Made by a program: the position numbers and the translations under genes
Source of the DNA: Clostridia bacterium
GTDB taxonomy: Bacteria; Bacillota; Clostridia; Oscillospirales; Acutalibacteraceae
DNA: 64,000 bases
Direction: 5' to 3'
Assembly: GCA_017466365.1 (NCBI GenBank)
Contig: JAFTUG010000008.1
Location: 31,511 to 95,510 of the forward strand
Notes under the pieces: model-generated
Database searches by the model: none
Told to the model about the DNA's origin: nothing
Seen by the model: only the letters and a program-made list of their open reading frames with translations
Shown here: positions 1-64,000 of the stretch, in pieces
Position numbering within the stretch: position 1 is the stretch's first letter
Layout: each line of letters opens with the position of its first letter

Positions 1-491
1 AGCTGGTGTGATGACATTTCGATAACAGCTATTTCGGCATCTCCGTTTTCAAGAGTATCAAGCACGGGAATACCCATGTTGCCGATAAGGCACACTTTTC
101 TTCCCGATTGCTTTATCATCTCGTAAATCAGCGTTGATGTGGTGGTTTTACCTTTTGTTCCCGTTATTCCGATGCAGATGCATTTTGAAAAGCGCAGGAA
201 CAAATCCGTCTGGCATGTAACCTCTGTTTCTTGAGGAACCATAACATCTCGGAATGAAATGCCGGGAGTTTTGATAACCGTATCATATTTTTCGATTGCC
301 TCAAGATAATTCTCGCCGCAATGGAGAGTAACGTTCGGGTCATCAAGCTCCACTTGACGCATATCTGCAATGCCGATTTGCTTATCGGGCAGGTTGCGTC
401 TTATAACATTATATGTTGAGCGTCCTTCTCTGCCGAAGCCGAGAATAAGAACACTGCGTTCCCTGAAATATTCAATCAATTGCTGAAACAT
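1..491 (-). CDS. murD: UDP-N-acetylmuramoylalanine--D-glutamate ligase, N-terminal part (cut by window edge)
   Basis: Reading the minus strand from ATG 491 gives 163 codons with no stop before the window edge. The N-terminal stretch SVLILGFGREGRSTYN is the Rossmann-like first domain of MurD. GITGTKGKTTT is the Mur-ligase ATP-binding P-loop, followed by a conserved IGNMGIP and VIEMSSHQL stretch. MurD adds D-glutamate to UDP-MurNAc-L-Ala in the cytoplasm during peptidoglycan precursor synthesis. Roughly the last two thirds of the protein lie outside the window. The motifs separate it well from MurC, MurE and MurF at this level, though substrate specificity rests on overall similarity. Confidence 0.85.
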   Translation of the reverse strand, partial: MFQQLIEYFRERSVLILGFGREGRSTYNVIRRNLPDKQIGIADMRQVELDDPNVTLHCGENYLEAIEKYDTVIKTPGISFRDVMVPQETEVTCQTDLFLRFSKCICIGITGTKGKTTTSTLIYEMIKQSGRKVCLIGNMGIPVLDTLENGDAEIAVIEMSSHQ

Positions 492-603
492 ATTTGTGCA
501 TCCCTTCAACCGCAGGAATGACTCTGCGGGTCATATCTGAACTATTATATCAAATTAAAACAGCATATTCAAGCAAAACAAATCGGATTTTGTAGCAGAG
601 AGG

Positions 604-1494
604 TTATCCCATATAAACTCTTTTGATTTCAAGGCAATCCTTCTGCCCGATTTCGCCAACGCCGATAAAATTTCCTTCAGGGTCATAAACCCTGAAAAAG
701 CCGAGCATTCTCGGATAACAAAGCCTTTCAAGCGAAAGCTCACCGCCGTTGCGGAAACGTTTTGCCTGCGCCTCGGAAACTCTGATTACGGGGTATTCCT
801 CCAGAGCATGGTCAACGGGAATAAGCAATTCGGAAATGCTTCCGCTTTTAACGGCTTCTTCAAGCTGCTCGAGAGTTACGGCGTTTTCTATTTCAAAGCC
901 GTTTGCCTTTGTTCGGCGAAGTTCAGTCATTACGGCACCGCAGCCGAGTGCTTCGCCCAAATCAGAGATAAGCGTTCTTACGTATGTTCCCGAAGAACAT
1001 TCAACCTGAATTTCATATTCGCCCGATTCCTCGTTTTCGGAAAGAACATCAATCGAAAAAACAGTTACCTGTCTTGCTTCTCTTTCAACCTCTATGCCTT
1101 TTCTTGCAAGGTCATAGAGTCTCTGACCGTTAACCGAAACCGCCGAATACATCGGAGGAAGCTGACTGATATCGCCTATAAAACCGTTGATTTTTTCCTT
1201 AACCTGTGCCGCATTAACGTTAACCTCTTTTGTTTCAAGAACCTTGCCAGTTATGTCAAGAGTATCCGTGACTGTTCCAAGACGGAAGGCTGCACGGTAA
1301 GCCTTGTTGTGGCTCGGAAGAAGCTCAATAAAACGTGTTGCGCCGCCGAGCATAACGGTTAAAACTCCCGTCGCCATAGGGTCAAGAGTGCCTGTGTGTC
1401 CGCATTTTTTCTCTCCGCATATTCTGCGGACTCTCGCAACTGCGCCGAAAGAGGTTATGTCCTTCGGCTTATCGAGAAGAATTATTCCTGTCAT
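604..1494 (-). CDS. truB: tRNA pseudouridine(55) synthase TruB
   Basis: The 296-residue protein isomerises U55 in the T-loop of tRNAs. The signature GHTGTLDPMATGVL spans residues 32-45, with the catalytic aspartate at D38. The N-terminus GIILLDKPKDITS and the central SGTYVRTLISDLG motif are typical of the family, and a PUA-like tail follows (residues ~230-296). Length is normal. In most Firmicutes truB lies directly downstream of rbfA/nrnA; here that operon sits 3.5 kb away on the opposite strand, so the gene has been relocated or inverted relative to the operon. It lies 11 bp downstream of the kinase-sortase gene on the same strand and is probably co-transcribed with it. Confidence 0.95.
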   Translation of the reverse strand: MTGIILLDKPKDITSFGAVARVRRICGEKKCGHTGTLDPMATGVLTVMLGGATRFIELLPSHNKAYRAAFRLGTVTDTLDITGKVLETKEVNVNAAQVKEKINGFIGDISQLPPMYSAVSVNGQRLYDLARKGIEVEREARQVTVFSIDVLSENEESGEYEIQVECSSGTYVRTLISDLGEALGCGAVMTELRRTKANGFEIENAVTLEQLEEAVKSGSISELLIPVDHALEEYPVIRVSEAQAKRFRNGGELSLERLCYPRMLGFFRVYDPEGNFIGVGEIGQKDCLEIKRVYMG

Positions 1495-1505
1495 AGATTA
1501 CCTTT

Positions 1506-3362
1506 CTAATCGTTAAATAAGTTAATATCATTCTTGTGGGGATTTTCTCCGCCGTTTGCAGCATAATATGCCTGCGGTAATTTCGGACTCGGATTTTCAG
1601 CGGCAATAGAAGTATCAACGACAGCGCTTTCTCCGTCACGAAGAAGCCTGCCTACTATAACAAGCCTTGCATCCGAAAAATCGTAGCAGCATGTGGAAAG
1701 AGTCAGAATTTTATCGGACGGATTAATGTCAACGCCGGTTGAATAGAATTTTCGCTTGTCAACCTCTGCAATGTAGTTTGCAAAGTTTTCATCCGTGGTG
1801 TTTGTAAAAACATAGTTGAAGAAATTGCCGTTATCATCGTTTCTTTCGCTGTTGGTGATGAAGGCGGCATATATCTTAAATGTGTAGTCGCCGTAAATCG
1901 TACTCATGCCTATAATCGGAGCTTTTTTGAAGCCGTCAACGGTGCGGTACTGCTCAAGAGTGCCGAAAATCTTATCGTCACGGCGCATGTTGTGGCCGTA
2001 AATAATCGTGTTTCGGTCAAGCGAATGAAGAGAATTTCTGAAATCAAAAAACGGAACACCGTATGAAGTGCTGTTTCCGTAGAAATCCCTGCGCTCGTAT
2101 TTCTTGTTATCATCGCCCTGTACAACAGCATAGTCGATATTCATTTCAGGTATGGAAATCCAGCCTGCAAAGTCACGGTTAGCTGCATAGAGGTCGGCAA
2201 AAGACGGATTCATGCCTGCGGGGAAATCAACATCGGGGTGCTTGTTGGTTATTTCCTGCCACGGGTCAACAGGGCTGTCGGGCAGAGTGGTTTGCAGCAT
2301 GGATACCATTTCAGAGGATTGCTTTGATTCTTTGTAAGGTTCAATAACGTAGTTGTTCAGCAGTATTACGCCGCCTGTAAGGAAGCAGATAACCGCAAAT
2401 GAAAGAGTGATTCTTCTCGTTATTTCGGAGCGAGACAATTTGTTTTCTGCGGACTTTTCTCCCTTGAGTGCGGAGTAAAATTCCGAAATGCTTTTGTATC
2501 TCTCATTTTTGTCAAGGGAAAGACCTTTACAAATCACCGCTTTATCATGCTCGGAGAATTTCGGCGGAAATTTAAGCTCTCTGCCCTGCGCTCTCTGTGA
2601 GGCATTGGGCGGCAAAAATCCCGTTACGGCTTCGTAGATAATTGCAGCCAATGCATAAACATCTGTAAATGAGCCGCACTCCCTTGTACCGAGCTGTTTT
2701 TCCGGCGCATCAAAAGGTGAATAAACATTTTTCGGGGGATAGGTATAGCCCGAAACCGACACGGTTTTTCCGTTATCGGTTATTATCGAATAAGGTGAAA
2801 GCGAGCCGTGCCATTTGCCTTGCTTTTCAAGAGCTGCGGCGCTGTCAATAACGGGCTTTATAAGTTGTATCGCCTTTGAAAAAGGCATCGTTTTTCCGTT
2901 GCCGATAAGAGATGAAAGCGGAGTGCCGTTATCAATTGAATTCACAAAATAAAATGTTGAATTTTCGGCAAAGCAGTCGGTAAAATTCAGAGCGGATTTT
3001 TCGGAAGCGGCGCAAAGCTTTTTGTAGTGAGCATAGTAAGCCGCAATTTCTCTGTCACCCTTTGCAAGGCATTTCTCGTTGTAATATTTTATTATAAGCT
3101 CTCCCGTATGGCGGTAGATAAGCCTTTCATGGAGATATTCCGAAATTTTTACTCTTTGAGATGTTTTTGTGTCGAAGGCATAATACGAAACAAAAACCTT
3201 TTCTTTGGAGAACACACCGCCGAGAATGTAGCGGTTGTTCAGCCTTGTGCCTGTAGGGAGACAGTTTTCAAACTGTTTTTCCATAACACCGCCGAAGCCG
3301 CATACCGTGCAAGAGGTTGCGGAATCGGGACATTCGCTCAAGCAGTAAACGCAGCGTTTCAT
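1506..3362 (-). CDS. Zinc ribbon - kinase-like domain - membrane segment - class B sortase fusion
   Basis: The 618-residue protein starts with a four-cysteine zinc-ribbon-like segment (CxxC at 4-7 and 18-21). Residues ~45-300 resemble a Hanks-type Ser/Thr kinase: HGSLSP at 185-190 replaces HRDLKP, the APE motif appears as DAPE, and SFTDVYALAAIIYEAVTG fits the F-helix. The catalytic Asp position is Ser187 and no DFG is visible, so it is likely a pseudokinase. One membrane helix lies at ~316-338. Residues ~395-575 are a class B sortase with His457 (YGHN), TLSTC ending in Cys558, and Arg566. Topology would put the kinase-like part inside and the sortase outside. No gene in the window carries a clear sorting signal for it. 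Start ATG 3362 follows GGAGG. Confidence 0.8.
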   Translation of the reverse strand: MKRCVYCLSECPDSATSCTVCGFGGVMEKQFENCLPTGTRLNNRYILGGVFSKEKVFVSYYAFDTKTSQRVKISEYLHERLIYRHTGELIIKYYNEKCLAKGDREIAAYYAHYKKLCAASEKSALNFTDCFAENSTFYFVNSIDNGTPLSSLIGNGKTMPFSKAIQLIKPVIDSAAALEKQGKWHGSLSPYSIITDNGKTVSVSGYTYPPKNVYSPFDAPEKQLGTRECGSFTDVYALAAIIYEAVTGFLPPNASQRAQGRELKFPPKFSEHDKAVICKGLSLDKNERYKSISEFYSALKGEKSAENKLSRSEITRRITLSFAVICFLTGGVILLNNYVIEPYKESKQSSEMVSMLQTTLPDSPVDPWQEITNKHPDVDFPAGMNPSFADLYAANRDFAGWISIPEMNIDYAVVQGDDNKKYERRDFYGNSTSYGVPFFDFRNSLHSLDRNTIIYGHNMRRDDKIFGTLEQYRTVDGFKKAPIIGMSTIYGDYTFKIYAAFITNSERNDDNGNFFNYVFTNTTDENFANYIAEVDKRKFYSTGVDINPSDKILTLSTCCYDFSDARLVIVGRLLRDGESAVVDTSIAAENPSPKLPQAYYAANGGENPHKNDINLFND

Positions 3363-3445
3363 ATTAAGCCTCCTTTCCGAAATATGTTGAAAAACACAAA
3401 AAGTTATGTTATTATTATCCCATCAAATTTTTATGGTGATTATAT

Positions 3446-4027
3446 ATGAAAAACGGATTTTTTGCAATGGTTTCAAGAATGAAATATATTAATCGCTGGG
3501 CGCTTATGAGAAATGAGCACAGCGAAAATTTGTGTGAGCACAGCTTTGAGGTGGCCTCGATTGCACATGCGCTTGCCATAATAGGAAACCGCCGATTCGG
3601 CAAGAATCTTAACGGAGAAAGAGCAGCTTTTCTCGGGCTTTATCACGATACTCCCGAAACCCTGACCGGTGATATGCCCACTCCTGTTAAGTATTACAGC
3701 GACGAGGTGCGTCTTGCATATAAAACGGTTGAAGAAAACGCCTGCAGAAGCCTCATTGAAATGCTTCCCGAGGATTTCAGGGATGACTATAAGGCGGCGT
3801 TTATTCCCGAGGAGAATGATGCCGAGCTTTGGAAGCTTGTTAAGGCGGCGGATAAAATCAGTGCTCTTATCAAGTGCATCGAAGAAAAAAAGGCAGGTAA
3901 CAGCGAGTTTGTAAAAGCAGGTGAGGGGCTTCGAGAAGCGGTTGAAAAGCTCGGATTGCCTGAAGTAAAGGTGTTTATCGAAGAATTCCTGCCTGCATAT
4001 GAAATGACTCTTGATGAATTGAGATAA
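3446..4027 (+). CDS. yfbR: HD-domain 5'-deoxynucleotidase, YfbR family
   Basis: The 193-residue protein aligns by eye along its whole length with E. coli YfbR, a 5'-deoxyribonucleotidase that removes phosphate from dNMPs. Metal-binding residues are visible: H32 in CEHSFEVA, H67-D68 in LYHDTPETLTGD, and D136 in VKAADK. The substrate-recognition pair Arg17-Trp18 (INRW) is kept, as is TGDMPTPVKYY. It is transcribed away from the kinase-sortase gene and converges directly on the amidohydrolase, with the two stop codons adjacent at 4027/4028. The likely role is nucleotide-pool control in the cytoplasm. Confidence 0.9.
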   Translation: MKNGFFAMVSRMKYINRWALMRNEHSENLCEHSFEVASIAHALAIIGNRRFGKNLNGERAAFLGLYHDTPETLTGDMPTPVKYYSDEVRLAYKTVEENACRSLIEMLPEDFRDDYKAAFIPEENDAELWKLVKAADKISALIKCIEEKKAGNSEFVKAGEGLREAVEKLGLPEVKVFIEEFLPAYEMTLDELR

Positions 4028-4822
4028 TTATATACCCAGCAGTTTTCGTGCATTTTCGCCGAGAACTGCTTTTTCTTCATCCTCGGTAAGACCGAAGCAT
4101 TTTATAAGCTCGATATCCTGTGAGGGTGCATTCCACGGGGCATCGCTTCCGAAAAGAATTTTATCAACGCCGTGGATATCAATAATTTCCTTTGCGTATC
4201 TCGGCGTGATTGTGCCGTAGCAATAGGCGGTGTCAAGGTAAACGTTTTTACCCGCAAGGTGCTTTCTTGTTTCGGGAAGCGACCATATTCCGCCGAAATG
4301 AGCGGCAACAACGGGTGCACCGTCAAAAATATCCAGAACACTTGCCAAAGCCTCGGCGGTGCAGTGGACGGGCTCGGGATAACCGATGTCGAAACCGCAG
4401 TGGAAAAGAGTTATAAGACCGAGTGAAGCGATTTTTTCATATATAGGAAACATTTTTTTATCATTAACAAAGAAGCCTTGATAATCGGGATGAAGCTTTA
4501 TTCCTCTTATGCCGTTTGCGGCAAGACGTTCAAGTTCGGTGAGTGCATCGGGGCTGTCGGGATGAACACTTCCGAACGGGATTATGCCGTCGGAGTTTTT
4601 GAGCGAAATCGCAAAATTGTTAACGCTTTCCTGCTGGTGAGGGTTTGTTGCAATGTTCAGCACCACGGAATAATCAACGCCGTCACCTTTCTGGAGTGCG
4701 AGAAGTCCGTCGACGGTTCCGTTGTGAAAGGGTCTTGTTATTCCCGAACGTTTACGCAGAATCTCAATTGCCTTTTCTGCGATTTTATCGGGGAAACAGT
4801 GGGTATGGAAATCTATTATCAT
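4028..4822 (-). CDS. Amidohydrolase-family (Amidohydro_2) TIM-barrel hydrolase
   Basis: The protein of 264 residues from ATG 4822 has the metal-dependent hydrolase pattern of the Amidohydro_2 family. It shows DFHTH (HxH) at the N-terminus, GIKLHPDY, a central LFHCG, VVAAHFGG and a late LFGSDAPW aspartate. Such enzymes hydrolyse or decarboxylate small cytoplasmic metabolites; the substrate cannot be told from sequence. An in-frame ATG at 4831 would add three residues. I prefer 4822 because relatives begin MIIDFHTH. The neighbours do not suggest a pathway. Confidence 0.8.
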   Translation of the reverse strand: MIIDFHTHCFPDKIAEKAIEILRKRSGITRPFHNGTVDGLLALQKGDGVDYSVVLNIATNPHQQESVNNFAISLKNSDGIIPFGSVHPDSPDALTELERLAANGIRGIKLHPDYQGFFVNDKKMFPIYEKIASLGLITLFHCGFDIGYPEPVHCTAEALASVLDIFDGAPVVAAHFGGIWSLPETRKHLAGKNVYLDTAYCYGTITPRYAKEIIDIHGVDKILFGSDAPWNAPSQDIELIKCFGLTEDEEKAVLGENARKLLGI

Positions 4823-4924
4823 TGAAATCATCAGCTTTCTTTGTGTGTTTTTACTATTTTACACCGAAAATGACATCATATCAATATGAAAAAAGGATAA
4901 TTCACGATTTTTTAAAATTAATAC

Positions 4925-4953
4925 TTGATATTTATATAAATATGTGTTAAAAT
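4925..4953 (+). promoter_or_regulatory. Sigma-A promoter of the rimP-nusA-infB operon
   Basis: A -35 TTGATA (4925-4930) and a -10 TAAAAT (4948-4953) are separated by exactly 17 bp. The start site would fall near 4960, giving a leader of about 95 nt before rimP. Confidence 0.8.
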
Positions 4954-4979
4954 AACCACAGTAAGATTTAGTGTTCGGT

Positions 4980-5013
4980 AAAGAGTGGGGTGACCCGCTC
5001 TTTTGTTTGTTTT
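4980..5013 (+). promoter_or_regulatory. Leader hairpin with U-rich tract (likely attenuator) before rimP
   Basis: A 10-bp stem (AAAGAGTGGG with CCCGCTCTTT, one G-U pair) closes a GTGA tetraloop and is followed by TTTTGTTTGTTTTG. It sits between the promoter and rimP, where an intrinsic terminator would control the whole operon. B. subtilis NusA is known to autoregulate its operon through a leader terminator, so the same logic is likely here. The function is inferred from position and structure. Confidence 0.7.
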
Positions 5014-5053
5014 GAAATTATTTTGCAAATTAAGAAAAAAGGAGAATAAACTC

Positions 5054-5530
5054 ATGGCAAAAGGTAAGGGCGGAAATACCGTAGCCGCTGTTTGGGAAAT
5101 CGCAGAGCCCATTGCCGAGGAGCTCGGTCTTGTAATCTGGGATATCCGTTTTGTTAAAGAAGGTGCCGACTGGTTTTTGCGTATTTTCATTGATAAAGAC
5201 GGCGGAGTGGGTATTACTGACTGTGAAAACATGAGCAGAGCAATCGATAAGCCTCTCGATGAGGCAGACCCCATTGAGCAGAGCTACTGTCTCGAGGTTT
5301 CGTCACCCGGCCTTGAAAGAGAGCTTACCCGTGAGGCTCATTTTGAGGTGTGCAGGGGCGAAAAAATCAAGGTTAAGATGATCAGAGCAATTGAAGGCAA
5401 GCGTGAGTTTTCGGGAATTCTCGAAAGCAGCGAGGGCATGAGCATCGTTCTTCGCCTTGAGGACGGAAGCGCAATGAATATCGAAAAGAAAGAAACAAGT
5501 TATATCAAATTGGATGATTTTAATTTCTAA
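5054..5530 (+). CDS. rimP: Ribosome maturation factor RimP
   Basis: The 158-residue protein assists 30S subunit maturation. Conserved stretches include LGLVIWDIRFVKEG, the FIDKDGGVGITDCENMSRAID segment and the signature YCLEVSSPGLERELT, followed by the C-terminal SH3-like region (EFSGILE). Start ATG 5054 is chosen because AAAGGAG lies 8-13 bases upstream; an ORF extension to 5003 would start inside the leader hairpin. It is the first gene of the operon, with nusA 30 bp downstream. Confidence 0.95.
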   Translation: MAKGKGGNTVAAVWEIAEPIAEELGLVIWDIRFVKEGADWFLRIFIDKDGGVGITDCENMSRAIDKPLDEADPIEQSYCLEVSSPGLERELTREAHFEVCRGEKIKVKMIRAIEGKREFSGILESSEGMSIVLRLEDGSAMNIEKKETSYIKLDDFNF

Positions 5531-5560
5531 TTTATTGAATTGAAAGGAATGGTCAGAAAA

Positions 5561-6625
5561 ATGGGCAACAATGAATTTTTCGAGGCAGTCAGACTCCTCG
5601 GCAAGGAAAAGAAAATATCGGAAGAGCTTCTTCTTGAAAGCATTCAGAAGGCTCTCGTAGCATCAATAAAGAGAGATTTCAACAATAAGGACATCGTTTT
5701 CTGCGAAATAGATGCAGATAAAAAGGATTTGAGAGTGTTTGTCCGCAAGAATGTTGTTACAGAAATCGTTGACCCTGATGAGGATTTAACCGTTGAGCAG
5801 GCACAGCGTTTCAAGAAAAACGCCATGGCAGGCGATATCATTGAAATTGACCTTGAAACAAAGGAAGTAAGCCGTATCGCAGCTGAAAAGGGCAAACATA
5901 TTCTCCGTCAGGCTATCCGTGAGGCTGAACACGGTCAGATAAGAGAAGAATTCCAGAGCAAGACTCAGGAGATCGTTACCGCTAAAATTTCAAAGATTGA
6001 TCCCGTATCACTCGATGCAATCGTTGAAATCGGCAAGGTTACGGAAAGACTGCCCAGAAGCGAGCAGCTTCCCAATGACAGCTTTGCAGAGGGCGATATC
6101 ATCAAGGTTTATATTGCCGAAATCAGAGAAGCTACAAAGGGACCCAAAATTCTTATTTCAAGAACTCATCCCGGTCTTGTAAGACGCCTTCTTGAAAGCG
6201 AAGTTCCCGAAATCTTCGACGGTACGGTTGAAATCAAGTCGGTATCCCGTGAAGCAGGCTCAAGAAGCAAGATTGCGGTTTACAGCGCAGACGAAAATGT
6301 TGACCCCATCGGTGCATGCATCGGTCAGAGAGGTGCAAGAATCGGCAAGGTTATTGATTTCCTCGGCGGCGAGAAGCTTGACCTTATCCGTTACAGTGAT
6401 GACCCTGCAGAGTATGTTGCACAGGCACTTGCCCCCTCGGATGTTATTTCCGTTACAATCATAAGCGAGGAAGAACGCTCCTGCAGAGTTGTTGTTCCCA
6501 ATGACCAGCTTTCGCTTGCAATCGGCAACAAGGGTCAGAATGCACGCCTTGCCGCAAAGCTTACGGGCTGGAAAATCGATATTAATCCCGAAACAGAGGA
6601 AGAAGTTATCAACTTCGACGAATAA
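5561..6625 (+). CDS. nusA: Transcription termination/antitermination factor NusA
   Basis: The 354-residue protein binds RNA polymerase and modulates pausing and termination. The N-terminal NusA domain (NNEFFEAVRLLGKEKKISEE) is followed by an S1 domain (~130-200) and two KH domains with GACIGQRGARI and AIGNKGQNARLAAKLTGWKI. There are no C-terminal acidic repeats, as usual in Firmicutes. ATG 5561 matches the family start; in-frame ATGs at 5540 and 5549 precede it, and AAAGGA lies at 5543-5548, making the exact start slightly uncertain. It probably feeds back on its own operon through the leader hairpin. Confidence 0.95.
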   Translation: MGNNEFFEAVRLLGKEKKISEELLLESIQKALVASIKRDFNNKDIVFCEIDADKKDLRVFVRKNVVTEIVDPDEDLTVEQAQRFKKNAMAGDIIEIDLETKEVSRIAAEKGKHILRQAIREAEHGQIREEFQSKTQEIVTAKISKIDPVSLDAIVEIGKVTERLPRSEQLPNDSFAEGDIIKVYIAEIREATKGPKILISRTHPGLVRRLLESEVPEIFDGTVEIKSVSREAGSRSKIAVYSADENVDPIGACIGQRGARIGKVIDFLGGEKLDLIRYSDDPAEYVAQALAPSDVISVTIISEEERSCRVVVPNDQLSLAIGNKGQNARLAAKLTGWKIDINPETEEEVINFDE

Positions 6626-6710
6626 TATAACGTAGAAGTGACGAAAATTATCCGACAAAAAACAAGTTCGGATTATGTTCGCCATGCTATACAAGTAAGG
6701 AGCTGAACCG

Positions 6711-6980
6711 ATGCAAACCCGCCGGATACCAATGAGAAAATGCACAGGCTGCAATGAAATGAAACCAAAAAAAGAGCTTGTAAGGGTAGTGAAAAGCCCT
6801 GAAGGCGAAATATCGCTTGACTTAACGGGCAAGAAGCCCGGCAGAGGCGCTTATGTCTGCCATGATGCAGAATGCCTTGCCAAGGCAAGAAAAGCAAAGA
6901 GGCTTGAAAAGGCTTTCTCCTGTGCGATTCCGGACGGAGTTTATGAGAGAATGGAGGAAGAGCTGAAAAATGACGGATAA
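6711..6980 (+). CDS. rnpM: YlxR/RnpM family RNA-binding protein
   Basis: The 89-residue basic protein has the DUF448 pattern: MRKCTGCNEMKPKKELVRVV, DLTGKKPGRGAYVC and ECLAKARKAKRLEKAF. The B. subtilis homologue YlxR (RnpM) binds the RNase P RNA and modulates its activity. Start ATG 6711 is preceded by AAGGAG. The gene overlaps the next one (ylxQ) by 11 bases, which suggests translational coupling inside the nusA-infB operon. Confidence 0.93.
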   Translation: MQTRRIPMRKCTGCNEMKPKKELVRVVKSPEGEISLDLTGKKPGRGAYVCHDAECLAKARKAKRLEKAFSCAIPDGVYERMEEELKNDG

Positions 6981-7302
6981 TCCGAAGCTTCTTTCTCTTC
7001 TCGGCATGTGCCGCAGAGCCGGCAAGCTCAGCTGCGGGCATGACGCCGCAGTGGGTTCGGTCAGAAGCAAAAGCGCAAAGCTTTGTCTGCTGAGCAGCGA
7101 CGCTTCTCAAAGACTGAGAAAAGAAATAGAGCGTGAATCGGTTTTCGAGGGCAGGGAAATTCCCGTTCGTGAGCTGTATTCAACAATGGAAGAAATAGGC
7201 AGAGCCACGGGTCTTAAATCCGCCGTGGTAACAGTCAATGACGAAGGCTTTGCAAAATCTATGCTTGGGCTTCTGAACACAACAGGGGAGGTTAACCTAT
7301 GA
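6970..7302 (+). CDS. ylxQ: L7Ae/L30e-like ribosomal protein YlxQ
   Basis: The 110-residue protein has the L7Ae/L30e fold pattern: [36 protein letters not shown], then a helix and [13 protein letters not shown] near the end. The family binds kink-turn RNA; YlxQ of Firmicutes is a non-essential RNA-binding protein of the nusA-infB operon. It overlaps rnpM by 11 bases and infB by 4 (ATGA-type overlap at 7299-7302), so the three genes are tightly coupled. Confidence 0.9.
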
Positions 7303-9806
7303 TTAATAAATACAGAGTACATGAGGTTGCTAAAGATTTTAATATCAAGAGCAACATAGTTGTCGATTTGCTTGCAAAGTATTTCGACGGTCAGAAAAAG
7401 CATATGACAGCTCTTGAGGAAGATGAGCTTGATATGATATTTGAAACCTTTACAAAGGAGTATGAGGTTTCAGATTTAAACGAATATTTTGAATTCACTC
7501 CTGCGCCCAAAAAGGCAAAGGAAGCTCCCGCCGAAGAAGAAAAGGCAGAGGAAAAAGAAGAAACAAAGGAAGAGTCTGCTCCTGCAAAGAAAGAGGAAGT
7601 AAAGGCTGCTGCTGCACCCGAAAAGAAGGAGCAGAAGAAAGAGACCAAAAAGGAAGATAAGAAGGAAGCAAAGGAAAAGAAGGATGAGAAGCCCAAGGAT
7701 AAGAAGCCCGTTCAGGCTTCCCGTGACCAGAAGCCCGGCAAGCTTCCTCCCATGCCGCAAAAGCAAAAGCCCGTTGAGAAGAACGAAAAAGACGATAAGC
7801 CCATGCAGTCAAGAACAAAGGGCGAAATGAGAACAATCGACACAAGAGCGGGCAACGTTGACCTTGAAAAATATAACGAGAGATATGAAAATATCGCTCC
7901 CGAAAATAAGACAAAGCAGCATGCAAACTCCGTAAGCAAGCAGAAGATTAAGCAGAAGAGCCAGCAATACAGAAAGCAGGGCGGCATGCGTTCTTCACGC
8001 CGTGAAACAGAGGCGGAAAGACTCAAGAGAATCGCTGCAGAAAGAGCAAAGAAGCCTCAAATGCAGCTTAAGCTTCCCGAAGAAATCACAGTCGGCGAGC
8101 TTGCAGCAATGCTCAAAATGACTGCTGCGGAGGTTATCAAGAAGCTCTTTACTCTCGGTCAGATGGCAACCGTTAACGAAGTGCTCGACTATGAAACAGC
8201 CGCAATCGTTGCCGAAGAACTCGGTGCAAAGGTTGAAAAGGAAGTTGTTATCACAATTGAGGACAGAATCATCGATGACCATGTTGACGATGAGAGTGAG
8301 CTTATCACAAGAGACCCCGTTGTAGTTGTTATGGGTCACGTTGACCATGGTAAAACTTCACTTCTTGATGCTATCAGAAACACTTCCGTTACTTCAACCG
8401 AAGCAGGCGGTATCACACAGCATATCGGTGCTTACAGAGTTGACCTCAACGGTCAGAAAATCACCTTCCTTGATACTCCCGGTCACGCAGCTTTCACATC
8501 GATGCGTCTGAGAGGTGCAATGGCAACGGATATTGCTATCCTTGTTGTTGCTGCAGATGACGGTATCATGCCGCAGACAATTGAAGCTATCAACCACGCA
8601 AAGGCTGCAGGTGTTCAAATAATTGTTGCCGTCAATAAGATGGATAAACCCGCCGCAAACCCCGACAGAGTTCTTCAGCAGCTCACGGAACACGAGCTTG
8701 TTCCCGAAGAATGGGGCGGCGAAACAATCTGCGTTCCCGTTTCAGCGCTCAAGAGAACAGGTATTGATAATCTTCTTGAATCTGTTCTTCTTGTTGCGGA
8801 AATGCAGGAGCTTAAGGCTAACCCCAACCGCTCCGCAAAGGGCGTTGTTATTGAAGCAAGGCTTGATAAGGGAAGAGGTCCCATTTCAACTCTTCTTGTT
8901 CAGAACGGTACTCTTAAGTCAGGCGATATCATCGTTGCAGGTACGGCAGTAGGCCGTGTAAGAGTTATGACCGATGATAAGGGCAGAAAGGTTAACGAAG
9001 CAGGTCCCTCCGTTCCCGTTGAAATCATGGGCCTTGCAGAAGTTCCCCAGGCAGGCGACGGATTTGACGCAGTTAATGACGAACGCCTTGCAAGAGAGCT
9101 TGTTGAGCAGAGAAAGGCAAAGGCTAAAGAGGAGCAGTTCAAGGAATTCCAGAAGGTTACTCTTGATAACCTCTTTGCTTCTATTCAGGAGGGTCAGCTC
9201 AAAGACCTCAATATCATAATTAAGGCTGACGTTCAGGGTTCGGCAGAAGCAGTTAAGCAGAGCCTCGTGAAGCTTTCAAATGATGAAGTAAGAGTTAAGG
9301 TTATCCACAACGCAGTAGGCGGTATCACCGAAAGCGATGTTATGCTTGCAAACGCATCAAACGCAATTATCGTAGGCTTCAACGTAAGACCCGATAACGT
9401 TGCAAGCGAAATCGCAGAGCGTGACGGCGTTGAAATCAGATGCTACAGAGTTATTTACGACTGCATCGAAGAAGTTGAGGCAGCTATCAAGGGTATGCTT
9501 GCTCCCAAATACAGAGACGTTGATATCGGTAAGGCAGAGGTACGCCAGGTTGTTAAGATTTCATCAGTCGGTAATATTGCAGGCTGCCACGTTACAAGCG
9601 GTAAAATCACAAGAGGCGCAAAAATCCGCGTAGTAAGAGACGGCATCGTTGTTTTCGAGGACGAAATGGCTTCACTCCGCCGCTTCAAGGATGATGTTAA
9701 GGAAGTTGCTTCGGGCTTCGACTGCGGTATCGGTCTTAACAAGTTCAACGATATCAAGGAAGGCGATATCTTTGAAGCTTATATAACAGAAGAATACAGA
9801 GATTAA
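7299..9806 (+). CDS. infB: Translation initiation factor IF-2
   Basis: The 835-residue GTPase delivers fMet-tRNA to the ribosome. It has an N-terminal IF2_N-like segment (residues 1-65) and a long Lys/Glu/Ala-rich linker (~70-240). A second IF2_N domain ([14 protein letters not shown]) precedes the G domain, which carries [17 protein letters not shown] and NKMDKP. Beta-barrel and IF-2 C-terminal domains follow. Antisense frames across the linker look like Phe/Ser/Leu-rich ORFs but are only shadows of the lysine and glutamate codons. GTG is not needed, as ATG 7299 fits with a GGGGAGG site just upstream. Confidence 0.97.
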
Positions 9807-9818
9807 TAGAGGTTAATA

Positions 9819-10181
9819 ATGGCAGGATACAGAATAGACAGAGTATCAGAAGATATAAAGCGTGAAATTGCCGCTATCATGCGTGAGCTTAAGGACCCGA
9901 GAATTCAGGGCTTGCTGACCGTTGTCAACGTTGAGGTAAGCTCCGATGCGTCCTTTGCAAAGGTGTATATCAGCGCAATGGAGGGCATTGAAACTGCCGC
10001 ACTTGCCGTTAAAGGTCTTACAGCGGCAACGGGTTATATACGCAGAGAGGTCGGCAAAAGACTTCGTCTGCGCAAAACCCCCGAGCTTAAATTCGTAGCA
10101 GATGATTCCATCGAAAGAGGAATGAAAATTGCAGGAATGCTCGGAAATATTAATGATGAAACAAAAGAAAACAATGATTGA
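9819..10181 (+). CDS. rbfA: 30S ribosome-binding factor RbfA
   Basis: The 120-residue KH-type protein helps process the 16S rRNA 5' end and mature the 30S subunit at low temperature. Typical motifs are RIDRVSEDIKREIAAIMRELKDPR near the N-terminus, SSDASFAKVYIS, and LRLRKTPELKFVADDSIERG. It lies 12 bp after infB and immediately before nrnA in the classical Firmicutes order. Confidence 0.95.
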   Translation: MAGYRIDRVSEDIKREIAAIMRELKDPRIQGLLTVVNVEVSSDASFAKVYISAMEGIETAALAVKGLTAATGYIRREVGKRLRLRKTPELKFVADDSIERGMKIAGMLGNINDETKENND

Positions 10182-10199
10182 TTGAAGGAGTGTCAGTCA

Positions 10200-11165
10200 A
10201 TGAGAATTGACCTGCATGAAACCGCAAAGCTCCTTGAAAATTCAGATAATATTTTGCTTCTTTGCCACAGCCATCCGGACGGCGATACCCTCGGAAGCGC
10301 AACGGCTCTTGCCCGTGCACTCATGCAGAAGGGTAAAAAAGTAAAGGTTGACTGTGCCGACCCGATACCGAAGGATTTTTCGTTTATGTTTGAGGGTCTT
10401 GAATTTGAAGAATTTGAGCCGGAGCTTATCACCGCCATTGACGTTGCGGATATCAAGCTGCTCGGCAAGGAGTACGAGGGAAAATATAAGGATAAGGTGG
10501 AGTTATGCATAGACCACCATGCTTCAAACATGCTCTATGCGGATAAGGTCTGCCTTGAACCCGATTCGGCATCGGCGGCAGAGATGATTTACCATCTGCT
10601 CGAAATAATGAATGCCGAAATAACCCCTGTGATTGCATCATGTCTTTTTACCGGCGTTTCAACCGATACGGGCTGCTTCCGTTTTTCAAACACAACGGTA
10701 AGAACATTTGAAATTGCGGCAAAGCTTGCAAAGCTTGGCGCAGATACCTATAATATTATTCAGGTTTTCTTTGAAACAAAAACCAAAACCTATGCGGCGC
10801 TTGAACGCCTTGCACTGGACAGCATGCGTTTTTATTTCTCGGACAGATGTGCGCTTATCTGCGTTACGCAGGATATGTTCAAGCGTGCAGGCTCTGATGA
10901 GAGCGAGGTTGACCGCCTTGCAAACCTTCCCCGTCAGGTTGAAGGCGTGCTTGTAGGTTTAACTATGAGAGAGCTTAGGGACGGCAACTTCAAGGCTTCG
11001 GTCAGAACTCACGGCGATATCGATGCTTCCGCAATTTGCAAAAGACTGGGCGGCGGCGGACATATGGGTGCGGCAGGCTGTACCCTTTACGGCTCAAAGC
11101 AGACCGCTATTAACAGCCTCCTTAAAGAAGTTCAGGCAGAAATCGACGCATACACCATTGATTAA
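10200..11165 (+). CDS. nrnA: DHH-family nanoRNase / pAp phosphatase NrnA
   Basis: The 321-residue DHH/DHHA1 phosphoesterase degrades very short RNAs and, in many species, pAp. Metal-binding motifs are CHSHPDGDTLGS (residues 22-33) and CIDHHASN; the DHHA1 glycine motif is GGGGHMGAAG. ATG 10200 is preceded by AAGGAG with nine bases spacing; a TTG at 10182 would add six residues but starts at the binding site. It is the last gene of the operon, followed by a strong hairpin. Confidence 0.93.
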   Translation: MRIDLHETAKLLENSDNILLLCHSHPDGDTLGSATALARALMQKGKKVKVDCADPIPKDFSFMFEGLEFEEFEPELITAIDVADIKLLGKEYEGKYKDKVELCIDHHASNMLYADKVCLEPDSASAAEMIYHLLEIMNAEITPVIASCLFTGVSTDTGCFRFSNTTVRTFEIAAKLAKLGADTYNIIQVFFETKTKTYAALERLALDSMRFYFSDRCALICVTQDMFKRAGSDESEVDRLANLPRQVEGVLVGLTMRELRDGNFKASVRTHGDIDASAICKRLGGGGHMGAAGCTLYGSKQTAINSLLKEVQAEIDAYTID

Positions 11166-11188
11166 TTTTATAATGTATATAATAAATG

Positions 11189-11218
11189 AACCCCCGATGA
11201 TTAATATCATCGGGGGTT
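11189..11218. terminator. Perfect 12-bp stem hairpin between convergent genes
   Basis: AACCCCCGATGA (11189-11200) pairs perfectly with TCATCGGGGGTT (11207-11218) around a six-base loop. It lies between nrnA and the convergent secreted-protein gene. U-runs are short on both sides (GGTTTTTA begins 10 bases downstream on plus), so it probably serves both directions. Confidence 0.7.
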
Positions 11219-11234
11219 ACCTTATGGTTTTTAA

Positions 11235-13247
11235 TTAGAATATCATTTCAAAAATATCCTTGAAGAAGGTTTTGAAATAATCGAAAATGCCGCCAAAAAC
11301 GGTTTCCATAACATCAAGGAAGCCTATGGGCTTTTCCTCAACAGCCGCATCATCTTCAAGCATCCAAACCTGGCATGCATAGAAGGGGTTTGCAGTGCCT
11401 ATCATAAGACCATCTTCAAATGAAGAGAAGGTTCTCAAGCCGTGGTTGTAGGGGTCGCCGAAGCCGTTGATTGTAATGGTTTCAAAGTTAACGCCGTCCT
11501 CGGAAACATAAAGGTCAAAGCCTCTTTCGGCATCCTTCATGTAGCCTGCACATTCCATGAAGCCTGAAAGTGTATCAAAGAGAGCTGACATAGCAAGCTC
11601 AAGCTGAGGCTCAGTTGCTGCAAATGTTGTTACTTCCGAATTCGCTTTTGTCATTGCCATGTTTGCAATCTCTTCAACGCTGTAGTTTTCAAAGAGATAG
11701 TGGAGATTATCTGTTTCTTCGTCCGAAACAGCCATAGCTTGTACTTCGGGCTGATTCTGAAGGTCGATAAATGTTTTAATGTAGCCGATAAGTGATGCCC
11801 ATTCGGAGGGGCTCATTGTAAGAAGGTCGCCGTTAGCAAACTGACCGATGGGCTCAAGAAGGCTGCTGGTATCAAATGTACCTACATAAAGCTTGCCGTT
11901 GTGGTCTGCCATACGCCAGATATACTGGTTTTCGTTTCTGCCGAAGCCTGAACCGAGGCCTGAAATACCGCCGTTGGGGAACATTGTTGTTGCGTCGCCT
12001 ACGATAAGCTCAATGTTTTCGTTCTTATCCATGCGGTAAAGGCTTACCGACTGCTCAAGGTTAGCATTCATAAAATCAAAGTTTGCCTTGAAGAGAATGT
12101 TTTCGAGAGGAATTTCCTCATCATTGTATTCGCCGATGTAGAGATAACCGTTATAAATCTGAAGAACGCCTGCACCCGCTCTTGTTCTTTCGGGGTCAAT
12201 ACCGAATGTGTACTTTGCGCCGTCCTCCTTGTCGCCGATAACGGGTGTCCATGTCCACTCGTCAAAGCTTTCGCCCATGTCTCCTCTTACGATAGCAAAG
12301 GACTGCATGGTGTTTTCATCAGGCTTGTTATCAGGTGTGCCTGTGCAGATTGAAACATAAAGTGCATCGTTAAATTCAACGATTTCCCAAATTGAACCGC
12401 CGTAAATGCTGTCGGGGAAATGATATGCGGGATAATCAAAAAGGTCATCCTGGTCAGCAATAACAGTGAATGCTTCCTGACCTGCAGAGGGGTCTGATGC
12501 GATAAGAATTTGAGGGCCTTCAAGAGTAACCATGCTTACAACGAGGTAATCATCATAAGCGCAGAGACCTCTGATGCCTGTGCAGATGCCCTGAAGATAA
12601 GCTGCATAATAATCCTTGGGATTGATGCCTTCATAGATGATAGTGCACTTATCCGTTGCGGGGTCAACCTCAACAATCTTGGGAAGACCGTTAACAGAAC
12701 CGCAGAAATAAAGCTTATCATTAAAAACGCAGGCGTTGCGAAGTTGAACGGAATTGCCGTCAACCGATTTACCCATAAGAACGGTTACTTCATTTGTCTT
12801 GGTGTTGATTTTTGTGAGAAGACCGCCTGTGGTTGCGCCGTCGGGTTCACCGGTGTAGAAATGACCGTTGAACATAACATTGAGAGTTGCGTTCATTTCT
12901 GTGGGGTCGAAATCATGGCCGAGAACGGAATCCATAAATCCGAGGGTAAGACCGAGTGAGTTGAAGTTGGTGGAAACATAAACATAGTCGCCGTAGGGAA
13001 CGGAAGCCCATGCATAGTTCTGACCTCTGTCGCCTTGACCCTTGTCCGAAGCGGAAACAGCACCGTCGCCTATGTAGTCAACAATACCGTCGGTTTCGCT
13101 CAAGCCCTTATCGGGGTGAGAAATCTTGGTGACTTCGTAGTTGCCCGACTTGTATATCACCTTGCCGTTGTAAGCACCTGCCGAGAGACCGAATACCATC
13201 GCAGCAATAAGCATGAGCGACAGAATTCTCAAAATCTTTTTCTTCAT
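11235..13247 (-). CDS. Secreted protein, propeller-like, unknown function
   Basis: The 670-residue product has a clear signal peptide (MKKKILRILSLMLIAAMVFG, cleavage near SAGA-YN). The mature part shows repeating blades with patterns such as NDKLYFCGSVNGLPKIVEVD, YDDYLVVSM, FNDALYVSICTG, YNGYLYIGEYN and HNGKLYVGTFD, consistent with a beta-propeller. It ends in a hydrophobic amphipathic tail (DYFKTFFKDIFEMIF). I do not recognise the family. The propeller call is an inference from spaced Tyr-Val/Ile strands. Start ATG 13247 follows GGAGA. It may bind or act on an extracellular glycan or protein. Confidence 0.65.
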   Translation of the reverse strand: MKKKILRILSLMLIAAMVFGLSAGAYNGKVIYKSGNYEVTKISHPDKGLSETDGIVDYIGDGAVSASDKGQGDRGQNYAWASVPYGDYVYVSTNFNSLGLTLGFMDSVLGHDFDPTEMNATLNVMFNGHFYTGEPDGATTGGLLTKINTKTNEVTVLMGKSVDGNSVQLRNACVFNDKLYFCGSVNGLPKIVEVDPATDKCTIIYEGINPKDYYAAYLQGICTGIRGLCAYDDYLVVSMVTLEGPQILIASDPSAGQEAFTVIADQDDLFDYPAYHFPDSIYGGSIWEIVEFNDALYVSICTGTPDNKPDENTMQSFAIVRGDMGESFDEWTWTPVIGDKEDGAKYTFGIDPERTRAGAGVLQIYNGYLYIGEYNDEEIPLENILFKANFDFMNANLEQSVSLYRMDKNENIELIVGDATTMFPNGGISGLGSGFGRNENQYIWRMADHNGKLYVGTFDTSSLLEPIGQFANGDLLTMSPSEWASLIGYIKTFIDLQNQPEVQAMAVSDEETDNLHYLFENYSVEEIANMAMTKANSEVTTFAATEPQLELAMSALFDTLSGFMECAGYMKDAERGFDLYVSEDGVNFETITINGFGDPYNHGLRTFSSFEDGLMIGTANPFYACQVWMLEDDAAVEEKPIGFLDVMETVFGGIFDYFKTFFKDIFEMIF

Positions 13248-13338
13248 GTGTGTTCTCCTTTGAAATGTGTTTATAATCGAATACTGAACCGCATTCCTCG
13301 GAATTATATAAAAACATTATTGTATTGAGGTTGGAGAA

Positions 13339-13359
13339 TTGTTAACACATTGTTAACAA
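13339..13359. promoter_or_regulatory. Operator-like inverted repeat upstream of secreted-protein gene
   Basis: TTGTTAACA and TGTTAACAA form a perfect 9-bp inverted repeat around CAT. It lies about 90 bp upstream of the 11235-13247 gene in the divergent region shared with the DUF554 gene. A repressor or activator site is likely, but the regulator is unknown. Confidence 0.45.
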
Positions 13360-13441
13360 AACAACTTGTGTTTGACTAAATTCAGACAAAATAAGTAAAA
13401 TGTTGTATATTTTGTGATATTTAGAAATTATAAGCAAATTA

Positions 13442-13470
13442 TTGACTTTTACTTGCTAACGTGCTAAACT
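13442..13470 (+). promoter_or_regulatory. Sigma-A promoter of the DUF554 gene
   Basis: TTGACT (13442-13447) and TAAACT (13465-13470) are spaced by 17 bp, 26 bp before the start codon of the DUF554 gene. Confidence 0.6.
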
Positions 13471-13495
13471 GTTATATTAAAACGGAGGCGAAACT

Positions 13496-14218
13496 ATGAC
13501 AGGTACTCTTGTAAACTGCGTTGCGGTTATAATCGGCGGACTTATAGGTCTGCTTTTGAAAAAAGGCATAAAAGAGAGCTATGCACAGGGAATAAATAAA
13601 TCGCTCGGTATCGCTGTTCTTATAATAGGACTTAACGGCGTTATTTCAAATATGTTTACCGTTGAGAACGGTGCGCTCAAAAGCAGCGGTGAGCTGCTTC
13701 TGATTGTTTTTCTTGTTGTAGGAACACTCATCGGTGAGCTTTTAAAGCTTGATGACCGTTTTAATTCCTTCTGCAAAAAAATTGATTCAAAATTCAAAGA
13801 TGGCGGCTTTGCTTCCGGTTTTATTAACGGCACCATTCTTTTCTGTGTGGGTGCGATGTCAATTATCGGTTCTCTAAATGACGGCTTGACGGGTGACAGC
13901 TCCGTGCTTTTTGTCAAAAGTGCTCTTGACTTTGTGAATGCCGTTATTTTTGGAGCAACCCTCGGCTTTGGTGTTATTTTTGTTTGCATACCCATGCTTA
14001 TTTATCAGGGCGGCATCAGTCTGCTTGCAGGTTCGTTAAGCGGTATACTTCAGGGTGAGCTTTTAACGCAGATTTGCATGGTAGGTTATGCAATAATCGT
14101 TGCCATCGGCTTCAATTTCTTCCTCGAAAAGAAGTTCAAAACTCTCAATATGGTTCCCGCATTAATTCTTCCTGTTGCTTACCACTATATTCTATTGCTG
14201 GTTGAATATCTCAAATGA
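13496..14218 (+). CDS. DUF554 family membrane protein
   Basis: The 240-residue protein is hydrophobic with about six to seven membrane helices and matches the DUF554 (YdfK/YqgA) pattern. It has an N-terminal GTLVNCVAVIIGGLIGLLL, GTLIGELLKLDDRF, a cytoplasmic basic loop, GAMSIIGSLNDGLTGD and the late FVCIPMLIYQGGISLLA. The family is widespread in Firmicutes with no firmly known substrate. ATG 13496 follows GGAGG and a promoter is visible upstream. It is a single gene, divergent from the secreted-protein gene. Confidence 0.85.
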   Translation: MTGTLVNCVAVIIGGLIGLLLKKGIKESYAQGINKSLGIAVLIIGLNGVISNMFTVENGALKSSGELLLIVFLVVGTLIGELLKLDDRFNSFCKKIDSKFKDGGFASGFINGTILFCVGAMSIIGSLNDGLTGDSSVLFVKSALDFVNAVIFGATLGFGVIFVCIPMLIYQGGISLLAGSLSGILQGELLTQICMVGYAIIVAIGFNFFLEKKFKTLNMVPALILPVAYHYILLLVEYLK

Positions 14219-14278
14219 TACAATTTCTGTGATTTGTCCGAAAAACGCAAAAATTCTCTGTAAGCCGCAAAAAAAGTA

Positions 14279-14307
14279 TTGCTTTTTTCGGAAAAGTGTG
14301 TTAAAAT
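14279..14307 (+). promoter_or_regulatory. Promoter of the small XRE regulator
   Basis: TTGCTT (14279-14284) and TAAAAT (14302-14307) are 17 bp apart, about 108 bp before the start codon at 14415. Confidence 0.55.
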
Positions 14308-14414
14308 CACGAATATAGACGTGGATTGTGTAAATTTTCGCAACAGCACGCCTCGAATTATACAAAATGTATAATATCAAATGCGAATTATTAAACTATC
14401 CGGAGGATAAAAAC

Positions 14415-14663
14415 ATGAGAATAAGAAAGCAGTCACTTGGTGACAGAAATATTGTTGGAGCAAAAATTGAAGCAAGACGCAAGGCAATCAACATGAAGCA
14501 GAAGGATCTTCTTACCCAGCTTCAGATTAAGGGTATTGACCTTAACGCATCGGGTCTTTCAAAGCTTGAAGGTCAGCTTCGATATGTTACCGATTTTGAG
14601 CTTAAGGCACTTTCCGAAGTTCTCGGAATGACCGTTAATGAGCTTCTCGGAATAGACGAATAA
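14415..14663 (+). CDS. Small XRE-family helix-turn-helix regulator
   Basis: The 82-residue protein is almost entirely one HTH domain: VGAKIEARRKAINMKQKDLLTQL, then GLSKLEGQLRYVTDFELKALSEVLGMTVNELLG. It probably binds DNA as a dimer and has no sensor domain. ATG 14415 is supported by GGAGG at 14402-14406; an upstream ATG at 14367 has no ribosome site. It stands alone between DUF554 and the P-loop kinase and ends at a hairpin terminator. Its targets are unknown. Confidence 0.85.
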   Translation: MRIRKQSLGDRNIVGAKIEARRKAINMKQKDLLTQLQIKGIDLNASGLSKLEGQLRYVTDFELKALSEVLGMTVNELLGIDE

Positions 14664-14705
14664 TTTTAACCACTACTTACCCTCTTATATACAACTCCTC
14701 AAAAG

Positions 14706-14733
14706 AAGCCGTATCCTGAAAAGGATGCGGCTT
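14706..14733 (+). terminator. Intrinsic terminator after the XRE gene
   Basis: An 11-bp stem (AAGCCGTATCC with GGATGCGGCTT, one G-U) is followed by CGACCCTTTTC; the U-run is modest. Confidence 0.6.
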
Positions 14734-14817
14734 CGACCCTTTTCTGCTTTAAAAACCGTTGACAAAAGGCGGAATATAATGTAAAATTTTATTATTAAAT
14801 AATTGGAGGTAATTACA

Positions 14818-15381
14818 ATGGTTTTAGCTGCTGTCGGCAAAAACGGCACAGGCAAGGATTTCTTCCTTGAATATGTTGCAAAAACTTATGACTTCCCCAT
14901 GATTTCAATTGGTGACGTTGTAAGAGAACTCGCTGCAAAGGACGGTCTTGAACTTACCCGTGATAATCTTCACGCAACATCAAAGAAGTATATGGCTGCT
15001 AACGGTCAGACCTTCTTCCCTGAAATGATTGTTAAGAAGATTAAGGAATCAGATGCTCCAAACTTCCTTGTTTCGGGCATTCGTCCTCCTTCAGATATCG
15101 AAGTTTTCAAGAAGGCATTCGGTGACAAGTTTGTTCTTGTTGACGTTGTTATCAGCGATGACGAGGTTCGTTATCAGAGAATGCTTGCAAGAGGCTCGGA
15201 AAGAGATGGCAAGAGCATTGAAAAGCTACGTGAAAATGATATTCACGAAGAAGAAATCTTCCACACCAGCGAAAGCGAAAAGATGGCTGACTACATTATG
15301 AAGAATGACGGCACCGTTGACGATTTCTACGCAGGCGTTAAGGATTTCTACGACAACTACCTTAAAGCAAAGCTTGACTAA
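14818..15381 (+). CDS. P-loop nucleotide kinase-like protein (UPF0200/CoaE-like)
   Basis: The 187-residue protein begins with a Walker A-like loop, VGKNGTGKDF, in which GKD replaces the usual GK[ST]. ISIGDVVRELAAKDG and FLVSGIRPPSDIEVFKK follow, plus a lid-like region (RYQRMLARGSERDG) and MADYIMKNDGTVDDFY. This order resembles adenylate/dephospho-CoA kinase relatives and archaeal UPF0200 proteins. The cytoplasmic substrate is unknown. ATG 14818 follows GGAGG; the ORF extends upstream to a TTG that lies at the binding site. It ends 6 bp before a perfect terminator. Confidence 0.7.
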   Translation: MVLAAVGKNGTGKDFFLEYVAKTYDFPMISIGDVVRELAAKDGLELTRDNLHATSKKYMAANGQTFFPEMIVKKIKESDAPNFLVSGIRPPSDIEVFKKAFGDKFVLVDVVISDDEVRYQRMLARGSERDGKSIEKLRENDIHEEEIFHTSESEKMADYIMKNDGTVDDFYAGVKDFYDNYLKAKLD

Positions 15382-15387
15382 AAAATT

Positions 15388-15421
15388 CAGCTTGTACGTT
15401 TCGGCGTACAAGCTGTTTTTG
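15388..15421. terminator. Perfect 11-bp stem terminator between convergent genes
   Basis: CAGCTTGTACG (15388-15398) and CGTACAAGCTG (15405-15415) flank TTTCGG and are followed by TTTTTG on plus and an A-run (minus U-run) before it. It can serve both the kinase and the convergent XRE-TPR gene. Confidence 0.85.
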
Positions 15422-16345
15422 TTATCCTATTATTTTCCTTCGGCATTCTTCTGCACGTTTTCGCGGTTCATCCGCTTCAATCTCATAGCCTCTCTTTTCG
15501 TACCATTCAAGGGTATCGCACCAGGTTTTGTATGCGTTTTCATAGTCTCCGAGTTCTTCGTAGCAGCTTGCTTTTGAGTGAAGAGCAGCGGTGAAGCTCA
15601 AATCAAGTTCAATCGCTTTGTTCCAGCAGGAAAAAGCATCGTCATATCTCTTGAGCCTTCTGTAAATATCTCCTCCAAAAGCAAAGAGAAGAGGAGTGTC
15701 GGGAAATTTTTCTTTTGCGTTCTCAAAGCATTCAAGTGCCTTTTCGTTTTGCCCCGCAATAAAATATGCAAACAAAAGGTTTATGCTGCTGAACACATCA
15801 TCGGGGTTATGGTTATATATTTCAATCTGTTCTGAAATGCTTTTATCGCTTTCGCCTATTCCCGCATAAAGGCACATGCGCTGGCGTTCAATCCAATGAT
15901 AGGTGTCGGGGTCGGTTTCAATGCCCATATCAAGACCTTTTTTGAACAGTTCAAGGGCTTTTTCTTTGCAGTATTGCATGTGATACTGATAGAGAATGGC
16001 ATAAATGCAAACATCATTCATGGTATGGTTTCCGCTTTTTAAAAGCTCTGCAAATTCTCTGTCGGCTTCAATAAAATCATTCTGATTATGGGTGGATTCA
16101 TAAACGGACATAAGCTTTTGTGCATAGTTTTCATAAGCAATTGATTTTTCTCTATAAAGCTCGTCAACGGTTACACAATAGAGTTTTGCAATTTCGGGCA
16201 GAAGCATAACATCAGGCATTGCATTGCCGCATTCCCAACGAGAAATTGATTTTGAAGAAACGCAGAGCTTTTCCGCAGCCTGCTCCTGTGTAAGTTTTTT
16301 TGAAAGTCTCAATCTTTTCAAGTTGTTTCCGAAATTGAATGTCAT
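15422..16345 (-). CDS. XRE-family regulator with TPR-like repeats
   Basis: The 307-residue protein has an N-terminal HTH (residues ~5-60: FGNNLKRLRLSKKLTQEQAAEKL, then SSKSISRWECGNAMPDVMLLPEIA). About 230 residues of helical repeats follow, with TPR-like spacing (EKALECFENAKEKFPDTPLL, RLKRYDDAFSCWNKAIELD, ELGDYENAYKTWCDTLEWY). Such proteins in Firmicutes often sense a peptide or metabolite through the repeat superhelix; no adjacent peptide gene is visible. ATG 16345 is preceded by GAGGTGAT; a GTG at 16354 would lie inside that site. Confidence 0.85.
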   Translation of the reverse strand: MTFNFGNNLKRLRLSKKLTQEQAAEKLCVSSKSISRWECGNAMPDVMLLPEIAKLYCVTVDELYREKSIAYENYAQKLMSVYESTHNQNDFIEADREFAELLKSGNHTMNDVCIYAILYQYHMQYCKEKALELFKKGLDMGIETDPDTYHWIERQRMCLYAGIGESDKSISEQIEIYNHNPDDVFSSINLLFAYFIAGQNEKALECFENAKEKFPDTPLLFAFGGDIYRRLKRYDDAFSCWNKAIELDLSFTAALHSKASCYEELGDYENAYKTWCDTLEWYEKRGYEIEADEPRKRAEECRRKIIG

Positions 16346-16496
16346 TTTTATCACCTCGTTATTATTTCATCAGCTGACATCTGCATTATATCTCACTTTC
16401 ATAGAGAATTCCACCGCACCGACAGAGATACGGCTCTCGGAAAACGGGAGAATTAAATATGCTTTTACAGTTATATACCCCTAAGCATATTTTAAA

Positions 16497-16527
16497 TAAA
16501 AAGAACAGCCGTCGGATTCCGACGGCT
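16497..16527 (-). terminator. Intrinsic terminator after the alpha/beta hydrolase gene
   Basis: AGCCGTCGG (16507-16515) pairs with CCGACGGCT (16519-16527) around a 3-base loop. On the minus strand it is followed by GTTCTTTTTATTT, 13 bp past the stop codon. Confidence 0.8.
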
Positions 16528-16539
16528 GATTTGTTTTAA

Positions 16540-18318
16540 TCAGATTATCTCATAAAGACGGTTAACCTTTTGGTTTGCCGTTTTCATAATAACATTGACT
16601 ATTTCTTCAAATTTTGAAGGAGCATCGTTTTCCATTACTCCCGCATCGATAAGTGCATTTTTGAGTGCCTTTTCTGCGGCAAGCCATTTTTCGGAATCAA
16701 CGATTGTTTCATCAAGCTGTGAATAAATCTCTGCGATTGCAGCCTCAACGGCAGCTTTTTTGTCTGCGGAGATTGAAGATTTATCAGCTTCTTCCCATGC
16801 TGCAATATAAAGCTTGGCGTTCTTTATATTTCTGCCTTCGTTAAACTGGGGATATTCTGCGGAATTTGAATAAACATCATGCATGTTGTTATCGGTCATT
16901 GCACGGATTGCAAGCTTAAGAACAACATCGTTATTAGGAAGCTGTTCGTGTGCCTGACCCTTGAAGAACCATGTTGTGCAGGGGAGAAGTCCCGTTGTTG
17001 CATCAACTACGCCGTCGGGTGAAAGGTGGTTATGCTCGGGGTTGCTGCAATATGTGCCTTTAGCCTTATAGCCTTCACCGAGAGTTGTGCCTAAATCTGC
17101 AAATGTTGTTCCCATTGCAGGAGAAGCAGCGTGAATAATCTTGTCTGCATTTGTTTTTTTGTAATCCTTGCAAAGAGCAACAAGGGGGACGTCATAGCAG
17201 CAAACATTCATAACCTCTGCACCCTTTGACTGAAGTGTTCTGAGGTTCTTTTCAAAGTTTGCTCTTGCCTTCATAAAATGCTCAACCTTTTCAAGAATAA
17301 CCGAATATTCAGGGTCGGAGAGCCATTTTGCTTTTGCTTCGGGATAGTAAGCGGTGGGGCAGAGTGCCCACATGATGGTTGTTCTGCGAACGCCTACATC
17401 CGCAACGCCTTCGGCAAGTCCGCCGAGTGCTGATTTGAGAACAGCGTCGGGAAGTATGCGGAGTACCATATTGAGAAGATATGTAACCGGTGTATCGCCC
17501 ATAAGGCTTACAAGAAGCTCTTCGTAAAGAACGTTATCGTCATAGAAAACGCTCAAATTATTTGTGAGAAGGTCACCAATAATATTTGAGCCGTCGATTG
17601 CGGGTGCAATGAAAACAACCTTATCGATGATATCGAGGTCCTCGGGATAAGTGTCGAAGTGATTGACTGCAATTGTTCCGCCGAGGCTGATATAGCAAAT
17701 TTTAACCTTTTCGGCGCCTGTCTGGGGTAAAACAACGTTGTGGATATAGTTATGCAGTTTATCTGTTTCGCCTATAACATCGCCGAATGAGTCGTAGCCG
17801 AAATAATAAAGATTATCTTCTCCTATGATTTCGCCAAGCTCCTGAACGGGAAGAAAGCCGTAATAAGCCTCCTTAACCTTGGGGTCAAGCTCGCTCATGG
17901 GGCATTCGTAGCAGGGGACCTCAACCTCTGTAAGATAATTGCCTTTATTATCTTTATGGAGAACATAAAGAGCATTATATGCACCCTGTCTCATGGCATC
18001 GGTAAGACCCATGTCTCTTCTTGTTATGATTGATAAAAGCAGCTCGGGAAGAGCTTCCTTAACGAGAGCCATAATGTCGATTTCCAGAGGCCAGCCGGTA
18101 ACATAGCCGTTATCGTCGGGAATTCTTTCACCGTTTTCGTCGAGCATATATGTGTCATTCTGACTCATGCCGTGAACAAGAATAACGGGAGTTTCGGTAT
18201 CGTAGTCTGCAATATGTTCCGAAGCTTTAACGGGGGAATCGGCGTATGCCGCAACGGAAAATACCGAAAGTACCATTACGAGAACAAGCATTGCACTGAT
18301 TAATCTTTTAATTTTCAT
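16540..18318 (-). CDS. Secreted alpha/beta hydrolase, lipase/LCAT-like
   Basis: The 592-residue protein has a signal peptide ending near VAAYA-DS. The oxyanion-type strand TPVILVHGMSQND lies near residue 45 and a nucleophile elbow at KICYISLGGTIAVNHF. The usual GxSxG first glycine is tyrosine here (YISLG), while Ser-Leu-Gly-Gly is kept. Later SPDGVVDATTGLLP and AHEQLPNND could supply the acid and histidine, as in lipase/LCAT relatives. It probably cleaves an ester outside the cell; the substrate is unknown. A helical C-terminal tail (~500-592) has no clear role. The gene diverges from the PHP gene across a region with a 20-bp palindrome. Confidence 0.7.
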   Translation of the reverse strand: MKIKRLISAMLVLVMVLSVFSVAAYADSPVKASEHIADYDTETPVILVHGMSQNDTYMLDENGERIPDDNGYVTGWPLEIDIMALVKEALPELLLSIITRRDMGLTDAMRQGAYNALYVLHKDNKGNYLTEVEVPCYECPMSELDPKVKEAYYGFLPVQELGEIIGEDNLYYFGYDSFGDVIGETDKLHNYIHNVVLPQTGAEKVKICYISLGGTIAVNHFDTYPEDLDIIDKVVFIAPAIDGSNIIGDLLTNNLSVFYDDNVLYEELLVSLMGDTPVTYLLNMVLRILPDAVLKSALGGLAEGVADVGVRRTTIMWALCPTAYYPEAKAKWLSDPEYSVILEKVEHFMKARANFEKNLRTLQSKGAEVMNVCCYDVPLVALCKDYKKTNADKIIHAASPAMGTTFADLGTTLGEGYKAKGTYCSNPEHNHLSPDGVVDATTGLLPCTTWFFKGQAHEQLPNNDVVLKLAIRAMTDNNMHDVYSNSAEYPQFNEGRNIKNAKLYIAAWEEADKSSISADKKAAVEAAIAEIYSQLDETIVDSEKWLAAEKALKNALIDAGVMENDAPSKFEEIVNVIMKTANQKVNRLYEII

Positions 18319-18440
18319 TTTAGCACCTCTTGCAAATATTAGTGTTTTGCACTTAACAAAATTTTAACATAAATCCCATGTTAATTACAATTAGATTATC
18401 ATACAAGGATTTGGTGTTCTTTTTGTATAAAAATACCAAC

Positions 18441-18460
18441 AATGTTACATGTGTAACATT
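18441..18460. promoter_or_regulatory. 20-bp perfect palindromic operator candidate
   Basis: AATGTTACATGTGTAACATT has 9-bp arms around TG. It sits 16 bp upstream of the PHP gene -35 box and about 120 bp upstream of the divergent hydrolase, where a dimeric regulator could act on either gene. Confidence 0.5.
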
Positions 18461-18476
18461 TTGTGGTAAAGATTAT

Positions 18477-18505
18477 TTGACATAAATACTGCTGTATGAT
18501 ATATT
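18477..18505 (+). promoter_or_regulatory. Sigma-A promoter of the PHP gene
   Basis: A consensus TTGACA (18477-18482) and TATATT (18500-18505) are separated by 17 bp, 27 bp before the start codon. Confidence 0.75.
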
Positions 18506-18532
18506 ATTTAAAGTTAAAAAAGGGGTGTTATA

Positions 18533-19360
18533 ATGGCTTTATACAAAAACAGAATTGATTTGCATATGCATACCAAAAGCTCATTTGACGGCAATTATCC
18601 TGCTGCTGAAATGTGCAGGGCTGCTGTTGAAAACGGTCTTTCAACAATTGCGTTCACCGACCATTTTGACGTAGATTTTTTTGAAAGACACAATCTTGAT
18701 ACCCGTCAGAGAACGAGCTATGAGGATATTATTTCCGCCCGAGAAGAGTTTGCGGATAAAATTACGGTTATGCGAGGCATTGAAATGGGTCAGCCGACCT
18801 ATGATATCGCTCTTACGGAAAAATCCCTTGCAAGATATGAGTATGATTTTGTTATCGGTTCAATTCATAATCTGCGTGAAATGCCCGATTTCGGCGATCT
18901 TGATTATAAAAGCATGACCGAAGATGAAATTTATTCTCTTCTTGATAAATATTTTGAAGAGGAGCTTATCCTTGCAAAATGGAACGGCTTTGATACTTTT
19001 GCCCATCTTACATATCCCATGAGATATATTGTTCAGGCAGGCAGAAATGAGATTGAGCTGAGCCGTTACGATGAGATTACGGATGAGATTTTCAGAACTC
19101 TTATTGCAAACGGAAAAGCACTTGAAATCAATACAAGCGGACTTCGTCAGCCTATAGGCAAAACAATGCCTACGGAGAATTATGTACGCCGTTTCAAGGA
19201 ACTCGGCGGTGAATTTCTCACCCTTGGCTCGGATGCTCATTTTACCGAGCATGTGGGTGCAGGCATAGACAACGGCTACGAAATTGCAGAAAACTGCGGA
19301 TTTGAATATGTTACATATTTTAAAGACCGCAAGCCCGTGCAGGTAAAAATCGAAAAATAA
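18533..19360 (+). CDS. PHP-domain phosphatase (histidinol-phosphatase-like)
   Basis: The 275-residue protein has the PHP metal-site motifs: RIDLHMHTKSSFDG (HxH), FTDHFD, an early glutamate in RGIEMG, FVIGSIHNL, and the late LTLGSDAH. Length and order fit the HisK/HisJ histidinol-phosphatase group, but no other histidine gene is nearby, so another phosphoester substrate is possible. ATG 18533 follows AAGGGGTG and a consensus promoter. The beta-helix gene starts 13 bp downstream and may be co-transcribed. Confidence 0.8.
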   Translation: MALYKNRIDLHMHTKSSFDGNYPAAEMCRAAVENGLSTIAFTDHFDVDFFERHNLDTRQRTSYEDIISAREEFADKITVMRGIEMGQPTYDIALTEKSLARYEYDFVIGSIHNLREMPDFGDLDYKSMTEDEIYSLLDKYFEEELILAKWNGFDTFAHLTYPMRYIVQAGRNEIELSRYDEITDEIFRTLIANGKALEINTSGLRQPIGKTMPTENYVRRFKELGGEFLTLGSDAHFTEHVGAGIDNGYEIAENCGFEYVTYFKDRKPVQVKIEK

Positions 19361-19373
19361 TAGGTGAAATAAC

Positions 19374-21515
19374 ATGGCAAAAATAACAGCAATTTTTATG
19401 GCAATCATAACATGGTTCAGTGTTGTTTTCTTTCCTGCTGAACCCGTTGAAGGAAAATTCGGTGAATCTGCCCCAAAAGTTCAGACTATATTTGATGAAG
19501 GAGAATTTGTTATGGGTGATTATGACCTTGTTGTTGCCACCGACGGCGACGATAATAACCCCGGCACCCTTGAAGCTCCTCTGAAAACAATCGAAAAAGC
19601 CAAAGAAGTCCTTAAAGAAACTGCAGGTGATGATTCGGTCACCGTATGGTTCAGAGAAGGTACATATGTAATAGAAGATACTTTGAAATTCACTTCTGAA
19701 GACAGAAGCAATGTTATTTACCGTTCGTATCCCGATGAAAAGGTTGTTTTTTCGGGAGCAAAGGAAATCAGCGGAGGTTGGAGCGAAACAACAATCAACG
19801 GTGTAAAGGCTTTTGTTACCGATATGCCTGTTGAGAGTGAGGATGATTATTTCCGTTCGCTTTTCAAAGGCAACAAAAGACTTTCACGCTCCAATTATCC
19901 CAAGGAGGGACAGTTCAAAGTGGCTGATCCCAAAACGGATGAAGCTGTTGTCCCCGAAAATGAAGCACAGTTTTTTACTCATTCGGCAGTTTTCTATGCA
20001 AATACATCTGATGTCATGGATTTTGCAAATGCAAAGGATGTTGATGTCAGAATCATGCATTTCTGGTGTGATGAGCTTTTACCCGTTCATTCCGTTGATG
20101 CAAAAACGGGCAGAGTGGAAACACGCAAGCCCACCTCAATGACGGTAAGAGTTGAAGATAATTATGTTTTTGAAAACGTAAAAGAGGCTCTTTCTCTTCC
20201 GGGTGAATGGTATCTTGACCGTGCAGAGGGCAAGCTTTGCTATATTCCCGAAGAAGGAGATACTGTTGATAATACCGTGCTTTATGCAGGCGTAACCGAA
20301 CAGCTTATGAGCTTCAGAGGTGCAAAAAACATCTCTTTCCAGGGTATAGATTTTGTCAGAACCGATTGGGACCATGTCGGTAAAGAGGGTACTCATTCGG
20401 GAAAAGCTTTCGATGAATCGCATCCTCTCTATAAAAATTTAGAATACGGCGCAGTTCATCCTCAGGCTGCTTTTGAAACTCCTGCCGCAATCAATATTGC
20501 CGCATCAGACGGAATTGATTTCACGGACTGCCGCTTTGAAAATATTTCATATACGGCTGTCAAGTTTGAACAGGCAACCCAAAACTGCGATATCGCAAGC
20601 AGTATGTTCAATGAAATCGGTGCAAATGCCGTCTTTATCCACGGTGATTTTGTAGTTCCCGCAACAACAAAAAATATCAATGTCACAGACTGCCATATCA
20701 GCAGCTACGGAAGAATATTCAATAACGCAATCGGCATTCTTCTTACTCATGCCATCGACTGCGACCTTACGAATAACGAAATCCACGACGGTTGGTATAC
20801 AGGCATTTCTGTCGGCTGGAACTGGGGATACAGCCCCAATTCAACCAATAACATAAATATCAGCAACAACCTTATTTATGATATCGGCAACGGCTGGCTT
20901 TCAGATATGGGTGCGATTTATACTCTCGGCATTCAGCCGGATACCGTTATCAGAGGAAATGTTATCTATAACGTAGGCTGTGATGAAGGCAGATACGGTT
21001 ACGGCGGCTGGGGCGTTTATCTTGACGAAGGTTCAAGCGGAATCCTTGTTGAAAACAACCTTGTTTACGATTGCTCATCGGAAACCTTCCATCAGCATTA
21101 CGGTAAGGATAATATCGTTAGAAATAATATCTTCGCTTTCGGCGGTGAGGGTGCATTCCTGATAACGAGACATGAGGAACATAATTCGCTCACTCTTTCA
21201 AACAATATCCTTGTTGCCGATAATGCCGCAATGTATGCTTTCAAAACCGAAAAAGACTGGTTTGTTGATGACAGCAATCTTTACTGGGACTACACAAGCG
21301 GAGGAAATGTTCATTCGGGCTACTCGATGGATTTCTTTGATAAGAGCACACTTGTGATTGAGGTTGCAAGAGGTTATTATAACAACGGCGTGTTTGCAGA
21401 CCCGTTATTTAAGGATGCCGCAAACCGTGATTTTACCCTTGCGGAAAACAGCCCCGCACTTGAAGCAGGCTTTAAGCCTTTCGCATATGATGCAGGAACA
21501 CTTACAAAGTTTTAA
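19374..21515 (+). CDS. Secreted right-handed beta-helix protein, GH141-like
   Basis: The 713-residue protein has an N-terminal hydrophobic signal (MAKITAIFMAIITWFSVVFF) and then VATDGDDNNPGTLEAPLKTI, VTVWFREGTYVIEDTLKF and YRSYPDEKVVFSGAKEI. That opening is typical of beta-helix enzymes related to glycoside hydrolase family 141. The middle and end carry parallel beta-helix rungs rich in NN and NI steps (INISNNLIYDIG, VIRGNVIYNVG, ILVENNLVYDCS, IVRNNIFAFGG). It probably binds or cuts a plant or host glycan. GH141 assignment is by resemblance only. It follows the PHP gene by 13 bp and ends at a strong hairpin. Confidence 0.7.
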   Translation: MAKITAIFMAIITWFSVVFFPAEPVEGKFGESAPKVQTIFDEGEFVMGDYDLVVATDGDDNNPGTLEAPLKTIEKAKEVLKETAGDDSVTVWFREGTYVIEDTLKFTSEDRSNVIYRSYPDEKVVFSGAKEISGGWSETTINGVKAFVTDMPVESEDDYFRSLFKGNKRLSRSNYPKEGQFKVADPKTDEAVVPENEAQFFTHSAVFYANTSDVMDFANAKDVDVRIMHFWCDELLPVHSVDAKTGRVETRKPTSMTVRVEDNYVFENVKEALSLPGEWYLDRAEGKLCYIPEEGDTVDNTVLYAGVTEQLMSFRGAKNISFQGIDFVRTDWDHVGKEGTHSGKAFDESHPLYKNLEYGAVHPQAAFETPAAINIAASDGIDFTDCRFENISYTAVKFEQATQNCDIASSMFNEIGANAVFIHGDFVVPATTKNINVTDCHISSYGRIFNNAIGILLTHAIDCDLTNNEIHDGWYTGISVGWNWGYSPNSTNNINISNNLIYDIGNGWLSDMGAIYTLGIQPDTVIRGNVIYNVGCDEGRYGYGGWGVYLDEGSSGILVENNLVYDCSSETFHQHYGKDNIVRNNIFAFGGEGAFLITRHEEHNSLTLSNNILVADNAAMYAFKTEKDWFVDDSNLYWDYTSGGNVHSGYSMDFFDKSTLVIEVARGYYNNGVFADPLFKDAANRDFTLAENSPALEAGFKPFAYDAGTLTKF

Positions 21516-21524
21516 ATAATCAGA

Positions 21525-21562
21525 AAAGGGATTCATCTTGCGGATGAGTCCCTTTGTTTTTG
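21525..21562 (+). terminator. Intrinsic terminator after the beta-helix gene
   Basis: A 13-bp stem (AAAGGGATTCATC with GATGAGTCCCTTT, one G-U) with a TTGCG loop is followed by GTTTTTG. Confidence 0.85.
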
Positions 21563-21615
21563 TAACAAATCTCCGTTACCGATTATATACTGAAATAATG
21601 AACGGAGGTTTTTAT

Positions 21616-22419
21616 ATGGACAGAAGAGATTTGGAAAGGCTTATGGATAAATACAAAGCCGAAATGCTTGAATTCAGCAGAAGAAATAACGCCTCGGGCA
21701 ATTCCGCATCACAAAACGATGAACGAGTGCGCGAAATGAACGATGCGATTGAGAACAGAGGAACATTTGAAAGGGACAGAAGCGACCCTCTGCCTATTGA
21801 TGAACAACCGATGACTCCGGAAGAAATGCAGGAAAATGAACCGATGGCTCTGCCTGCACAGACACAGCCTGCCAATGAGGAGCCGCAGACCGATATATCT
21901 GCAATTGACGTTGCCGAAAATCTTCGCAGAGCATGCGCCACGGTGAATGAAAATTCAAGTGCGGAGCAAAGGCAGAGATGCAGGGATATCAACGATTTTT
22001 TGGTTGAAAACAGCGAAAGAGGCTCACTCAAGGTTCAGGCGTTTGCCTCCGACCAAAGCTTCGGAATAGGCAGCGCAAGAGTTATGATTTTTATAGAGCT
22101 GCCAAGCGGAAACGTTGCTGTATTTGACGGGCTTACCGATGTTGACGGCATAACACAGACAGTTCGCCTGCCTGCACCGCCGAGGTCACTCTCGCAGTCG
22201 CCTGCACCGAGCGGAGCAAGGCTGCCCTATGCAGTATATTCGATTTATGTTGAGCATCCCGCATTTGTGCGTGAGGTTTTCACCAATGTACCCGTTTTTT
22301 CCGGCGTTGAGTCAATTCAGCCCGTAAGAATGCTTGCAAAATCCGAGGGGCTTGAAGAGCCTGCACCCATAGCTGTTGATGAAAGCGGCTTTACTGCTTT
22401 GCAAAGGGCGGGTGAGTGA
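21616..22419 (+). CDS. Hypothetical protein with carboxypeptidase-regulatory-like C-terminal domain
   Basis: The 267-residue protein from ATG 21616 (after GGAGG) has no signal peptide. The N-terminal ~140 residues are charged and low-complexity with short helices (DLERLMDKYKAEMLEFSRRN). The C-terminal ~110 residues look like a beta-sandwich of the carboxypeptidase-regulatory type (SLKVQAFASDQSFGIGSARV, GLTDVDGITQTVRLPAPP, YSIYVEHPAFVREVFTNVPV). It is followed after one base by a SpoIID-like/peptidoglycan-binding gene and then a GerA-type gene, so a spore or cell-envelope role is likely. I do not recognise the family. Confidence 0.65.
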   Translation: MDRRDLERLMDKYKAEMLEFSRRNNASGNSASQNDERVREMNDAIENRGTFERDRSDPLPIDEQPMTPEEMQENEPMALPAQTQPANEEPQTDISAIDVAENLRRACATVNENSSAEQRQRCRDINDFLVENSERGSLKVQAFASDQSFGIGSARVMIFIELPSGNVAVFDGLTDVDGITQTVRLPAPPRSLSQSPAPSGARLPYAVYSIYVEHPAFVREVFTNVPVFSGVESIQPVRMLAKSEGLEEPAPIAVDESGFTALQRAGE

Positions 22420-22420
22420 T

Positions 22421-23770
22421 ATGCCCGTAACTCCGGTAATTCCCGATTATATAACCGTACATCTCGGAACGCCAAATTCAAATGCAAGAAACGTTACCGT
22501 GCCGTTTGCCGATTACATCAAAAATGTTGCTTCGAGTGAAATTTATCCGTCATGGCCCGAAAACGCAATAAGGGCAAACGTGTATGCACAGGTTTCGTTT
22601 GCGCTTAACAGAATTTTCACGGAATATTACCGAAGCCGCGGTTATAATTTTGACATAACGAATTCCACGGCTTATGACCAGGCATATGTTGACGGCAGAG
22701 ACATTTTTTCAAATGTTTCAAGAATTGTTGATGAGCTTTTCAATGACTATGTTACAAAAGGAAATCAGATTCAGCCGTATTTTACTGAATACTGCGACGG
22801 AAGAAGCGTAACCTGCCGCGGACTCTCGCAGTGGGGAACGGTAACTCTTGCAAATCAGGGCAGGACACCGTATCAGATTTTGCAGAATTACTACGGAAAC
22901 GATGTGAATATCGTAAGAAATGCACCCGTGCGAAATGTTCCTGAATCATATCCGGGCAGGCTTTTGCGTCTCGGGTCATACGGCGGCGAGGAGATAAGAA
23001 CAATTCAGCGTCAGCTTAACAGAATAAGGAGAAACTATCCCTCGATTCCCGCAATCCCCGATGCAAACGGCTTTTTTGATGCGGCTACCCGTGCAGCGGT
23101 TATTCAGTTTCAGAGAATATTCAATCTTGCTCCCGACGGAATAGTGGGCAAGGCGACGTGGTATAAAATCAAGCAGATTTACAATGCCGTTAAAAAATTA
23201 TCCGAGCTTTATTCCGAGGGCATAACCATCAGCGAGGTTGAACGTATTTTCAGCGAAACTCTCCGAAGAGGCAACAGGGGCAGCGATGTAAGGGCAATTC
23301 AGTATTTCCTCAATTTTCTCGGATTTTTCAATGACCGTCTGCCGCAGATTCAGGTTGACGGAATTTTCGGGCCTGCAACGGAGAATGCCGTTCGTCAGTT
23401 CCAGAGTCAGTATGGCTTAACGGTTGACGGAATAGTGGGCAGAGCTACATGGAACGCCATTCTTGATGCTTATTACAGCACTCTTAATTCCCTGCCCGAT
23501 GAATACCGTTCCTATTCCTCTCTGCTTTATCCGGGATATACTCTTACAACGGGCACAAGCGGGAATGCCGTAACGCAGATACAAACCTTTTTGCGTGTTA
23601 TTGCACAGAATAACAGTGCCGTTCCGCTGATAACCGTTGACGGTATTTACGGAGACAGAACGAAAGCGGCGGTAATTGCGGTGCAGAAGCTTGCGGGTCT
23701 GCCGCAAAACGGAGTTGTAGGCCCTCTCACATGGAATGCAATTGTCAATCTTTATAATGAATACAGATAA
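22421..23770 (+). CDS. SpoIID-like domain protein with three peptidoglycan-binding repeats
   Basis: The 449-residue protein has an N-terminal SpoIID/LytB-like region (~10-180). VPFADYIKNVASSEIYPSWP carries the likely catalytic Glu of the SEM-like position, and GLSQWGTVTLANQGRTPYQI is the other conserved block. Three PG_binding_1 repeats follow, with IRTIQRQLNRI, VRAIQYFLNFLG and VTQIQTFLRVI as first helices and VDGIVGxATWNAI-type ends. No signal peptide is visible, as for several spore-compartment proteins. SpoIID is a peptidoglycan-degrading enzyme of engulfment. ATG 22421 follows GGTGAG and sits one base after the preceding stop. Confidence 0.8.
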   Translation: MPVTPVIPDYITVHLGTPNSNARNVTVPFADYIKNVASSEIYPSWPENAIRANVYAQVSFALNRIFTEYYRSRGYNFDITNSTAYDQAYVDGRDIFSNVSRIVDELFNDYVTKGNQIQPYFTEYCDGRSVTCRGLSQWGTVTLANQGRTPYQILQNYYGNDVNIVRNAPVRNVPESYPGRLLRLGSYGGEEIRTIQRQLNRIRRNYPSIPAIPDANGFFDAATRAAVIQFQRIFNLAPDGIVGKATWYKIKQIYNAVKKLSELYSEGITISEVERIFSETLRRGNRGSDVRAIQYFLNFLGFFNDRLPQIQVDGIFGPATENAVRQFQSQYGLTVDGIVGRATWNAILDAYYSTLNSLPDEYRSYSSLLYPGYTLTTGTSGNAVTQIQTFLRVIAQNNSAVPLITVDGIYGDRTKAAVIAVQKLAGLPQNGVVGPLTWNAIVNLYNEYR

Positions 23771-23808
23771 TTAATCCGAGAATAATAATCCCGTAAATAT
23801 AATCGGGA

Positions 23809-25239
23809 GTGGTTAAAATAGAAAAGAAGTTTACCGGGGATTATGTAAGCAATATCTCTATGCTTGATAACGAGCTTCGTCTTAAGGACAGCTTTGACCT
23901 TGTGGGCAGAGATTTGAAAATCGATAAACGCAATGCAAAGCTTTATTTTGTTGACGGCTTCTGCAAGGATGAGATAATGGTCAAAATTATGACCTATTTT
24001 ATGAATGCAGAATAAAAAGAGATAAAGAGCTTTAAATCTGCAAGGGAGTTTGCAAATAAATATGTTCCGTATGTTGAAACGGATGTAACCTCAAAGGTCA
24101 GCGATTTTATCAAATCCGTTCTTTCGGGCGGCATAGGCATGGTAGTGGAGGGCTATCCCGAGGCAATAATCATTGATGCAAGAACCTATCCCGTGCGCTC
24201 CGTAGGCGAACCCGATAACGATAAGGTTCTGCGAGGACCTCACGACGGTTTTGTGGAAACCCTTGTTTTTAACACGGCTCTCCTTCGCCGAAGAATCAGG
24301 GATACCGCCCTGACAATGGAGATACATTCCGTCGGCAGGGTGTCGCAGACTGATGTTGTTATCTGTTACATGAAGGATAAGGTTAACTGCAAAATGCTCG
24401 ATGCGCTTCGCAAAAAGCTTGATTCTATAAATATTAATTCGCTCACGATGGGTCAGCAGAGTCTTATTGACTGCCTTGTTCCGAAGCAATGGTTCAATCC
24501 CTTTCCGAAGGTGCGCTATACCGAAAGACCCGATGCCGCCGCAGCGAGCATTCTTGAAGGCAGCATGGTGCTTATGATTGATAATTCCCCTGCCGCAATG
24601 ATAATCCCCACGGGAATTTTTGATTTCCTTCAGGATACAAATGATTATTATATGTCGCCCGTTATCGGTTCATATATGCGCATTATCCGTATGGCAATTT
24701 TTGCAATGACAATGCTGCTCATTCCCGTATGGCTGCTGCTTGTTCAGAACCCCGAATTTATTCCGCCGTGGCTTGAGTTTATAAAAATAGAAGAGCCGAA
24801 CACCGTTCCGATAGTTGCCCAGCTCTTTATCGTTGAGGTTGTTATTGATGCAATGCGTCTTGCATCAATCAACACTCCGCAGTCTTTAAGCAGTTCATTT
24901 GGCGTTATCGGTGCGCTTGTTTTGGGAGAATTTGCGGTTTCGGCAGGCTGGTTTGTTTCCGAGGTTGTGCTTTATATGGCATTTGTTGCCCTTACCAATT
25001 TTACTCAACCCAGCTATGAGCTCGGATATGCCTTTAAGCTTTTCAGAATGCTGCTGATAGCCCTTATCGCTCTTTTTGATATATGGGGCTTTATTGCAGG
25101 TATAATCCTGATTATCGCTGAAATTGCAACAACCAAAACTGTCACGGGTCAATGCTATCTTTATCCGCTTATTCCTTTCAAAGGCTCTGCGCTTGCGAGC
25201 TTGCTTTTAAGAAAGCCCTTGAATAATAAGAATAATTGA
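23809..25239 (+). pseudogene. GerA/SpoVAF-family spore germination membrane protein, interrupted by an in-frame TAA
   Basis: Two stretches in one frame make a continuous GerA/SpoVAF-type protein of about 476 codons, broken by TAA at 24013-24015. Before it are DLVGRDLKIDKRN and LYFVDGFCKDEIMVKIM. After it, with no frame change, come FVETLVFNTALLRRRIRD, KQWFNPFPKVRYTERPDAA, SMVLMIDNSPAAMIIPTGIF and several membrane helices. A single base change (for example GAA to TAA) would explain the stop. The only possible start at the expected site is GTG 23809 overlapping GGGAG; an ATA at 23818 sits where a normal ATG would be expected. It is probably a decaying germination gene, unless the stop is a sequencing error. 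Confidence 0.8.
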
Positions 25240-25250
25240 TGCATATGAAA

Positions 25251-25289
25251 ATCCCCTTAATTTTGAGCTTAACTCGAAATTAAGGGGAT
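25251..25289. terminator. 13-bp stem hairpin between convergent genes
   Basis: ATCCCCTTAATTT (25251-25263) pairs perfectly with AAATTAAGGGGAT (25277-25289). It lies between the GerA-like gene and the convergent DUF4965 gene and could end transcription from both sides. Confidence 0.7.
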
Positions 25290-25294
25290 AAATG

Positions 25295-27184
25295 TTATCT
25301 GTTCATCAGCATTCTCATAAACAGTCCGCCCTGAACGGTTCTGTTGCGGAAGGAAACCCATCTGCCGCTTACAGTATCATACCAGTCTGACATCGGCACT
25401 CTTGACGGGCTTTCGTTATATGCTTTCCAAAGCGGAGCAATGAAGTCCGCAAAAACCTTATCGGAGGATGCCATTGAGGCTGTCCAAACAAGCCAGTCGG
25501 ATTTTGTGTAGTCCGCTCTGCTGTCAAGCGGCATGCCGTATTCGTTGAAATGCTTCATATTGTCGGCAATTTCCGCATCCATGAATTCCTGCGTGAAAAG
25601 TTCGCTTTTCCAAACCTTGTCCCATACCATGTTGTATTTCATTGAATATGTTGATGGCTGGTCAAAGGCGAGCTTTGTTGTGCCGTCGGGATTAACGGCG
25701 GTATTCTTCCAGATATCCGCCATTTTTTCTGCTTCGGAGCGGTAGAAAGCGGATTTTTCTCCTTCTCCGAGCATCTTCATAATCATCGACATGCCCTGCA
25801 AGCCCATGATTGCTTTAAGTGAAAGGTTGCAGTTGTGGGCAAGGTGTCCCGCAAAGTCATCGGTGCAAAGCTGATGTCCGGGGTCTGCACCGTGTTTTAT
25901 GAGATATCCGCACCAGTTTTCAAGCAGGTCGATATGCTCTTTTGCAAAATCTGCATTGCCCGTTGCAAGAGCAACATTTGTTTCCATAATCAGCATATTG
26001 CCGCATTCCTCAACGGGCATCTGCCATTTGAGAATATCTTTTTGATTATTGGCATAAACCTGACCGTTTAAAAGCGGATACTGCCCAACATCGTGCGGAG
26101 CAAAGTCAAATTCCCATGCATCGCTGCGTGCAAATTTGTAAACGGGGCGCATCATGCCTTTTATAAGCTCGGGGTTATAGATAAGGAACATCGGAATTGA
26201 CGGATAAGAAACATCAACCGTTGCCGCACAGCCGTTTGAGAAGCATTCCTTTGAGATAAAAAGTATTTCGCCGTTTTCATCAAGAACGAGCTTGTGAGCC
26301 GCAATAACCTGACGGTAAGCGAGCGACAGAAGCTCGGCGTATTTTTCGCCGCCTGCCTTGAAGGCATCGTTATAAAGCTTATCCGAAAATTCCTTGCAGC
26401 GGATTTTAAGCTCATCATATTCTTTTGCAGCTTCGGCTATCGCTTCGGTTATGCTCTTTCCGTCTTTGTTCCAGTATGAGCGCAGGTGCTTGCCGAAATA
26501 TTCGATGCTTTCGATATCGTCATAAGCAAAGTAATACATAAGAGGCTGATTTTCTTTGAGAGGTGCGGTGATGTTGATATGCGTGCTTCGTGAAATTTCT
26601 TTGTCAGAACTTACGGCATCTGCACTGTTGCAGGCAAGGTAAAAATATCCCCAGTCTATTCTGACATCATCGCCGCTTCTGTTAAGAGGCTTCTGAACGG
26701 AGTTGCCCATTTTCATGCATGCTAATCCGTTTAAATTCAGTTTTTCAGTAACAACAGGGCTGTCAATATCCTCATCAAGGCAAAGCTGCTCGCTTACGGT
26801 GATGCTGATTGATACATCATGCTCCTTGCCGTCCTTGGCTTCATAACCGATTTCGAGATAAGAAACGGGTCTTGTAAGAAGGTTTAAATCATCGGGAAGG
26901 AGAGGAGTGAGGAACTTCGTTTTAAACGTAATTTTATCATTTTCAAAAACCGCCGTGGTTGAAAGTGCGTCAATGTCAAGCGATACCTGACGGATTTTGT
27001 GTATGTCTTTGTGATAGCCGAGGAAAAGAAATTTCTCGCCGTCTATGTTAACCGTGCCGATTATTGAATTTTCCTTGCCCGTCCAATGCTCGGTGGCTGA
27101 AACGTTCAATGCACAATCCGATGACCATACCGAAAAATAAGGGTCAACGGTTATGAGAGGAACGGCAGGTGCTCTTAATTTCAT
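25295..27184 (-). CDS. DUF4965/DUF5127 glutaminase A-like protein
   Basis: The 629-residue protein opens with RAPAVPLITVDPYFSVWSS, a signature of the DUF5127/DUF4965 family that includes fungal glutaminase A. A beta-sandwich half is followed by an (alpha/alpha)6-type half (~270-629) with AYRQVIAAHKLVLDENG, FSNGCAATVDVSYPSIPMF, and KYNMVWDKVW. In gut bacteria such proteins are often glycosidase-like and of unknown substrate. No signal peptide is seen, so it is probably cytoplasmic. ATG 27184 is preceded by AAAGGA at good spacing; ATG 27193 is too close. The secreted GH98-like gene lies just upstream in the same direction. Confidence 0.75.
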   Translation of the reverse strand: MKLRAPAVPLITVDPYFSVWSSDCALNVSATEHWTGKENSIIGTVNIDGEKFLFLGYHKDIHKIRQVSLDIDALSTTAVFENDKITFKTKFLTPLLPDDLNLLTRPVSYLEIGYEAKDGKEHDVSISITVSEQLCLDEDIDSPVVTEKLNLNGLACMKMGNSVQKPLNRSGDDVRIDWGYFYLACNSADAVSSDKEISRSTHINITAPLKENQPLMYYFAYDDIESIEYFGKHLRSYWNKDGKSITEAIAEAAKEYDELKIRCKEFSDKLYNDAFKAGGEKYAELLSLAYRQVIAAHKLVLDENGEILFISKECFSNGCAATVDVSYPSIPMFLIYNPELIKGMMRPVYKFARSDAWEFDFAPHDVGQYPLLNGQVYANNQKDILKWQMPVEECGNMLIMETNVALATGNADFAKEHIDLLENWCGYLIKHGADPGHQLCTDDFAGHLAHNCNLSLKAIMGLQGMSMIMKMLGEGEKSAFYRSEAEKMADIWKNTAVNPDGTTKLAFDQPSTYSMKYNMVWDKVWKSELFTQEFMDAEIADNMKHFNEYGMPLDSRADYTKSDWLVWTASMASSDKVFADFIAPLWKAYNESPSRVPMSDWYDTVSGRWVSFRNRTVQGGLFMRMLMNR

Positions 27185-27216
27185 TGTTATCATCCTTTCG
27201 TTTGATGCTTTTAAAT

Positions 27217-29166
27217 TTATTCAACAGTTATCCTTACTTCACCGTTTGATATAACGGTCAGCTTGAGTGTTTGCGTTTTCGCATCCCATTCGGCTTTGCC
27301 TTTTGCGCCGTTTGAGCCTGTACCTATAAGAGTTGACGGCTGTGATTCGAATCCCGAAATCTCAATAACCGAAGTTCTGAAATCTCTCGGATTATTCATT
27401 TTTCCGCCGTTGGCATAATCAATCATAAAGGTGTTTTCATCCTCAAGCCCTGCGCATACCGCATCTGCATCAAGGCGGAGATTGCATAAATCAATCTCGA
27501 GCTTTTCTTCGGATTCTTTTATGACTGCATATGTGTGTGCGGCAAAAGAAGTGTTGATTTCAAGATTGCTTTCAGGCAGGGTGTAGTTTACAGTTTGTTC
27601 GCTGTTGATTGTTTTGTTTTCGTTGCTGTTGAAGATATAAATATAATCGTTTATATCAAACAGCACGCCGTCGCCCGAATATGTTTCTTCATAATATTTA
27701 TTAAAGAAACGCTCTTTTATCGGATTTATGAAAAGCAGATTTGTGAAATATGTGAAGTCGTTGAGAATAAAACTCTCGGGCAAAACCTCCTCGGGATTTG
27801 AATAAATCGGAAGAATGGGAATGATGTAATATCTTCCCGTTGAAGGCACCCAATCCTTTGTGCAGTCAAAATAGGGAGTAATATCTATCTTTTCTTCAAT
27901 AAAGGAAAAAGAATCGCAATAAAGACCCTGAAGCAGGTGCGCATCGTTGCCGCTTAACGGATATGAATAAGGAATGGTCATTTTATACGCAACTTTGATT
28001 TTGTCTTTAACCTGTTCTTTATCGGGTACCGCACCGTTAAGAATCATCTGATAAAACGGATAAAGCACATCATAGAACGTCGGAGTAAAAACAACTTCGC
28101 CGTTAATGAAATGATAAAGTCCGCCTCGGCTGAAGGTGCCTTCAATCGCATAAACAGTTGCGCCTCCCACCAGATCGGCAATCATATCGATGCCGTAAAG
28201 TGCAGGAGGATATTTGGCTGTTGTGATGGGATTGGGTTCATTCGGTGCAACACCGATATTATCATATTCAATAAATCCTTCTTCGTACCAGAGGAAGTTT
28301 TCAAGATTAACGCCCCAGTTTCCGCAAACATCATCAAGCCAGCAGCCGAGTATGTTTGCCTGACTTGCGAAATGCCTGCCGTGACCGTTGTGTTTATCCA
28401 TTATAACAATGTTTTCTGTGTTGCTTTTAAGAAGGTCATAAAGCTCTCTGTCTTTGAGAATATGGTTAACATAATTAAGCTTTTTCCAGTAGATATATTC
28501 CATATCCTGCCAGATGAAAAGTCCTCCGTTTTCAGTGCAGGCTTTTATGCAGGATTTCATTCTTGCAAGAATATTGTTGTTAACGCCGTTATCCTCGGTG
28601 ACCTCGTCATAAGCAAGCTTTTCGTTGGTAACACCGTTTGTTGAAAGCTCAACCTGAACAAAGCCTATGAGCGACTTGTGCTCTTTAAATACGGCGGAAA
28701 GCTCTTCCTGCGTGAAAGGATCACGGGTTTTGTTGGTGCAGAAGCACTCTGACTGGCAAACGATAGGTACGTTTGCAGCATCGGTAAAGGTTAAAAGCTC
28801 ATCCCAGAATTCAAGCTGTCTTGCAGGGGTCATATCCGTTGTGCCTTCATCGATATAAATAACCGCAAAATTTCTGACATCCTCGGGCAGTGCATAGTAG
28901 GTTTTTATTGCATAGCTCGCAAAAGCTTCGCCAGTCTGCGGGCCGCCCCAAACAGGGCAGTTCCTTATCATAAAAAGAGGGTTTTTTTCGTCAACATACA
29001 TACGCAGACCGTCAACCTGCTTACGGGTTCTGATTTCGGTTGTCTGCATTGTTTTTTCGGGCAAAGTCACAAAATCCCCGTCAGATGAAGTGTCCTGTGC
29101 GGAAACCTCGAACGGAATCATAATGAGCATTGATAAAATCAATAAAATACTTACAATCTTTTTCAT
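27217..29166 (-). CDS. Secreted protein, possible glycoside hydrolase family 98
   Basis: The 649-residue product has a signal peptide (MKKIVSILLILSMLIMIPFE, cleavage near SAQ-DT). The N-terminal half resembles a GH98-type barrel: DEKNPLFMIRN, ALPEDVRNFAVIYIDEGT, ANVPIVCQSECF, LIGFVQVELS and IWQDMEYIYWKKLN. The second half has a beta-rich region and a C-terminal sandwich (DYANGGKMNNPRDFRTSVIE). GH98 enzymes release blood-group oligosaccharides from mucins. The assignment is by eye and tentative. ATG 29166 follows AAGGAG; a longer ORF runs into the tRNA region and is not real. It lies 32 bp upstream of the DUF4965 gene, probably in one operon. Confidence 0.5.
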   Translation of the reverse strand: MKKIVSILLILSMLIMIPFEVSAQDTSSDGDFVTLPEKTMQTTEIRTRKQVDGLRMYVDEKNPLFMIRNCPVWGGPQTGEAFASYAIKTYYALPEDVRNFAVIYIDEGTTDMTPARQLEFWDELLTFTDAANVPIVCQSECFCTNKTRDPFTQEELSAVFKEHKSLIGFVQVELSTNGVTNEKLAYDEVTEDNGVNNNILARMKSCIKACTENGGLFIWQDMEYIYWKKLNYVNHILKDRELYDLLKSNTENIVIMDKHNGHGRHFASQANILGCWLDDVCGNWGVNLENFLWYEEGFIEYDNIGVAPNEPNPITTAKYPPALYGIDMIADLVGGATVYAIEGTFSRGGLYHFINGEVVFTPTFYDVLYPFYQMILNGAVPDKEQVKDKIKVAYKMTIPYSYPLSGNDAHLLQGLYCDSFSFIEEKIDITPYFDCTKDWVPSTGRYYIIPILPIYSNPEEVLPESFILNDFTYFTNLLFINPIKERFFNKYYEETYSGDGVLFDINDYIYIFNSNENKTINSEQTVNYTLPESNLEINTSFAAHTYAVIKESEEKLEIDLCNLRLDADAVCAGLEDENTFMIDYANGGKMNNPRDFRTSVIEISGFESQPSTLIGTGSNGAKGKAEWDAKTQTLKLTVISNGEVRITVE

Positions 29167-29224
29167 TTTAAACTCCTTGCCGTTTTTTTCGATTATAACA
29201 CATGCATGAAGAAAAATCCACAAA

Positions 29225-29345
29225 TTCTGATGCGTCAGCATCAGGTTCTTATATCCATTCATAAAAGAAAAAAGCTCCGATAAAAATCGAAGCTTGTGGC
29301 ACCCCCTGCGGGAATCGAACCCACAACTGACCCTTAGGAGGGGCC
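29225..29345. repeat. Copy 1 of a ~121-bp tandem duplication (tRNA-Arg 3' part plus downstream)
   Basis: This stretch is nearly identical to 29379-29500; the copies differ mainly by a base change and one extra A near the terminator. It holds a small hairpin (CTGATGC/GCATCAG), a terminator and the 3' 49 bases of tRNA-Arg. Confidence 0.9.
29297..29345 (-). pseudogene. Truncated tRNA-Arg (3' part, from anticodon stem to CCA)
   Basis: The last 49 bases of the tRNA-Arg at 29452-29526 are repeated here, with T-arm and encoded CCA intact, but the sequence diverges at the anticodon stem into AATGTATATTG. The acceptor 5' strand and D-arm are missing, so it cannot fold as a tRNA. Confidence 0.9.
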
Positions 29346-29378
29346 AATGTATATTGTGAGCGATAGCGAACAACAAGG

Positions 29379-29500
29379 TTCTGATGCGTCAGCATCAGGT
29401 TCTTATATCCATTCATAAAAGAAAAAAGCTCCGATAAAAAACCGAAGCTTGTGGCACCCCCTGCGGGAATCGAACCCACAACTGACCCTTAGGAGGGGCC
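29379..29500. repeat. Copy 2 of the ~121-bp duplication
   Basis: This copy is continuous with the intact tRNA-Arg gene. Only 33 bp separate it from copy 1. Confidence 0.9.
29421..29450 (-). terminator. Terminator of tRNA-Arg
   Basis: On the minus strand an 8-bp stem (AAGCTTCG with CGGAGCTT, one G-U) is followed by TTTTTTCTTTT, directly after the tRNA 3' end. The same structure is present in copy 1 at 29267-29295. Confidence 0.8.
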
Positions 29501-29526
29501 TGTTATATCCATTTAACTAAGGAGGC
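29452..29526 (-). tRNA. tRNA-Arg(CCT)
   Basis: The minus strand folds as a tRNA. The acceptor GCCTCCT pairs with AGGGGGT (one G-U end pair). A D-arm follows, the anticodon loop is CTCCTAA (anticodon CCT, reads AGG), the T-arm is GTGGG-TTCGATT-CCCGC, the discriminator is G, and CCA is encoded. Total length is 75 nt. A consensus promoter lies upstream and a terminator immediately downstream. Confidence 0.95.
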
Positions 29527-29564
29527 GAATATTAAATTAAGCATCTGCGTAGTTCAACTTAATT

Positions 29565-29593
29565 ATTCTATCAAAAACCTATTGTAAAGTCAA
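29565..29593 (-). promoter_or_regulatory. Promoter of tRNA-Arg
   Basis: On the minus strand TTGACT (29593-29588) and TAGAAT (29570-29565) are spaced by 17 bp, about 38 bp before the tRNA. Confidence 0.75.
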
Positions 29594-29658
29594 GCTGAAA
29601 AATAATCGCCAATCCTTTGCATATTCGGCATTTTGCCGATAAATAACACTTGAAATAT

Positions 29659-29685
29659 TTGACATAATAATATAAAATATATAAT
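29659..29685 (+). promoter_or_regulatory. Possible promoter of the pgk-tpiA-gpmI cluster
   Basis: TTGACA (29659-29664) and TATAAT (29680-29685) match consensus but are only 15 bp apart. It lies just upstream of the palindromic element, which would then be transcribed in the leader of pgk. Confidence 0.4.
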
Positions 29686-29707
29686 TGGTAAAGTATGCGA
29701 CTGCAAA

Positions 29708-29869
29708 AGTAACCACTGATTAAATCGAGTCGCAATTCTCAACGGCTATTTTTCCGTCATAAACGCCAAAAATACTCGTTAATACACAAAGTATTGCCTG
29801 CGTTTTTTGACGTTTCTGACAATAAACTATCTCGCCGATAATCACAACCCGATTTAATCAGTGGTTACT
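29708..29869. repeat. 162-bp palindromic element with 20-bp perfect terminal inverted repeats
   Basis: The ends AGTAACCACTGATTAAATCG (29708-29727) and its exact complement (29850-29869) bracket an interior that is itself partly self-complementary (CGTCA..AAACGC with GCGTTT..TGACG; AATACT with AGTATT). No ORF is present. CAA occurs on both flanks (29704-29706 and 29870-29872), a weak hint of a target duplication. It looks like a MITE-type non-autonomous element inserted upstream of pgk. Confidence 0.7.
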
Positions 29870-29902
29870 CAATATTAAAAATTCTGAAAGGATTGACAAA
29901 AA

Positions 29903-31114
29903 ATGAGCTTACTTAACAAAAAAACAGTTGACGACATTAATGCAAAGGGTAAGAAGGTGCTTGTTCGCTGTGACTTCAATGTGCCTCTCAAGGAAGGCGT
30001 TATCACAGACGAAAACAGAATCAATGCAGCTCTTCCCACAATTCAGAAGCTTATAAATGACGGCGCAAAGGTTATCCTTTGCTCCCACCTCGGCAAGCCC
30101 AAGAACGGTCCCGAAGCAAAGTTCTCACTTGCTCCCGTAGCAAAGAGACTCAGCGAAAAGCTCGGCAAGGAAGTTGTTTTTGCTGCTGATGACACAGTTG
30201 TCGGCGAAAATGCAAAGGCAGCAGTTGCAGCTATGAACGACGGCGACGTAGTTCTTCTTGAAAACACACGTTTCCGTGCAGAAGAAACAAAGAACGGAGA
30301 AGCTTTCTCAAAGGACCTTGCAAGCCTCTGCGAAATGTACGTTAACGATGCATTCGGCGCAGCACACAGAGCACACTGCTCAACAGTCGGCGTAACAGCT
30401 TATGTTGAAGAAGCAGCAGTAGGTTACCTCATGGGTAAAGAACTCAAGTATCTCGGCAACGCTGTTGAAGATCCCGAAAGACCCTTCGTAACAATCCTCG
30501 GCGGTGCAAAGGTTGCAGATAAGCTCAATGTTATCGAAAACCTCCTCAACAAGGCTGACACACTTATTATCGGCGGCGGTATGGCTTACACTTTCCTTGC
30601 AGCACAGGGCTACGGCGTAGGCAACTCACTTCTCGATGAATCAAAGATTGATTACTGCAAGGATATGCTTGCAAAGGCAGAAGCAAAGGGCGTTAAGATT
30701 CTTCTTCCTGTTGACGTTGTAACTGCAGCAGGCTTCCCCAACCCCATTGATGCTCCCATCGAAACAGCAGTTTATGCAGCAGATGCAATTCCCGCTGATG
30801 TTGAAGGTCTTGATATCGGACCTAAGACTGCAGAACTCTATGCAGATGCAGTTAAGAGCGCAAAGACCGTTGTATGGAACGGACCCATGGGCGTTTTCGA
30901 GAACCCCACTCTCGCAGCAGGTACAATTTCCGTTGCAAAGGCACTTGCTGAAACAGACGCTGTTACAATTATCGGCGGCGGCGACTCTGCAGCAGCTGTT
31001 AACACACTCGGCTTCGGCGACAAGATGACTCACATCTCAACAGGCGGCGGCGCATCACTCGAATTCCTCGAGGGTAAGGCTCTTCCCGGCATCGAAGCAG
31101 TAAATGATAAGTAA
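29903..31114 (+). CDS. pgk: Phosphoglycerate kinase
   Basis: The 403-residue glycolytic enzyme makes ATP from 1,3-bisphosphoglycerate in the cytoplasm. The family signature [15 protein letters not shown] is at residues ~18-32. [10 protein letters not shown], the hinge region, WNGPMGVFE and the nucleotide loop [11 protein letters not shown] follow, and the protein ends with [14 protein letters not shown]. Length is normal. It starts the pgk-tpiA-gpmI cluster; gapA, often the first gene of this cluster, is absent here. An AAAGGA site precedes ATG 29903. Confidence 0.97.
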
Positions 31115-31253
31115 TTTTGGCGAAATTTTCTTTTATCCCTCGGTCGCGTATCTATATACGCTTCCCTCAGTGCGAAAAACAAATTTCATCCCAAATTCCA
31201 TTATTATTTGATAATAATAAAATGATTTATAATATCGAAAGGACGTAAAATCC

Positions 31254-32021
31254 ATGGATAAATCACTCCGCAGACCTGTTATCGCAGGCAACTGGAAAAT
31301 GAACAACAATCCCGAGCAGACAAAGGCTCTCATCGAAGCTATGAAGCCCCTCGTTGCAGACGCAGATTGCGACGTTGTTATCTGTGCTCCCTATATTGAC
31401 CTTTATGCAGCTATGGAAGCAGCAGCAGGTTCAAACATCAAAATCGGTGCTGAAAACTGCCACTGGGCAGAAAAAGGTGCATTCACAGGCGAAGTTTCCG
31501 CTGAAATGCTCAAGGCAGCAGGTGTTCCCTATGTTATCATCGGTCACTCCGAAAGAAGACAGTATTTCGGTGAAACAGATGAAACCGTTCGTGACCGTGT
31601 AAGAGCTGCTCTCAACGCAGGTCTTAAGGTTATCCTTTGCGTTGGCGAAGTTCTCAAGGAAAGAGAACTCGGCATCACAGCAGAAGTTGTAAGAATGCAG
31701 ACAAAGGTTGCACTTTCAGGTGTTTCCGAAGCTGAACTTGCTAATATCATCATCGCTTATGAACCCGTTTGGGCTATCGGTACAGGTCTCACAGCTACTC
31801 CCGAGCAGGCAAACGAAGTTTGCGCTGTTATCCGTGCTCTTATCGCAGAGCTTTACACAAAGGATGCAGCTGATAAGTTTGTTATCCAGTACGGCGGTTC
31901 AATGAATGACGCAAACGCAGCAGAGCTTCTTGCTCAGTATGATGTTGACGGCGGTCTTATCGGCGGTGCTTCACTCGTTGCAGAAAAGTTTGCAGCAATC
32001 GTTGCAGCAGCTTCAAAATAA
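31254..32021 (+). CDS. tpiA: Triosephosphate isomerase
   Basis: The 255-residue TIM barrel interconverts dihydroxyacetone phosphate and glyceraldehyde 3-phosphate. AGNWKMNN carries the catalytic lysine, IIGHSERRQYF the catalytic histidine, and YEPVWAIGTG the catalytic glutamate in the family signature; the phosphate loop YGGSMNDANA follows. It lies 139 bp after pgk; that gap holds no gene. AAAGGA precedes the start. Confidence 0.97.
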   Translation: MDKSLRRPVIAGNWKMNNNPEQTKALIEAMKPLVADADCDVVICAPYIDLYAAMEAAAGSNIKIGAENCHWAEKGAFTGEVSAEMLKAAGVPYVIIGHSERRQYFGETDETVRDRVRAALNAGLKVILCVGEVLKERELGITAEVVRMQTKVALSGVSEAELANIIIAYEPVWAIGTGLTATPEQANEVCAVIRALIAELYTKDAADKFVIQYGGSMNDANAAELLAQYDVDGGLIGGASLVAEKFAAIVAAASK

Positions 32022-32080
32022 TTTAAGTTTTCAGGGGGTCGGAAACCACCGACCCCTGTATTTTTGAAAGGATGTTTGTT

Positions 32081-33595
32081 ATGAGCAAAAAACCCGTACT
32101 TCTTTGCATAATGGACGGTTTCGGAAGAAATGACAGCGATTACGGCAATGCAATTGCAGCTGCAAAGACACCTAACCTTGATAAGATAATGGCTGAAAAT
32201 CCCATGACATATATCGGCGCTTCGGGTATGGATGTCGGTCTCCCCGACGGTCAGATGGGTAACAGCGAGGTTGGTCACACCAATATCGGCGCAGGCAGAG
32301 TTGTTTATCAGGAGCTTACAAGAATAACAAAGTCAATCAACGACGGTGATTTCTTTGAAAACGAAGCTCTTCTCGGTGCAATCGAAAACTGCAAGAAGAA
32401 TAACTCCGCTCTTCACCTTATGGGTCTTCTCTCCGACGGCGGCGTACACAGCCACAATACCCACCTTTACGGACTTCTTGAGCTTGCAAAACGAAACGGT
32501 CTTGAAAAGGTATTTATACATTGTCTCATGGACGGACGTGATGTTTCTCCCACATCAGGTAAGGATTTCCTTGCAGAGCTTTATAAAAAGTGTGCTGAAA
32601 TCGGTGTTGGTGAAATCGCTACCGTTGAAGGCAGATATTATGCAATGGACAGAGAAAGAAAGTTTGACAGAGTTGAAAAGACTTATGTTGCAATGACAAA
32701 GCTTGAAGGTCCTAAATTCAACTGTGCTTGCGAAATGGCTGAAAAGTCATATGCAGACGGAATTACCGATGAATTTATTGTTCCTTGCGTAAGCGAAAAG
32801 GCTGAAGCGGTAAAAGACGGCGACAGCGTTATTTTCTTTAACTTCCGTCCCGACAGAGCCAGAGAAATCACAAGAGCTTTTGTTGACCCTGCATTTGACG
32901 GCTTTAACAGAGATAAGAAGCTTGATCTTTTCTATGTTTGTATGACCCAGTATGAGGCGGAAATGCCCAATGTTGAGGTTGCTTATAAGCCCCAGAGAAT
33001 TGATATGCCCATCGGCGAAGTTTTCAGCAAGCAGGGCATGAAGCAGCTCCGTATTGCCGAATTTACAAAGTATGCACATGTTACTTTCTTCCTCAACGGC
33101 GGTGAAGAAACCGTTTATGAGGGTGAGGACAGAATTCTTATTGATTCTCCCAATGTAGCAACCTATGATATGCAGCCTGAAATGAGTGCATATATCGTTA
33201 CAGATACGCTTCTTGAGAAAATTGAAGCTGATATGTACGATGCAATTGTTCTCAACTATGCAAACTGCGATATGGTCGGTCATACAGGCGTGTTTGAAGC
33301 TGCTGTTGCTGCAGTTGAAGCTGTTGATACCTGCGTTGGCAAAATCTGCGATGCAGTTGCTGCAAAGGGCGGCGTAATGCTTATCACCGCTGACCACGGT
33401 AACGCAGATAAGATGTATGAACCCGACGGTTCACCCTTCACTGCTCACACAACAAATCCCGTTCCTTTCGTTGTAGTAGGTCACGACTGCGAGCTTAAGG
33501 AAGGCGGAAAGCTTTGCGATATCGCTCCCACAATGCTCGATATCATGGGCCTTGAACAGCCTGCACAGATGACGGGCGAATCCCTCATTAAATGA
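32081..33595 (+). CDS. gpmI: 2,3-bisphosphoglycerate-independent phosphoglycerate mutase
   Basis: The 504-residue alkaline-phosphatase-superfamily enzyme converts 3- to 2-phosphoglycerate using two Mn ions. CIMDGFGRN holds the first metal aspartate, GQMGNSEVGHTNIGAGR the phosphorylated serine, and CLMDGRDVSP, FFNFRPDRAREI and ITADHGNADKM the other active-site blocks. ATG 32081 is supported by AAAGGATG; ATG 32072 is too close to it. It is the third gene of the glycolytic cluster, 59 bp after tpiA. The SCIFF promoter begins right at its stop codon. Confidence 0.97.
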   Translation: MSKKPVLLCIMDGFGRNDSDYGNAIAAAKTPNLDKIMAENPMTYIGASGMDVGLPDGQMGNSEVGHTNIGAGRVVYQELTRITKSINDGDFFENEALLGAIENCKKNNSALHLMGLLSDGGVHSHNTHLYGLLELAKRNGLEKVFIHCLMDGRDVSPTSGKDFLAELYKKCAEIGVGEIATVEGRYYAMDRERKFDRVEKTYVAMTKLEGPKFNCACEMAEKSYADGITDEFIVPCVSEKAEAVKDGDSVIFFNFRPDRAREITRAFVDPAFDGFNRDKKLDLFYVCMTQYEAEMPNVEVAYKPQRIDMPIGEVFSKQGMKQLRIAEFTKYAHVTFFLNGGEETVYEGEDRILIDSPNVATYDMQPEMSAYIVTDTLLEKIEADMYDAIVLNYANCDMVGHTGVFEAAVAAVEAVDTCVGKICDAVAAKGGVMLITADHGNADKMYEPDGSPFTAHTTNPVPFVVVGHDCELKEGGKLCDIAPTMLDIMGLEQPAQMTGESLIK

Positions 33596-33624
33596 TTGAC
33601 TTATTGATTATTGCGTGATATAAT
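33596..33624 (+). promoter_or_regulatory. Promoter of the SCIFF peptide gene
   Basis: TTGACT (33596-33601) and TATAAT (33619-33624) are spaced by 17 bp, 28 bp before the SCIFF start codon and immediately after gpmI. Confidence 0.8.
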
Positions 33625-33652
33625 AATAAAAAATAAATCGGAGGATACAGTT

Positions 33653-33793
33653 ATGAAGATTAAGACTCTTGAAACAAAGAATCTTTGCGAAAGCGCTAAA
33701 AAAGGCGGCTGCGGCGAATGCCAGACTTCCTGCCAGTCAGCATGCAAGACAAGCTGCGGTGTTGCTAATCAGCAGTGCGAAAGCAAGAAATAA
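33653..33793 (+). CDS. scfA: SCIFF ranthipeptide precursor (six cysteines in forty-five residues)
   Basis: The 46-residue precursor matches the SCIFF family, nearly universal in Clostridia. The leader MKIKTLETKNL is followed by the core CxxCxxxCxxxCxxxCx6C (C20, C23, C27, C31, C35, C42) with the invariant TSCQSACKTSC. A seventh cysteine, C12, lies in the leader-core junction. The maturase just downstream forms thioether bridges from cysteines to neighbouring residues. ATG 33653 follows GGAGG and a consensus promoter; an upstream extension to 33611 has no support. The biological role of mature SCIFF peptides is not settled. Confidence 0.95.
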   Translation: MKIKTLETKNLCESAKKGGCGECQTSCQSACKTSCGVANQQCESKK

Positions 33794-33804
33794 GAATTAA
33801 TAAA

Positions 33805-33828
33805 ATGCCGCCGCATGGCGGCATTTTT
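33805..33828 (+). terminator. Hairpin terminator between SCIFF and its maturase
   Basis: ATGCCGCC and GGCGGCAT flank GCAT and are followed by TTTTT. It would let the peptide mRNA outnumber the maturase mRNA. Confidence 0.85.
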
Positions 33829-33861
33829 AATGAAATTATCCATCATTTAACAGGTGATACT

Positions 33862-35241
33862 ATGATACATTGTTATAAACTCGGCGGTCTGAATATCGTT
33901 CTCGATATTTTTTCGGGTTCGGTTCATGTTGTTGATGAGGTTGCATACGACATAATCGAAATGTATGAAACAGAGAGCCGTGAAGAAATTATCTCGAAAA
34001 TTCTTGCAAAATATCCTGACCGTGAGGATGTTACAAAGGAAGAAATTGAGGATTGCTTTGAGCAGCTTGAACAGCTCCGTTCAGCAGGCAAGCTCTTTAC
34101 TCCCGATACCTTTGAACCCATGGCAGGCGACCTTAAGAAAAAGACTTCGGGTGTTATAAAGGCCCTTTGTCTTCATATTGCTCATACCTGCAATCTCAAC
34201 TGCTCATATTGCTTTGCGAGTCAGGGCAATTACCATGGCGACAGAGCAGTTATGAGCTTTGAGGTTGGTAAGCGTGCGCTCGATTTCCTTATTGAAAATT
34301 CGGGCAGCCGCAGAAATCTTGAGGTTGACTTCTTTGGCGGCGAGCCTCTTATGAATTTTGAGGTTGTGAAGCAGCTTGTTGAATATGCACGCTCCGTTGA
34401 GAAAGAGGCAGGCAAGAATTTCCGTTTTACACTTACAACAAACGGTGTTCTCGTTGATGATGATGTTATTGAATTCTCAAACCGTGAAATGAGCAACGTT
34501 GTTTTAAGCCTTGACGGCAGAAAAGAAGTGCATGACCGTTTCCGCGTTGACTATGCAGGCAACGGAAGCTGGGAAAAGATTGTTCCGAAGTTTCAGAAAT
34601 TTGTTCAGGCAAGAGGCAATAAGAATTATTATATGAGGGGTACCTTCACCCATGCAAACCCCGATTTCCTTGAGGATATAAAGCAAATGCTTGACCTCGG
34701 ATTTACGGAGCTGAGCATGGAACCTGTTGTTTGTGCACCCGATGACCCCTCTGCCTTAACGCAGGAGGATTTGCCTGTTGTTCTTGACCAATATGAAAAG
34801 CTTGCGGAGCTTATGCTTAAAAAACATAAAGAGGGTAAGCCCTTTACCTTCTATCACTACATGATAGACCTCAAGGGCGGTCCGTGCATCTACAAGAGGA
34901 TTTCGGGCTGCGGCTCGGGAACAGAATATATGGCTGTTACTCCGTGGGGTGATCTTTATCCCTGCCACCAGTTTGTCGGCGAAGAAAAATTTAAGCTCGG
35001 CGATATCTGGAACGGTGTTGACAACCACGAAATTCAGAAAGATTTTGAGTCCTGCAACGTTTACGCAAGACCCGAATGCAAGGATTGCTGGGCAAAGCTC
35101 TATTGCTCGGGCGGCTGCGCCGCAAACGGCTATCATGCAACAGGCTCTGTCAAAGGAATCTATGAATACGGCTGTGAGCTTTTCAGAAAACGCATGGAAT
35201 GTGCTATTATGCTTGAAGCCGCAAAGGCAGTTGAGGAATAA
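33862..35241 (+). CDS. scfB: Radical SAM SCIFF maturase (thioether-forming)
   Basis: The 459-residue enzyme is the partner of the SCIFF peptide. An N-terminal precursor-recognition region (~1-95) is followed by the radical SAM CxxxCxxC cluster at C110, C114 and C117 (CNLNCSYC) and FFGGEPLMN. The C-terminal SPASM domain has many cysteines (GPCIYKRISGCGSG, YPCHQF, PECKDCWAKLYCSGGC) for auxiliary Fe-S clusters. It makes Cys-to-alpha-carbon or similar thioether links in the core peptide. ATG 33862 follows AGGTGA; the ORF extends upstream through the terminator and is not used. Its stop overlaps the next start (TAATG). Confidence 0.95.
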   Translation: MIHCYKLGGLNIVLDIFSGSVHVVDEVAYDIIEMYETESREEIISKILAKYPDREDVTKEEIEDCFEQLEQLRSAGKLFTPDTFEPMAGDLKKKTSGVIKALCLHIAHTCNLNCSYCFASQGNYHGDRAVMSFEVGKRALDFLIENSGSRRNLEVDFFGGEPLMNFEVVKQLVEYARSVEKEAGKNFRFTLTTNGVLVDDDVIEFSNREMSNVVLSLDGRKEVHDRFRVDYAGNGSWEKIVPKFQKFVQARGNKNYYMRGTFTHANPDFLEDIKQMLDLGFTELSMEPVVCAPDDPSALTQEDLPVVLDQYEKLAELMLKKHKEGKPFTFYHYMIDLKGGPCIYKRISGCGSGTEYMAVTPWGDLYPCHQFVGEEKFKLGDIWNGVDNHEIQKDFESCNVYARPECKDCWAKLYCSGGCAANGYHATGSVKGIYEYGCELFRKRMECAIMLEAAKAVEE

Positions 35242-36590
35242 TGAAAACCCCGATTTGCAATTTTGTAAATGAATATAACAAAAGCGGTAAACTCCGTTTG
35301 CACATGCCCGGTCATAAGGGCAAGGATTTTCTCGGCATTGAGGGTTATGACATAACAGAAATCGACGGCGCGGACGTGCTTTATAATGCAAACGGCATAA
35401 TCAGAGAGAGCGAAGAAAATGCGGCAAAGCTTTTCGGCACGGCAAAAACGGTTTATTCTGCCGAAGGCTCGTCGCTTTCTATCCGTGCAATGCTTTATCT
35501 GGCAACTCTTTATGCAAAAGAAAACGGCAGAAAACCGATTATCGCCGCAGGCAGAAATGCCCACAGAGTTTTTATGACCGCTGCTGCACTTCTTGATTTT
35601 GAAATTGTGTGGATATTTCCCGAAAAGAGCGGAAATATAATTTCCTGCGATATTTCGCCCGATTATCTCGATGCATTTCTTTCCGAAATAACGGAAAAAC
35701 CCGTTGCGGTTTATATCACAAGCCCGGATTATCTCGGCAATATCGCCGATATAAAAGGTATTTCGGAGGTCTGCAAAAAACACGGCGTATTGCTTCTTGT
35801 TGATAATGCCCACGGTGCATATCTTCGTTTTTTGCCTGAAAACATGCACCCGATTTCGCTCGGTGCGGATATTTGCTGCGATTCCTCGCATAAAACTCTG
35901 CCCGTTTTAACGGGCGGCGCATATCTTCATATTTCGGATGGTGCGCCCGATATAATGAGCGCTTATGCTGAAAACGCAATGTCGCTTTTTGCATCAACAA
36001 GCCCGTCATATATCATAATGCAGTCGCTTGATATGGCAAATAAATATATTGCCGACGGATATCTCGAAAAGCTTGAAAAAACTGCCAATGCAGTCAATAA
36101 ACTGAAAAATCAGCTTTCGGAATATGGCTTTGAGCTTATCGGAAACGAACCGATGAAGCTTACCTTATCTCCGAAAAATATTGGATATACGGGCGAAGAA
36201 ATTGCAGGTGTTCTTTCGGAAAACGGAATTGAATGCGAATTTTCCGACCCTGATTTTACCGTTATGATGTTCACTCCGGAAATCGGTAATGATGAAATTG
36301 AGCTTGTCGGAAATATTCTTCTTTCAATTGAAAAGAAAGAAGCGATAACCGAAAATCCTCCCGTTTTGTCAATGCCCGAAAAGGCTTTGTCTGTAAGAAA
36401 AGCTGTTTTTTCTGCATCGGAAGAAATCGATATTTCGGAATGCGAAGGCAGAATTCTTTCTTCTGCGGCAATAAGTTGTCCGCCCGCAATTCCGATAACG
36501 GTATGCGGTGAAATTATTGATAAATCCGCAATAAAATGCTTTAAGTATTACGGCATCAAAAAGTGCCGAGTTGTTAAAAAATTACCTTGA
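35241..36590 (+). CDS. PLP-dependent Orn/Lys/Arg decarboxylase-family protein
   Basis: The 449-residue protein has the major-domain motifs of the Orn/Lys/Arg decarboxylase family. LHMPGHKGKDF lies near the N-terminus, SAEGSSLSIRAML follows, then VDNAHGAYL (Asp188, His191) and DSSHKTLPVLTGG with the PLP lysine at K218. It is shorter than full biosynthetic decarboxylases and similar to the YaaO/SpeA-like group of Firmicutes. The amino acid substrate is not readable. ATG 35241 overlaps the scfB stop by one base, so it is translationally coupled to the SCIFF maturase. A terminator follows at 36601. Confidence 0.85.
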   Translation: MKTPICNFVNEYNKSGKLRLHMPGHKGKDFLGIEGYDITEIDGADVLYNANGIIRESEENAAKLFGTAKTVYSAEGSSLSIRAMLYLATLYAKENGRKPIIAAGRNAHRVFMTAAALLDFEIVWIFPEKSGNIISCDISPDYLDAFLSEITEKPVAVYITSPDYLGNIADIKGISEVCKKHGVLLLVDNAHGAYLRFLPENMHPISLGADICCDSSHKTLPVLTGGAYLHISDGAPDIMSAYAENAMSLFASTSPSYIIMQSLDMANKYIADGYLEKLEKTANAVNKLKNQLSEYGFELIGNEPMKLTLSPKNIGYTGEEIAGVLSENGIECEFSDPDFTVMMFTPEIGNDEIELVGNILLSIEKKEAITENPPVLSMPEKALSVRKAVFSASEEIDISECEGRILSSAAISCPPAIPITVCGEIIDKSAIKCFKYYGIKKCRVVKKLP

Positions 36591-36600
36591 ATAAACAGTT

Positions 36601-36643
36601 ATCACCTTGCAACACTTAAAAGTGAAGGCAGGGTGATTTTTTT
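36601..36643 (+). terminator. Strong hairpin and U-run overlapping the ypeB start
   Basis: ATCACCTTGC (36601-36610) pairs with GCAGGGTGAT (36628-36637), with an inner CACTT/AAGTG stem, and is followed by seven T. It ends the PLP gene, but its 3' arm contains the GGGTGA ribosome site and its U-run contains the likely TTG start of ypeB. Confidence 0.8.
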
Positions 36644-37871
36644 GAGTGTTACAAGAAGAAAATTTATAAGAGTTATTTCATATTTGGTTGCCGTATGCGT
36701 GATTTTTGCGGCAACGGGTCTGTTTTCACAAAGAGCAAAAGCGGGATATGAAGAAACACTCGGTAAGGTACGCATGACAAATCTCGGTTCTCTTTGCGAA
36801 TACTTTCGTGATATAAGTGCAGGGCTTCGGCTTCTTGCTGTTTCGGAGGGTGAGTCCGTTAATGACAGCATTTCTTATGTCACGGCGAGAATCATGGGAG
36901 CAAGAGGTTGTCTTAACGGCTTCGACAGCAAAAAGATAAAAAATACGGATAAATTCATAAATACCGTTGCAAGCTTTACGGACAGCTTTTCGGGAAGCAG
37001 CGAGCAGAGAAAAATTGCAATTTACCTTTCAGAATATGCGCAGGAGGTTTATTATCACCTTAACGATGTTTCTTCCGCAATAATGAACGGCGCATATTCA
37101 CTTACCGAATACGGAAGCATTTACGAGAATGAAGGGCTGCCGTATTTTGAAGAATATGTTGATTATTCAAACGGAAATGAGAAAGAGCTTTTCGGTGCGG
37201 CGGCACCTGCATCGGCAAGTGAAAACGGCTCGATTATCAGCGGGAAAGAGGAAATAACCGAGGAGACAGCAAAAAATATTGCAAGCTCTGTTACGGGCAT
37301 AAATTCCGCACTTTGGAGAGAAAATAAAATAAAAAATGCTGCCTATTCATTCTGTCACGGTGATGTTGCGGTTGAAATAAGCAAATCGGGGCATGTTTGC
37401 AGGCTGATAAATCCCAAGCCCTGCAAAACAGCCGAATTATCTGTTGACGAAGCGGAAGAAAAAGCGGCGGAATATCTGGAAAAACTCGGTTATGCAGATG
37501 CGGTTGCGGTGAAACGTGAAATCAGCGAATTCACCGCCTCTTTTTTATTTTATCCGGAGGTGAACGGAGTTTTGCTTATGACTTCTCCCATTGAAATTCA
37601 GCTTTGCAGGGCAAGCGGAGATACTGTTTTTCTTGATGCCCTCGGTTACATGAAAAAATACAGGGATGATATTTTTCCTCCCGAAGAATTGCCGGATATA
37701 AGAACATTTCTGCCTGAAAATCTCACTTTAAAGCAAAGCTTTTATTGCTTTACGAAATTTGACGGCAAAGAAAAAATATGTGTTCTTTCGCTGTGTGAGA
37801 GTGAGGGCTGTTATTACCGTGTCTATACAGACCTCGAATCGCTTAAAATAATTAAAATTGAATTTGCATAA
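36642..37871 (+). CDS. ypeB: YpeB-like germination protein
   Basis: The ~409-residue protein has an N-terminal basic stretch and one membrane helix (RKFIRVISYLVAVCVIFAAT). A helical region follows (~40-170), then two YpeB/PepSY-like repeats (ITEETAKNIASSVTGIN, LSVDEAEEKAAEYLEKLGYAD). YpeB is needed with SleB for spore cortex lysis at germination; no sleB is next to it here. No ATG is available before residue ~48. I choose TTG 36642 (MSVTRRKF...), with GTG 36633 as alternative; either start lies within the hairpin and U-run of the preceding terminator, which is odd. Confidence 0.75.
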   Translation: MSVTRRKFIRVISYLVAVCVIFAATGLFSQRAKAGYEETLGKVRMTNLGSLCEYFRDISAGLRLLAVSEGESVNDSISYVTARIMGARGCLNGFDSKKIKNTDKFINTVASFTDSFSGSSEQRKIAIYLSEYAQEVYYHLNDVSSAIMNGAYSLTEYGSIYENEGLPYFEEYVDYSNGNEKELFGAAAPASASENGSIISGKEEITEETAKNIASSVTGINSALWRENKIKNAAYSFCHGDVAVEISKSGHVCRLINPKPCKTAELSVDEAEEKAAEYLEKLGYADAVAVKREISEFTASFLFYPEVNGVLLMTSPIEIQLCRASGDTVFLDALGYMKKYRDDIFPPEELPDIRTFLPENLTLKQSFYCFTKFDGKEKICVLSLCESEGCYYRVYTDLESLKIIKIEFA

Positions 37872-37877
37872 TTTTTC

Positions 37878-37906
37878 TTTACGAAATAAGAATAATGTGG
37901 TAATAT
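37878..37906 (+). promoter_or_regulatory. Possible promoter of the phosphoesterase gene
   Basis: TTTACG (37878-37883) and TAATAT (37901-37906) are separated by 17 bp, 25 bp before ATG 37932. The -35 is only a partial match. Confidence 0.45.
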
Positions 37907-37931
37907 AAAATCATTCAAAGGAGGTATAAAA

Positions 37932-39371
37932 ATGAAAAGAATATTAAAAACGGTTTCTCTTATTATGGCAATTCTTATGCTTATGCAAATTCCGTTTGCG
38001 GCAAATGCCGCTTTTGATGCTCCTGCCCTCACAAGAGGCGAGTGGGATGAGCTTTATGAGGAATATTGCGATGAAAATACCCTTCCCATGCTTTGCGTCG
38101 GCGCAGATGAAAACTCCGTAAGCCTTGTGTGGCATGCCGATAAAGAAAAGGCACAGCCCAAGGTACGCCTCGCAAAGAATAAAAACATGAGCGGCTATGT
38201 TGAGTTTACAGGCAAAACCACTGAAGCGGAAAACGATGAGCAGGTTGTTTGCCGTGTAGTTATGGATGGTCTCGAGGAAAACACAACATACTATTATAAA
38301 TGGTATTCCGATAACGGCTGGAGCAAGGCTTATAAATACGAAACAAAGTCGTTCAGCGACCATAAGGCGCTTGTTGTGGGCGATATTCAGATCGGCGGAC
38401 AGACGGAGGATTCAAGTGTTCAGTCCGATGTAGGCTATAACTGGAATAACGTTCTTGCAGAGGCTTTGCAGGAAAATCCCGATATCAGCTATCTTGTTTC
38501 TCCCGGTGATAACACCTCAACGGGCAAAACAGCCGATGAATGGCAGACTCTTCTCATGCCTGCAGGCGTCAGAAGCATTCCCATGGCTCTCGCAATCGGT
38601 AATCACGATAAAAAAGGTATGACCTATAATTACTACACAAATATGCCCAACGAATATTTCGGCAAGTATTTTGAAGGTCTTGACAGAGATTTCTGGTTCC
38701 GCTACGGCGATGTACTTTATCTTGTTTTCGATGCCTGCTCCGCTTCTGCGGCGGATCATATGGCAATGGCAAAGGAAGCAACGGAAAAGAATCCCGATGC
38801 GAAGTGGAGAATCGGCATCATGCATCAGGCTTTGTTCGGCCCTTCGGTATGTGCGTTCAGCACCGAAACACAGATTCTTCTCAATGCTGTGTTTACTCCG
38901 ATTTTTGATACGTTTGATGTTGATCTTGTTCTTACCGGTCACAGTCATATGCAGGGCCGCTCACACTTCATGTATGAAAGCATGACAATCGGCAGGGCTG
39001 AAAGCGGAAAAACATATACCGACCCTCTCGGTACGGTATATCTCAACACAAATGCATTCTGCGATCACAGCAGCTTTGAAGAATACGAATTTCTTAATCT
39101 TCCCTATGTTGCTTACAGCTTCGGAAAAAATGATGTTACAACATACACAACCCTCGATTTCAAGGGTGATACAATGAAAATCGAAACCATGAGAGGCGAT
39201 AACAGCGAGTTACTTGATTCGCTCACAATTGTAAAAACCGACGATGACCATAACGATGACGGTATTCTCAAGAAATTCCACCGACTTCTTTATAAGGTTG
39301 TTGAAGTGCTTGGCTGGGTATACCTTGAAGGTGATAAAATTACAGTAGCCATCAGAGGTGGACATTTTTAA
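37932..39371 (+). CDS. Secreted purple-acid-phosphatase-like metallophosphoesterase
   Basis: The 479-residue protein has a signal peptide (cleavage near ANA-AF). An N-terminal fibronectin/PAP-type domain (~45-140: SVSLVWHADKEKAQPKVRL, TTYYYKWYSDNGWSKAY) precedes a metallophosphatase domain. That domain has VVGDIQIGG, SPGDNTS, AIGNHDKKG, IGIMHQA and LTGHSHMQGRS. The first motif is GDIQ rather than DxH, as in PAP relatives. It probably releases phosphate from extracellular esters. ATG 37932 follows AAAGGAGG. A strong terminator follows. The larger protein at 53608 has the same domain pair in its second half. Confidence 0.85.
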   Translation: MKRILKTVSLIMAILMLMQIPFAANAAFDAPALTRGEWDELYEEYCDENTLPMLCVGADENSVSLVWHADKEKAQPKVRLAKNKNMSGYVEFTGKTTEAENDEQVVCRVVMDGLEENTTYYYKWYSDNGWSKAYKYETKSFSDHKALVVGDIQIGGQTEDSSVQSDVGYNWNNVLAEALQENPDISYLVSPGDNTSTGKTADEWQTLLMPAGVRSIPMALAIGNHDKKGMTYNYYTNMPNEYFGKYFEGLDRDFWFRYGDVLYLVFDACSASAADHMAMAKEATEKNPDAKWRIGIMHQALFGPSVCAFSTETQILLNAVFTPIFDTFDVDLVLTGHSHMQGRSHFMYESMTIGRAESGKTYTDPLGTVYLNTNAFCDHSSFEEYEFLNLPYVAYSFGKNDVTTYTTLDFKGDTMKIETMRGDNSELLDSLTIVKTDDDHNDDGILKKFHRLLYKVVEVLGWVYLEGDKITVAIRGGHF

Positions 39372-39383
39372 ATAATGAATACG

Positions 39384-39415
39384 AAGGGCTGTCTTTTAAC
39401 AAGGCAGCCCTTTTT
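39384..39415 (+). terminator. Intrinsic terminator after the phosphoesterase
   Basis: A 12-bp stem (AAGGGCTGTCTT with AAGGCAGCCCTT, one G-U) with loop TTAAC is followed by a T-run (CCTTTTTATA). Confidence 0.88.
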
Positions 39416-39485
39416 ATAAAAATGAAATTCTGAAAGTCCTTTTTATGGGACACCTCTCTTGCTATAATAAAGACAATAAAACAGA

Positions 39486-39503
39486 CGAACAAAAGGATGT
39501 TCG
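39486..39503. promoter_or_regulatory. CGAACA-N6-TGTTCG inverted repeat
   Basis: A perfect inverted repeat with SOS-like half sites lies 262 bp upstream of the small membrane protein. Spacing (6) is wider than in the usual Firmicutes LexA box, so its role is uncertain. Confidence 0.35.
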
Positions 39504-39600
39504 GTAAAAAATAAAAGATTTTTTGTGATTTTTGTTGAAAAAACTCGCTGTATGCAGATGATTTTTCTCTGCGCTCCACTACTTATTGTGGTATATTTGT

Positions 39601-39629
39601 TTGACATAACGCATATGTTGTGGTATAAT
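39601..39629 (+). promoter_or_regulatory. Upstream consensus promoter (P1) of the small membrane protein
   Basis: Perfect TTGACA (39601-39606) and TATAAT (39624-39629) are spaced by 17 bp. Confidence 0.8.
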
Positions 39630-39669
39630 ACAGATGAAAATAAAAAGTGCAAAAAATCGAACATTTGTA

Positions 39670-39698
39670 TTGACAAACGAATGTTCGTCTGCTATAAT
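39670..39698 (+). promoter_or_regulatory. Downstream consensus promoter (P2) with embedded LexA-like box
   Basis: Perfect TTGACA (39670-39675) and TATAAT (39693-39698) with a 17-bp spacer. The spacer contains CAAACGAATGTTCG (39674-39687), one mismatch from CGAAC-N4-GTTCG. A repressor bound there would block the promoter. Confidence 0.75.
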
Positions 39699-39707
39699 AA
39701 CAATCAC

Positions 39708-39721
39708 AGAACAAATGTTTA
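39708..39721. promoter_or_regulatory. Second LexA-like box
   Basis: AGAACAAATGTTTA resembles the Bacillus SOS box CGAACRNRYGTTYG, with the outer bases off. It lies about 10 bp downstream of the P2 -10 and 26 bp before the start codon. Confidence 0.5.
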
Positions 39722-39747
39722 TGTTTGTTCGCAAGGGAGGATTTAAA

Positions 39748-40020
39748 ATGACATTTGCAGATATTATCAGAACAGTATTGGAATTTGCAGCAGTTATACT
39801 GCTTATTGTTGGATTTATTAACGAAAAGAAGGTTGTTGCGTTTGAGGTTAAGCTTGCAAGAGCTATCAAAATCCATCTTCGCAACCGCCGTGTACGCAAG
39901 CAGAGAGAAAAGGCTGCCATGCGCGCAAGAATTCAGTCAAGAGCATGTGAGGAAATCTTTGAGGAAGAGCCCGTTCTTACTCTTGTTCACGGCACCGGCA
40001 GTGCTCATCAGGTTGCATAA
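39748..40020 (+). CDS. Small single-pass membrane protein, possibly SOS-controlled
   Basis: The 90-residue protein has one N-terminal helix (IRTVLEFAAVILLIVGFI, ~8-25). A strongly basic stretch follows (KLARAIKIHLRNRRVRKQREKAAMRARIQ, ~35-63), then a short acidic tail. I do not recognise the family. Two perfect promoters and LexA-like boxes precede it, which suggests DNA-damage control; small membrane proteins such as YneA and SidA block division in other SOS systems. That role is inference only. ATG 39748 follows GGGAGG; a longer ORF to 39634 runs through the promoter. A UUCG-capped terminator follows. Confidence 0.7.
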   Translation: MTFADIIRTVLEFAAVILLIVGFINEKKVVAFEVKLARAIKIHLRNRRVRKQREKAAMRARIQSRACEEIFEEEPVLTLVHGTGSAHQVA

Positions 40021-40041
40021 ATTTCTTTCATATTTTATTGC

Positions 40042-40079
40042 AAAAAGAAGGCGTGCTTCGGCATGTCTTCTTTTTGTTT
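40042..40079 (+). terminator. Intrinsic terminator with TTCG tetraloop
   Basis: A 15-bp stem (AAAAAGAAGGCGTGC with GCATGTCTTCTTTTT, two G-U pairs) closes TTCG and runs into TTTTTGTTTG. Confidence 0.9.
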
Positions 40080-40137
40080 GCATTTTGAATTGTTTGGTGT
40101 TATTATGTATACAGAAATCGCATCAGGAGGAAAACAT

Positions 40138-43100
40138 ATGAAACATACTCTCAAAAAATCATTGGCAATAATTCTTGCGGCAGCGACGATCCTCTGCTGT
40201 GCACCGCTTTCGGGTATCGCCGACCTCGACCTGCCCGAATTCGGAGGATTTCAAAAGCTTGCCGATTCCGTGTCGGATTTCTTCGACGGTTTTGCAACAA
40301 AGGCGGAGGCTGCAACAAGCGGCACCTGCGGCGAAAATCTTACCTGGACACTTGATAAAACTACAGGTGTGCTTGAAATCAGCGGTACGGGGGAAATGTA
40401 TAACTATGAACAGTATAAGAGTCCTTTGAATAATGGTAGTATAAAAAGCATAACAATCGGTAACGGCGTAACAAGCATAGGTGATTATGCGTTCTGTGGT
40501 TGCACCAGCCTCACAAGCGTAACAATCCCCGACAGCGTAACAAGCATAGGCGATTATGCGTTCCAGTCTTGCATAGAACTTACAAGCATAACCATCCCAG
40601 ATAGCGTAACAAGCATAGGCATTTATGCGTTCGAATATTGCACCGGCCTCACAAGCGTAACAATCAGCAACAGCGTAACAAGCATAGGCGATTGGACGTT
40701 CCGGTCTTGCATAGAACTTACAAGCATAACCATCCCCGACGGCGTAACAAGCATAGGTGATTATGCGTTCTGTGGTTGCACCAGCCTCACAAGCGTAACA
40801 ATCCCCGACAGCGTAACAAGCATAGGCAATCAAGCGTTCTCTGGTTGCGGCTTCACAAGCATAACAATCCCCGACAGCGTAACAAGCATAGGCGATTTGG
40901 CGTTCTCTGCTTGCGACCTCACAAGCATAACAATCCCTGACAGCGTAACAAGCATAGGCATTTATGCGTTCGAATATTGCGAAAGTCTCACAAGTGTAAC
41001 AATTGGCAAAGGTGTAACAAGCATAGGCTATCGTGCGTTCAAACATTGCACAAGCCTTGCAAGCGTAATAATCCCCGATAGCGTAACAAGCATAGGCGAT
41101 TATGCGTTTTATGTTTGCGACAGTCTCACAAGCGTAACAATCGGCAAAGGCGTAACAAGCATAGGTAGGGATGCGTTCTCTGGATGCACCAGCCTCACAA
41201 GTATAACAATCCCCGACAGTGTGACAAGCATAGGCTCTAATGCGTTCTCTGGTTGCAAAAATATTATAACAATTTACTACGGCGGTTCAGAAGAAGAATG
41301 GAAAAAACTTTCCAACAGACCTTCTGCTGAATTTATCTATTATAACTGCGACACAGGCTCCTCCGATAAAATATCATTCTCGCAAAGCTCGTATACCTGC
41401 TATGAAGGCGAAAGCGTTTATATTTCGGGTGATTTATATGCCAAAGACGGCATAAGCAACATAACGCTCAATTGGAGTTACGGTGACGGCGTTCAGCTCA
41501 ACACTCCCGCTTCAATCATAAATTCCGATGCAAACAATGCAAGCTTCAGCGTTGAAGCAAAGGGCGTTTCCGAGGGAATCCATACCGTTACGGTTTCAAC
41601 CGGTTCGGGAAAAACCGCAAGCTGTGTCATTGAGGTTATGAAAACCCCCGAAAGTGAGCTTGCAGTTACCGTTGAGCCTCTCGGCGGCTCGTATTATCTT
41701 ATTGACGGCGGCTTATATGACAAAAATCTCAACGATGTTTCATCCTTGCAATATAAGGTAACGGTCAGAAATTTCTATATTGCTCCGACGGGAACAACGC
41801 TTGATGAAGAAACAAAAGCAAAACTTAAAATAGAGAATGTAAGTGCAACTGCATCTCTTTCGGATTACTCAAATCTGCTGATTGATATTAATGCCCTTGA
41901 CGAGCTTCGCAATATAGGCGACCTTGAATACAATGAGTCAAAAACGGTAATTGTTGATGTTACTCCCAACGGAGCTGAAATACCTGCAGACGGTGTAACG
42001 CTTGATGTTACCGCAACAGCAGACGGAAAAGACAGCGTGTCTGCTTCAACTCCCATTGAAATCAAAGATAAGCTTTATGAGCCTTATGCAACGGTTTCCT
42101 TTACCGTTATGAATCCGAAAATTAATTACAGCGAAGAAGAATATGATTCCGAAATCATTGAAGCAACTGTCAGAGTCACAAACAAAATTCCTTCATCGTT
42201 TACGGGCAATTCATCAAAGCTTAAGGAGTTTTCAGATTACGATATTACCGTATCCGAAATTGAAATAAACTCCGATGAATCAAGGCTTCTGAAAGATGCC
42301 GGTATAAAATCAAAAAATTCCGATGTTGTTCTTCGTGCAGGTGAAAGCACCGAATTCAAAGCAACTTATCATGTTAATACATGGCGTAAAATGGATAAAA
42401 AAGTTGAGTCGGAAACGATTGGCTTCTCATGCAACATTTCAACCTCTGCAAATTCACCGAGCGACACCAAAAGTGTGACGTTTATCAACGGGGATTATGT
42501 TGAGGAAGCTCCCGAATCCTTTGAAAAAAGATCCGTCAAAGAATTGCTTGAGGAAATGAGAAGTGAATTAAGAAAATGTGATGCTCTGAACGGAACCGAA
42601 AAAAGTCAGGTTGATCTTATTATCTCAGCTCAGATAGCAGCTTTGGAAATATCAGATCTGAAAAACGCATTAAATGCAGCTGAAAAAGTTTATGAATTAA
42701 GCAGCTATATTTCAAATCTTGATAAGAGTTATTATGAAATTGCCGGTGAATGCGTGCTTGATGCTATAGTTGATGAAGCAGATGAAGCCGATGATAAATT
42801 AAAAGAAGTAGTTAAACAAGTCATGGATGAACTCCGTGACAGCGAACAATTCAATACATTTATCAAGTGGTATTACGACCAGAAGAACACCGAAAACAAT
42901 TTAAACACAAAAGTAGAAGGTCGTTGTCCTATTGATATCTATATCTATGACAAAAACGGTAAACAGGTTTTGTCGATAGTCGATAATATAATAACTGCAT
43001 CGGATAAAGAAATCCACGCATTTGTATGTGAAGATGACAAGATAATTTATCTGCCCACCGATGCCGACTATGATATAAAAATCATAGCAACAGGCGACGG

Positions 43101-43776
43101 TACAATGGATTATATCGTTACGGAATATTATTCTGAAAACGAGTTGAGAAAGACTGTTTATGAAGATATTCCTCTTGTCACGGATAAATGTTTTACCGGA
43201 ACAATAGTATCGGAAACCGTTCCCGATGCGAACGAATATAATCTTCATGATTCCGACGGCGTTGAAATAACCTATGATGACAGCAAGGTAACCCATACAG
43301 AACATACACCCGGTGAGTGGATAACGGTTATTGAGCCCACAACCGAAACAGAGGGCAAGAAAATTAAGAAGTGTACCGTTTGCAGCGAAACTATTGAAGA
43401 AGAGTCGATTGAAAAACTTCCCGAAATTACCGTAAACTTTGAAATTCGCAACCCCTCAACAACAACAATCAGCTACGGTGATTCGATAATTCTTCATGCG
43501 GATATTGACGGTGAATTACCGAGCGGATATTATGTTGAATGGACTGCATCAAACGGCAATTTCAGTTGGACAGCAGACGGCGAAACCTGCAAGATTTCAC
43601 CCAAATCAAGCGGCAATACAACCTTTATAGCAACAATCTATGATGCAGAAGACAACCCCGTTTCAAGCGACGAACAGATAATGACCTCAAAAGCAGGTTT
43701 CTTTGATAAGATAATTGCATTCTTCAAAGGTCTGTTCGGTTTGACAAAAACATACTCCGATATTTTTAAAGCATAA
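40138..43776 (+). CDS. BspA-type leucine-rich-repeat surface protein
   Basis: The 1212-residue secreted protein has a signal peptide. Twelve near-identical TpLRR/BspA repeats follow (about residues 104-374), each with the pattern LTSITIPDSVTSIGxxAF. Further regions are an Ig/CARDB-like part (~415-700), a helical segment (~800-930), an H-x-PGEW-type repeat with paired cysteines (KKCTVCSETIEEE) and a final Ig-like domain. It ends with an amphipathic tail (DKIIAFFKGLFGLTK). There is no LPxTG-type anchor. BspA proteins bind host or microbial surfaces. ATG 40138 follows GGAGG. It is the largest gene of the window. Confidence 0.88.
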   Translation: MKHTLKKSLAIILAAATILCCAPLSGIADLDLPEFGGFQKLADSVSDFFDGFATKAEAATSGTCGENLTWTLDKTTGVLEISGTGEMYNYEQYKSPLNNGSIKSITIGNGVTSIGDYAFCGCTSLTSVTIPDSVTSIGDYAFQSCIELTSITIPDSVTSIGIYAFEYCTGLTSVTISNSVTSIGDWTFRSCIELTSITIPDGVTSIGDYAFCGCTSLTSVTIPDSVTSIGNQAFSGCGFTSITIPDSVTSIGDLAFSACDLTSITIPDSVTSIGIYAFEYCESLTSVTIGKGVTSIGYRAFKHCTSLASVIIPDSVTSIGDYAFYVCDSLTSVTIGKGVTSIGRDAFSGCTSLTSITIPDSVTSIGSNAFSGCKNIITIYYGGSEEEWKKLSNRPSAEFIYYNCDTGSSDKISFSQSSYTCYEGESVYISGDLYAKDGISNITLNWSYGDGVQLNTPASIINSDANNASFSVEAKGVSEGIHTVTVSTGSGKTASCVIEVMKTPESELAVTVEPLGGSYYLIDGGLYDKNLNDVSSLQYKVTVRNFYIAPTGTTLDEETKAKLKIENVSATASLSDYSNLLIDINALDELRNIGDLEYNESKTVIVDVTPNGAEIPADGVTLDVTATADGKDSVSASTPIEIKDKLYEPYATVSFTVMNPKINYSEEEYDSEIIEATVRVTNKIPSSFTGNSSKLKEFSDYDITVSEIEINSDESRLLKDAGIKSKNSDVVLRAGESTEFKATYHVNTWRKMDKKVESETIGFSCNISTSANSPSDTKSVTFINGDYVEEAPESFEKRSVKELLEEMRSELRKCDALNGTEKSQVDLIISAQIAALEISDLKNALNAAEKVYELSSYISNLDKSYYEIAGECVLDAIVDEADEADDKLKEVVKQVMDELRDSEQFNTFIKWYYDQKNTENNLNTKVEGRCPIDIYIYDKNGKQVLSIVDNIITASDKEIHAFVCEDDKIIYLPTDADYDIKIIATGDGTMDYIVTEYYSENELRKTVYEDIPLVTDKCFTGTIVSETVPDANEYNLHDSDGVEITYDDSKVTHTEHTPGEWITVIEPTTETEGKKIKKCTVCSETIEEESIEKLPEITVNFEIRNPSTTTISYGDSIILHADIDGELPSGYYVEWTASNGNFSWTADGETCKISPKSSGNTTFIATIYDAEDNPVSSDEQIMTSKAGFFDKIIAFFKGLFGLTKTYSDIFKA
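40450..41260. repeat. Tandem ~66-69-bp DNA repeats coding the BspA leucine-rich repeats
   Basis: Twelve units share GCGTAACAAGCATAGG and ATTTATGCGTTC-like blocks nearly base for base, including identical non-adjacent pairs. The identity is high enough for unequal recombination to change the repeat number. Confidence 0.9.
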
Positions 43777-43785
43777 TGTTGATGC

Positions 43786-43856
43786 GGGCGGATGATATCC
43801 GCCCCTACCAAAGGCTTTCCGCTTTTGTGTAGGGGTGACCCTGTGTGGTCGCCCGA
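43786..43856. repeat. Intergenic multi-hairpin repeat (REP-like)
   Basis: Three hairpins follow one another: GGGCGGAT/ATCCGCCC (43786-43804), CCCCTAC.../...GTAGGGG, and GGTGACC/GGTCGCC. It is more GC-rich than its surroundings and of the REP type seen between genes in gut Clostridia. Whether other copies exist in this genome cannot be told from the window. Confidence 0.6.
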
Positions 43857-43916
43857 AAAATCTGATGAAATCTATTGTTGTACAAAAGCCTGTCTTAAGG
43901 CTTCAATAATACTGTG

Positions 43917-43967
43917 AAACAGCAAAAAATGCCCCGAGGCTTGAAGCTTCGGGGCATTTTTGCTGTT
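43917..43967. terminator. Bidirectional terminator
   Basis: AAACAGCAAAAAATGCCCCGA and its complement form a stem of about 20 bp with A- and T-runs on both sides. It separates the BspA gene from the convergent SCP2-like operon. Confidence 0.9.
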
Positions 43968-44774
43968 TTATCTTGCGTAGTCGCCGACCATCATCATGTA
44001 GTTGCCGATTTCTGCACCGAATTCGGGCGCGCCGTCCATGATAAGCTTGCCTGTCTTTGTGAATTCAAGCATATCTGCGGTGCCCATAAGAATACCGAGC
44101 GCGCTGTCAAGGCTGTCAAATCTCATGGTGAAGAAGGGGAGAGCGCGCTTATAAACGCCTCTGCCTGCCTTTGACTTACCTGCCTTGATACGGATATACG
44201 CCGAAATATCGGGATAATCGTTAACAGCCCATGCATAAACTCTGTCGGGGCTCTTGAGAGTCCAGTTATGAATCTGTTCGTGACCCTGCTTGTTGAGTGT
44301 GCTGATACCGCTTGAAAGCAGATAGAAATAGCACTTAACAAGGAGTTTTTTTGCTTCTTCATCAGCAGGTGCTTCTGTTGCTGTAAGAAGCGATGACATC
44401 TTGAGGAGAGTCATCATAAATGCCATGAAAACGGCGGGCTTTTTTGCAACGCCCTTCATTGCAGGGAGAGTTGCAGGACCGATTTTTCCTTTGAAGAATG
44501 CGTTCATGGTTTCAATGCTCTTGAACTCAAGTTCAATATGAGCATTGTCCGTTACCTTATTTGTGTGGCAGTCCCATTCGCCGCAGTTAACAACAAAATG
44601 AGTTGCAACCTTGCCTTCGGGAGCCTCGGGGTCTTTTGCACTTACCTGGATAACAGCATGAGCATGCTCGAATTTCTTTGCAAGCTTGGGGTCATCCATG
44701 GCAATTGTTTTAATAAGGGGAAGAACCGCACAAAGGAAAATTTTATTAGTTAAAATGTCTTCTCTTGAAGCCAT
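43968..44774 (-). CDS. Two-lobed SCP2-like protein (last gene of the transketolase operon)
   Basis: The 268-residue protein has two similar halves. IELEFKSIETMNAFFKGKIG with a following Gly-rich turn lies in the first half. FTMRFDSLDSALGILMGTAD and LEFTKTGKLIMDGAPEFGAE lie in the second. This is the pattern of SCP2-type lipid-binding domains (a strand, a helix over a Leu-rich cavity, then a Gly-Asp/Lys-Leu strand). No signal peptide is present, so it should be cytoplasmic. The fold call is by eye. It ends a five-gene operon with a split transketolase and an aminotransferase. ATG 44774 has AAAGGA at good spacing; ATG 44783 is too close. Confidence 0.55.
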   Translation of the reverse strand: MASREDILTNKIFLCAVLPLIKTIAMDDPKLAKKFEHAHAVIQVSAKDPEAPEGKVATHFVVNCGEWDCHTNKVTDNAHIELEFKSIETMNAFFKGKIGPATLPAMKGVAKKPAVFMAFMMTLLKMSSLLTATEAPADEEAKKLLVKCYFYLLSSGISTLNKQGHEQIHNWTLKSPDRVYAWAVNDYPDISAYIRIKAGKSKAGRGVYKRALPFFTMRFDSLDSALGILMGTADMLEFTKTGKLIMDGAPEFGAEIGNYMMMVGDYAR

Positions 44775-44851
44775 ATAAATCATTCCTTTCTGTTTGTTGA
44801 TTTGAGATTATTTTTTGCTTTCGCAGCGAGAGAAAGTGAAAAGAACTCAAA

Positions 44852-45862
44852 TCAAGCTTCGTCATCCCAGTCGTCGTCAAGCTCAAAGTCCTTACCCATA
44901 ACTTCACGAACTGCAGCAATGATACCGTTCTGGTCGATGCCGAGTGATGACATGATGTCTTCGTGGAGACCGATGGGTGCAAACTTATCGGGGATACCAA
45001 GCTGCTTGAATGCACAGCCCTTACCTGCTTCAACGATAACTTCTGCAACTGCAGAACCGAGACCGCCAACGATATTGTGGTCTTCAGCGGTGATAATGCG
45101 GCGTGTTTCCATAACTGCCTTGATGATAGCTTCCTTGTCGATGGGCTTGATGGTATGCATGTTGAGAACTCTTACCTTAAGACCGTCGTTTGTTTCAAGG
45201 AACTTTGCAGCCTGATATGCCTGGAATACGCATGAACCGCAGGCGATGATTGTTATATCGGAGCCTTCGTTAATTGTTACTGCTTTACCAACCTCGAAGC
45301 CGTAATCGCTGTTTTCATAAAGAACACGGTCAAAGCCTCTGTTGATACGGATGTAGTAAGGACCAAAGTTATCATATGCAGCATGAACCGCATTGTAAGT
45401 TTCGATACCGTCTGCAGGGCAGATAACGGTGAGATTGGGAATTGAACGAGCAACAGCCATATCGCAGATAGCATGGTGAGTTGAACCTGCCTGACCGAAG
45501 GAAGTACCTGCATGAGTAGCAATAATTTTTGCATTAACGTTCTGATAGCAGATGTCGGTGTGAAGCTGGTCTGCACTTCTGAGAGAAGCGAAAACCGAGA
45601 AGGTTGAAAGGAAAGGAACAAGTCCTGCTCTTGCCATACCTGCAGCCATGCCGAACATATTCTGCTCTGCAATACCTACGTTGAAATATCTGTCGGGGAA
45701 TTTTTCGCCGAACATACCGATTTTGGTTGATTTACCGAGGTCAGCTGTGAGAGCAACAACCTCAGGATGCTTTTCGCCGAGCTCGCAAAGAGCCTTACCG
45801 TAAATTTCAGCTGTTGAGAAAGCTGTTGATTCGGTAGCGGTATATGTAAGTCCTCCTGCCAT
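44852..45862 (-). CDS. Transketolase, C-terminal half (Pyr and C domains)
   Basis: The 336-residue subunit contains the pyrimidine-binding domain with the catalytic glutamate E66 in GIAEQNMFGMAAGMA and THAGTSFGQAGSTHHAICD. The C-terminal transketolase domain shows ITIIACGSCVFQAYQAA. It pairs with the N-terminal half encoded two bases upstream. Such split enzymes transfer two-carbon ketol units using thiamine diphosphate. The physiological substrate in this operon is unknown and may differ from pentose phosphates, given the aminotransferase and SCP2-like partners. ATG 45862 follows GGAGGGC. Confidence 0.9.
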   Translation of the reverse strand: MAGGLTYTATESTAFSTAEIYGKALCELGEKHPEVVALTADLGKSTKIGMFGEKFPDRYFNVGIAEQNMFGMAAGMARAGLVPFLSTFSVFASLRSADQLHTDICYQNVNAKIIATHAGTSFGQAGSTHHAICDMAVARSIPNLTVICPADGIETYNAVHAAYDNFGPYYIRINRGFDRVLYENSDYGFEVGKAVTINEGSDITIIACGSCVFQAYQAAKFLETNDGLKVRVLNMHTIKPIDKEAIIKAVMETRRIITAEDHNIVGGLGSAVAEVIVEAGKGCAFKQLGIPDKFAPIGLHEDIMSSLGIDQNGIIAAVREVMGKDFELDDDWDDEA

Positions 45863-45864
45863 GA

Positions 45865-46734
45865 TTAGATGCCCTCCTTTTCTGCACGAGCAACACGCTC
45901 TGCGTAATGCTTTTCAAGGCTTGCCTTTGCAAGCTCATATTTTTCTTCATTAAGTGCGCCGTAGTGCCACTTGTAGTCGCCTTCCATGTAGTCAACGCCG
46001 CAGCCCTTGATTGTGTCTGCGATAATCATGCAGGGCTTGCCCTTTGTTGCAAGAGCTGTGTCAATAGCGTCTGCAAGAGCGTTCATGTTGTGGCCGTCAA
46101 CTTCGATAACCTCGAAGCCGAAGGAACGCCACTTGTCTGCAAGGGGTTCAAGCTTCATAACTTCTTCTGTGGGACCGTCGATCATGCACTTGTTGCGGTC
46201 AACGAAAGAAATGAGGTTGTCAGCCTTGAAGTGAGCAGCAGCCATACCTGCTTCCCAGTTTGAGCCTTCGTCGCATTCGCCGTCGCCGAGGATACAGAAA
46301 GTCTTGTAATCCTTGCCGAGAACCTTTGCTGCAAGAGCGGTGCCGAGAGCGATTGAAAGACCGTGACCGAGTGAACCTGTTGAAGCGTCAACGCCCTTAA
46401 CCTTATTGGAGTCAAGGTGAATACCCATTGTTGAGTTTGAAAGGTTAAAGGTCTTGAGCTTTTCTTTATCGTCAAAGCCTAAGTGACAAACAAGGCTTGC
46501 AAGAGCAACGCCTGCGTGACCCTTACTGAGAATGAAGCGGTCTCTGTCTTCCCACTGGGGATTTGTAACATCATACTTCATGTACTTGTAATAGAGAATG
46601 GCGAGCATATCCATAACACTCATGCCGCCGCCGATATGAGCGGAGCCTGCCCAGTAAGTAGTGTCAAGGCAAAGCTTGCGAAGCTCATACGCCTGCTTTT
46701 CAAGCTCAAGCCATTCCTGCTTGGTTAATGCCAT
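45865..46734 (-). CDS. Transketolase, N-terminal half (PP domain)
   Basis: The 289-residue subunit binds the thiamine diphosphate pyrophosphate. The motif GDGE at 150-153 continues to N159, and histidines lie at SAHIGG (H33), KGHAGVA (H73) and GSLGHGLS (H124). Together with the next gene it rebuilds a full transketolase. Two-gene transketolases are common in Firmicutes, and usually serve pentose phosphate exchange. Here the pair follows a class III aminotransferase by 27 bp, so an amino-sugar or amino-ketol product is possible. GAGGAA precedes the start. Confidence 0.92.
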   Translation of the reverse strand: MALTKQEWLELEKQAYELRKLCLDTTYWAGSAHIGGGMSVMDMLAILYYKYMKYDVTNPQWEDRDRFILSKGHAGVALASLVCHLGFDDKEKLKTFNLSNSTMGIHLDSNKVKGVDASTGSLGHGLSIALGTALAAKVLGKDYKTFCILGDGECDEGSNWEAGMAAAHFKADNLISFVDRNKCMIDGPTEEVMKLEPLADKWRSFGFEVIEVDGHNMNALADAIDTALATKGKPCMIIADTIKGCGVDYMEGDYKWHYGALNEEKYELAKASLEKHYAERVARAEKEGI

Positions 46735-46761
46735 AATAAATTCCTCCTTTTATATTGTGAA

Positions 46762-48024
46762 TCAGCCGAGTTCAGGGTGATTCTTACGTACTGCCTTAAA
46801 TGCATCTTCTGCAACTTCGATTGTGAATTTGATATCCTCATCGGAGAGAGAAGCATTGATGAAGTGGTTGTGGTGATTGGTCATATAAACGCCTCTTTTA
46901 ACAACCTCTGCAATCCATTCCTGATGAAGCATGAGTGAATCATCATCCTTAAGCATGAGATAGAAGAGTGCGGGTTCACCCGAAACATTAAGATTAAAGC
47001 CGTTGTTTGCGGCGGCTGCCTTAAGACCTTCGGTGAGCATTGTGCCTTTTTCAAGGCAAAGCTTGGGAAGGTCAATCTTCTTCATCTTTTCGATACATGC
47101 AATTGCGGCTGCAAAAGGAACTGCGCTCATCCAATAGCTGCCTGTATATGAAAGACCGCTGATTGAGCTCTTGAGCCAATCCTTACCGCAAAGAGCGGAA
47201 ACATTCCAACCGTTTGCAAGAGCTTTACAGAAGCAGATAAGGTCTGCCTCAAAGCCGTAGTGATGGTCGGAGCCTGCAAGGTCAAGTCTGAATCCGCAGC
47301 GAACGTCGTCTACGATAAGAACGATGCCTTTGTCTGTGCAGAGCTTACGAACCTTCTGCCAATAGCCTTCTGCAGGAAGCACGTTATCAATGAAGTTGCC
47401 GTGCATATAAGGTGTTGAAATGAAAGCTGCGATTTCGCCTTCGTTTTCCGCAACGAGTCTTTCAAGAGCTTCAAAGTTGTTCCATTCAACATAGAGATTG
47501 TTTGCAACATCCTCGGGAATAACGCCGGGATAGTCAATCTTCTGGCACCAGGGAGCAACGCCGTGGTAATAACCCTTAACGAAGATGATCTTCTTTCTGT
47601 GGGTTGCTGCTCTTGCAGTCATAATAGCCGCTGTGGTTGTGTCGCCGCCGTTCTTTGCAAAGAATGCCCAATCTGCGGAAGCAACGGTATCAACCATAAG
47701 CTCTGCAAAATCTATAATCTTTGTTGAGGGAGCGGTAACGCAGTTTTCTATTTTCATTTGCTCCATAACAGCCGCATCAACATCGGGGTCATTATAACCG
47801 AGGACATTGGGGCCGTATGCGCACATGTAGTCTATGTATTTGTTGCCGTCTACATCCCAGAAATATGAGCCTTGAGCCTTCTGGCTGAAAAGGGGATATG
47901 CCGATACGGGGATGCAGCAGCCCTCTGCGGGACCCTGATGACCGTAAAGACCCGAGGGAATTACTTTTGCGGCTCTCTGAAAGAGCTCTGCGCTTTTTGC
48001 GTGTGTATTGATTTTCATACTCAT
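46762..48024 (-). CDS. Class III aminotransferase, glutamate-1-semialdehyde aminomutase-like
   Basis: The 420-residue PLP enzyme resembles the GSAM subgroup: VIPSGLYGHQGP, DVDGNKYIDYMCAYGPNVLG, AKNGGDTTTAAIMTARA, IVDDVRCGFRLD (DE changed to DD) and the PLP lysine K267 in CFCKALANGW. GSAM proper works in haem synthesis, but no haem gene is near. Here a transaminase acting on a small amino-ketone or amino-aldehyde is more likely. ATG 48024 is preceded by AAGGAGG; the longer ORF overlaps the SCP2-like gene. It lies 13 bp after that gene and 27 bp before the transketolase. Confidence 0.85.
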   Translation of the reverse strand: MSMKINTHAKSAELFQRAAKVIPSGLYGHQGPAEGCCIPVSAYPLFSQKAQGSYFWDVDGNKYIDYMCAYGPNVLGYNDPDVDAAVMEQMKIENCVTAPSTKIIDFAELMVDTVASADWAFFAKNGGDTTTAAIMTARAATHRKKIIFVKGYYHGVAPWCQKIDYPGVIPEDVANNLYVEWNNFEALERLVAENEGEIAAFISTPYMHGNFIDNVLPAEGYWQKVRKLCTDKGIVLIVDDVRCGFRLDLAGSDHHYGFEADLICFCKALANGWNVSALCGKDWLKSSISGLSYTGSYWMSAVPFAAAIACIEKMKKIDLPKLCLEKGTMLTEGLKAAAANNGFNLNVSGEPALFYLMLKDDDSLMLHQEWIAEVVKRGVYMTNHHNHFINASLSDEDIKFTIEVAEDAFKAVRKNHPELG

Positions 48025-48037
48025 TTCAGAAACCTCC

Positions 48038-48796
48038 TTATGCAAGATACAGAGCAACTCTGTCAAGAATTCTGTTAAGATTATCAAGCATTGAAATCAT
48101 GCCCTTCATAACTATATCGCCGGTGCCTATGCAGGCAATAGCATTAACCTTGCCGTCAAACAAATCTCTTGCAAGCTTGATGCTTGAGAATTCCATAACC
48201 GCTCTGGGAGCCTCGCAGGGCTTTTTGAGAGCGAGAAGTCTGTGATTTTTAACCCTTACAGTTGCGGCAGGACCGTCCTTGATGCTGAATGCGATTTCGC
48301 CGTCAACCATCTGCTGTGCGGAGAACTTGCCGATTTCGTCGTTATTACCAATCTGTGCGATTGCAACGGAAATTGTATACATCATAAGAGTGGTGCTGAT
48401 TCTGAAGAAATCTTCATCCTCAAGGTCAGCAGGGTCGGGACGCATATACTTATTAAGCAAATCGGTAAGCTTTGTGAAATCTTTAAGCAGGAAACCGATA
48501 TGGAGAAATCCCTTTGAAGGGATGGGTGTCGTTGTTCCGTCAATAAGACCGTTGAATTTTTCGCAGGAGCTGAAGGGGAGCTTAACATCGCATTTTGCAC
48601 AGCCCTGCTCCATTCTGCACTTGCCGTTTTTGAAGGTTATTGTTGCACTGGGACCGCCCTTAACCTCAAAGCCGACAGAAATGGGCTTTTTGTTGGTAAG
48701 GATACTGCTTGCTTCGGGAGCAAGCTCGCAGAGATTTTCGAGAGTGCCCAGCACACCGTAAAGATTGATGTATGCCAAGGTTTTCTGATCAATCAT
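48038..48796 (-). CDS. Two-lobed SCP2-like protein (first gene of the transketolase operon)
   Basis: The 252-residue protein has an internal duplication. GFEVKGGPSATITFKNGKC with PFSSCEKFNGLIDG in the first half matches AFSIKDGPAATVRVKNHRL with EFSSIKLARDLFDGK in the second. Both lobes have the SCP2-type order (beta strands, Leu-rich helix, GTGDIVMKGMISMLDNLN-like turn). It shares this layout with the gene at the operon's far end, though the two are diverged. It is cytoplasmic by prediction. A ligand, possibly a fatty or isoprenoid compound, is inferred from the fold only. A consensus promoter lies 40 bp upstream. Confidence 0.6.
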   Translation of the reverse strand: MIDQKTLAYINLYGVLGTLENLCELAPEASSILTNKKPISVGFEVKGGPSATITFKNGKCRMEQGCAKCDVKLPFSSCEKFNGLIDGTTTPIPSKGFLHIGFLLKDFTKLTDLLNKYMRPDPADLEDEDFFRISTTLMMYTISVAIAQIGNNDEIGKFSAQQMVDGEIAFSIKDGPAATVRVKNHRLLALKKPCEAPRAVMEFSSIKLARDLFDGKVNAIACIGTGDIVMKGMISMLDNLNRILDRVALYLA

Positions 48797-48833
48797 TTTG
48801 GTTTTCCTCCTTTAATTATAATATAGTCATCTT

Positions 48834-48862
48834 ATTTTAACAAATATATTGTATGTTGTCAA
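48834..48862 (-). promoter_or_regulatory. Promoter of the five-gene transketolase/aminotransferase operon
   Basis: On the minus strand TTGACA (48862-48857) and TAAAAT (48839-48834) are exactly 17 bp apart, about 38 bp before the start codon of the first gene. Confidence 0.85.
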
Positions 48863-48904
48863 CAAATAAGAAGGTTTATTTTTAAAAATATATGCAAAAT
48901 GTCA

Positions 48905-48933
48905 CAAAAAACGGCAGGAGATTAATCCTGCCG
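48905..48933 (-). terminator. Terminator after mtnN
   Basis: CGGCAGGA/TCCTGCCG (48912-48919, 48926-48933) is followed on the minus strand by TTTTTTGTG, 7 bp past the stop. Confidence 0.85.
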
Positions 48934-48939
48934 CCGTAA

Positions 48940-49632
48940 TCAGTTTTTGTTTTTTACAAAATATTCAATCAGCTTTGCAGCATTTGCAGCCGCTATCGGT
49001 AAAAATTCGCCGTAGTCCATGTGAGATGAGCCGTCTGCACAGTCGGAAACAGCTCTCACAACTCCGAAAGGCACGCCGTTTGTGAAGCATACCTGTGCAA
49101 TGCTTGCACCTTCCATTTCACACACGATTGCACCGAAATTTTCTGTAATGAATTTCTTCTTCTCATCGCTTGCTATGAACTGATCGCCCGAAGCGATAAC
49201 ACCCTTCATTCCCTTAACGTTTTCAAGGGATTCAATGCCCTGCGAAAGCAGAGTGATTACCTCTTTATCGGCGGGAATATTAACGATATTTATGCCCGAA
49301 ATAAGACCGATAGGGTCGCCTAAAGGAGAGGTGTCCATATCATGCTGAACAAGGCTTTCGGCAACAGCAATATCGCCGATTGCAAGCTTTGTGCAAAGGC
49401 TTCCGCCAACACCTGTGTTGATGATGCAGTCGGGTGCATATTTGAGTATCATTGTCTGTGTGCACATTGCCGCCGCAACCTTGCCGATTCCGCATACAGC
49501 AATAACGATTTCTCTGCCGTGAAGAGTACCTTTTACATATTCAACTCCGCTTATTGTTTCTGCGGTTTTGTTTTTCATAAGAGACTTAATAGTTTCGACC
49601 TCAATGTGCATAGCACCGATAATTCCTGTCAT
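48940..49632 (-). CDS. mtnN: 5'-methylthioadenosine/S-adenosylhomocysteine nucleosidase
   Basis: The 230-residue enzyme removes adenine from MTA and S-adenosylhomocysteine. Motifs are GIIGAMHIEVE (catalytic Glu), AVCGIGKVAAAMCTQ, INTGVGGSL, VVRAVSDCADG (catalytic Asp) and CEMEGASIAQVC (ribose contact). The product S-ribosylhomocysteine is the substrate of LuxS, encoded at 59645-60106. Length and order are normal. It is a single gene with its own terminator. Confidence 0.95.
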   Translation of the reverse strand: MTGIIGAMHIEVETIKSLMKNKTAETISGVEYVKGTLHGREIVIAVCGIGKVAAAMCTQTMILKYAPDCIINTGVGGSLCTKLAIGDIAVAESLVQHDMDTSPLGDPIGLISGINIVNIPADKEVITLLSQGIESLENVKGMKGVIASGDQFIASDEKKKFITENFGAIVCEMEGASIAQVCFTNGVPFGVVRAVSDCADGSSHMDYGEFLPIAAANAAKLIEYFVKNKN

Positions 49633-49778
49633 ATAAGCACCTCGTTTTTAATATAAATAACGGATTTTTGATATACTTTGTCCGTATTTCGGATTAAAAT
49701 GTGATTATAAATATTCTAACATAACAAAGCCGAAATTTCAATACAAAGAAAATTGTGCGGATTTAGTCGGGTGAAGTA

Positions 49779-49807
49779 TTGATATTCCGTTTTATTTATG
49801 TTATTAT
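49779..49807 (+). promoter_or_regulatory. Promoter of rmuC
   Basis: TTGATA (49779-49784) and TATTAT (49802-49807) are spaced by 17 bp, 32 bp before the TTG start. Confidence 0.65.
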
Positions 49808-49839
49808 ATACCATATATAGTAAAATGGAGGATGTTGCG

Positions 49840-51162
49840 TTGGAATCATACATAATTATCGCCTTACTTGCGGCAGTTATAATTTTGCTGATTGTGCTTC
49901 TTGCGAGGCAGGGGAAAAGCAAAAATCCCGTTCTTGAGCATAAGCTTGACAGCATAGCGGAAAAAACGGCGGAGCTGTCACAGACTCTCGGAACGGAATT
50001 TGAACGCAGCCGCCGTGAGATGCAGTCAAGTCAGTATAATATGCGAACGGAAACCGCAAAGTCTCTCGGCGAAATGAATGAAAAAATCGAGAAATTAAGG
50101 CTTGATAACACCGAACATCAGGGCAGGACGGAAAAGGCACTTTCCGATTCGCTCAATTCGATAAGACTCAACAACATTGAGCAGAACGAAAAGCAGAGCC
50201 GTGCTTTGACCGAAGCGGTTGACAAAATGCGTGAGAGCAACGAAAAGAAGCTTGAACAGATGCGTCTGACCGTTGACGAAAAACTCAATGAAACTCTTAC
50301 TCAAAGGCTTGATACCTCTTTCAAAACCGTTTCGGACAGACTTGAAAATGTTTATAAGTCTCTCGGTGAGATGAAGGAGCTTTCAAACGGAGTTACTGCG
50401 AACGTCACAAGTCTTAACCGTGTTCTTACCAATGTTAAGGCAAGAGGAACGTGGGCGGAGGTTCAGCTCGGCGCAATTCTTGACCAGACTATTCCCGGTA
50501 TGTACGAAACGAATTTTGTTTGTGTTCCGGGTTCAAAGGACAGAGTCGAGTTTGCGGTTCATATTCCGGCAAGCGACGGCGGAAGCATGACATATCTCCC
50601 CATCGATTCAAAGTTCCCCATGGAGGATTATGTGCGTCTTTGCAATGCTGCGGATTCGGCAGACCCCGTTGCATTGGAAGCCGCAAGGAAGGCTCTCGAA
50701 GCAAGAGTTCTCGGCGAAGCGAAAACGATTACCAAATATATAAATGTGCCTTTGACCACTCCGTTTGCAATTATGTATCTTGCAACAGAAGGTCTTTATG
50801 CGGAAATAACATCTTCCCGTTCAGGTATTGCAGAAAAAATACAGAGCGAGTTTAACGTTATGATAGCGGGGCCTTCAACAATAACAGCTCTGCTTAACTC
50901 GCTTTCACTCGGATTCAGGGCGGTTGCGATAAATGAAAAAGCAAACGAAGTCAGAATTCTTCTTGCTGCCGCAAAAGTTCAGTATGATAAATTCGGTGTT
51001 GTGCTCCAAAAGGCAAGGCAGAAGATCGATGAAGCAGGCAAATCCCTCGATGAAGCAGGAAAGCGTAACGAGATAATACGCAAAAAGCTTAAAAATGTTG
51101 AAGCAATCGACGGCGGCGACGCCGAAGAAATATTAGGAATTAATGATACTTCAGATACATAA
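49840..51162 (+). CDS. rmuC: DNA recombination protein RmuC
   Basis: The ~440-residue protein has a membrane helix at the N-terminus (YIIIALLAAVIILLIVLLA). A long coiled coil follows (~45-190, many heptads), then the RmuC nuclease-like core: NVKARGTWAEVQLGAILDQ, DRVEFAVHIP, LPIDSKFPMEDY and NVMIAGPSTITALLNSL. RmuC limits recombination at inverted repeats. GGAGG at 49827-49831 fits the TTG at 49840 best; ATG 49825 overlaps the site. The GH3 gene starts 12 bp later and may be co-transcribed. Confidence 0.9.
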   Translation: MESYIIIALLAAVIILLIVLLARQGKSKNPVLEHKLDSIAEKTAELSQTLGTEFERSRREMQSSQYNMRTETAKSLGEMNEKIEKLRLDNTEHQGRTEKALSDSLNSIRLNNIEQNEKQSRALTEAVDKMRESNEKKLEQMRLTVDEKLNETLTQRLDTSFKTVSDRLENVYKSLGEMKELSNGVTANVTSLNRVLTNVKARGTWAEVQLGAILDQTIPGMYETNFVCVPGSKDRVEFAVHIPASDGGSMTYLPIDSKFPMEDYVRLCNAADSADPVALEAARKALEARVLGEAKTITKYINVPLTTPFAIMYLATEGLYAEITSSRSGIAEKIQSEFNVMIAGPSTITALLNSLSLGFRAVAINEKANEVRILLAAAKVQYDKFGVVLQKARQKIDEAGKSLDEAGKRNEIIRKKLKNVEAIDGGDAEEILGINDTSDT

Positions 51163-51174
51163 GGAGGAAAAACT

Positions 51175-53592
51175 ATGAAAGACCCCAAGGAAATTCTCGT
51201 TCAGATGACTCTTGAAGAAAAAGCATCTCTCTGTGACGGTGCCGATTTCTGGCACATGAAGGGCATGGAAAAATACGGCATTCCCTGCATTATGGTATGT
51301 GACGGTCCTCACGGACTCCGTAAAAAGGACTACAGCAAAAAAGGTGACAGCCTTTCAAACAGCGTTCCCGCAATAAGTTTCCCCACAGCAGCAACAACAG
51401 CTTGCTCATGGGACCCTGAGCTTCTCTATGAAATGGGTGTTGCTCTCGGTAAGAAGTGCCTTAAGGAAGAGGTAGGCGTTCTTCTCGGACCCGGAATCAA
51501 TATGAAGCGTTCTCCCCTCTGCGGCAGAAACTTTGAGTATTTTTCCGAAGATCCCATTCTTGCAGGTGAGCTTGCCGCAGGATTTATCAACGGCGTTCAG
51601 TCCATGGGCGTAGGCACTTCTCTTAAGCATTTTTGTGCAAACAGCCAGGAAACACGCAGAATGACCTGCGATTCCGTTGTTGATGAAAGAACGCTCCGCG
51701 AAATTTATCTCACCGCATTTGAAATCGCAGTCAAGAAGGCAAAGCCCTGGACTGTTATGAATTCATATAACAAGATTAACGGTATGCACGGCTCCGAAAA
51801 CAAGCACACCCAGATTGAAATTCTCCGTGATGAATGGGGATATGACGGCGTTGTTGTAAGTGACTGGGGCGCAGTAAATGACAGAGTTCTCGGTCTTAAG
51901 AACGGCAATGACCTTGAAATGCCCTCATCCTCGGGCTCGGGCGCACAGAAGATTGTTGATGCCGTAAGAAGCGGCGCACTCGATGAAGCTGTTGTTAACG
52001 AAAGAGCTCTCAATATTCTCAACCTTATAAAGAAAGCTGCCGACGGTTCAAAGGCAAACTATGCATATAACGATGCAGACGATCAGCCTTTTGCAAGAAA
52101 AGTTGCTGCACAGTCAATGGTTCTTCTTAAGAATAACGGCATTCTTCCTCTTAAAAAGAACGGCAAGGTAGCTGTTATCGGTGAGCTTGCAAGAACTCCC
52201 AGATATCAGGGCGCAGGTTCATCTCATATCAATCCCACACAGCTTGACAATGCTCTCGATGAGCTTGCAAAAATCGGATATAACGTTGAATTTGCACAGG
52301 GCTATGAGCTTAAGCAGAAGAAAGAAAAGAAGAATGCCGAGCATCTTCAGCAGGCAATCGAGGTTGCAAGAAGATGCGAAACCGTACTTCTCTTTATAGG
52401 TCTTACCGATGATTATGAGGCAGAGGGCTTTGACAGAAGCCACATGGCTCTTCCTGCAGCGCATGACAGCCTTGTAAGCGAAATTCTTAAGGTTAACAAG
52501 AATGTTGTTGTTGTTCTTGCAGGCGGTTCACCCGTTGAAATGCCTTGGAATGACGGCGTTGCAGCTGTTCTTCATTCATATCTCGGCGGTCAGGCAGGTG
52601 CAGGCGCGGTTGCAGATATCATTTCAGGTGCCGTTAATCCCTGCGGAAAGCTTTCCGAAACATATCCCGTTACATATTCGGACACTCCCGCAAAGAACAA
52701 CTTCCCCGGCAATCCCGCTTCGGTTGAATACCGTGAAAGTGTTTATATCGGCTACAGATATTATGAAAAGGCAAACAAGGCAGTTCGTTATCCCTTCGGC
52801 TACGGTCTTTCATACACAACCTTTGAATATTCAGATATAAAGCTCGATAAGACTGCAATGAGCGAGAACGATATTCTCAATGTTTCTTTCAAAATCAAGA
52901 ACACAGGCAAGGTTTCGGGCTATGAAATCGCACAGCTCTATGTTGCTGATAAAGAAAGCACAATCTACAGACCCGTCAAAGAGCTTAAGGCGTTCAAGAA
53001 GGTATGGCTCAACCCCGGTGAAACAAAGGAAATCACCCTTTCACTCAACAAAAGAGCCTTTGCTTTCTATAATGTAAATATCAATGACTGGTGTGTTGAG
53101 AGCGGCGATTTCGATATTCTCGTAGGTGCTTCAAGTGTTGATATCAAGCTTTCCGCAACGGTTAATGTTACCGCTCCCGAGGTTTCAATTCCCGATTATT
53201 CACAGCTTGCTCCAATTTATTATACAGGTAATGTTCAGTCTGTTCCCGAGGAGCAGTTTGTTGCTGTTCTCGGCAGAGAGCTTCCTCCCGCAGACTACGA
53301 TCCCAACAGAAAGCTCAGCATTCAGGATACATTTGAAAGCTGCCGCCACGCAAAGAACGGCAAGAAGTTCTATAAGCTTCTTTCAACTGTTATCCCTGCA
53401 GGCTTTGCCCAGGCAATCGCTCTTCAGACACCCTTCCGTGATTTCATCAGCATGAGCGGCGGTGTAATGAGCGAAGATATGGCAAATGGTCTTGTTATGT
53501 GGATCAGCGGCGAAAAGGGCGGTATCCGCAAGATTCTCAAGGGCATCCCCGCTGCAATCAAGGGTATCGGACCCCTTCTTAAAAATATCTGA
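51175..53592 (+). CDS. Glycoside hydrolase family 3 beta-glucosidase-type enzyme
   Basis: The 805-residue enzyme has the GH3 N-terminal barrel with the nucleophile D230 in GVVVSDWGAV, KHFCANSQE near 151, and DGPHGLRK. The C-terminal alpha/beta domain (MVLLKNNGILPL, GAGSSHINP, LFIGLTDDYEAEGFDR) follows, then a fibronectin-like domain (TGKVSGYEIAQLYV). About 130 extra residues end the protein (~675-805). No signal peptide is present, so it is probably intracellular and acts on imported oligosaccharides. Exact linkage is unknown. The tandem phosphoesterase starts 15 bp after it. Confidence 0.9.
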   Translation: MKDPKEILVQMTLEEKASLCDGADFWHMKGMEKYGIPCIMVCDGPHGLRKKDYSKKGDSLSNSVPAISFPTAATTACSWDPELLYEMGVALGKKCLKEEVGVLLGPGINMKRSPLCGRNFEYFSEDPILAGELAAGFINGVQSMGVGTSLKHFCANSQETRRMTCDSVVDERTLREIYLTAFEIAVKKAKPWTVMNSYNKINGMHGSENKHTQIEILRDEWGYDGVVVSDWGAVNDRVLGLKNGNDLEMPSSSGSGAQKIVDAVRSGALDEAVVNERALNILNLIKKAADGSKANYAYNDADDQPFARKVAAQSMVLLKNNGILPLKKNGKVAVIGELARTPRYQGAGSSHINPTQLDNALDELAKIGYNVEFAQGYELKQKKEKKNAEHLQQAIEVARRCETVLLFIGLTDDYEAEGFDRSHMALPAAHDSLVSEILKVNKNVVVVLAGGSPVEMPWNDGVAAVLHSYLGGQAGAGAVADIISGAVNPCGKLSETYPVTYSDTPAKNNFPGNPASVEYRESVYIGYRYYEKANKAVRYPFGYGLSYTTFEYSDIKLDKTAMSENDILNVSFKIKNTGKVSGYEIAQLYVADKESTIYRPVKELKAFKKVWLNPGETKEITLSLNKRAFAFYNVNINDWCVESGDFDILVGASSVDIKLSATVNVTAPEVSIPDYSQLAPIYYTGNVQSVPEEQFVAVLGRELPPADYDPNRKLSIQDTFESCRHAKNGKKFYKLLSTVIPAGFAQAIALQTPFRDFISMSGGVMSEDMANGLVMWISGEKGGIRKILKGIPAAIKGIGPLLKNI

Positions 53593-53607
53593 TTCGGAGA
53601 ATAAATA

Positions 53608-56600
53608 ATGAAAAAGAGTTTAATGTTAAAGGTTTTAAGCATTATTCTTGCCGTTGCGGTTGTTGCCGCATGCATTCCGATGACTGTAAGTGCAAACTCA
53701 TCGGCTGTACGTTTCGGTGTGATTTCGGATATTCATTATCTTGCTCCGTCTCTTAAAGGCGGAGACAGCCCCGAATGGCAGGAATTTGTTTATAACAAAC
53801 ACAAGGAATACAATGACCTTGATTCTTTGGTTGATAACGCTCTCGACGGTGTTCTTCGGAACGCTGTCGAGAATGGAGAGAATTATGTTCTCATTCCGGG
53901 CGATCTTACAAAGGATGGCGAGCTTGAAAGCCATGAGGTGCTTGCTCAAAAGCTTGAAGTTTTTGAAGAGGAAACAGGCATTCAGGTGCTTGTTATTCCC
54001 GGCAACCATGATATCAATAACAGCAATGCCGTAACATTTGAAAACGGCACAAAGGAGCCGACGGAAAAAACATCTCCCGAGCAATTCAGGGAAATCTATG
54101 ATAATCTCGGCTTTGACCTTGCGGACAGCTTCTTTGTTCCCGAGGAAGGGAAAAAGGGCGGCATGCTTTCTTATGCCGCAACTCTCGGCAATTTCAGACT
54201 TATCGCCATTGACAGCTGTATTTACAGCAACGATAACGGCGCAGAGAATAATGAGCACGAGACCGCAGGTCAGCTTGCCGACGGCTTGCTTGACTGGATT
54301 CTTGATGAATGTGCAAAAGCGGAAGAAAACGGTCTTACCGTTATCGGTATGCAGCACCATAATCTTGTTCCTCATACAAATATTGAGGAAGCAACTCTTT
54401 TTGCATTTGTTATCAAGGATTGGCTTAAAATTGCAGAAGCATATGCCAATGCAGGAATGCATTATGTTTTCACGGGACATCTTCATGCAAATAATGTTGC
54501 AAAGCATGTTTCCGATAACGGCGAAGCGGTTTACGATATCCTTACTCCAACTCTTTCAGGTTTCCCCAACTACTATAAAATAGTTGATTTCGTTTCCGAC
54601 GGTAAGAAGGTTACAATGGATATGAAGTCGATTGATATTGACGAATATCAGCCCGTTGTCAGCGATGACGGCACGGTTTATGAAAAGCCTTTTAAGCTTA
54701 CATATTCATTCGCACGCACCTTCGGCGAAAACGGTCTTAAGGATATGGCAATCGGTGCGGTCAAGCCTTTACTTGACGAATATCTTCCCGCTATTCGTGA
54801 GGCAGGCGGTCTGCTTGAATTTCTCAAAACAATGAATCTTGACCTTGAAAAGATTATTATTGATGCTTTGGGTACAAACGGACTTGCGCTCGGACCTGTT
54901 GAAATTCTTACCGTCAGCTCAAATATCATGGGCTTTATAGGTGACCTTGCAAATCAGATTGACGAGGCTTATGTAAATGACCCCGATAAGCTTATGGGAA
55001 TTGTCAATGATGTGCTTGACAAGGTGCTCAACTATCAGCTTTCCGATATGCCTGCAACAATGCTTACGGATGTTTTGGGCATTGATGTTGCAGAGGGCTG
55101 CACCTTCGGCGAATACGCACTTACTGTTCTTTATTATTACTATAACGGCGACGAGGATGTTTCGGCTTATCCTTACGTTGAGGATGTGCTTGACCGTTTC
55201 TGCAGCGGCGAGCTTGCACAGGAAGTTTTCAACCTTCTCCGTGAAGTGCTTGTGACTGACCTTGTTCAGGGTGAGATTCTTGCAACGCTTGAATTCAATC
55301 CCGGTGAGCTTTTCCCGAACGGCAACGTTTTCTATGTTTTCGGCAGAATTCTTCAGGGCATAACCGAGGCTCTTCTCGGCGGAGATAACAGCTTCGGAAA
55401 TCTTATCGATTCCGTGCTTTCGCTTCCTGTTGTTCCCGAAAATTACAGCTCGGTTGATGCAATTATCGACCACCTCATGGGCGAATATATTACGCAGAGT
55501 CAGTATGAATCCTGGGGCTATACAATCAGATGGATGCTCGAAAGCTTTGTTTTTGACTCCGATCCCGGCGAGAAAATGGACAGCAATGCGGTTATCACAT
55601 ATAACGGTGCGGAAGATGTTGAGGTAACGAATGATAATTACCGTGCACCTTCGCATATCGCCGTTTCTCTCGGAGAGGATTCCTCTACCGAGGTAAGCAT
55701 TACATGGCTCACTAAATACAGTGTTACGGGAACGGATATTGAACTTGTTCCTTACAGCGAAAACCCGAAATTCACGGGCATACCCACAAGTGGCAAAAAG
55801 GTTACTGCTTCATATGAATTAATCGGCAAAACCTATTTTGGTGCTGACCTCGGTATTCTCGGTCTTATGCCCTTTACCAAGGACTATGTTAAGCATACAA
55901 TAAAACTTTCGGGTCTTGAAAAGGGCACGAAGTATTGTTATCGTGTCGGCGATGCAGAGCGCGGCTGGTGGAGTGAAGCGGGTGTTATCGAAACCGCAAG
56001 CGGAGATGATAAGGGCTTCACATTCTTCTATGTGACCGACCCGCAGGCACAGCGCCCTGACCACTATGAAAGATTTGCACAGGTTATCGAAACGGCATCA
56101 GCCGAATATCCCGAGGCAAAATTCATTGTTTCCGCAGGCGATCAGGTTGACGAGGGCAAGAATATAAAGCATTGGAATTATCTTCTCAATTCAACCGATA
56201 AGCTTCTCGACCTGCCCTTTATGCCCACTACGGGCAACCACGAGGATGAGGCTGCGGTAATAACAGAAAACTTTGTTCTTCCCAATGTTCCCGAACAGGA
56301 TTTGGAAACGGGCGTTTATTATTCCTACGATTATAACGATGTCCATTTTACCGTTCTCAATACAAACGATGATGAGGGTGATAAGCTCGGTGATGCACAG
56401 CTTGAATGGCTGAAGAATGATATAAAATCGAGCGATGCAAAGTGGAAAATCGTTATTCTCCATAAAGCTCTTTATTCCAATGGCTCTCATTTTGATGACG
56501 GCGAGGTTGAAGGAATGAGAAAGCAGCTTAATACGCTTCTTCCCTACCTCGGAGTTGACCTTGTTCTTCAGGGGCACGACCATGTTTATCTGCGTACCGA

Positions 56601-57069
56601 TGCCATGGCGGCAAATTCCGTTATTCCTTCAACAACGAGCATTACGGAGTTTGACGGGCTTGAATACTATGTAAAGAATAATCCCAAAGGAACGATTTAT
56701 TCAATCTGCGGCACCTCGGGTGTTAAGGTTTATCAGACAAAGGATGAGGCGGAAACGGATGAGTCGTTCCCCAGAGCGGAAAAGCTCCTTCCCGAGAATA
56801 AGGATAATTCCATGTTCTCCGCAATCACCGTTGAGGGTGACAGCCTCTACTATAACGCATATGAGGTCGAAAACGGCAAGGCGGTAAGAGTTGATAATTT
56901 TGCAATTGAAAAGACTGAAAATGAGTCTCTCTCCGATAAAGCAGGTGCATTCAGCGGAACAATCGAAGGCATACTTACGGGCTTTGACTTCGGCTTTGCA
57001 TGGCAGATAACTAACTTCATAATTTCCGCAGTTGCAAAGGTTATGCAGTTTTTTAATGTTACAATCTAA
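53608..57069 (+). CDS. Secreted protein with two metallophosphoesterase domains
   Basis: The 1153-residue protein has a signal peptide (cleavage near VSA-NS). The first phosphoesterase domain (~35-350) has GVISDIHYL, IPGDLTKDGE, IPGNHDINN, GMQHHNLV and FTGHLHANN. A helical region spans ~350-680. A PAP-type fibronectin domain (~690-800) leads to a second phosphoesterase with TDPQAQ, SAGDQVDEG, TTGNHEDEA, VILHKAL and LQGHDHVYLR. It ends in a hydrophobic helix (WQITNFIISAVAKVMQFF). The substrate is unknown; nucleotides or phospholipid head groups are possible. A strong terminator follows. Confidence 0.85.
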   Translation: MKKSLMLKVLSIILAVAVVAACIPMTVSANSSAVRFGVISDIHYLAPSLKGGDSPEWQEFVYNKHKEYNDLDSLVDNALDGVLRNAVENGENYVLIPGDLTKDGELESHEVLAQKLEVFEEETGIQVLVIPGNHDINNSNAVTFENGTKEPTEKTSPEQFREIYDNLGFDLADSFFVPEEGKKGGMLSYAATLGNFRLIAIDSCIYSNDNGAENNEHETAGQLADGLLDWILDECAKAEENGLTVIGMQHHNLVPHTNIEEATLFAFVIKDWLKIAEAYANAGMHYVFTGHLHANNVAKHVSDNGEAVYDILTPTLSGFPNYYKIVDFVSDGKKVTMDMKSIDIDEYQPVVSDDGTVYEKPFKLTYSFARTFGENGLKDMAIGAVKPLLDEYLPAIREAGGLLEFLKTMNLDLEKIIIDALGTNGLALGPVEILTVSSNIMGFIGDLANQIDEAYVNDPDKLMGIVNDVLDKVLNYQLSDMPATMLTDVLGIDVAEGCTFGEYALTVLYYYYNGDEDVSAYPYVEDVLDRFCSGELAQEVFNLLREVLVTDLVQGEILATLEFNPGELFPNGNVFYVFGRILQGITEALLGGDNSFGNLIDSVLSLPVVPENYSSVDAIIDHLMGEYITQSQYESWGYTIRWMLESFVFDSDPGEKMDSNAVITYNGAEDVEVTNDNYRAPSHIAVSLGEDSSTEVSITWLTKYSVTGTDIELVPYSENPKFTGIPTSGKKVTASYELIGKTYFGADLGILGLMPFTKDYVKHTIKLSGLEKGTKYCYRVGDAERGWWSEAGVIETASGDDKGFTFFYVTDPQAQRPDHYERFAQVIETASAEYPEAKFIVSAGDQVDEGKNIKHWNYLLNSTDKLLDLPFMPTTGNHEDEAAVITENFVLPNVPEQDLETGVYYSYDYNDVHFTVLNTNDDEGDKLGDAQLEWLKNDIKSSDAKWKIVILHKALYSNGSHFDDGEVEGMRKQLNTLLPYLGVDLVLQGHDHVYLRTDAMAANSVIPSTTSITEFDGLEYYVKNNPKGTIYSICGTSGVKVYQTKDEAETDESFPRAEKLLPENKDNSMFSAITVEGDSLYYNAYEVENGKAVRVDNFAIEKTENESLSDKAGAFSGTIEGILTGFDFGFAWQITNFIISAVAKVMQFFNVTI

Positions 57070-57076
57070 ATAAAAT

Positions 57077-57114
57077 AACAACCGAGTTGTCCTAAAAACA
57101 GCTCGGTTGTTTTA
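57077..57114 (+). terminator. Intrinsic terminator after the tandem phosphoesterase
   Basis: A 14-bp stem (AACAACCGAGTTGT with ACAGCTCGGTTGTT, one G-U) is followed by TTTAT. Confidence 0.85.
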
Positions 57115-57150
57115 TATGCTGCAGTTGTTCGCATTTCTCCTTGTTTCTTC

Positions 57151-57224
57151 ACCTCACCGCCTCGCTTTATCCGCCACCGGCGGCGCTTCAGCGGTTCGCC
57201 CCACGCCGGTCCCCGGCACGGTCG
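57151..57224. other. GC-rich intergenic segment without a gene
   Basis: About 74 bp of GC-rich DNA (with CCGCCACCGGCGGCG and CGCCGGTCCCCGGC, both locally self-complementary) stand out from the AT-rich intergenic DNA on both sides. No real ORF is supported. It may be a fragment of a repeat element. Confidence 0.5.
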
Positions 57225-57236
57225 TTTTCTTTCTGC

Positions 57237-57270
57237 AAAAAAATAAAACCAACGCAAATGCATTGGTTTT
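57237..57270 (-). terminator. Terminator of the tRNA-Ser pair
   Basis: AAAACCAACGC/GCATTGGTTTT (57245-57255, 57260-57270; one G-U) is followed on the minus strand by ATTTTTTT, five bases after tRNA-Ser(GCT). Confidence 0.85.
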
Positions 57271-57274
57271 ATTC

Positions 57275-57365
57275 TGGCGGAGAAGGGGAGACTCGAACTC
57301 CCGCGCCGGTTACCCGACCTACGCCCTTAGCAGGGGCGCCTCGTCACCAACTTGAGTACTTCTCC
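57275..57365 (-). tRNA. tRNA-Ser(GCT)
   Basis: A class II tRNA on the minus strand: acceptor GGAGAAG pairs with CTTCTCC, the anticodon loop is CTGCTAA (anticodon GCT, reads AGC/AGT), a long variable arm is present, the T-arm has GTTCGAG, and discriminator G with encoded CCA closes it. Total length is 91 nt. It is the second gene of a two-tRNA unit. Confidence 0.96.
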
Positions 57366-57402
57366 ATTGGTAACTATATATAAATTTATATAATTATTAA
57401 AA

Positions 57403-57493
57403 TGGCGGAGAGAGTGGGATTCGAACCCACGGTACCCGTAAGGGTACGACGGTTTTCAAGACCGTTCCGTTATGACCACTTCGGTATCTCTCC
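57403..57493 (-). tRNA. tRNA-Ser(TGA)
   Basis: A class II tRNA on the minus strand: acceptor GGAGAGA pairs with TCTCTCC, the anticodon loop is CTTGAAA (anticodon TGA, reads TCN codons), a long variable arm (GTACCCTTACGGGTAC) is present, the T-arm is GTGGG-TTCGAAT-CCCAC, and discriminator G with encoded CCA follows. It is first in the tRNA-Ser unit. Confidence 0.96.
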
Positions 57494-57508
57494 GTTTGTT
57501 GCTACGAT

Positions 57509-57537
57509 ATTCTAACACAACATTTCGAGGATGTCAA
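57509..57537 (-). promoter_or_regulatory. Promoter of the tRNA-Ser pair
   Basis: On the minus strand TTGACA (57537-57532) and TAGAAT (57514-57509) are spaced by 17 bp, 16 bp before the tRNA-Ser(TGA) 5' end. Confidence 0.8.
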
Positions 57538-57596
57538 TAGATTTTTTAAAACTTTATTTTAAAGCTGTCTGATTTAAAAAAATTTCAAAAAAACTA

Positions 57597-57625
57597 TTGA
57601 CAAAGCAAGAGCAGTATGATATTAT
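57597..57625 (+). promoter_or_regulatory. Consensus promoter of the candidate small RNA
   Basis: TTGACA (57597-57602) and TATTAT (57620-57625) are 17 bp apart on the plus strand, where no plus-strand gene follows. The start site would fall near 57632. Confidence 0.75.
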
Positions 57626-57631
57626 AAATTC

Positions 57632-57649
57632 AGTTAGTTGAGACTAACT
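57632..57649. promoter_or_regulatory. Inverted-repeat operator overlapping the small-RNA start, DtxR/IdeR-like
   Basis: AGTTAGT and ACTAACT form a perfect 7-bp inverted repeat around TGAG, placed right at the predicted start site. The TTAG..CTAA arms resemble DtxR/IdeR metal-regulator sites (TTAGGTTAG-N-CTAACCTAA). The regulator identity is inferred from that resemblance only. Confidence 0.5.
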
Positions 57650-57719
57650 TACATAAAACGGTTTTCAACCTCCTGAAAAGAAAGCCAGAAATAATTTTTC
57701 ATAACATTTTTTCACGAAG

Positions 57720-57747
57720 AATGCCGCCCTTACGGACGGCATTTTTT
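57720..57747 (+). terminator. Terminator of the candidate small RNA
   Basis: AATGCCG/CGGCATT (57720-57726, 57737-57743) with an inner CC/GG pair is followed by a T-run on plus. On minus it lacks a U-run, so it does not belong to the convergent DUF2019 gene. Confidence 0.8.
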
Positions 57748-57753
57748 GTTTTA

Positions 57754-58098
57754 TCAATACATTTTTTTAAGATTACCTTTTTTCCATTCATCATAAAAGG
57801 TTCTTATGCTTCCTGCCCACACATCTTTTCCTTTTGCAACCTTTTTTATAATCTTCTTGCATTCTTTCGGATAATCAAAAATTAAAAGGCAGGCAGTCCA
57901 CGCAGAAACATATATATCCTCATGATTAAGCAGATTTTTCAGCATTTCCCTTCCGCTTTCATCATTAATTAATATCTTGAAGTTTTTCATAAGAGTAGCG
58001 TGAGCGTTGTTGACTACCCTATGGTCGTCACCGTCTTTAAATCCGCTACCGTGAATTTTGCATGCTTCAATATATTTTTCAAGGCAGTTTTCCAACAT
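57754..58098 (-). CDS. DUF2019-like small protein
   Basis: The 114-residue protein is helical with a HEAT-like ending: NLLNHEDIYVSAWTACLLIF, ECKKIIKKVAKGKDVWAGSI and FYDEWKKGNLKKM. This pattern resembles DUF2019, a family of small proteins often found near toxins or immunity loci; the function is unknown. ATG 58098 is preceded by a weak AGAAG; GTG 58107 is an alternative. It lies 23 bp downstream of the GPH symporter gene on the same strand. Confidence 0.6.
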   Translation of the reverse strand: MLENCLEKYIEACKIHGSGFKDGDDHRVVNNAHATLMKNFKILINDESGREMLKNLLNHEDIYVSAWTACLLIFDYPKECKKIIKKVAKGKDVWAGSIRTFYDEWKKGNLKKMY

Positions 58099-58121
58099 TG
58101 TTGTCACTTCTTTTTTGAAAG

Positions 58122-59504
58122 TTATTTATTGCTTACAGCCTCAAGAACTTCCTGCTTGAAGTCGCCGTAAATTTTGTATTTCTTTGAGAAAATGATGAGT
58201 GAAATAATCATCATTGCAGGGGGGACGATGAACATAAGGAACGAAATTGCGCTCTTTGCTTGGGCAGTCTGAACAACAGCTTCGCCGTCATATCCCGTAA
58301 CAGTAAAGGTTGCATACATGATAATTGCCTGAATTGTGTATGCCATTTTCTGAAGGAAGCCCTTCATCGAGAATGTGAGGCTCTGATTTCTGCTTCCCGT
58401 TTTGTATTCGCCGTAGTCAACGCAGTCTGCGAGCATAACGGTCTGATTAACAAACATACTGCCCGTGCCGAGCGAGGTGAGAATGTAGCAAACGCCGAGA
58501 AGAGTTACGTTGCCGGGAATGAGATAACCCATGATTGCCATGCCGATATAACCCGCCGCCGCCATGGAAAGTGAAAGCTTGTAAATCGAACGGTTATTCA
58601 TGAACTTTGAGCATACGGGAACAACAAGAATTGCAAGAACCGAACCGACTGTTCCCATAAGGTTGAACTTTGACTGCAAAGTAAGGTCGCCGAGAACGGA
58701 TGTGAAATAATAGCTGCTGATGCCTGATGTCATATAGAATCCTGCATTTGAAATCATTGCAAAAAGCATGAAAACAAGAAGCTGGTCATTCTGCTTGATA
58801 ATATTGATGGCGCCCTTGAATGAGAATTTATCGTTGTTGACAACAATTCGTCTTTCTTTTGTTGAAAGAACACTGATTGCAGCAAAGAAGATAAGACCGA
58901 CAGCAGTGATTATTGACCATTTTCCGAAGCCTTTGCTTAATGTGTCCGAGGTCATCGAGTCAAGCTTACTGCCTGCAACACCGCCGAAATATGCAACGGC
59001 GATGGGGGTGAATATTGAGATTATTCCCTGACCGAGACCCGAAAAAGCTCTTGCAATTGTTGAAACAAGGTTTCTGTCCTTTTCTTCGCTTGCAAACGAA
59101 GGAACCATTGACCAGAATGGGATATCGGCAAGGGTGTTTGTCATGCCCCAGAGAACATAAAGAACAGCGGCATAAACATAGAGACCGACAGAGCCTGCCG
59201 CAAAGCCGGGATTGTTGAAAAGCAGGCAGAGAACAACGGCATTTATCGTTGCGCCCGTTATAATCCACGGACGGTATTTGCCCATTTTTGTGTTGGTGCG
59301 GTCAACAATCATGCCCATCATCGGGTCGTTGATGCCGTCCCAAAGTCTTGCAAGGGGAGTGATAATCAGAAGAAAAGCGGGGCTTATGCCGAGAGCGTTC
59401 GTGAGAAAAATCGAGAGATAAGAATAGAACATTCCGTAGCTCAGGTCAAGACCTATCGCACCGACACCGTAGCCGAGCTTTTCTCTGAGAGATATTTTGT
59501 TCAT
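58122..59504 (-). CDS. GPH-family cation:sugar symporter
   Basis: The 460-residue membrane protein has 12 predicted helices. Its hallmark segments are SLREKLGYGVGAIGLDLSYG, PLARLWDGINDPMMGMIVDRT and TKMGKYRPWIITGA, and the late VMLADCVDYGEYKTGSRNQS also belongs to the glycoside-pentoside-hexuronide family. Such carriers bring glycosides, pentosides or hexuronides into the cell with a cation. Exact substrate is unknown. ATG 59504 follows GGAGGAC; a longer ORF runs into the upstream repeat. It probably works with the cytoplasmic GH3 enzyme, though not in one operon. Confidence 0.9.
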   Translation of the reverse strand: MNKISLREKLGYGVGAIGLDLSYGMFYSYLSIFLTNALGISPAFLLIITPLARLWDGINDPMMGMIVDRTNTKMGKYRPWIITGATINAVVLCLLFNNPGFAAGSVGLYVYAAVLYVLWGMTNTLADIPFWSMVPSFASEEKDRNLVSTIARAFSGLGQGIISIFTPIAVAYFGGVAGSKLDSMTSDTLSKGFGKWSIITAVGLIFFAAISVLSTKERRIVVNNDKFSFKGAINIIKQNDQLLVFMLFAMISNAGFYMTSGISSYYFTSVLGDLTLQSKFNLMGTVGSVLAILVVPVCSKFMNNRSIYKLSLSMAAAGYIGMAIMGYLIPGNVTLLGVCYILTSLGTGSMFVNQTVMLADCVDYGEYKTGSRNQSLTFSMKGFLQKMAYTIQAIIMYATFTVTGYDGEAVVQTAQAKSAISFLMFIVPPAMMIISLIIFSKKYKIYGDFKQEVLEAVSNK

Positions 59505-59533
59505 TTCAAAGTCCTCCAATATATTGTTGTCAA

Positions 59534-59657
59534 ACGAGGCTTCTCCTTGAGGAGAAGCTGTCACGAAGTGACTGATGAGGTGGTTGCGAAGCGACTGCGT
59601 GTTTTTATCGGCACCTCATCCACCGCAAGCGGTCCCCCTTCCCCTCAAGGGGAAGGC
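59534..59657. repeat. Palindromic intergenic repeat element overlapping the luxS end
   Basis: A chain of hairpins: GCTTCTCCTTGAGGAGAAGC, TCACGAAGTGA, a long GATGAGGTG/CACCTCATC stem, ACCGCAAGCGGT and CCTTCCCCTCAAGGGGAAGG. It belongs to a repeat type familiar from gut Clostridia. Its left end supplies the final codons and stop of luxS (Lys-Pro-Ser-Pro-stop). Confidence 0.75.
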
Positions 59658-60106
59658 TTTTTATATTCAAATGTCTGCGGTGCTTCGAGAGCTTTGAGAT
59701 ATCTGTGGCATTCTTCCTTTGCCTTTTCGAGGTCAAGGTCAAGATAATTGCCGCATTCCTTCTTCGTGTTGCCGAAAACTTCGCCCTCATATGCGATGAT
59801 GTCGGCAAGGATTTTCTTTGTTATTTCAAGGATTTTTGCGTTGTCCGCATTTCTGACGAGCAGATAAAATCCCGTTCTGCATCCCATGGGTCCGAAGTAG
59901 ATAACATCGTCTTTGATTTCGGAATTTCTGACAAATGTTGCAAACATATGCTCAACCGTGTGAGCTGTCGTTGTGTCCATGAAATCGCCGCCGTTGGGGA
60001 TTCTTGTACGCATATCATAAGTAGTGATATCGCCGTCAATTCTTGAAACGTAGATGCCCTCCGTGAGGAGGTCATGGTCAACTGTGAAGCTTGTTATTCT
60101 GTTCAT
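59645..60106 (-). CDS. luxS: S-ribosylhomocysteine lyase LuxS
   Basis: The 153-residue enzyme cleaves S-ribosylhomocysteine to homocysteine and the AI-2 precursor. Metal ligands are H49 and H53 (HTVEH) and C118 (KKECGNY); the catalytic cysteine C76 is in GPMGCRTGFYLL. The last residues (KKPSP) and the stop codon are encoded inside a palindromic intergenic repeat, so the native C-terminus has been altered by its insertion. The ATG overlaps the preceding NhaC-family gene by 29 bases. Activity is likely intact because the core is complete. Confidence 0.95.
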   Translation of the reverse strand: MNRITSFTVDHDLLTEGIYVSRIDGDITTYDMRTRIPNGGDFMDTTTAHTVEHMFATFVRNSEIKDDVIYFGPMGCRTGFYLLVRNADNAKILEITKKILADIIAYEGEVFGNTKKECGNYLDLDLEKAKEECHRYLKALEAPQTFEYKKPSP

Positions 60107-61409
60107 GTTTATTTTCCTTTCTGCGTTTAATCAGCGCAACGATAAATGTGAATATCGGTAAAATGTATAAATAACCTGCAAAAAGAAGCGAGGCGGTCGG
60201 TGCGCCTGCAGAAGCAAGAGGCACTGCGCCTGCAATAGACCACGGCACAAGAGGGGAGATAACTACTGCCGAATTTTCAAGGTCAATTGCTGCCTTATCA
60301 GCATTCTTTTCGTTACCTTCGCAAAGCTGATGTGTGAGAATTATTGCAAGAGTCTGGTTGCAAGAAATGAGCGAAGTGAAAATTGATGTTACCATCGTTG
60401 CGCCGAAAGGCGTTATTTTTTTGCTCAGAAGTTCTGTTTTTTCTTTGAGTGAATGAAGAAGTCCCGTTGCCGAGAATATTCCCGAATATGCCGACGAAAG
60501 GCAGACTATCGCCGCCGATTTGAGCATCGAAACAAGTCCTCCGCCGTCAATCATGTGCTTGATTTCAGCCGTTTCTGCTTCATATCCGAGTATCATTATT
60601 TTGAAAAATTTAAGGAATTCAACATCCTGAACGGTAATTCCCACAATGAGTGCAGAAGCAATACTTGCAAGCATCGCATACCGTACCTTGACCCTCAGAA
60701 GCGAAAGAACAAGTATCACAACCGCAGGGATAACAGAAGTCCAATGCATATTGAATTCCGATGAAAACATCGTTGATAAATCGGGGATTTCGCCGCCGCT
60801 GCCTGCCGAAAAACCGAGGATTGCAAACATTATGCAGGTGAGAATAAACGGCACAAGTGCAGTTCTGAACATATTTTTTATGTTGGTGAAAATGTCGGTT
60901 TTCGTCAGCTCCGAAATAAGCAGTGCGCTTGTTGAAACGGGGGAGCATCGGTCACCGAAAAGAACGCCCGAAAGCATTGCACCGCCTGCGATAACGGGAT
61001 TGATATTCATTGAATAAGCCATCGTCATGCAGATAACACCGATTGTTGCGGCAGAACCGAAGGATGTTCCCATAAGGAACGAAACACCGCAGCAGAGCAG
61101 AAATGTCATCAGCACAAAAACATTGGGATTTATGAGCTTTACAGCCGATGAAATGATGAACGGAATTGTTCCGCTTGCACGCCATGAAGCGGTGAGCATT
61201 CCGACGATGAGAAAAACAATCAGAACATTTTTTGCGGTTTTGACACCGTCAAAAATCATTTTGAGTATCGACTTGAAAGAGTGCTTTTTGATTAATGCAT
61301 AGGCAGAGAAAATAACAAGCCCTGCCGTGAGTGCATAAAGCACGGATGCGTCAAAAATAACGCAAAGCAGAAGAACGGCACAAAAAAGTGCCAATGTAAG
61401 AATTTCCAT
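60078..61409 (-). CDS. NhaC-family transporter overlapping luxS
   Basis: The 443-residue protein has about 11-12 membrane helices with NhaC-type blocks: VFLIVGMLTASWRASGTIPF, LCCGVSFLMGTSFGSAATIG, GAMLSGVLFGDRCSPVSTSA, and LISCNQTLAIILTHQLC near the end. Relatives are Na+/H+ antiporters, but Clostridia also use NhaC-family proteins (MetT) for methionine uptake. The 29-bp overlap with luxS favours a sulfur amino acid or related solute. ATG 61409 has GGAAAG upstream; the longer ORF reads through the upstream hairpin. Confidence 0.8.
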   Translation of the reverse strand: MEILTLALFCAVLLLCVIFDASVLYALTAGLVIFSAYALIKKHSFKSILKMIFDGVKTAKNVLIVFLIVGMLTASWRASGTIPFIISSAVKLINPNVFVLMTFLLCCGVSFLMGTSFGSAATIGVICMTMAYSMNINPVIAGGAMLSGVLFGDRCSPVSTSALLISELTKTDIFTNIKNMFRTALVPFILTCIMFAILGFSAGSGGEIPDLSTMFSSEFNMHWTSVIPAVVILVLSLLRVKVRYAMLASIASALIVGITVQDVEFLKFFKIMILGYEAETAEIKHMIDGGGLVSMLKSAAIVCLSSAYSGIFSATGLLHSLKEKTELLSKKITPFGATMVTSIFTSLISCNQTLAIILTHQLCEGNEKNADKAAIDLENSAVVISPLVPWSIAGAVPLASAGAPTASLLFAGYLYILPIFTFIVALIKRRKENKHEQNNKLHS

Positions 61410-61424
61410 ATAAATGTCTTTCCA

Positions 61425-61459
61425 AATAAAAATCGGTGCGGAATTATTCCACACCGATT
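61425..61459 (-). terminator. Terminator after the MerR gene
   Basis: AATCGGTG/CACCGATT (61431-61438, 61452-61459) with an inner GGAA/TTCC is followed on the minus strand by TTTTTATTT. It lies between the MerR gene and the NhaC-luxS pair. Confidence 0.75.
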
Positions 61460-61493
61460 ATATATCATGTTATTGTTTTTTTCAAGAGCGATA

Positions 61494-62684
61494 TTACCAG
61501 TCAAGGGTGAGGTAATAGGCTTTGGAACGGGTCCCAATGGTGATATCTGCGATATACCTCACTTTTCTCTGTTTATCGTTATATGCAAAAATAAATTCAT
61601 CGACGTATCCGTCGCTTTCCTCGTTGTAGTAAACAAGAATCCAATCGCCTTTTTGTTCCGTGCGCTTCATATCTGACATGGCTATTCTTTTCGATTTTTC
61701 AAATTCATACAGAGGTAATTCCCATTCTGCAACGATATCCGCAAATTGGTCAAGGTCATAAGAATGCTTGTAATAATATTTTGTTGAGAACGGAATGTCA
61801 GAATAATGTTTATCCGATGTTTCGAGAGCTTCTTCGGGAATTTCATCGGGGAAAAGAGCGTGGATTTCATCCCCGTAGTTTTCCTCAACCCAATAGTCCA
61901 GAACCATATAATCCTTTATGTCGGTTGTCATTGAATAAACGGGAGGGGATAGTGCCGAAAAAAGCGTCGGGACAAATGCAAACCAACCTATCGGAAGTAT
62001 CAGCACGGTGATTATTCCCGAGATTATTCTTCGGATTTTTTTGTTTCTTTTCGGGGATTTGTCACGGTTGAGCAAAATCAGTAAAACACCGAAAATATCA
62101 ATGATTATCCATCCTGAATAGACAAGCAGCATCCATGAAAACCATGAGTCCGTAAAGGTAAGATGTCTGTAATCATGAAGCCAGAAAGCAAATGTTAAAA
62201 CATAAATAATTCCGGTTATCGCAATTGATGCAATTCCGACTGCCTTGTATGTATTCTTCTCGATTTTATTCCATAAGGCAGATTTCAAATCCTCTTTCGG
62301 AATTTCCTTTTCTTCAACCGTTTCGGAAAGTGAATTACATATTTTTTCGAGTGTCACTTCTTCATCGAACGAAATTCCCTTAAGTTTTTCAACTATTTCC
62401 GTTTCGTGTGCGATATTATTTTCTGTCTGTTTGATGAATTTTTCAATAATATCTTTTGCGGTTGAATTATCGTCAACCATGCTTTTTATGTCTGCAATCG
62501 AAAATCCCGCTTTGCGAAGAAGCGCAACATTTTTCAGCCTTTCAACATCGCTTTCGGAAAAATCAATGCTTTTTCTTCCGCTGTATGATTCCTCGATATT
62601 CGGCACGGCAAGTCCTTCGTCTATATATAGCCTCACAGCTCTGTCGGTCAGTCCCGTTTTTTCGATTACTTCTTTCATCTTCAT
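61494..62684 (-). CDS. Membrane-anchored MerR-family regulator
   Basis: The 396-residue protein has an N-terminal MerR winged HTH (KMKEVIEKTGLTDRAVRLYIDEGL, ~1-70) and a dimerising helix (~80-120). Three membrane helices follow (~147-169, 181-205 and 218-243), then a C-terminal ~150-residue soluble domain with charged and aromatic residues. Having both a DNA-binding and a membrane part is unusual for MerR proteins; the C-terminal domain should be extracytoplasmic if three helices are correct. It may sense envelope stress. ATG 62684 follows GGAGG, and its promoter has the 19-bp MerR-type spacer. Confidence 0.8.
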   Translation of the reverse strand: MKMKEVIEKTGLTDRAVRLYIDEGLAVPNIEESYSGRKSIDFSESDVERLKNVALLRKAGFSIADIKSMVDDNSTAKDIIEKFIKQTENNIAHETEIVEKLKGISFDEEVTLEKICNSLSETVEEKEIPKEDLKSALWNKIEKNTYKAVGIASIAITGIIYVLTFAFWLHDYRHLTFTDSWFSWMLLVYSGWIIIDIFGVLLILLNRDKSPKRNKKIRRIISGIITVLILPIGWFAFVPTLFSALSPPVYSMTTDIKDYMVLDYWVEENYGDEIHALFPDEIPEEALETSDKHYSDIPFSTKYYYKHSYDLDQFADIVAEWELPLYEFEKSKRIAMSDMKRTEQKGDWILVYYNEESDGYVDEFIFAYNDKQRKVRYIADITIGTRSKAYYLTLDW

Positions 62685-62708
62685 AAAAACCGACCTCCTT
62701 TCGGGGGT

Positions 62709-62739
62709 ATTTTATTATTTCACCCAAGGTAAATGTCAA
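62709..62739 (-). promoter_or_regulatory. MerR-type promoter with 19-bp spacer and dyad
   Basis: On the minus strand TTGACA (62739-62734) and TAAAAT (62714-62709) are 19 bp apart. The dyad ACCTTGGGT (62730-62722) sits in the spacer, the classical MerR operator layout, so the gene probably regulates itself. Confidence 0.7.
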
Positions 62740-62797
62740 GAGAAAAGTGAAAAATTGCTTGTTTATTTGCAGAATGTTGAACAGATTTAAATTTTGC

Positions 62798-62948
62798 TGT
62801 CTCTCCTTCAGTCCTACGGACAGCTTCCTCGTCAGAGGAAGCCCAAGGAGCGAGCGAAATTATCAAAGAAACAAATTGTTTTAAAGAAACTTTCTGTCAT
62901 GGCTCCCTCTGATGAGGGAGCTGGGTCATAGACCCTGAGGGAGAGATA
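62798..62948. repeat. ~150-bp imperfect palindromic intergenic repeat
   Basis: TCTCTCCTTCAG near 62799 matches CTGAGGGAGAGA near 62936 in inverted order with one mismatch. Internal hairpins are GCTTCCTCGTCAGAGGAAGC and AGCTCCCTCATCAGAGGGAGC (minus reading). This type is common in gut Clostridia and resembles a MITE remnant. The rest of the region 62740-63100 holds no gene. Confidence 0.65.
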
Positions 62949-63104
62949 TCAGCTTTTGCGGAGCGATGCAATTCCGAATTGATTATACATCAATTATGCA
63001 TATCGTTTCAATATATTCCGCATAAATCCGCGTTTTCCGACCCAATATGTATATAGTTACTAAAATTTAATGGAAAAAATTTATATATTTTCTTACAAAA
63101 GATA

Positions 63105-63133
63105 TGGAAATTTGTTTTTGCATCTGTTATAAT
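63105..63133 (+). promoter_or_regulatory. Promoter of ppdK
   Basis: TGGAAA (63105-63110) and consensus TATAAT (63128-63133) are spaced by 17 bp, 77 bp before the start codon. Confidence 0.55.
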
Positions 63134-63147
63134 TTGTAATGGTTAAG

Positions 63148-63161
63148 TCCGCAATTGCGGA
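63148..63161. promoter_or_regulatory. 14-bp palindrome in the ppdK leader
   Basis: TCCGCAATTGCGGA is a perfect palindrome about 8 bp after the predicted start site, a fitting place for a repressor. Confidence 0.4.
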
Positions 63162-63209
63162 ATTGACCGTGTTAAATATGTTTATTATTTTATATGGAGG
63201 TAGATTCCA

Positions 63210-64000
63210 ATGGCTTACAAGTATGTTTATTTGTTCTCCGAAGGCGATGCTACAATGCGTAACACCCTCGGCGGCAAAGGCGCAAACCTTGCAGAAATGA
63301 CAAAGATCGGTCTTCCCGTTCCTCAGGGCTTCACAATTTCAACTGAAGCTTGCACAAAGTACTATGAAGACGGCAAGAAGATCAACGATGAAATCCAGGC
63401 TCAGATCATGGAATACATCGTTAAGATGGAAGAAATCACAGGCAAAAAGTTCGGCGATAAGGAAAATCCCCTTCTCGTTTCAGTTCGTTCAGGTGCTCGT
63501 GCATCAATGCCCGGCATGATGGACACAATCCTCAACCTCGGTCTTAATGAAGAAGTTGTTGAAGCTATCTCAGCTAAGAGCGGCAACCCCCGTTGGGCTT
63601 GGGACTGCTACAGAAGATTCATTCAGATGTATTCCGACGTTGTTATGGAAGTTGGTAAGAAGTACTTTGAAGAACTCATCGACGAGATGAAGGAAGCAAA
63701 GGGCGTTACACAGGACGTTGATCTTACTGCTGACGACCTCAAGACTCTTGCAGGTCAGTTCAAGGCTGAATATAAGAACAAGATCGGTTCAGATTTCCCC
63801 ACCGATCCCAAAGAACAGCTCATGGGCGCTGTTGAGGCTGTTTTCCGTTCATGGGACAACCCCCGTGCAAACGTTTACCGTCGTGACAACGATATTCCCT
63901 ATTCATGGGGCACAGCAGTTAACGTTCAGATGATGGCATTCGGCAACATGGGCGACAACTGCGGCACAGGCGTTGCTTTCACCCGTGACCCCGCAACAGG
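63210..64000 (+). CDS. ppdK: Pyruvate phosphate dikinase, N-terminal part (cut by window edge)
   Basis: The first 263 residues are present. [27 protein letters not shown] is the PPDK start, and [22 protein letters not shown] and [14 protein letters not shown] belong to the nucleotide-binding domain. Then [20 protein letters not shown] follows in the ATP-grasp core. The enzyme interconverts pyruvate and PEP with ATP/Pi. In anaerobes it often replaces pyruvate kinase and saves pyrophosphate energy. ATG 63210 follows GGAGG. The phosphohistidine and PEP domains lie outside the window. Confidence 0.95.

Follow-up and report, generated by a model that had tools for sequence, protein, structure and literature searches.

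The window, as we call the whole 64,000-nucleotide stretch of clostridial DNA analysed here, contains a short unit which, taken as a whole, is probably best explained as the gene of a metal-repressed (most likely Fe2+-repressed) trans-acting RNA of about 116 nt that would block Shine-Dalgarno sites. The gene architecture, its compensatory conservation and the sharing of its operator with feo are seen directly in the genomes compared; judged from sequence, the prediction of a small RNA gene linked to the feo operator is well supported, and repression of this RNA by iron is likely. The covering of Shine-Dalgarno sites by the CUCC of a hairpin loop would be its best mechanism. Iron-sparing RNAs have so far been found singly, mostly under Fur; if our reading is right, a layout rule (a metal operator at the start site, a C-rich loop and a terminator) could find such RNAs in Clostridia by sequence, and testable targets would be at hand among the fermentation enzymes, namely AdhE and the Fe-hydrogenase.

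Parts of the unit and their conservation in the genus

When the sequence is read directly, promoter, start-site palindrome, CUCC-presenting hairpin and terminator all lie where the original prediction had placed them (Table 1). The promoter has 11 of the 12 consensus letters and a TG ahead of the -10 box, the spacer ending in TGA; the palindrome begins 6 bases past the -10 box, so that the expected start site is covered by the operator, and it could also fold as a 5' RNA hairpin. The fold of a 122-nt stretch is 5 sd better than that of dinucleotide shuffles, none of the 200 shuffles being as good. In the minimum-free-energy fold a slightly different stem, GGUUUUC/GAAAGCC, surrounds the same CUCC motif with a 13-nt loop, and over the fold ensemble the mean unpaired probability of the CUCC is 0.89. 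The terminator is not listed by a simple terminator scan, but RNA folding does find it, with -19.0 kcal/mol and a T-rich tail.

Table 1. Features of the predicted small RNA unit and its surroundings, in window coordinates
Feature	Positions	Strand	Description and basis
Promoter	57597..57625	+	-35 TTGACA 57597-57602; -10 TATTAT 57620-57625; spacer 17 nt
Operator AGTTAGT-TGAG-ACTAACT	57632..57649	+	18-bp palindrome; read directly
Hairpin UUUUCA-[ACCUCC]-UGAAAA	57662..57679	+	anti-Shine-Dalgarno loop; sequence, folding, relatives
Box UCAUAACAUUUUUUC	57699..57713	+	single-stranded; AUAACA and UUUUUC columns invariant in 6/6 members
Intrinsic terminator AAUGCCGCCCUUACGGACGGCAUUUUUU	57720..57747	+	RNA folding; pairs kept in relatives
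Predicted small RNA, ~116 nt	57632..57747	+	fold, conservation in relatives, covariance model
Convergent neighbour ORF, 117 aa	57754..58107	-	outside unit; without Pfam match
tRNA-Ser	57403..57493	-	divergent, upstream of unit; outside unit

It is scarcely credible that the unit instead encodes a small protein or serves as leader to a gene behind it. Short frames do overlap it, two of 30 and 31 aa on the minus strand (the conservation of the minus-strand frames being judged by eye only) and one of 54 aa on the plus strand that begins within the terminator stem. However, as the original prediction of a unit free of ORFs had it, the ORF list of the window contains no plus-strand frame of at least 20 aa wholly within the unit, and the first ORF listed beyond the unit is convergent in five of the six loci compared below, the stretch of G012 having ended there.

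At an E cut-off of 0.1 the DNA similarity search hit 27 of the 45 genomes of the genus, for the most part with short fragments, and a script applied to the fetched loci recovers the full unit in six genomes, that of the window (G000) and G003, G010, G012, G013 and G019. Among the metagenome-assembled genomes of the five relatives, three from goat colon and one from roe deer rectum are labelled Clostridia, and the fifth Oscillospiraceae. A covariance model was built from these six units, found first by DNA similarity, so their own scores of 98.8-121.6 bits are high by construction; the next best score among the 45 genomes is 39.2 bits. Thus no match above 40 bits occurs in 39 of the 45, which means that the unit is either limited to a clade or fast-changing; among the 15 near-complete genus genomes (>=90% complete, <=5% contaminated), 14 are without a strong match to the model. 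Of 300 genomes of the family the model matched 32 with an E of 0.01 or lower, and the best score outside the window is 39.5 bits; the 29 new family loci were dropped, as the 17 inspected (L127-L141, L145, L151) showed a single operator site, with three mismatches, in L132. A scan of named genomes gave seven loci, five being the known relatives' units, and the other two (L157, L162) were rejected since they have no promoter and look like chance. A diverged unit was also observed in the near-complete genome G018 (L062/L111 432-540, 27.9 bits); its promoter and operator are exact, CCUCU takes the place of CUCCU, and the terminator-like stem is another one.

Within the six members, the promoter is always TTGACA, 17 nt and TAT[TG]AT, the operator arms are almost invariant, and the parts fixed across the units are these arms, CUCCU and AUAACAUUUUU. 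As the arms hardly vary, the palindrome is read first as a protein site. In the loop region CUCCU alone is invariant and the letters of the flanking stem vary freely; the stems are UUUUCA/UGAAAA, CUUCUU/AAGAAG, CAUAUU/AAUAUG, AUCUUCU/AGAAGAU and UUCUC/GAGAA, so that in five of the six members a stem of 5-7 bp is formed by different complementary letters, and in G012 one of 3 bp. Summed over the members, the stem reaches 33 bp as against 16.8±2.4 when the flanks are shuffled, with none of 5000 shuffles as long. Conservation in relatives, which had been proposed as a check, is therefore borne out in that the unit is kept and its loop-bearing stem shows compensatory change. The CUCC is predicted to be unpaired with a probability of 0.87-0.98 in four members; in G012 the hairpin around the motif is poor (3 bp, P 0.60; CUCC unpaired 0.43), and for G013 pairing of the first CUCC is predicted (unpaired 0.07). 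In the terminator, too, several pairs survive among relatives via changes on both sides. As a further observation, the conservation of the box UCAUAACAUUUUUUC is about equal to that of CUCCU and its complement includes AAAAAUGUUAUG; the box may serve as a second seed, directed at start codons, or as a site for a chaperone.

The RNA adjoins an MFS-type transporter gene in G000, G003, G010 and G019 (by Pfam in the window, where a 117-aa frame lies between the two), and in G012 and G013 it is found in another gene neighbourhood common to both. These data bear on the explanation that the unit is the functionless remnant of a feo-type promoter, with a hairpin and a terminator behind it by chance. 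Operator-promoter copies are indeed common in the family, most of those sampled standing before genes (127 of 146), and most near-complete genomes of the genus are without the unit; yet six species retain the loop motif, the box and the terminator, with stems rebuilt and in two gene neighbourhoods, and we regard such decay as very improbable.

The operator, the feo genes and the candidate repressor

The original prediction had proposed to look for the same operator near metal-uptake genes, and it was found before feo genes. In the window genome, three operator sites that differ from the 14 fixed letters at 2-3 positions lie at most 431 bp before FeoB, as identified by Pfam. Among the 23 relatives, i.e. 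the genus genomes having an operator site at <=1 mismatch, a GTTAG-N6-CTAAC operator is found no more than about 800 bases from a FeoA or FeoB frame in 19, a count that covers the fetched sites and frames read by eye, Pfam having been applied to one frame of each kind; the site-bearing relatives without such a frame nearby are G004, G022, G031 and G036. In some relatives the sites near feo are paired, about 34 bp apart. The operator counts alone are no evidence because of the reversed controls, which gave 142 sites against 29 at <=3 mismatches in the window genome and 25 against 45 at <=1 mismatch in the genus. The combined pattern of promoter and operator stands out strongly from its control, being present in 288 of 398 family genomes, the reversed pattern giving at least four among the matches listed. 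In other bacteria, Fur sites are described as preceding feo (PMC545781).

The TTAG/CTAA arms of DtxR/IdeR operators are present here too, with a spacing that differs. The DtxR consensus has 19 bp. The guess of a repressor of DtxR/IdeR type fits what adjoins the operator: a DtxR-type frame does so in G008, G036, G037 and G041, and that of G008, the one on which Pfam was run, is a PF01325 plus PF02742 protein beside both operator and feo. A PF02742 protein was found in all 13 genomes scanned, one in each of seven genus genomes (incomplete); that of the window genome, which is about 80% complete, has about 121 aa and carries DACRIEHVIS. Its best match among solved structures is the MntR chain 2h09 (8.2e-15), followed by IdeR (4.2e-8), with DtxR also matched; its best NCBIfam model is MntR NF008273, at 91.9 bits below the cut-off of 153, and the match to the NCBIfam DtxR model is below cut-off as well. 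As the protein is globally most like MntR, manganese is also a candidate metal, and iron is inferred because of feo and not from the repressor protein. Control by manganese or by divalent metals in general, with a true MntR as repressor and an RNA that spares manganese or rebalances Fe and Mn, would agree with these structural and family matches; it agrees poorly with the placement of the operator near feoA/feoB in the 19 of 23 relatives (by reading) and with the repressor's own DACRIEH, which has Cys where the DAEGMEH of 2h09 has Glu, presumably the DtxR-like Cys. We therefore consider manganese control distinctly unlikely.

Several further operator sites were observed away from feo. In G003, G010, G014 and G031 (L082, L084, L089, L096) the operator is flanked by a methyltransferase gene and a NuoE/Fe-hydrogenase operon (Pfam on that of G010), whose first gene follows 204-224 nt downstream; by eye, the operator is also upstream of the operon's -10 box. 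This position would suit activation by the metal-loaded regulator, in which case regulator and small RNA would form a coherent feed-forward loop on the operon. In three of these four leaders the ribosome site CATTCAGGAGGAATG could fold into a small hairpin whose loop has AGGAG, a hairpin absent from the computed best fold of both leaders that were folded. In G004 (L055/L083) an operator pair precedes a YgbA_NO-type protein (Pfam) and a further frame. Moreover in L260, L264 (G068, G425) and L222 (G199), operator and promoter stand directly before a frame which, from its sequence, we take to be enolase; if so, this would be an unusual link of metal to glycolysis.

Proposed mode of action, candidate targets and known small RNAs

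From the observations above we infer which protein and metal control the gene, its transcription, its target pairing and the sparing of iron. A repressor of the DtxR/MntR family loaded with metal, most likely Fe2+, would occupy the start-site palindrome and keep the gene off; under iron scarcity the repressor would leave, and feoAB and the small RNA would be produced together; the hairpin loop CCUCC(U) would then pair with the Shine-Dalgarno sequences of selected mRNAs, and ribosome loading would be blocked, probably on mRNAs of abundant iron enzymes, so that iron would be saved. A sponge of the CsrA type was considered and rejected, as such a motif is GGA and the loop has CCUCC.

The candidate targets were sought by complementarity. 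The 18-base complement, allowing <=3 mismatches, occurs at 13 places in the window genome (one being the gene itself) against two for controls, and two of the 13 have a full AGGAGG just before ATG, belonging to the gene of AdhE and to a lipoprotein-like gene. The former carries TTTTCAGGAGG, with 11 bp complementary to the window RNA; its protein has NCBIfam NF010378 as best match, the 795.7 bits of a 500-residue piece being below the full-length cut-off of 951. At E up to 1e-100, AdhE is found in four of the six unit-bearing genomes against one of the ten others searched, all counts being from incomplete genomes. The small RNA of G010 has a 13-bp match to the adhE leader in three other species; an adhE of G010 itself was not found in that incomplete genome. 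When scored by its longest exact match, adhE does not stand out for the RNAs of G003, G012, G013 and G019, since 11, 59, 15 and 46 of 188 gene starts, respectively, score at least equally.

Such results are relevant for a global dampener, whose ACCUCCU loop would lower initiation on many mRNAs with strong Shine-Dalgarno sites during metal starvation, with little choice of target; this explanation overlaps our main reading and differs from it in selectivity alone. ACCUCCU copies the tail of 16S rRNA. It speaks for the dampener that CUCCU is the sole invariant part of the loop region with the stem letters free, and that raw duplex energy, computed for 96 gene starts in the window genome, singles out no target, AdhE being 9th. 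When self-structure is allowed for, in a ranking of 185 gene starts picked by a rule made for this analysis, the RNAs rank their own leaders high instead, adhE of G000 being 2nd, nuoE of the hydrogenase operon 3rd in G003 and 10th in G010, though the ranked pairs were chosen after looking; with the shared adhE leader, the RNAs of G003, G013 and G019 (the last taken one base off) give ranks 48, 25 and 16 of 185. On balance the dampener is rather unlikely, and for the selective repressor RNA the mRNAs of AdhE and of the Fe-hydrogenase operon may be taken as leads from sequence.

As for known families, Rfam at gathering threshold gave tRNAs only, both for the whole window and for 17 further loci (the units of the five relatives, and 12 from the wider class), and with E allowed to reach 10 none of the 27 matches to Rfam is named FsrA, RyhB or IsrR. 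Matches below threshold were rejected, among them GcvB (L099, the unit of G012, 32.4 bits against a gathering score of 42, E 0.00057, one member only), STnc430 (L099, 33.9 bits against 47) and csRNA RF02379, which scores 31.4 bits for the window unit and 30.2 for L099 against a gathering score of 57. The csRNAs of Streptococcus are described as having CiaR promoter and terminator, with 40 types in the regulon, and as complementary to Shine-Dalgarno sequences or start codons (PMC3091779); they are short and have one regulator's promoter and a terminator like the window unit, but in that description they are activated by CiaR and have no metal link. The CiaR promoter motif, given there as TTTAAG repeats, is absent from the plus strand at 57540-57632.

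By description, closer counterparts are the iron-sparing RNAs. FsrA of Bacillus subtilis and IsrR of Staphylococcus are iron-repressed and Fur-controlled, with C-rich motifs directed against the Shine-Dalgarno regions of iron enzymes (PMC9410917); the C-rich anti-Shine-Dalgarno motif is alike in the window RNA, whereas the control differs, being by Fur there and by a DtxR-type operator here. MrsI of Mycobacterium tuberculosis is reported as an iron-sparing RNA of about 100 nt with an IdeR site in its promoter (PMC8628891), its control by IdeR being termed potential or predicted (PMC8628891, PMC9410917); as in the window unit, a DtxR-family repressor site lies in the promoter, but MrsI is actinobacterial and has a six-nucleotide seed, unlike the window RNA. 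RsaC of Staphylococcus aureus, derived from a 3'-UTR, responds to manganese under MntR (PMC9294342), so that it shares the DtxR-family control proposed here and differs in origin and metal response. In its sequence the window unit has what marks the kind of RyhB, FsrA, IsrR and MrsI, namely a stand-alone non-coding gene with its own promoter and terminator, an operator like that before iron-uptake genes, and an unpaired stretch complementary to ribosome sites; thus the RNA would belong to this functional kind, as a variant under a DtxR-type operator. The table of a 2022 review gives no cognate small RNA for iron-sensing DtxR (PMC9294342). In the literature outside preprints and most subscription papers, nothing was found linking Oscillospir-, small RNA, feoB and iron, and nothing on topic for iron small RNAs in Faecalibacterium or Ruminococc-.

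The same layout in the family and the order

The layout recurs in other bacteria of the same order. A promoter and operator followed 12-42 nt on by CTCC were found in 18 of 398 family genomes (13 of 135 genera) and in 33 of 394 order genomes (28 of 169 genera), the two samples overlapping, and the reversed control gave no match in either. An automatic rule divided the 46 CTCC loci examined into 19 that run from operator to terminator, where L278, L297 and L315 are doubtful because their CTCC lies inside the called terminator, and 27 that are gene leaders or unresolved, where L285, L304 and L307 look like small RNAs by eye.

The 146 promoter-operator sites sampled from among the family matches listed, with CTCC not required, divide into 127 gene leaders, 13 units running from operator to terminator, and 6 unresolved. 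Of these 13 automatic calls, L217, L228, L257, L361, L366 and L369 are, by eye, unlike small RNA genes, and the rule missed L338. CTCC is present in 5 of the 13 units against 7 of the 127 leaders (P 0.0017; 4 of 12 and P 0.008 without the window's own unit), and shuffles of the same stretches would give 2.5 of 13, a difference short of significance (P 0.074), so that an enrichment of the anti-Shine-Dalgarno motif in such units is suggestive. It is conceivable, and we put it forward tentatively, that across the order one and the same metal operator has come, again and again, to control unrelated short RNAs with C-rich anti-Shine-Dalgarno stretches; metal-starvation small RNAs would then have been reinvented many times, with the operator palindrome serving as 5' hairpin and the other sequence free to change.

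Individual groups differ in how the motif is presented. In L282-L285 (genus g47) there are two hairpins, with loops CCTCCC and TCCTTCCC; in L303/L304, CCTCC repeats lie in a single-stranded stretch; L275/L276 form another multi-member group; and L306/L307/L308 (family f14) have CTCCTTCCTCC followed by a terminator, with a doubled CUCCUUCCUCC stretch.
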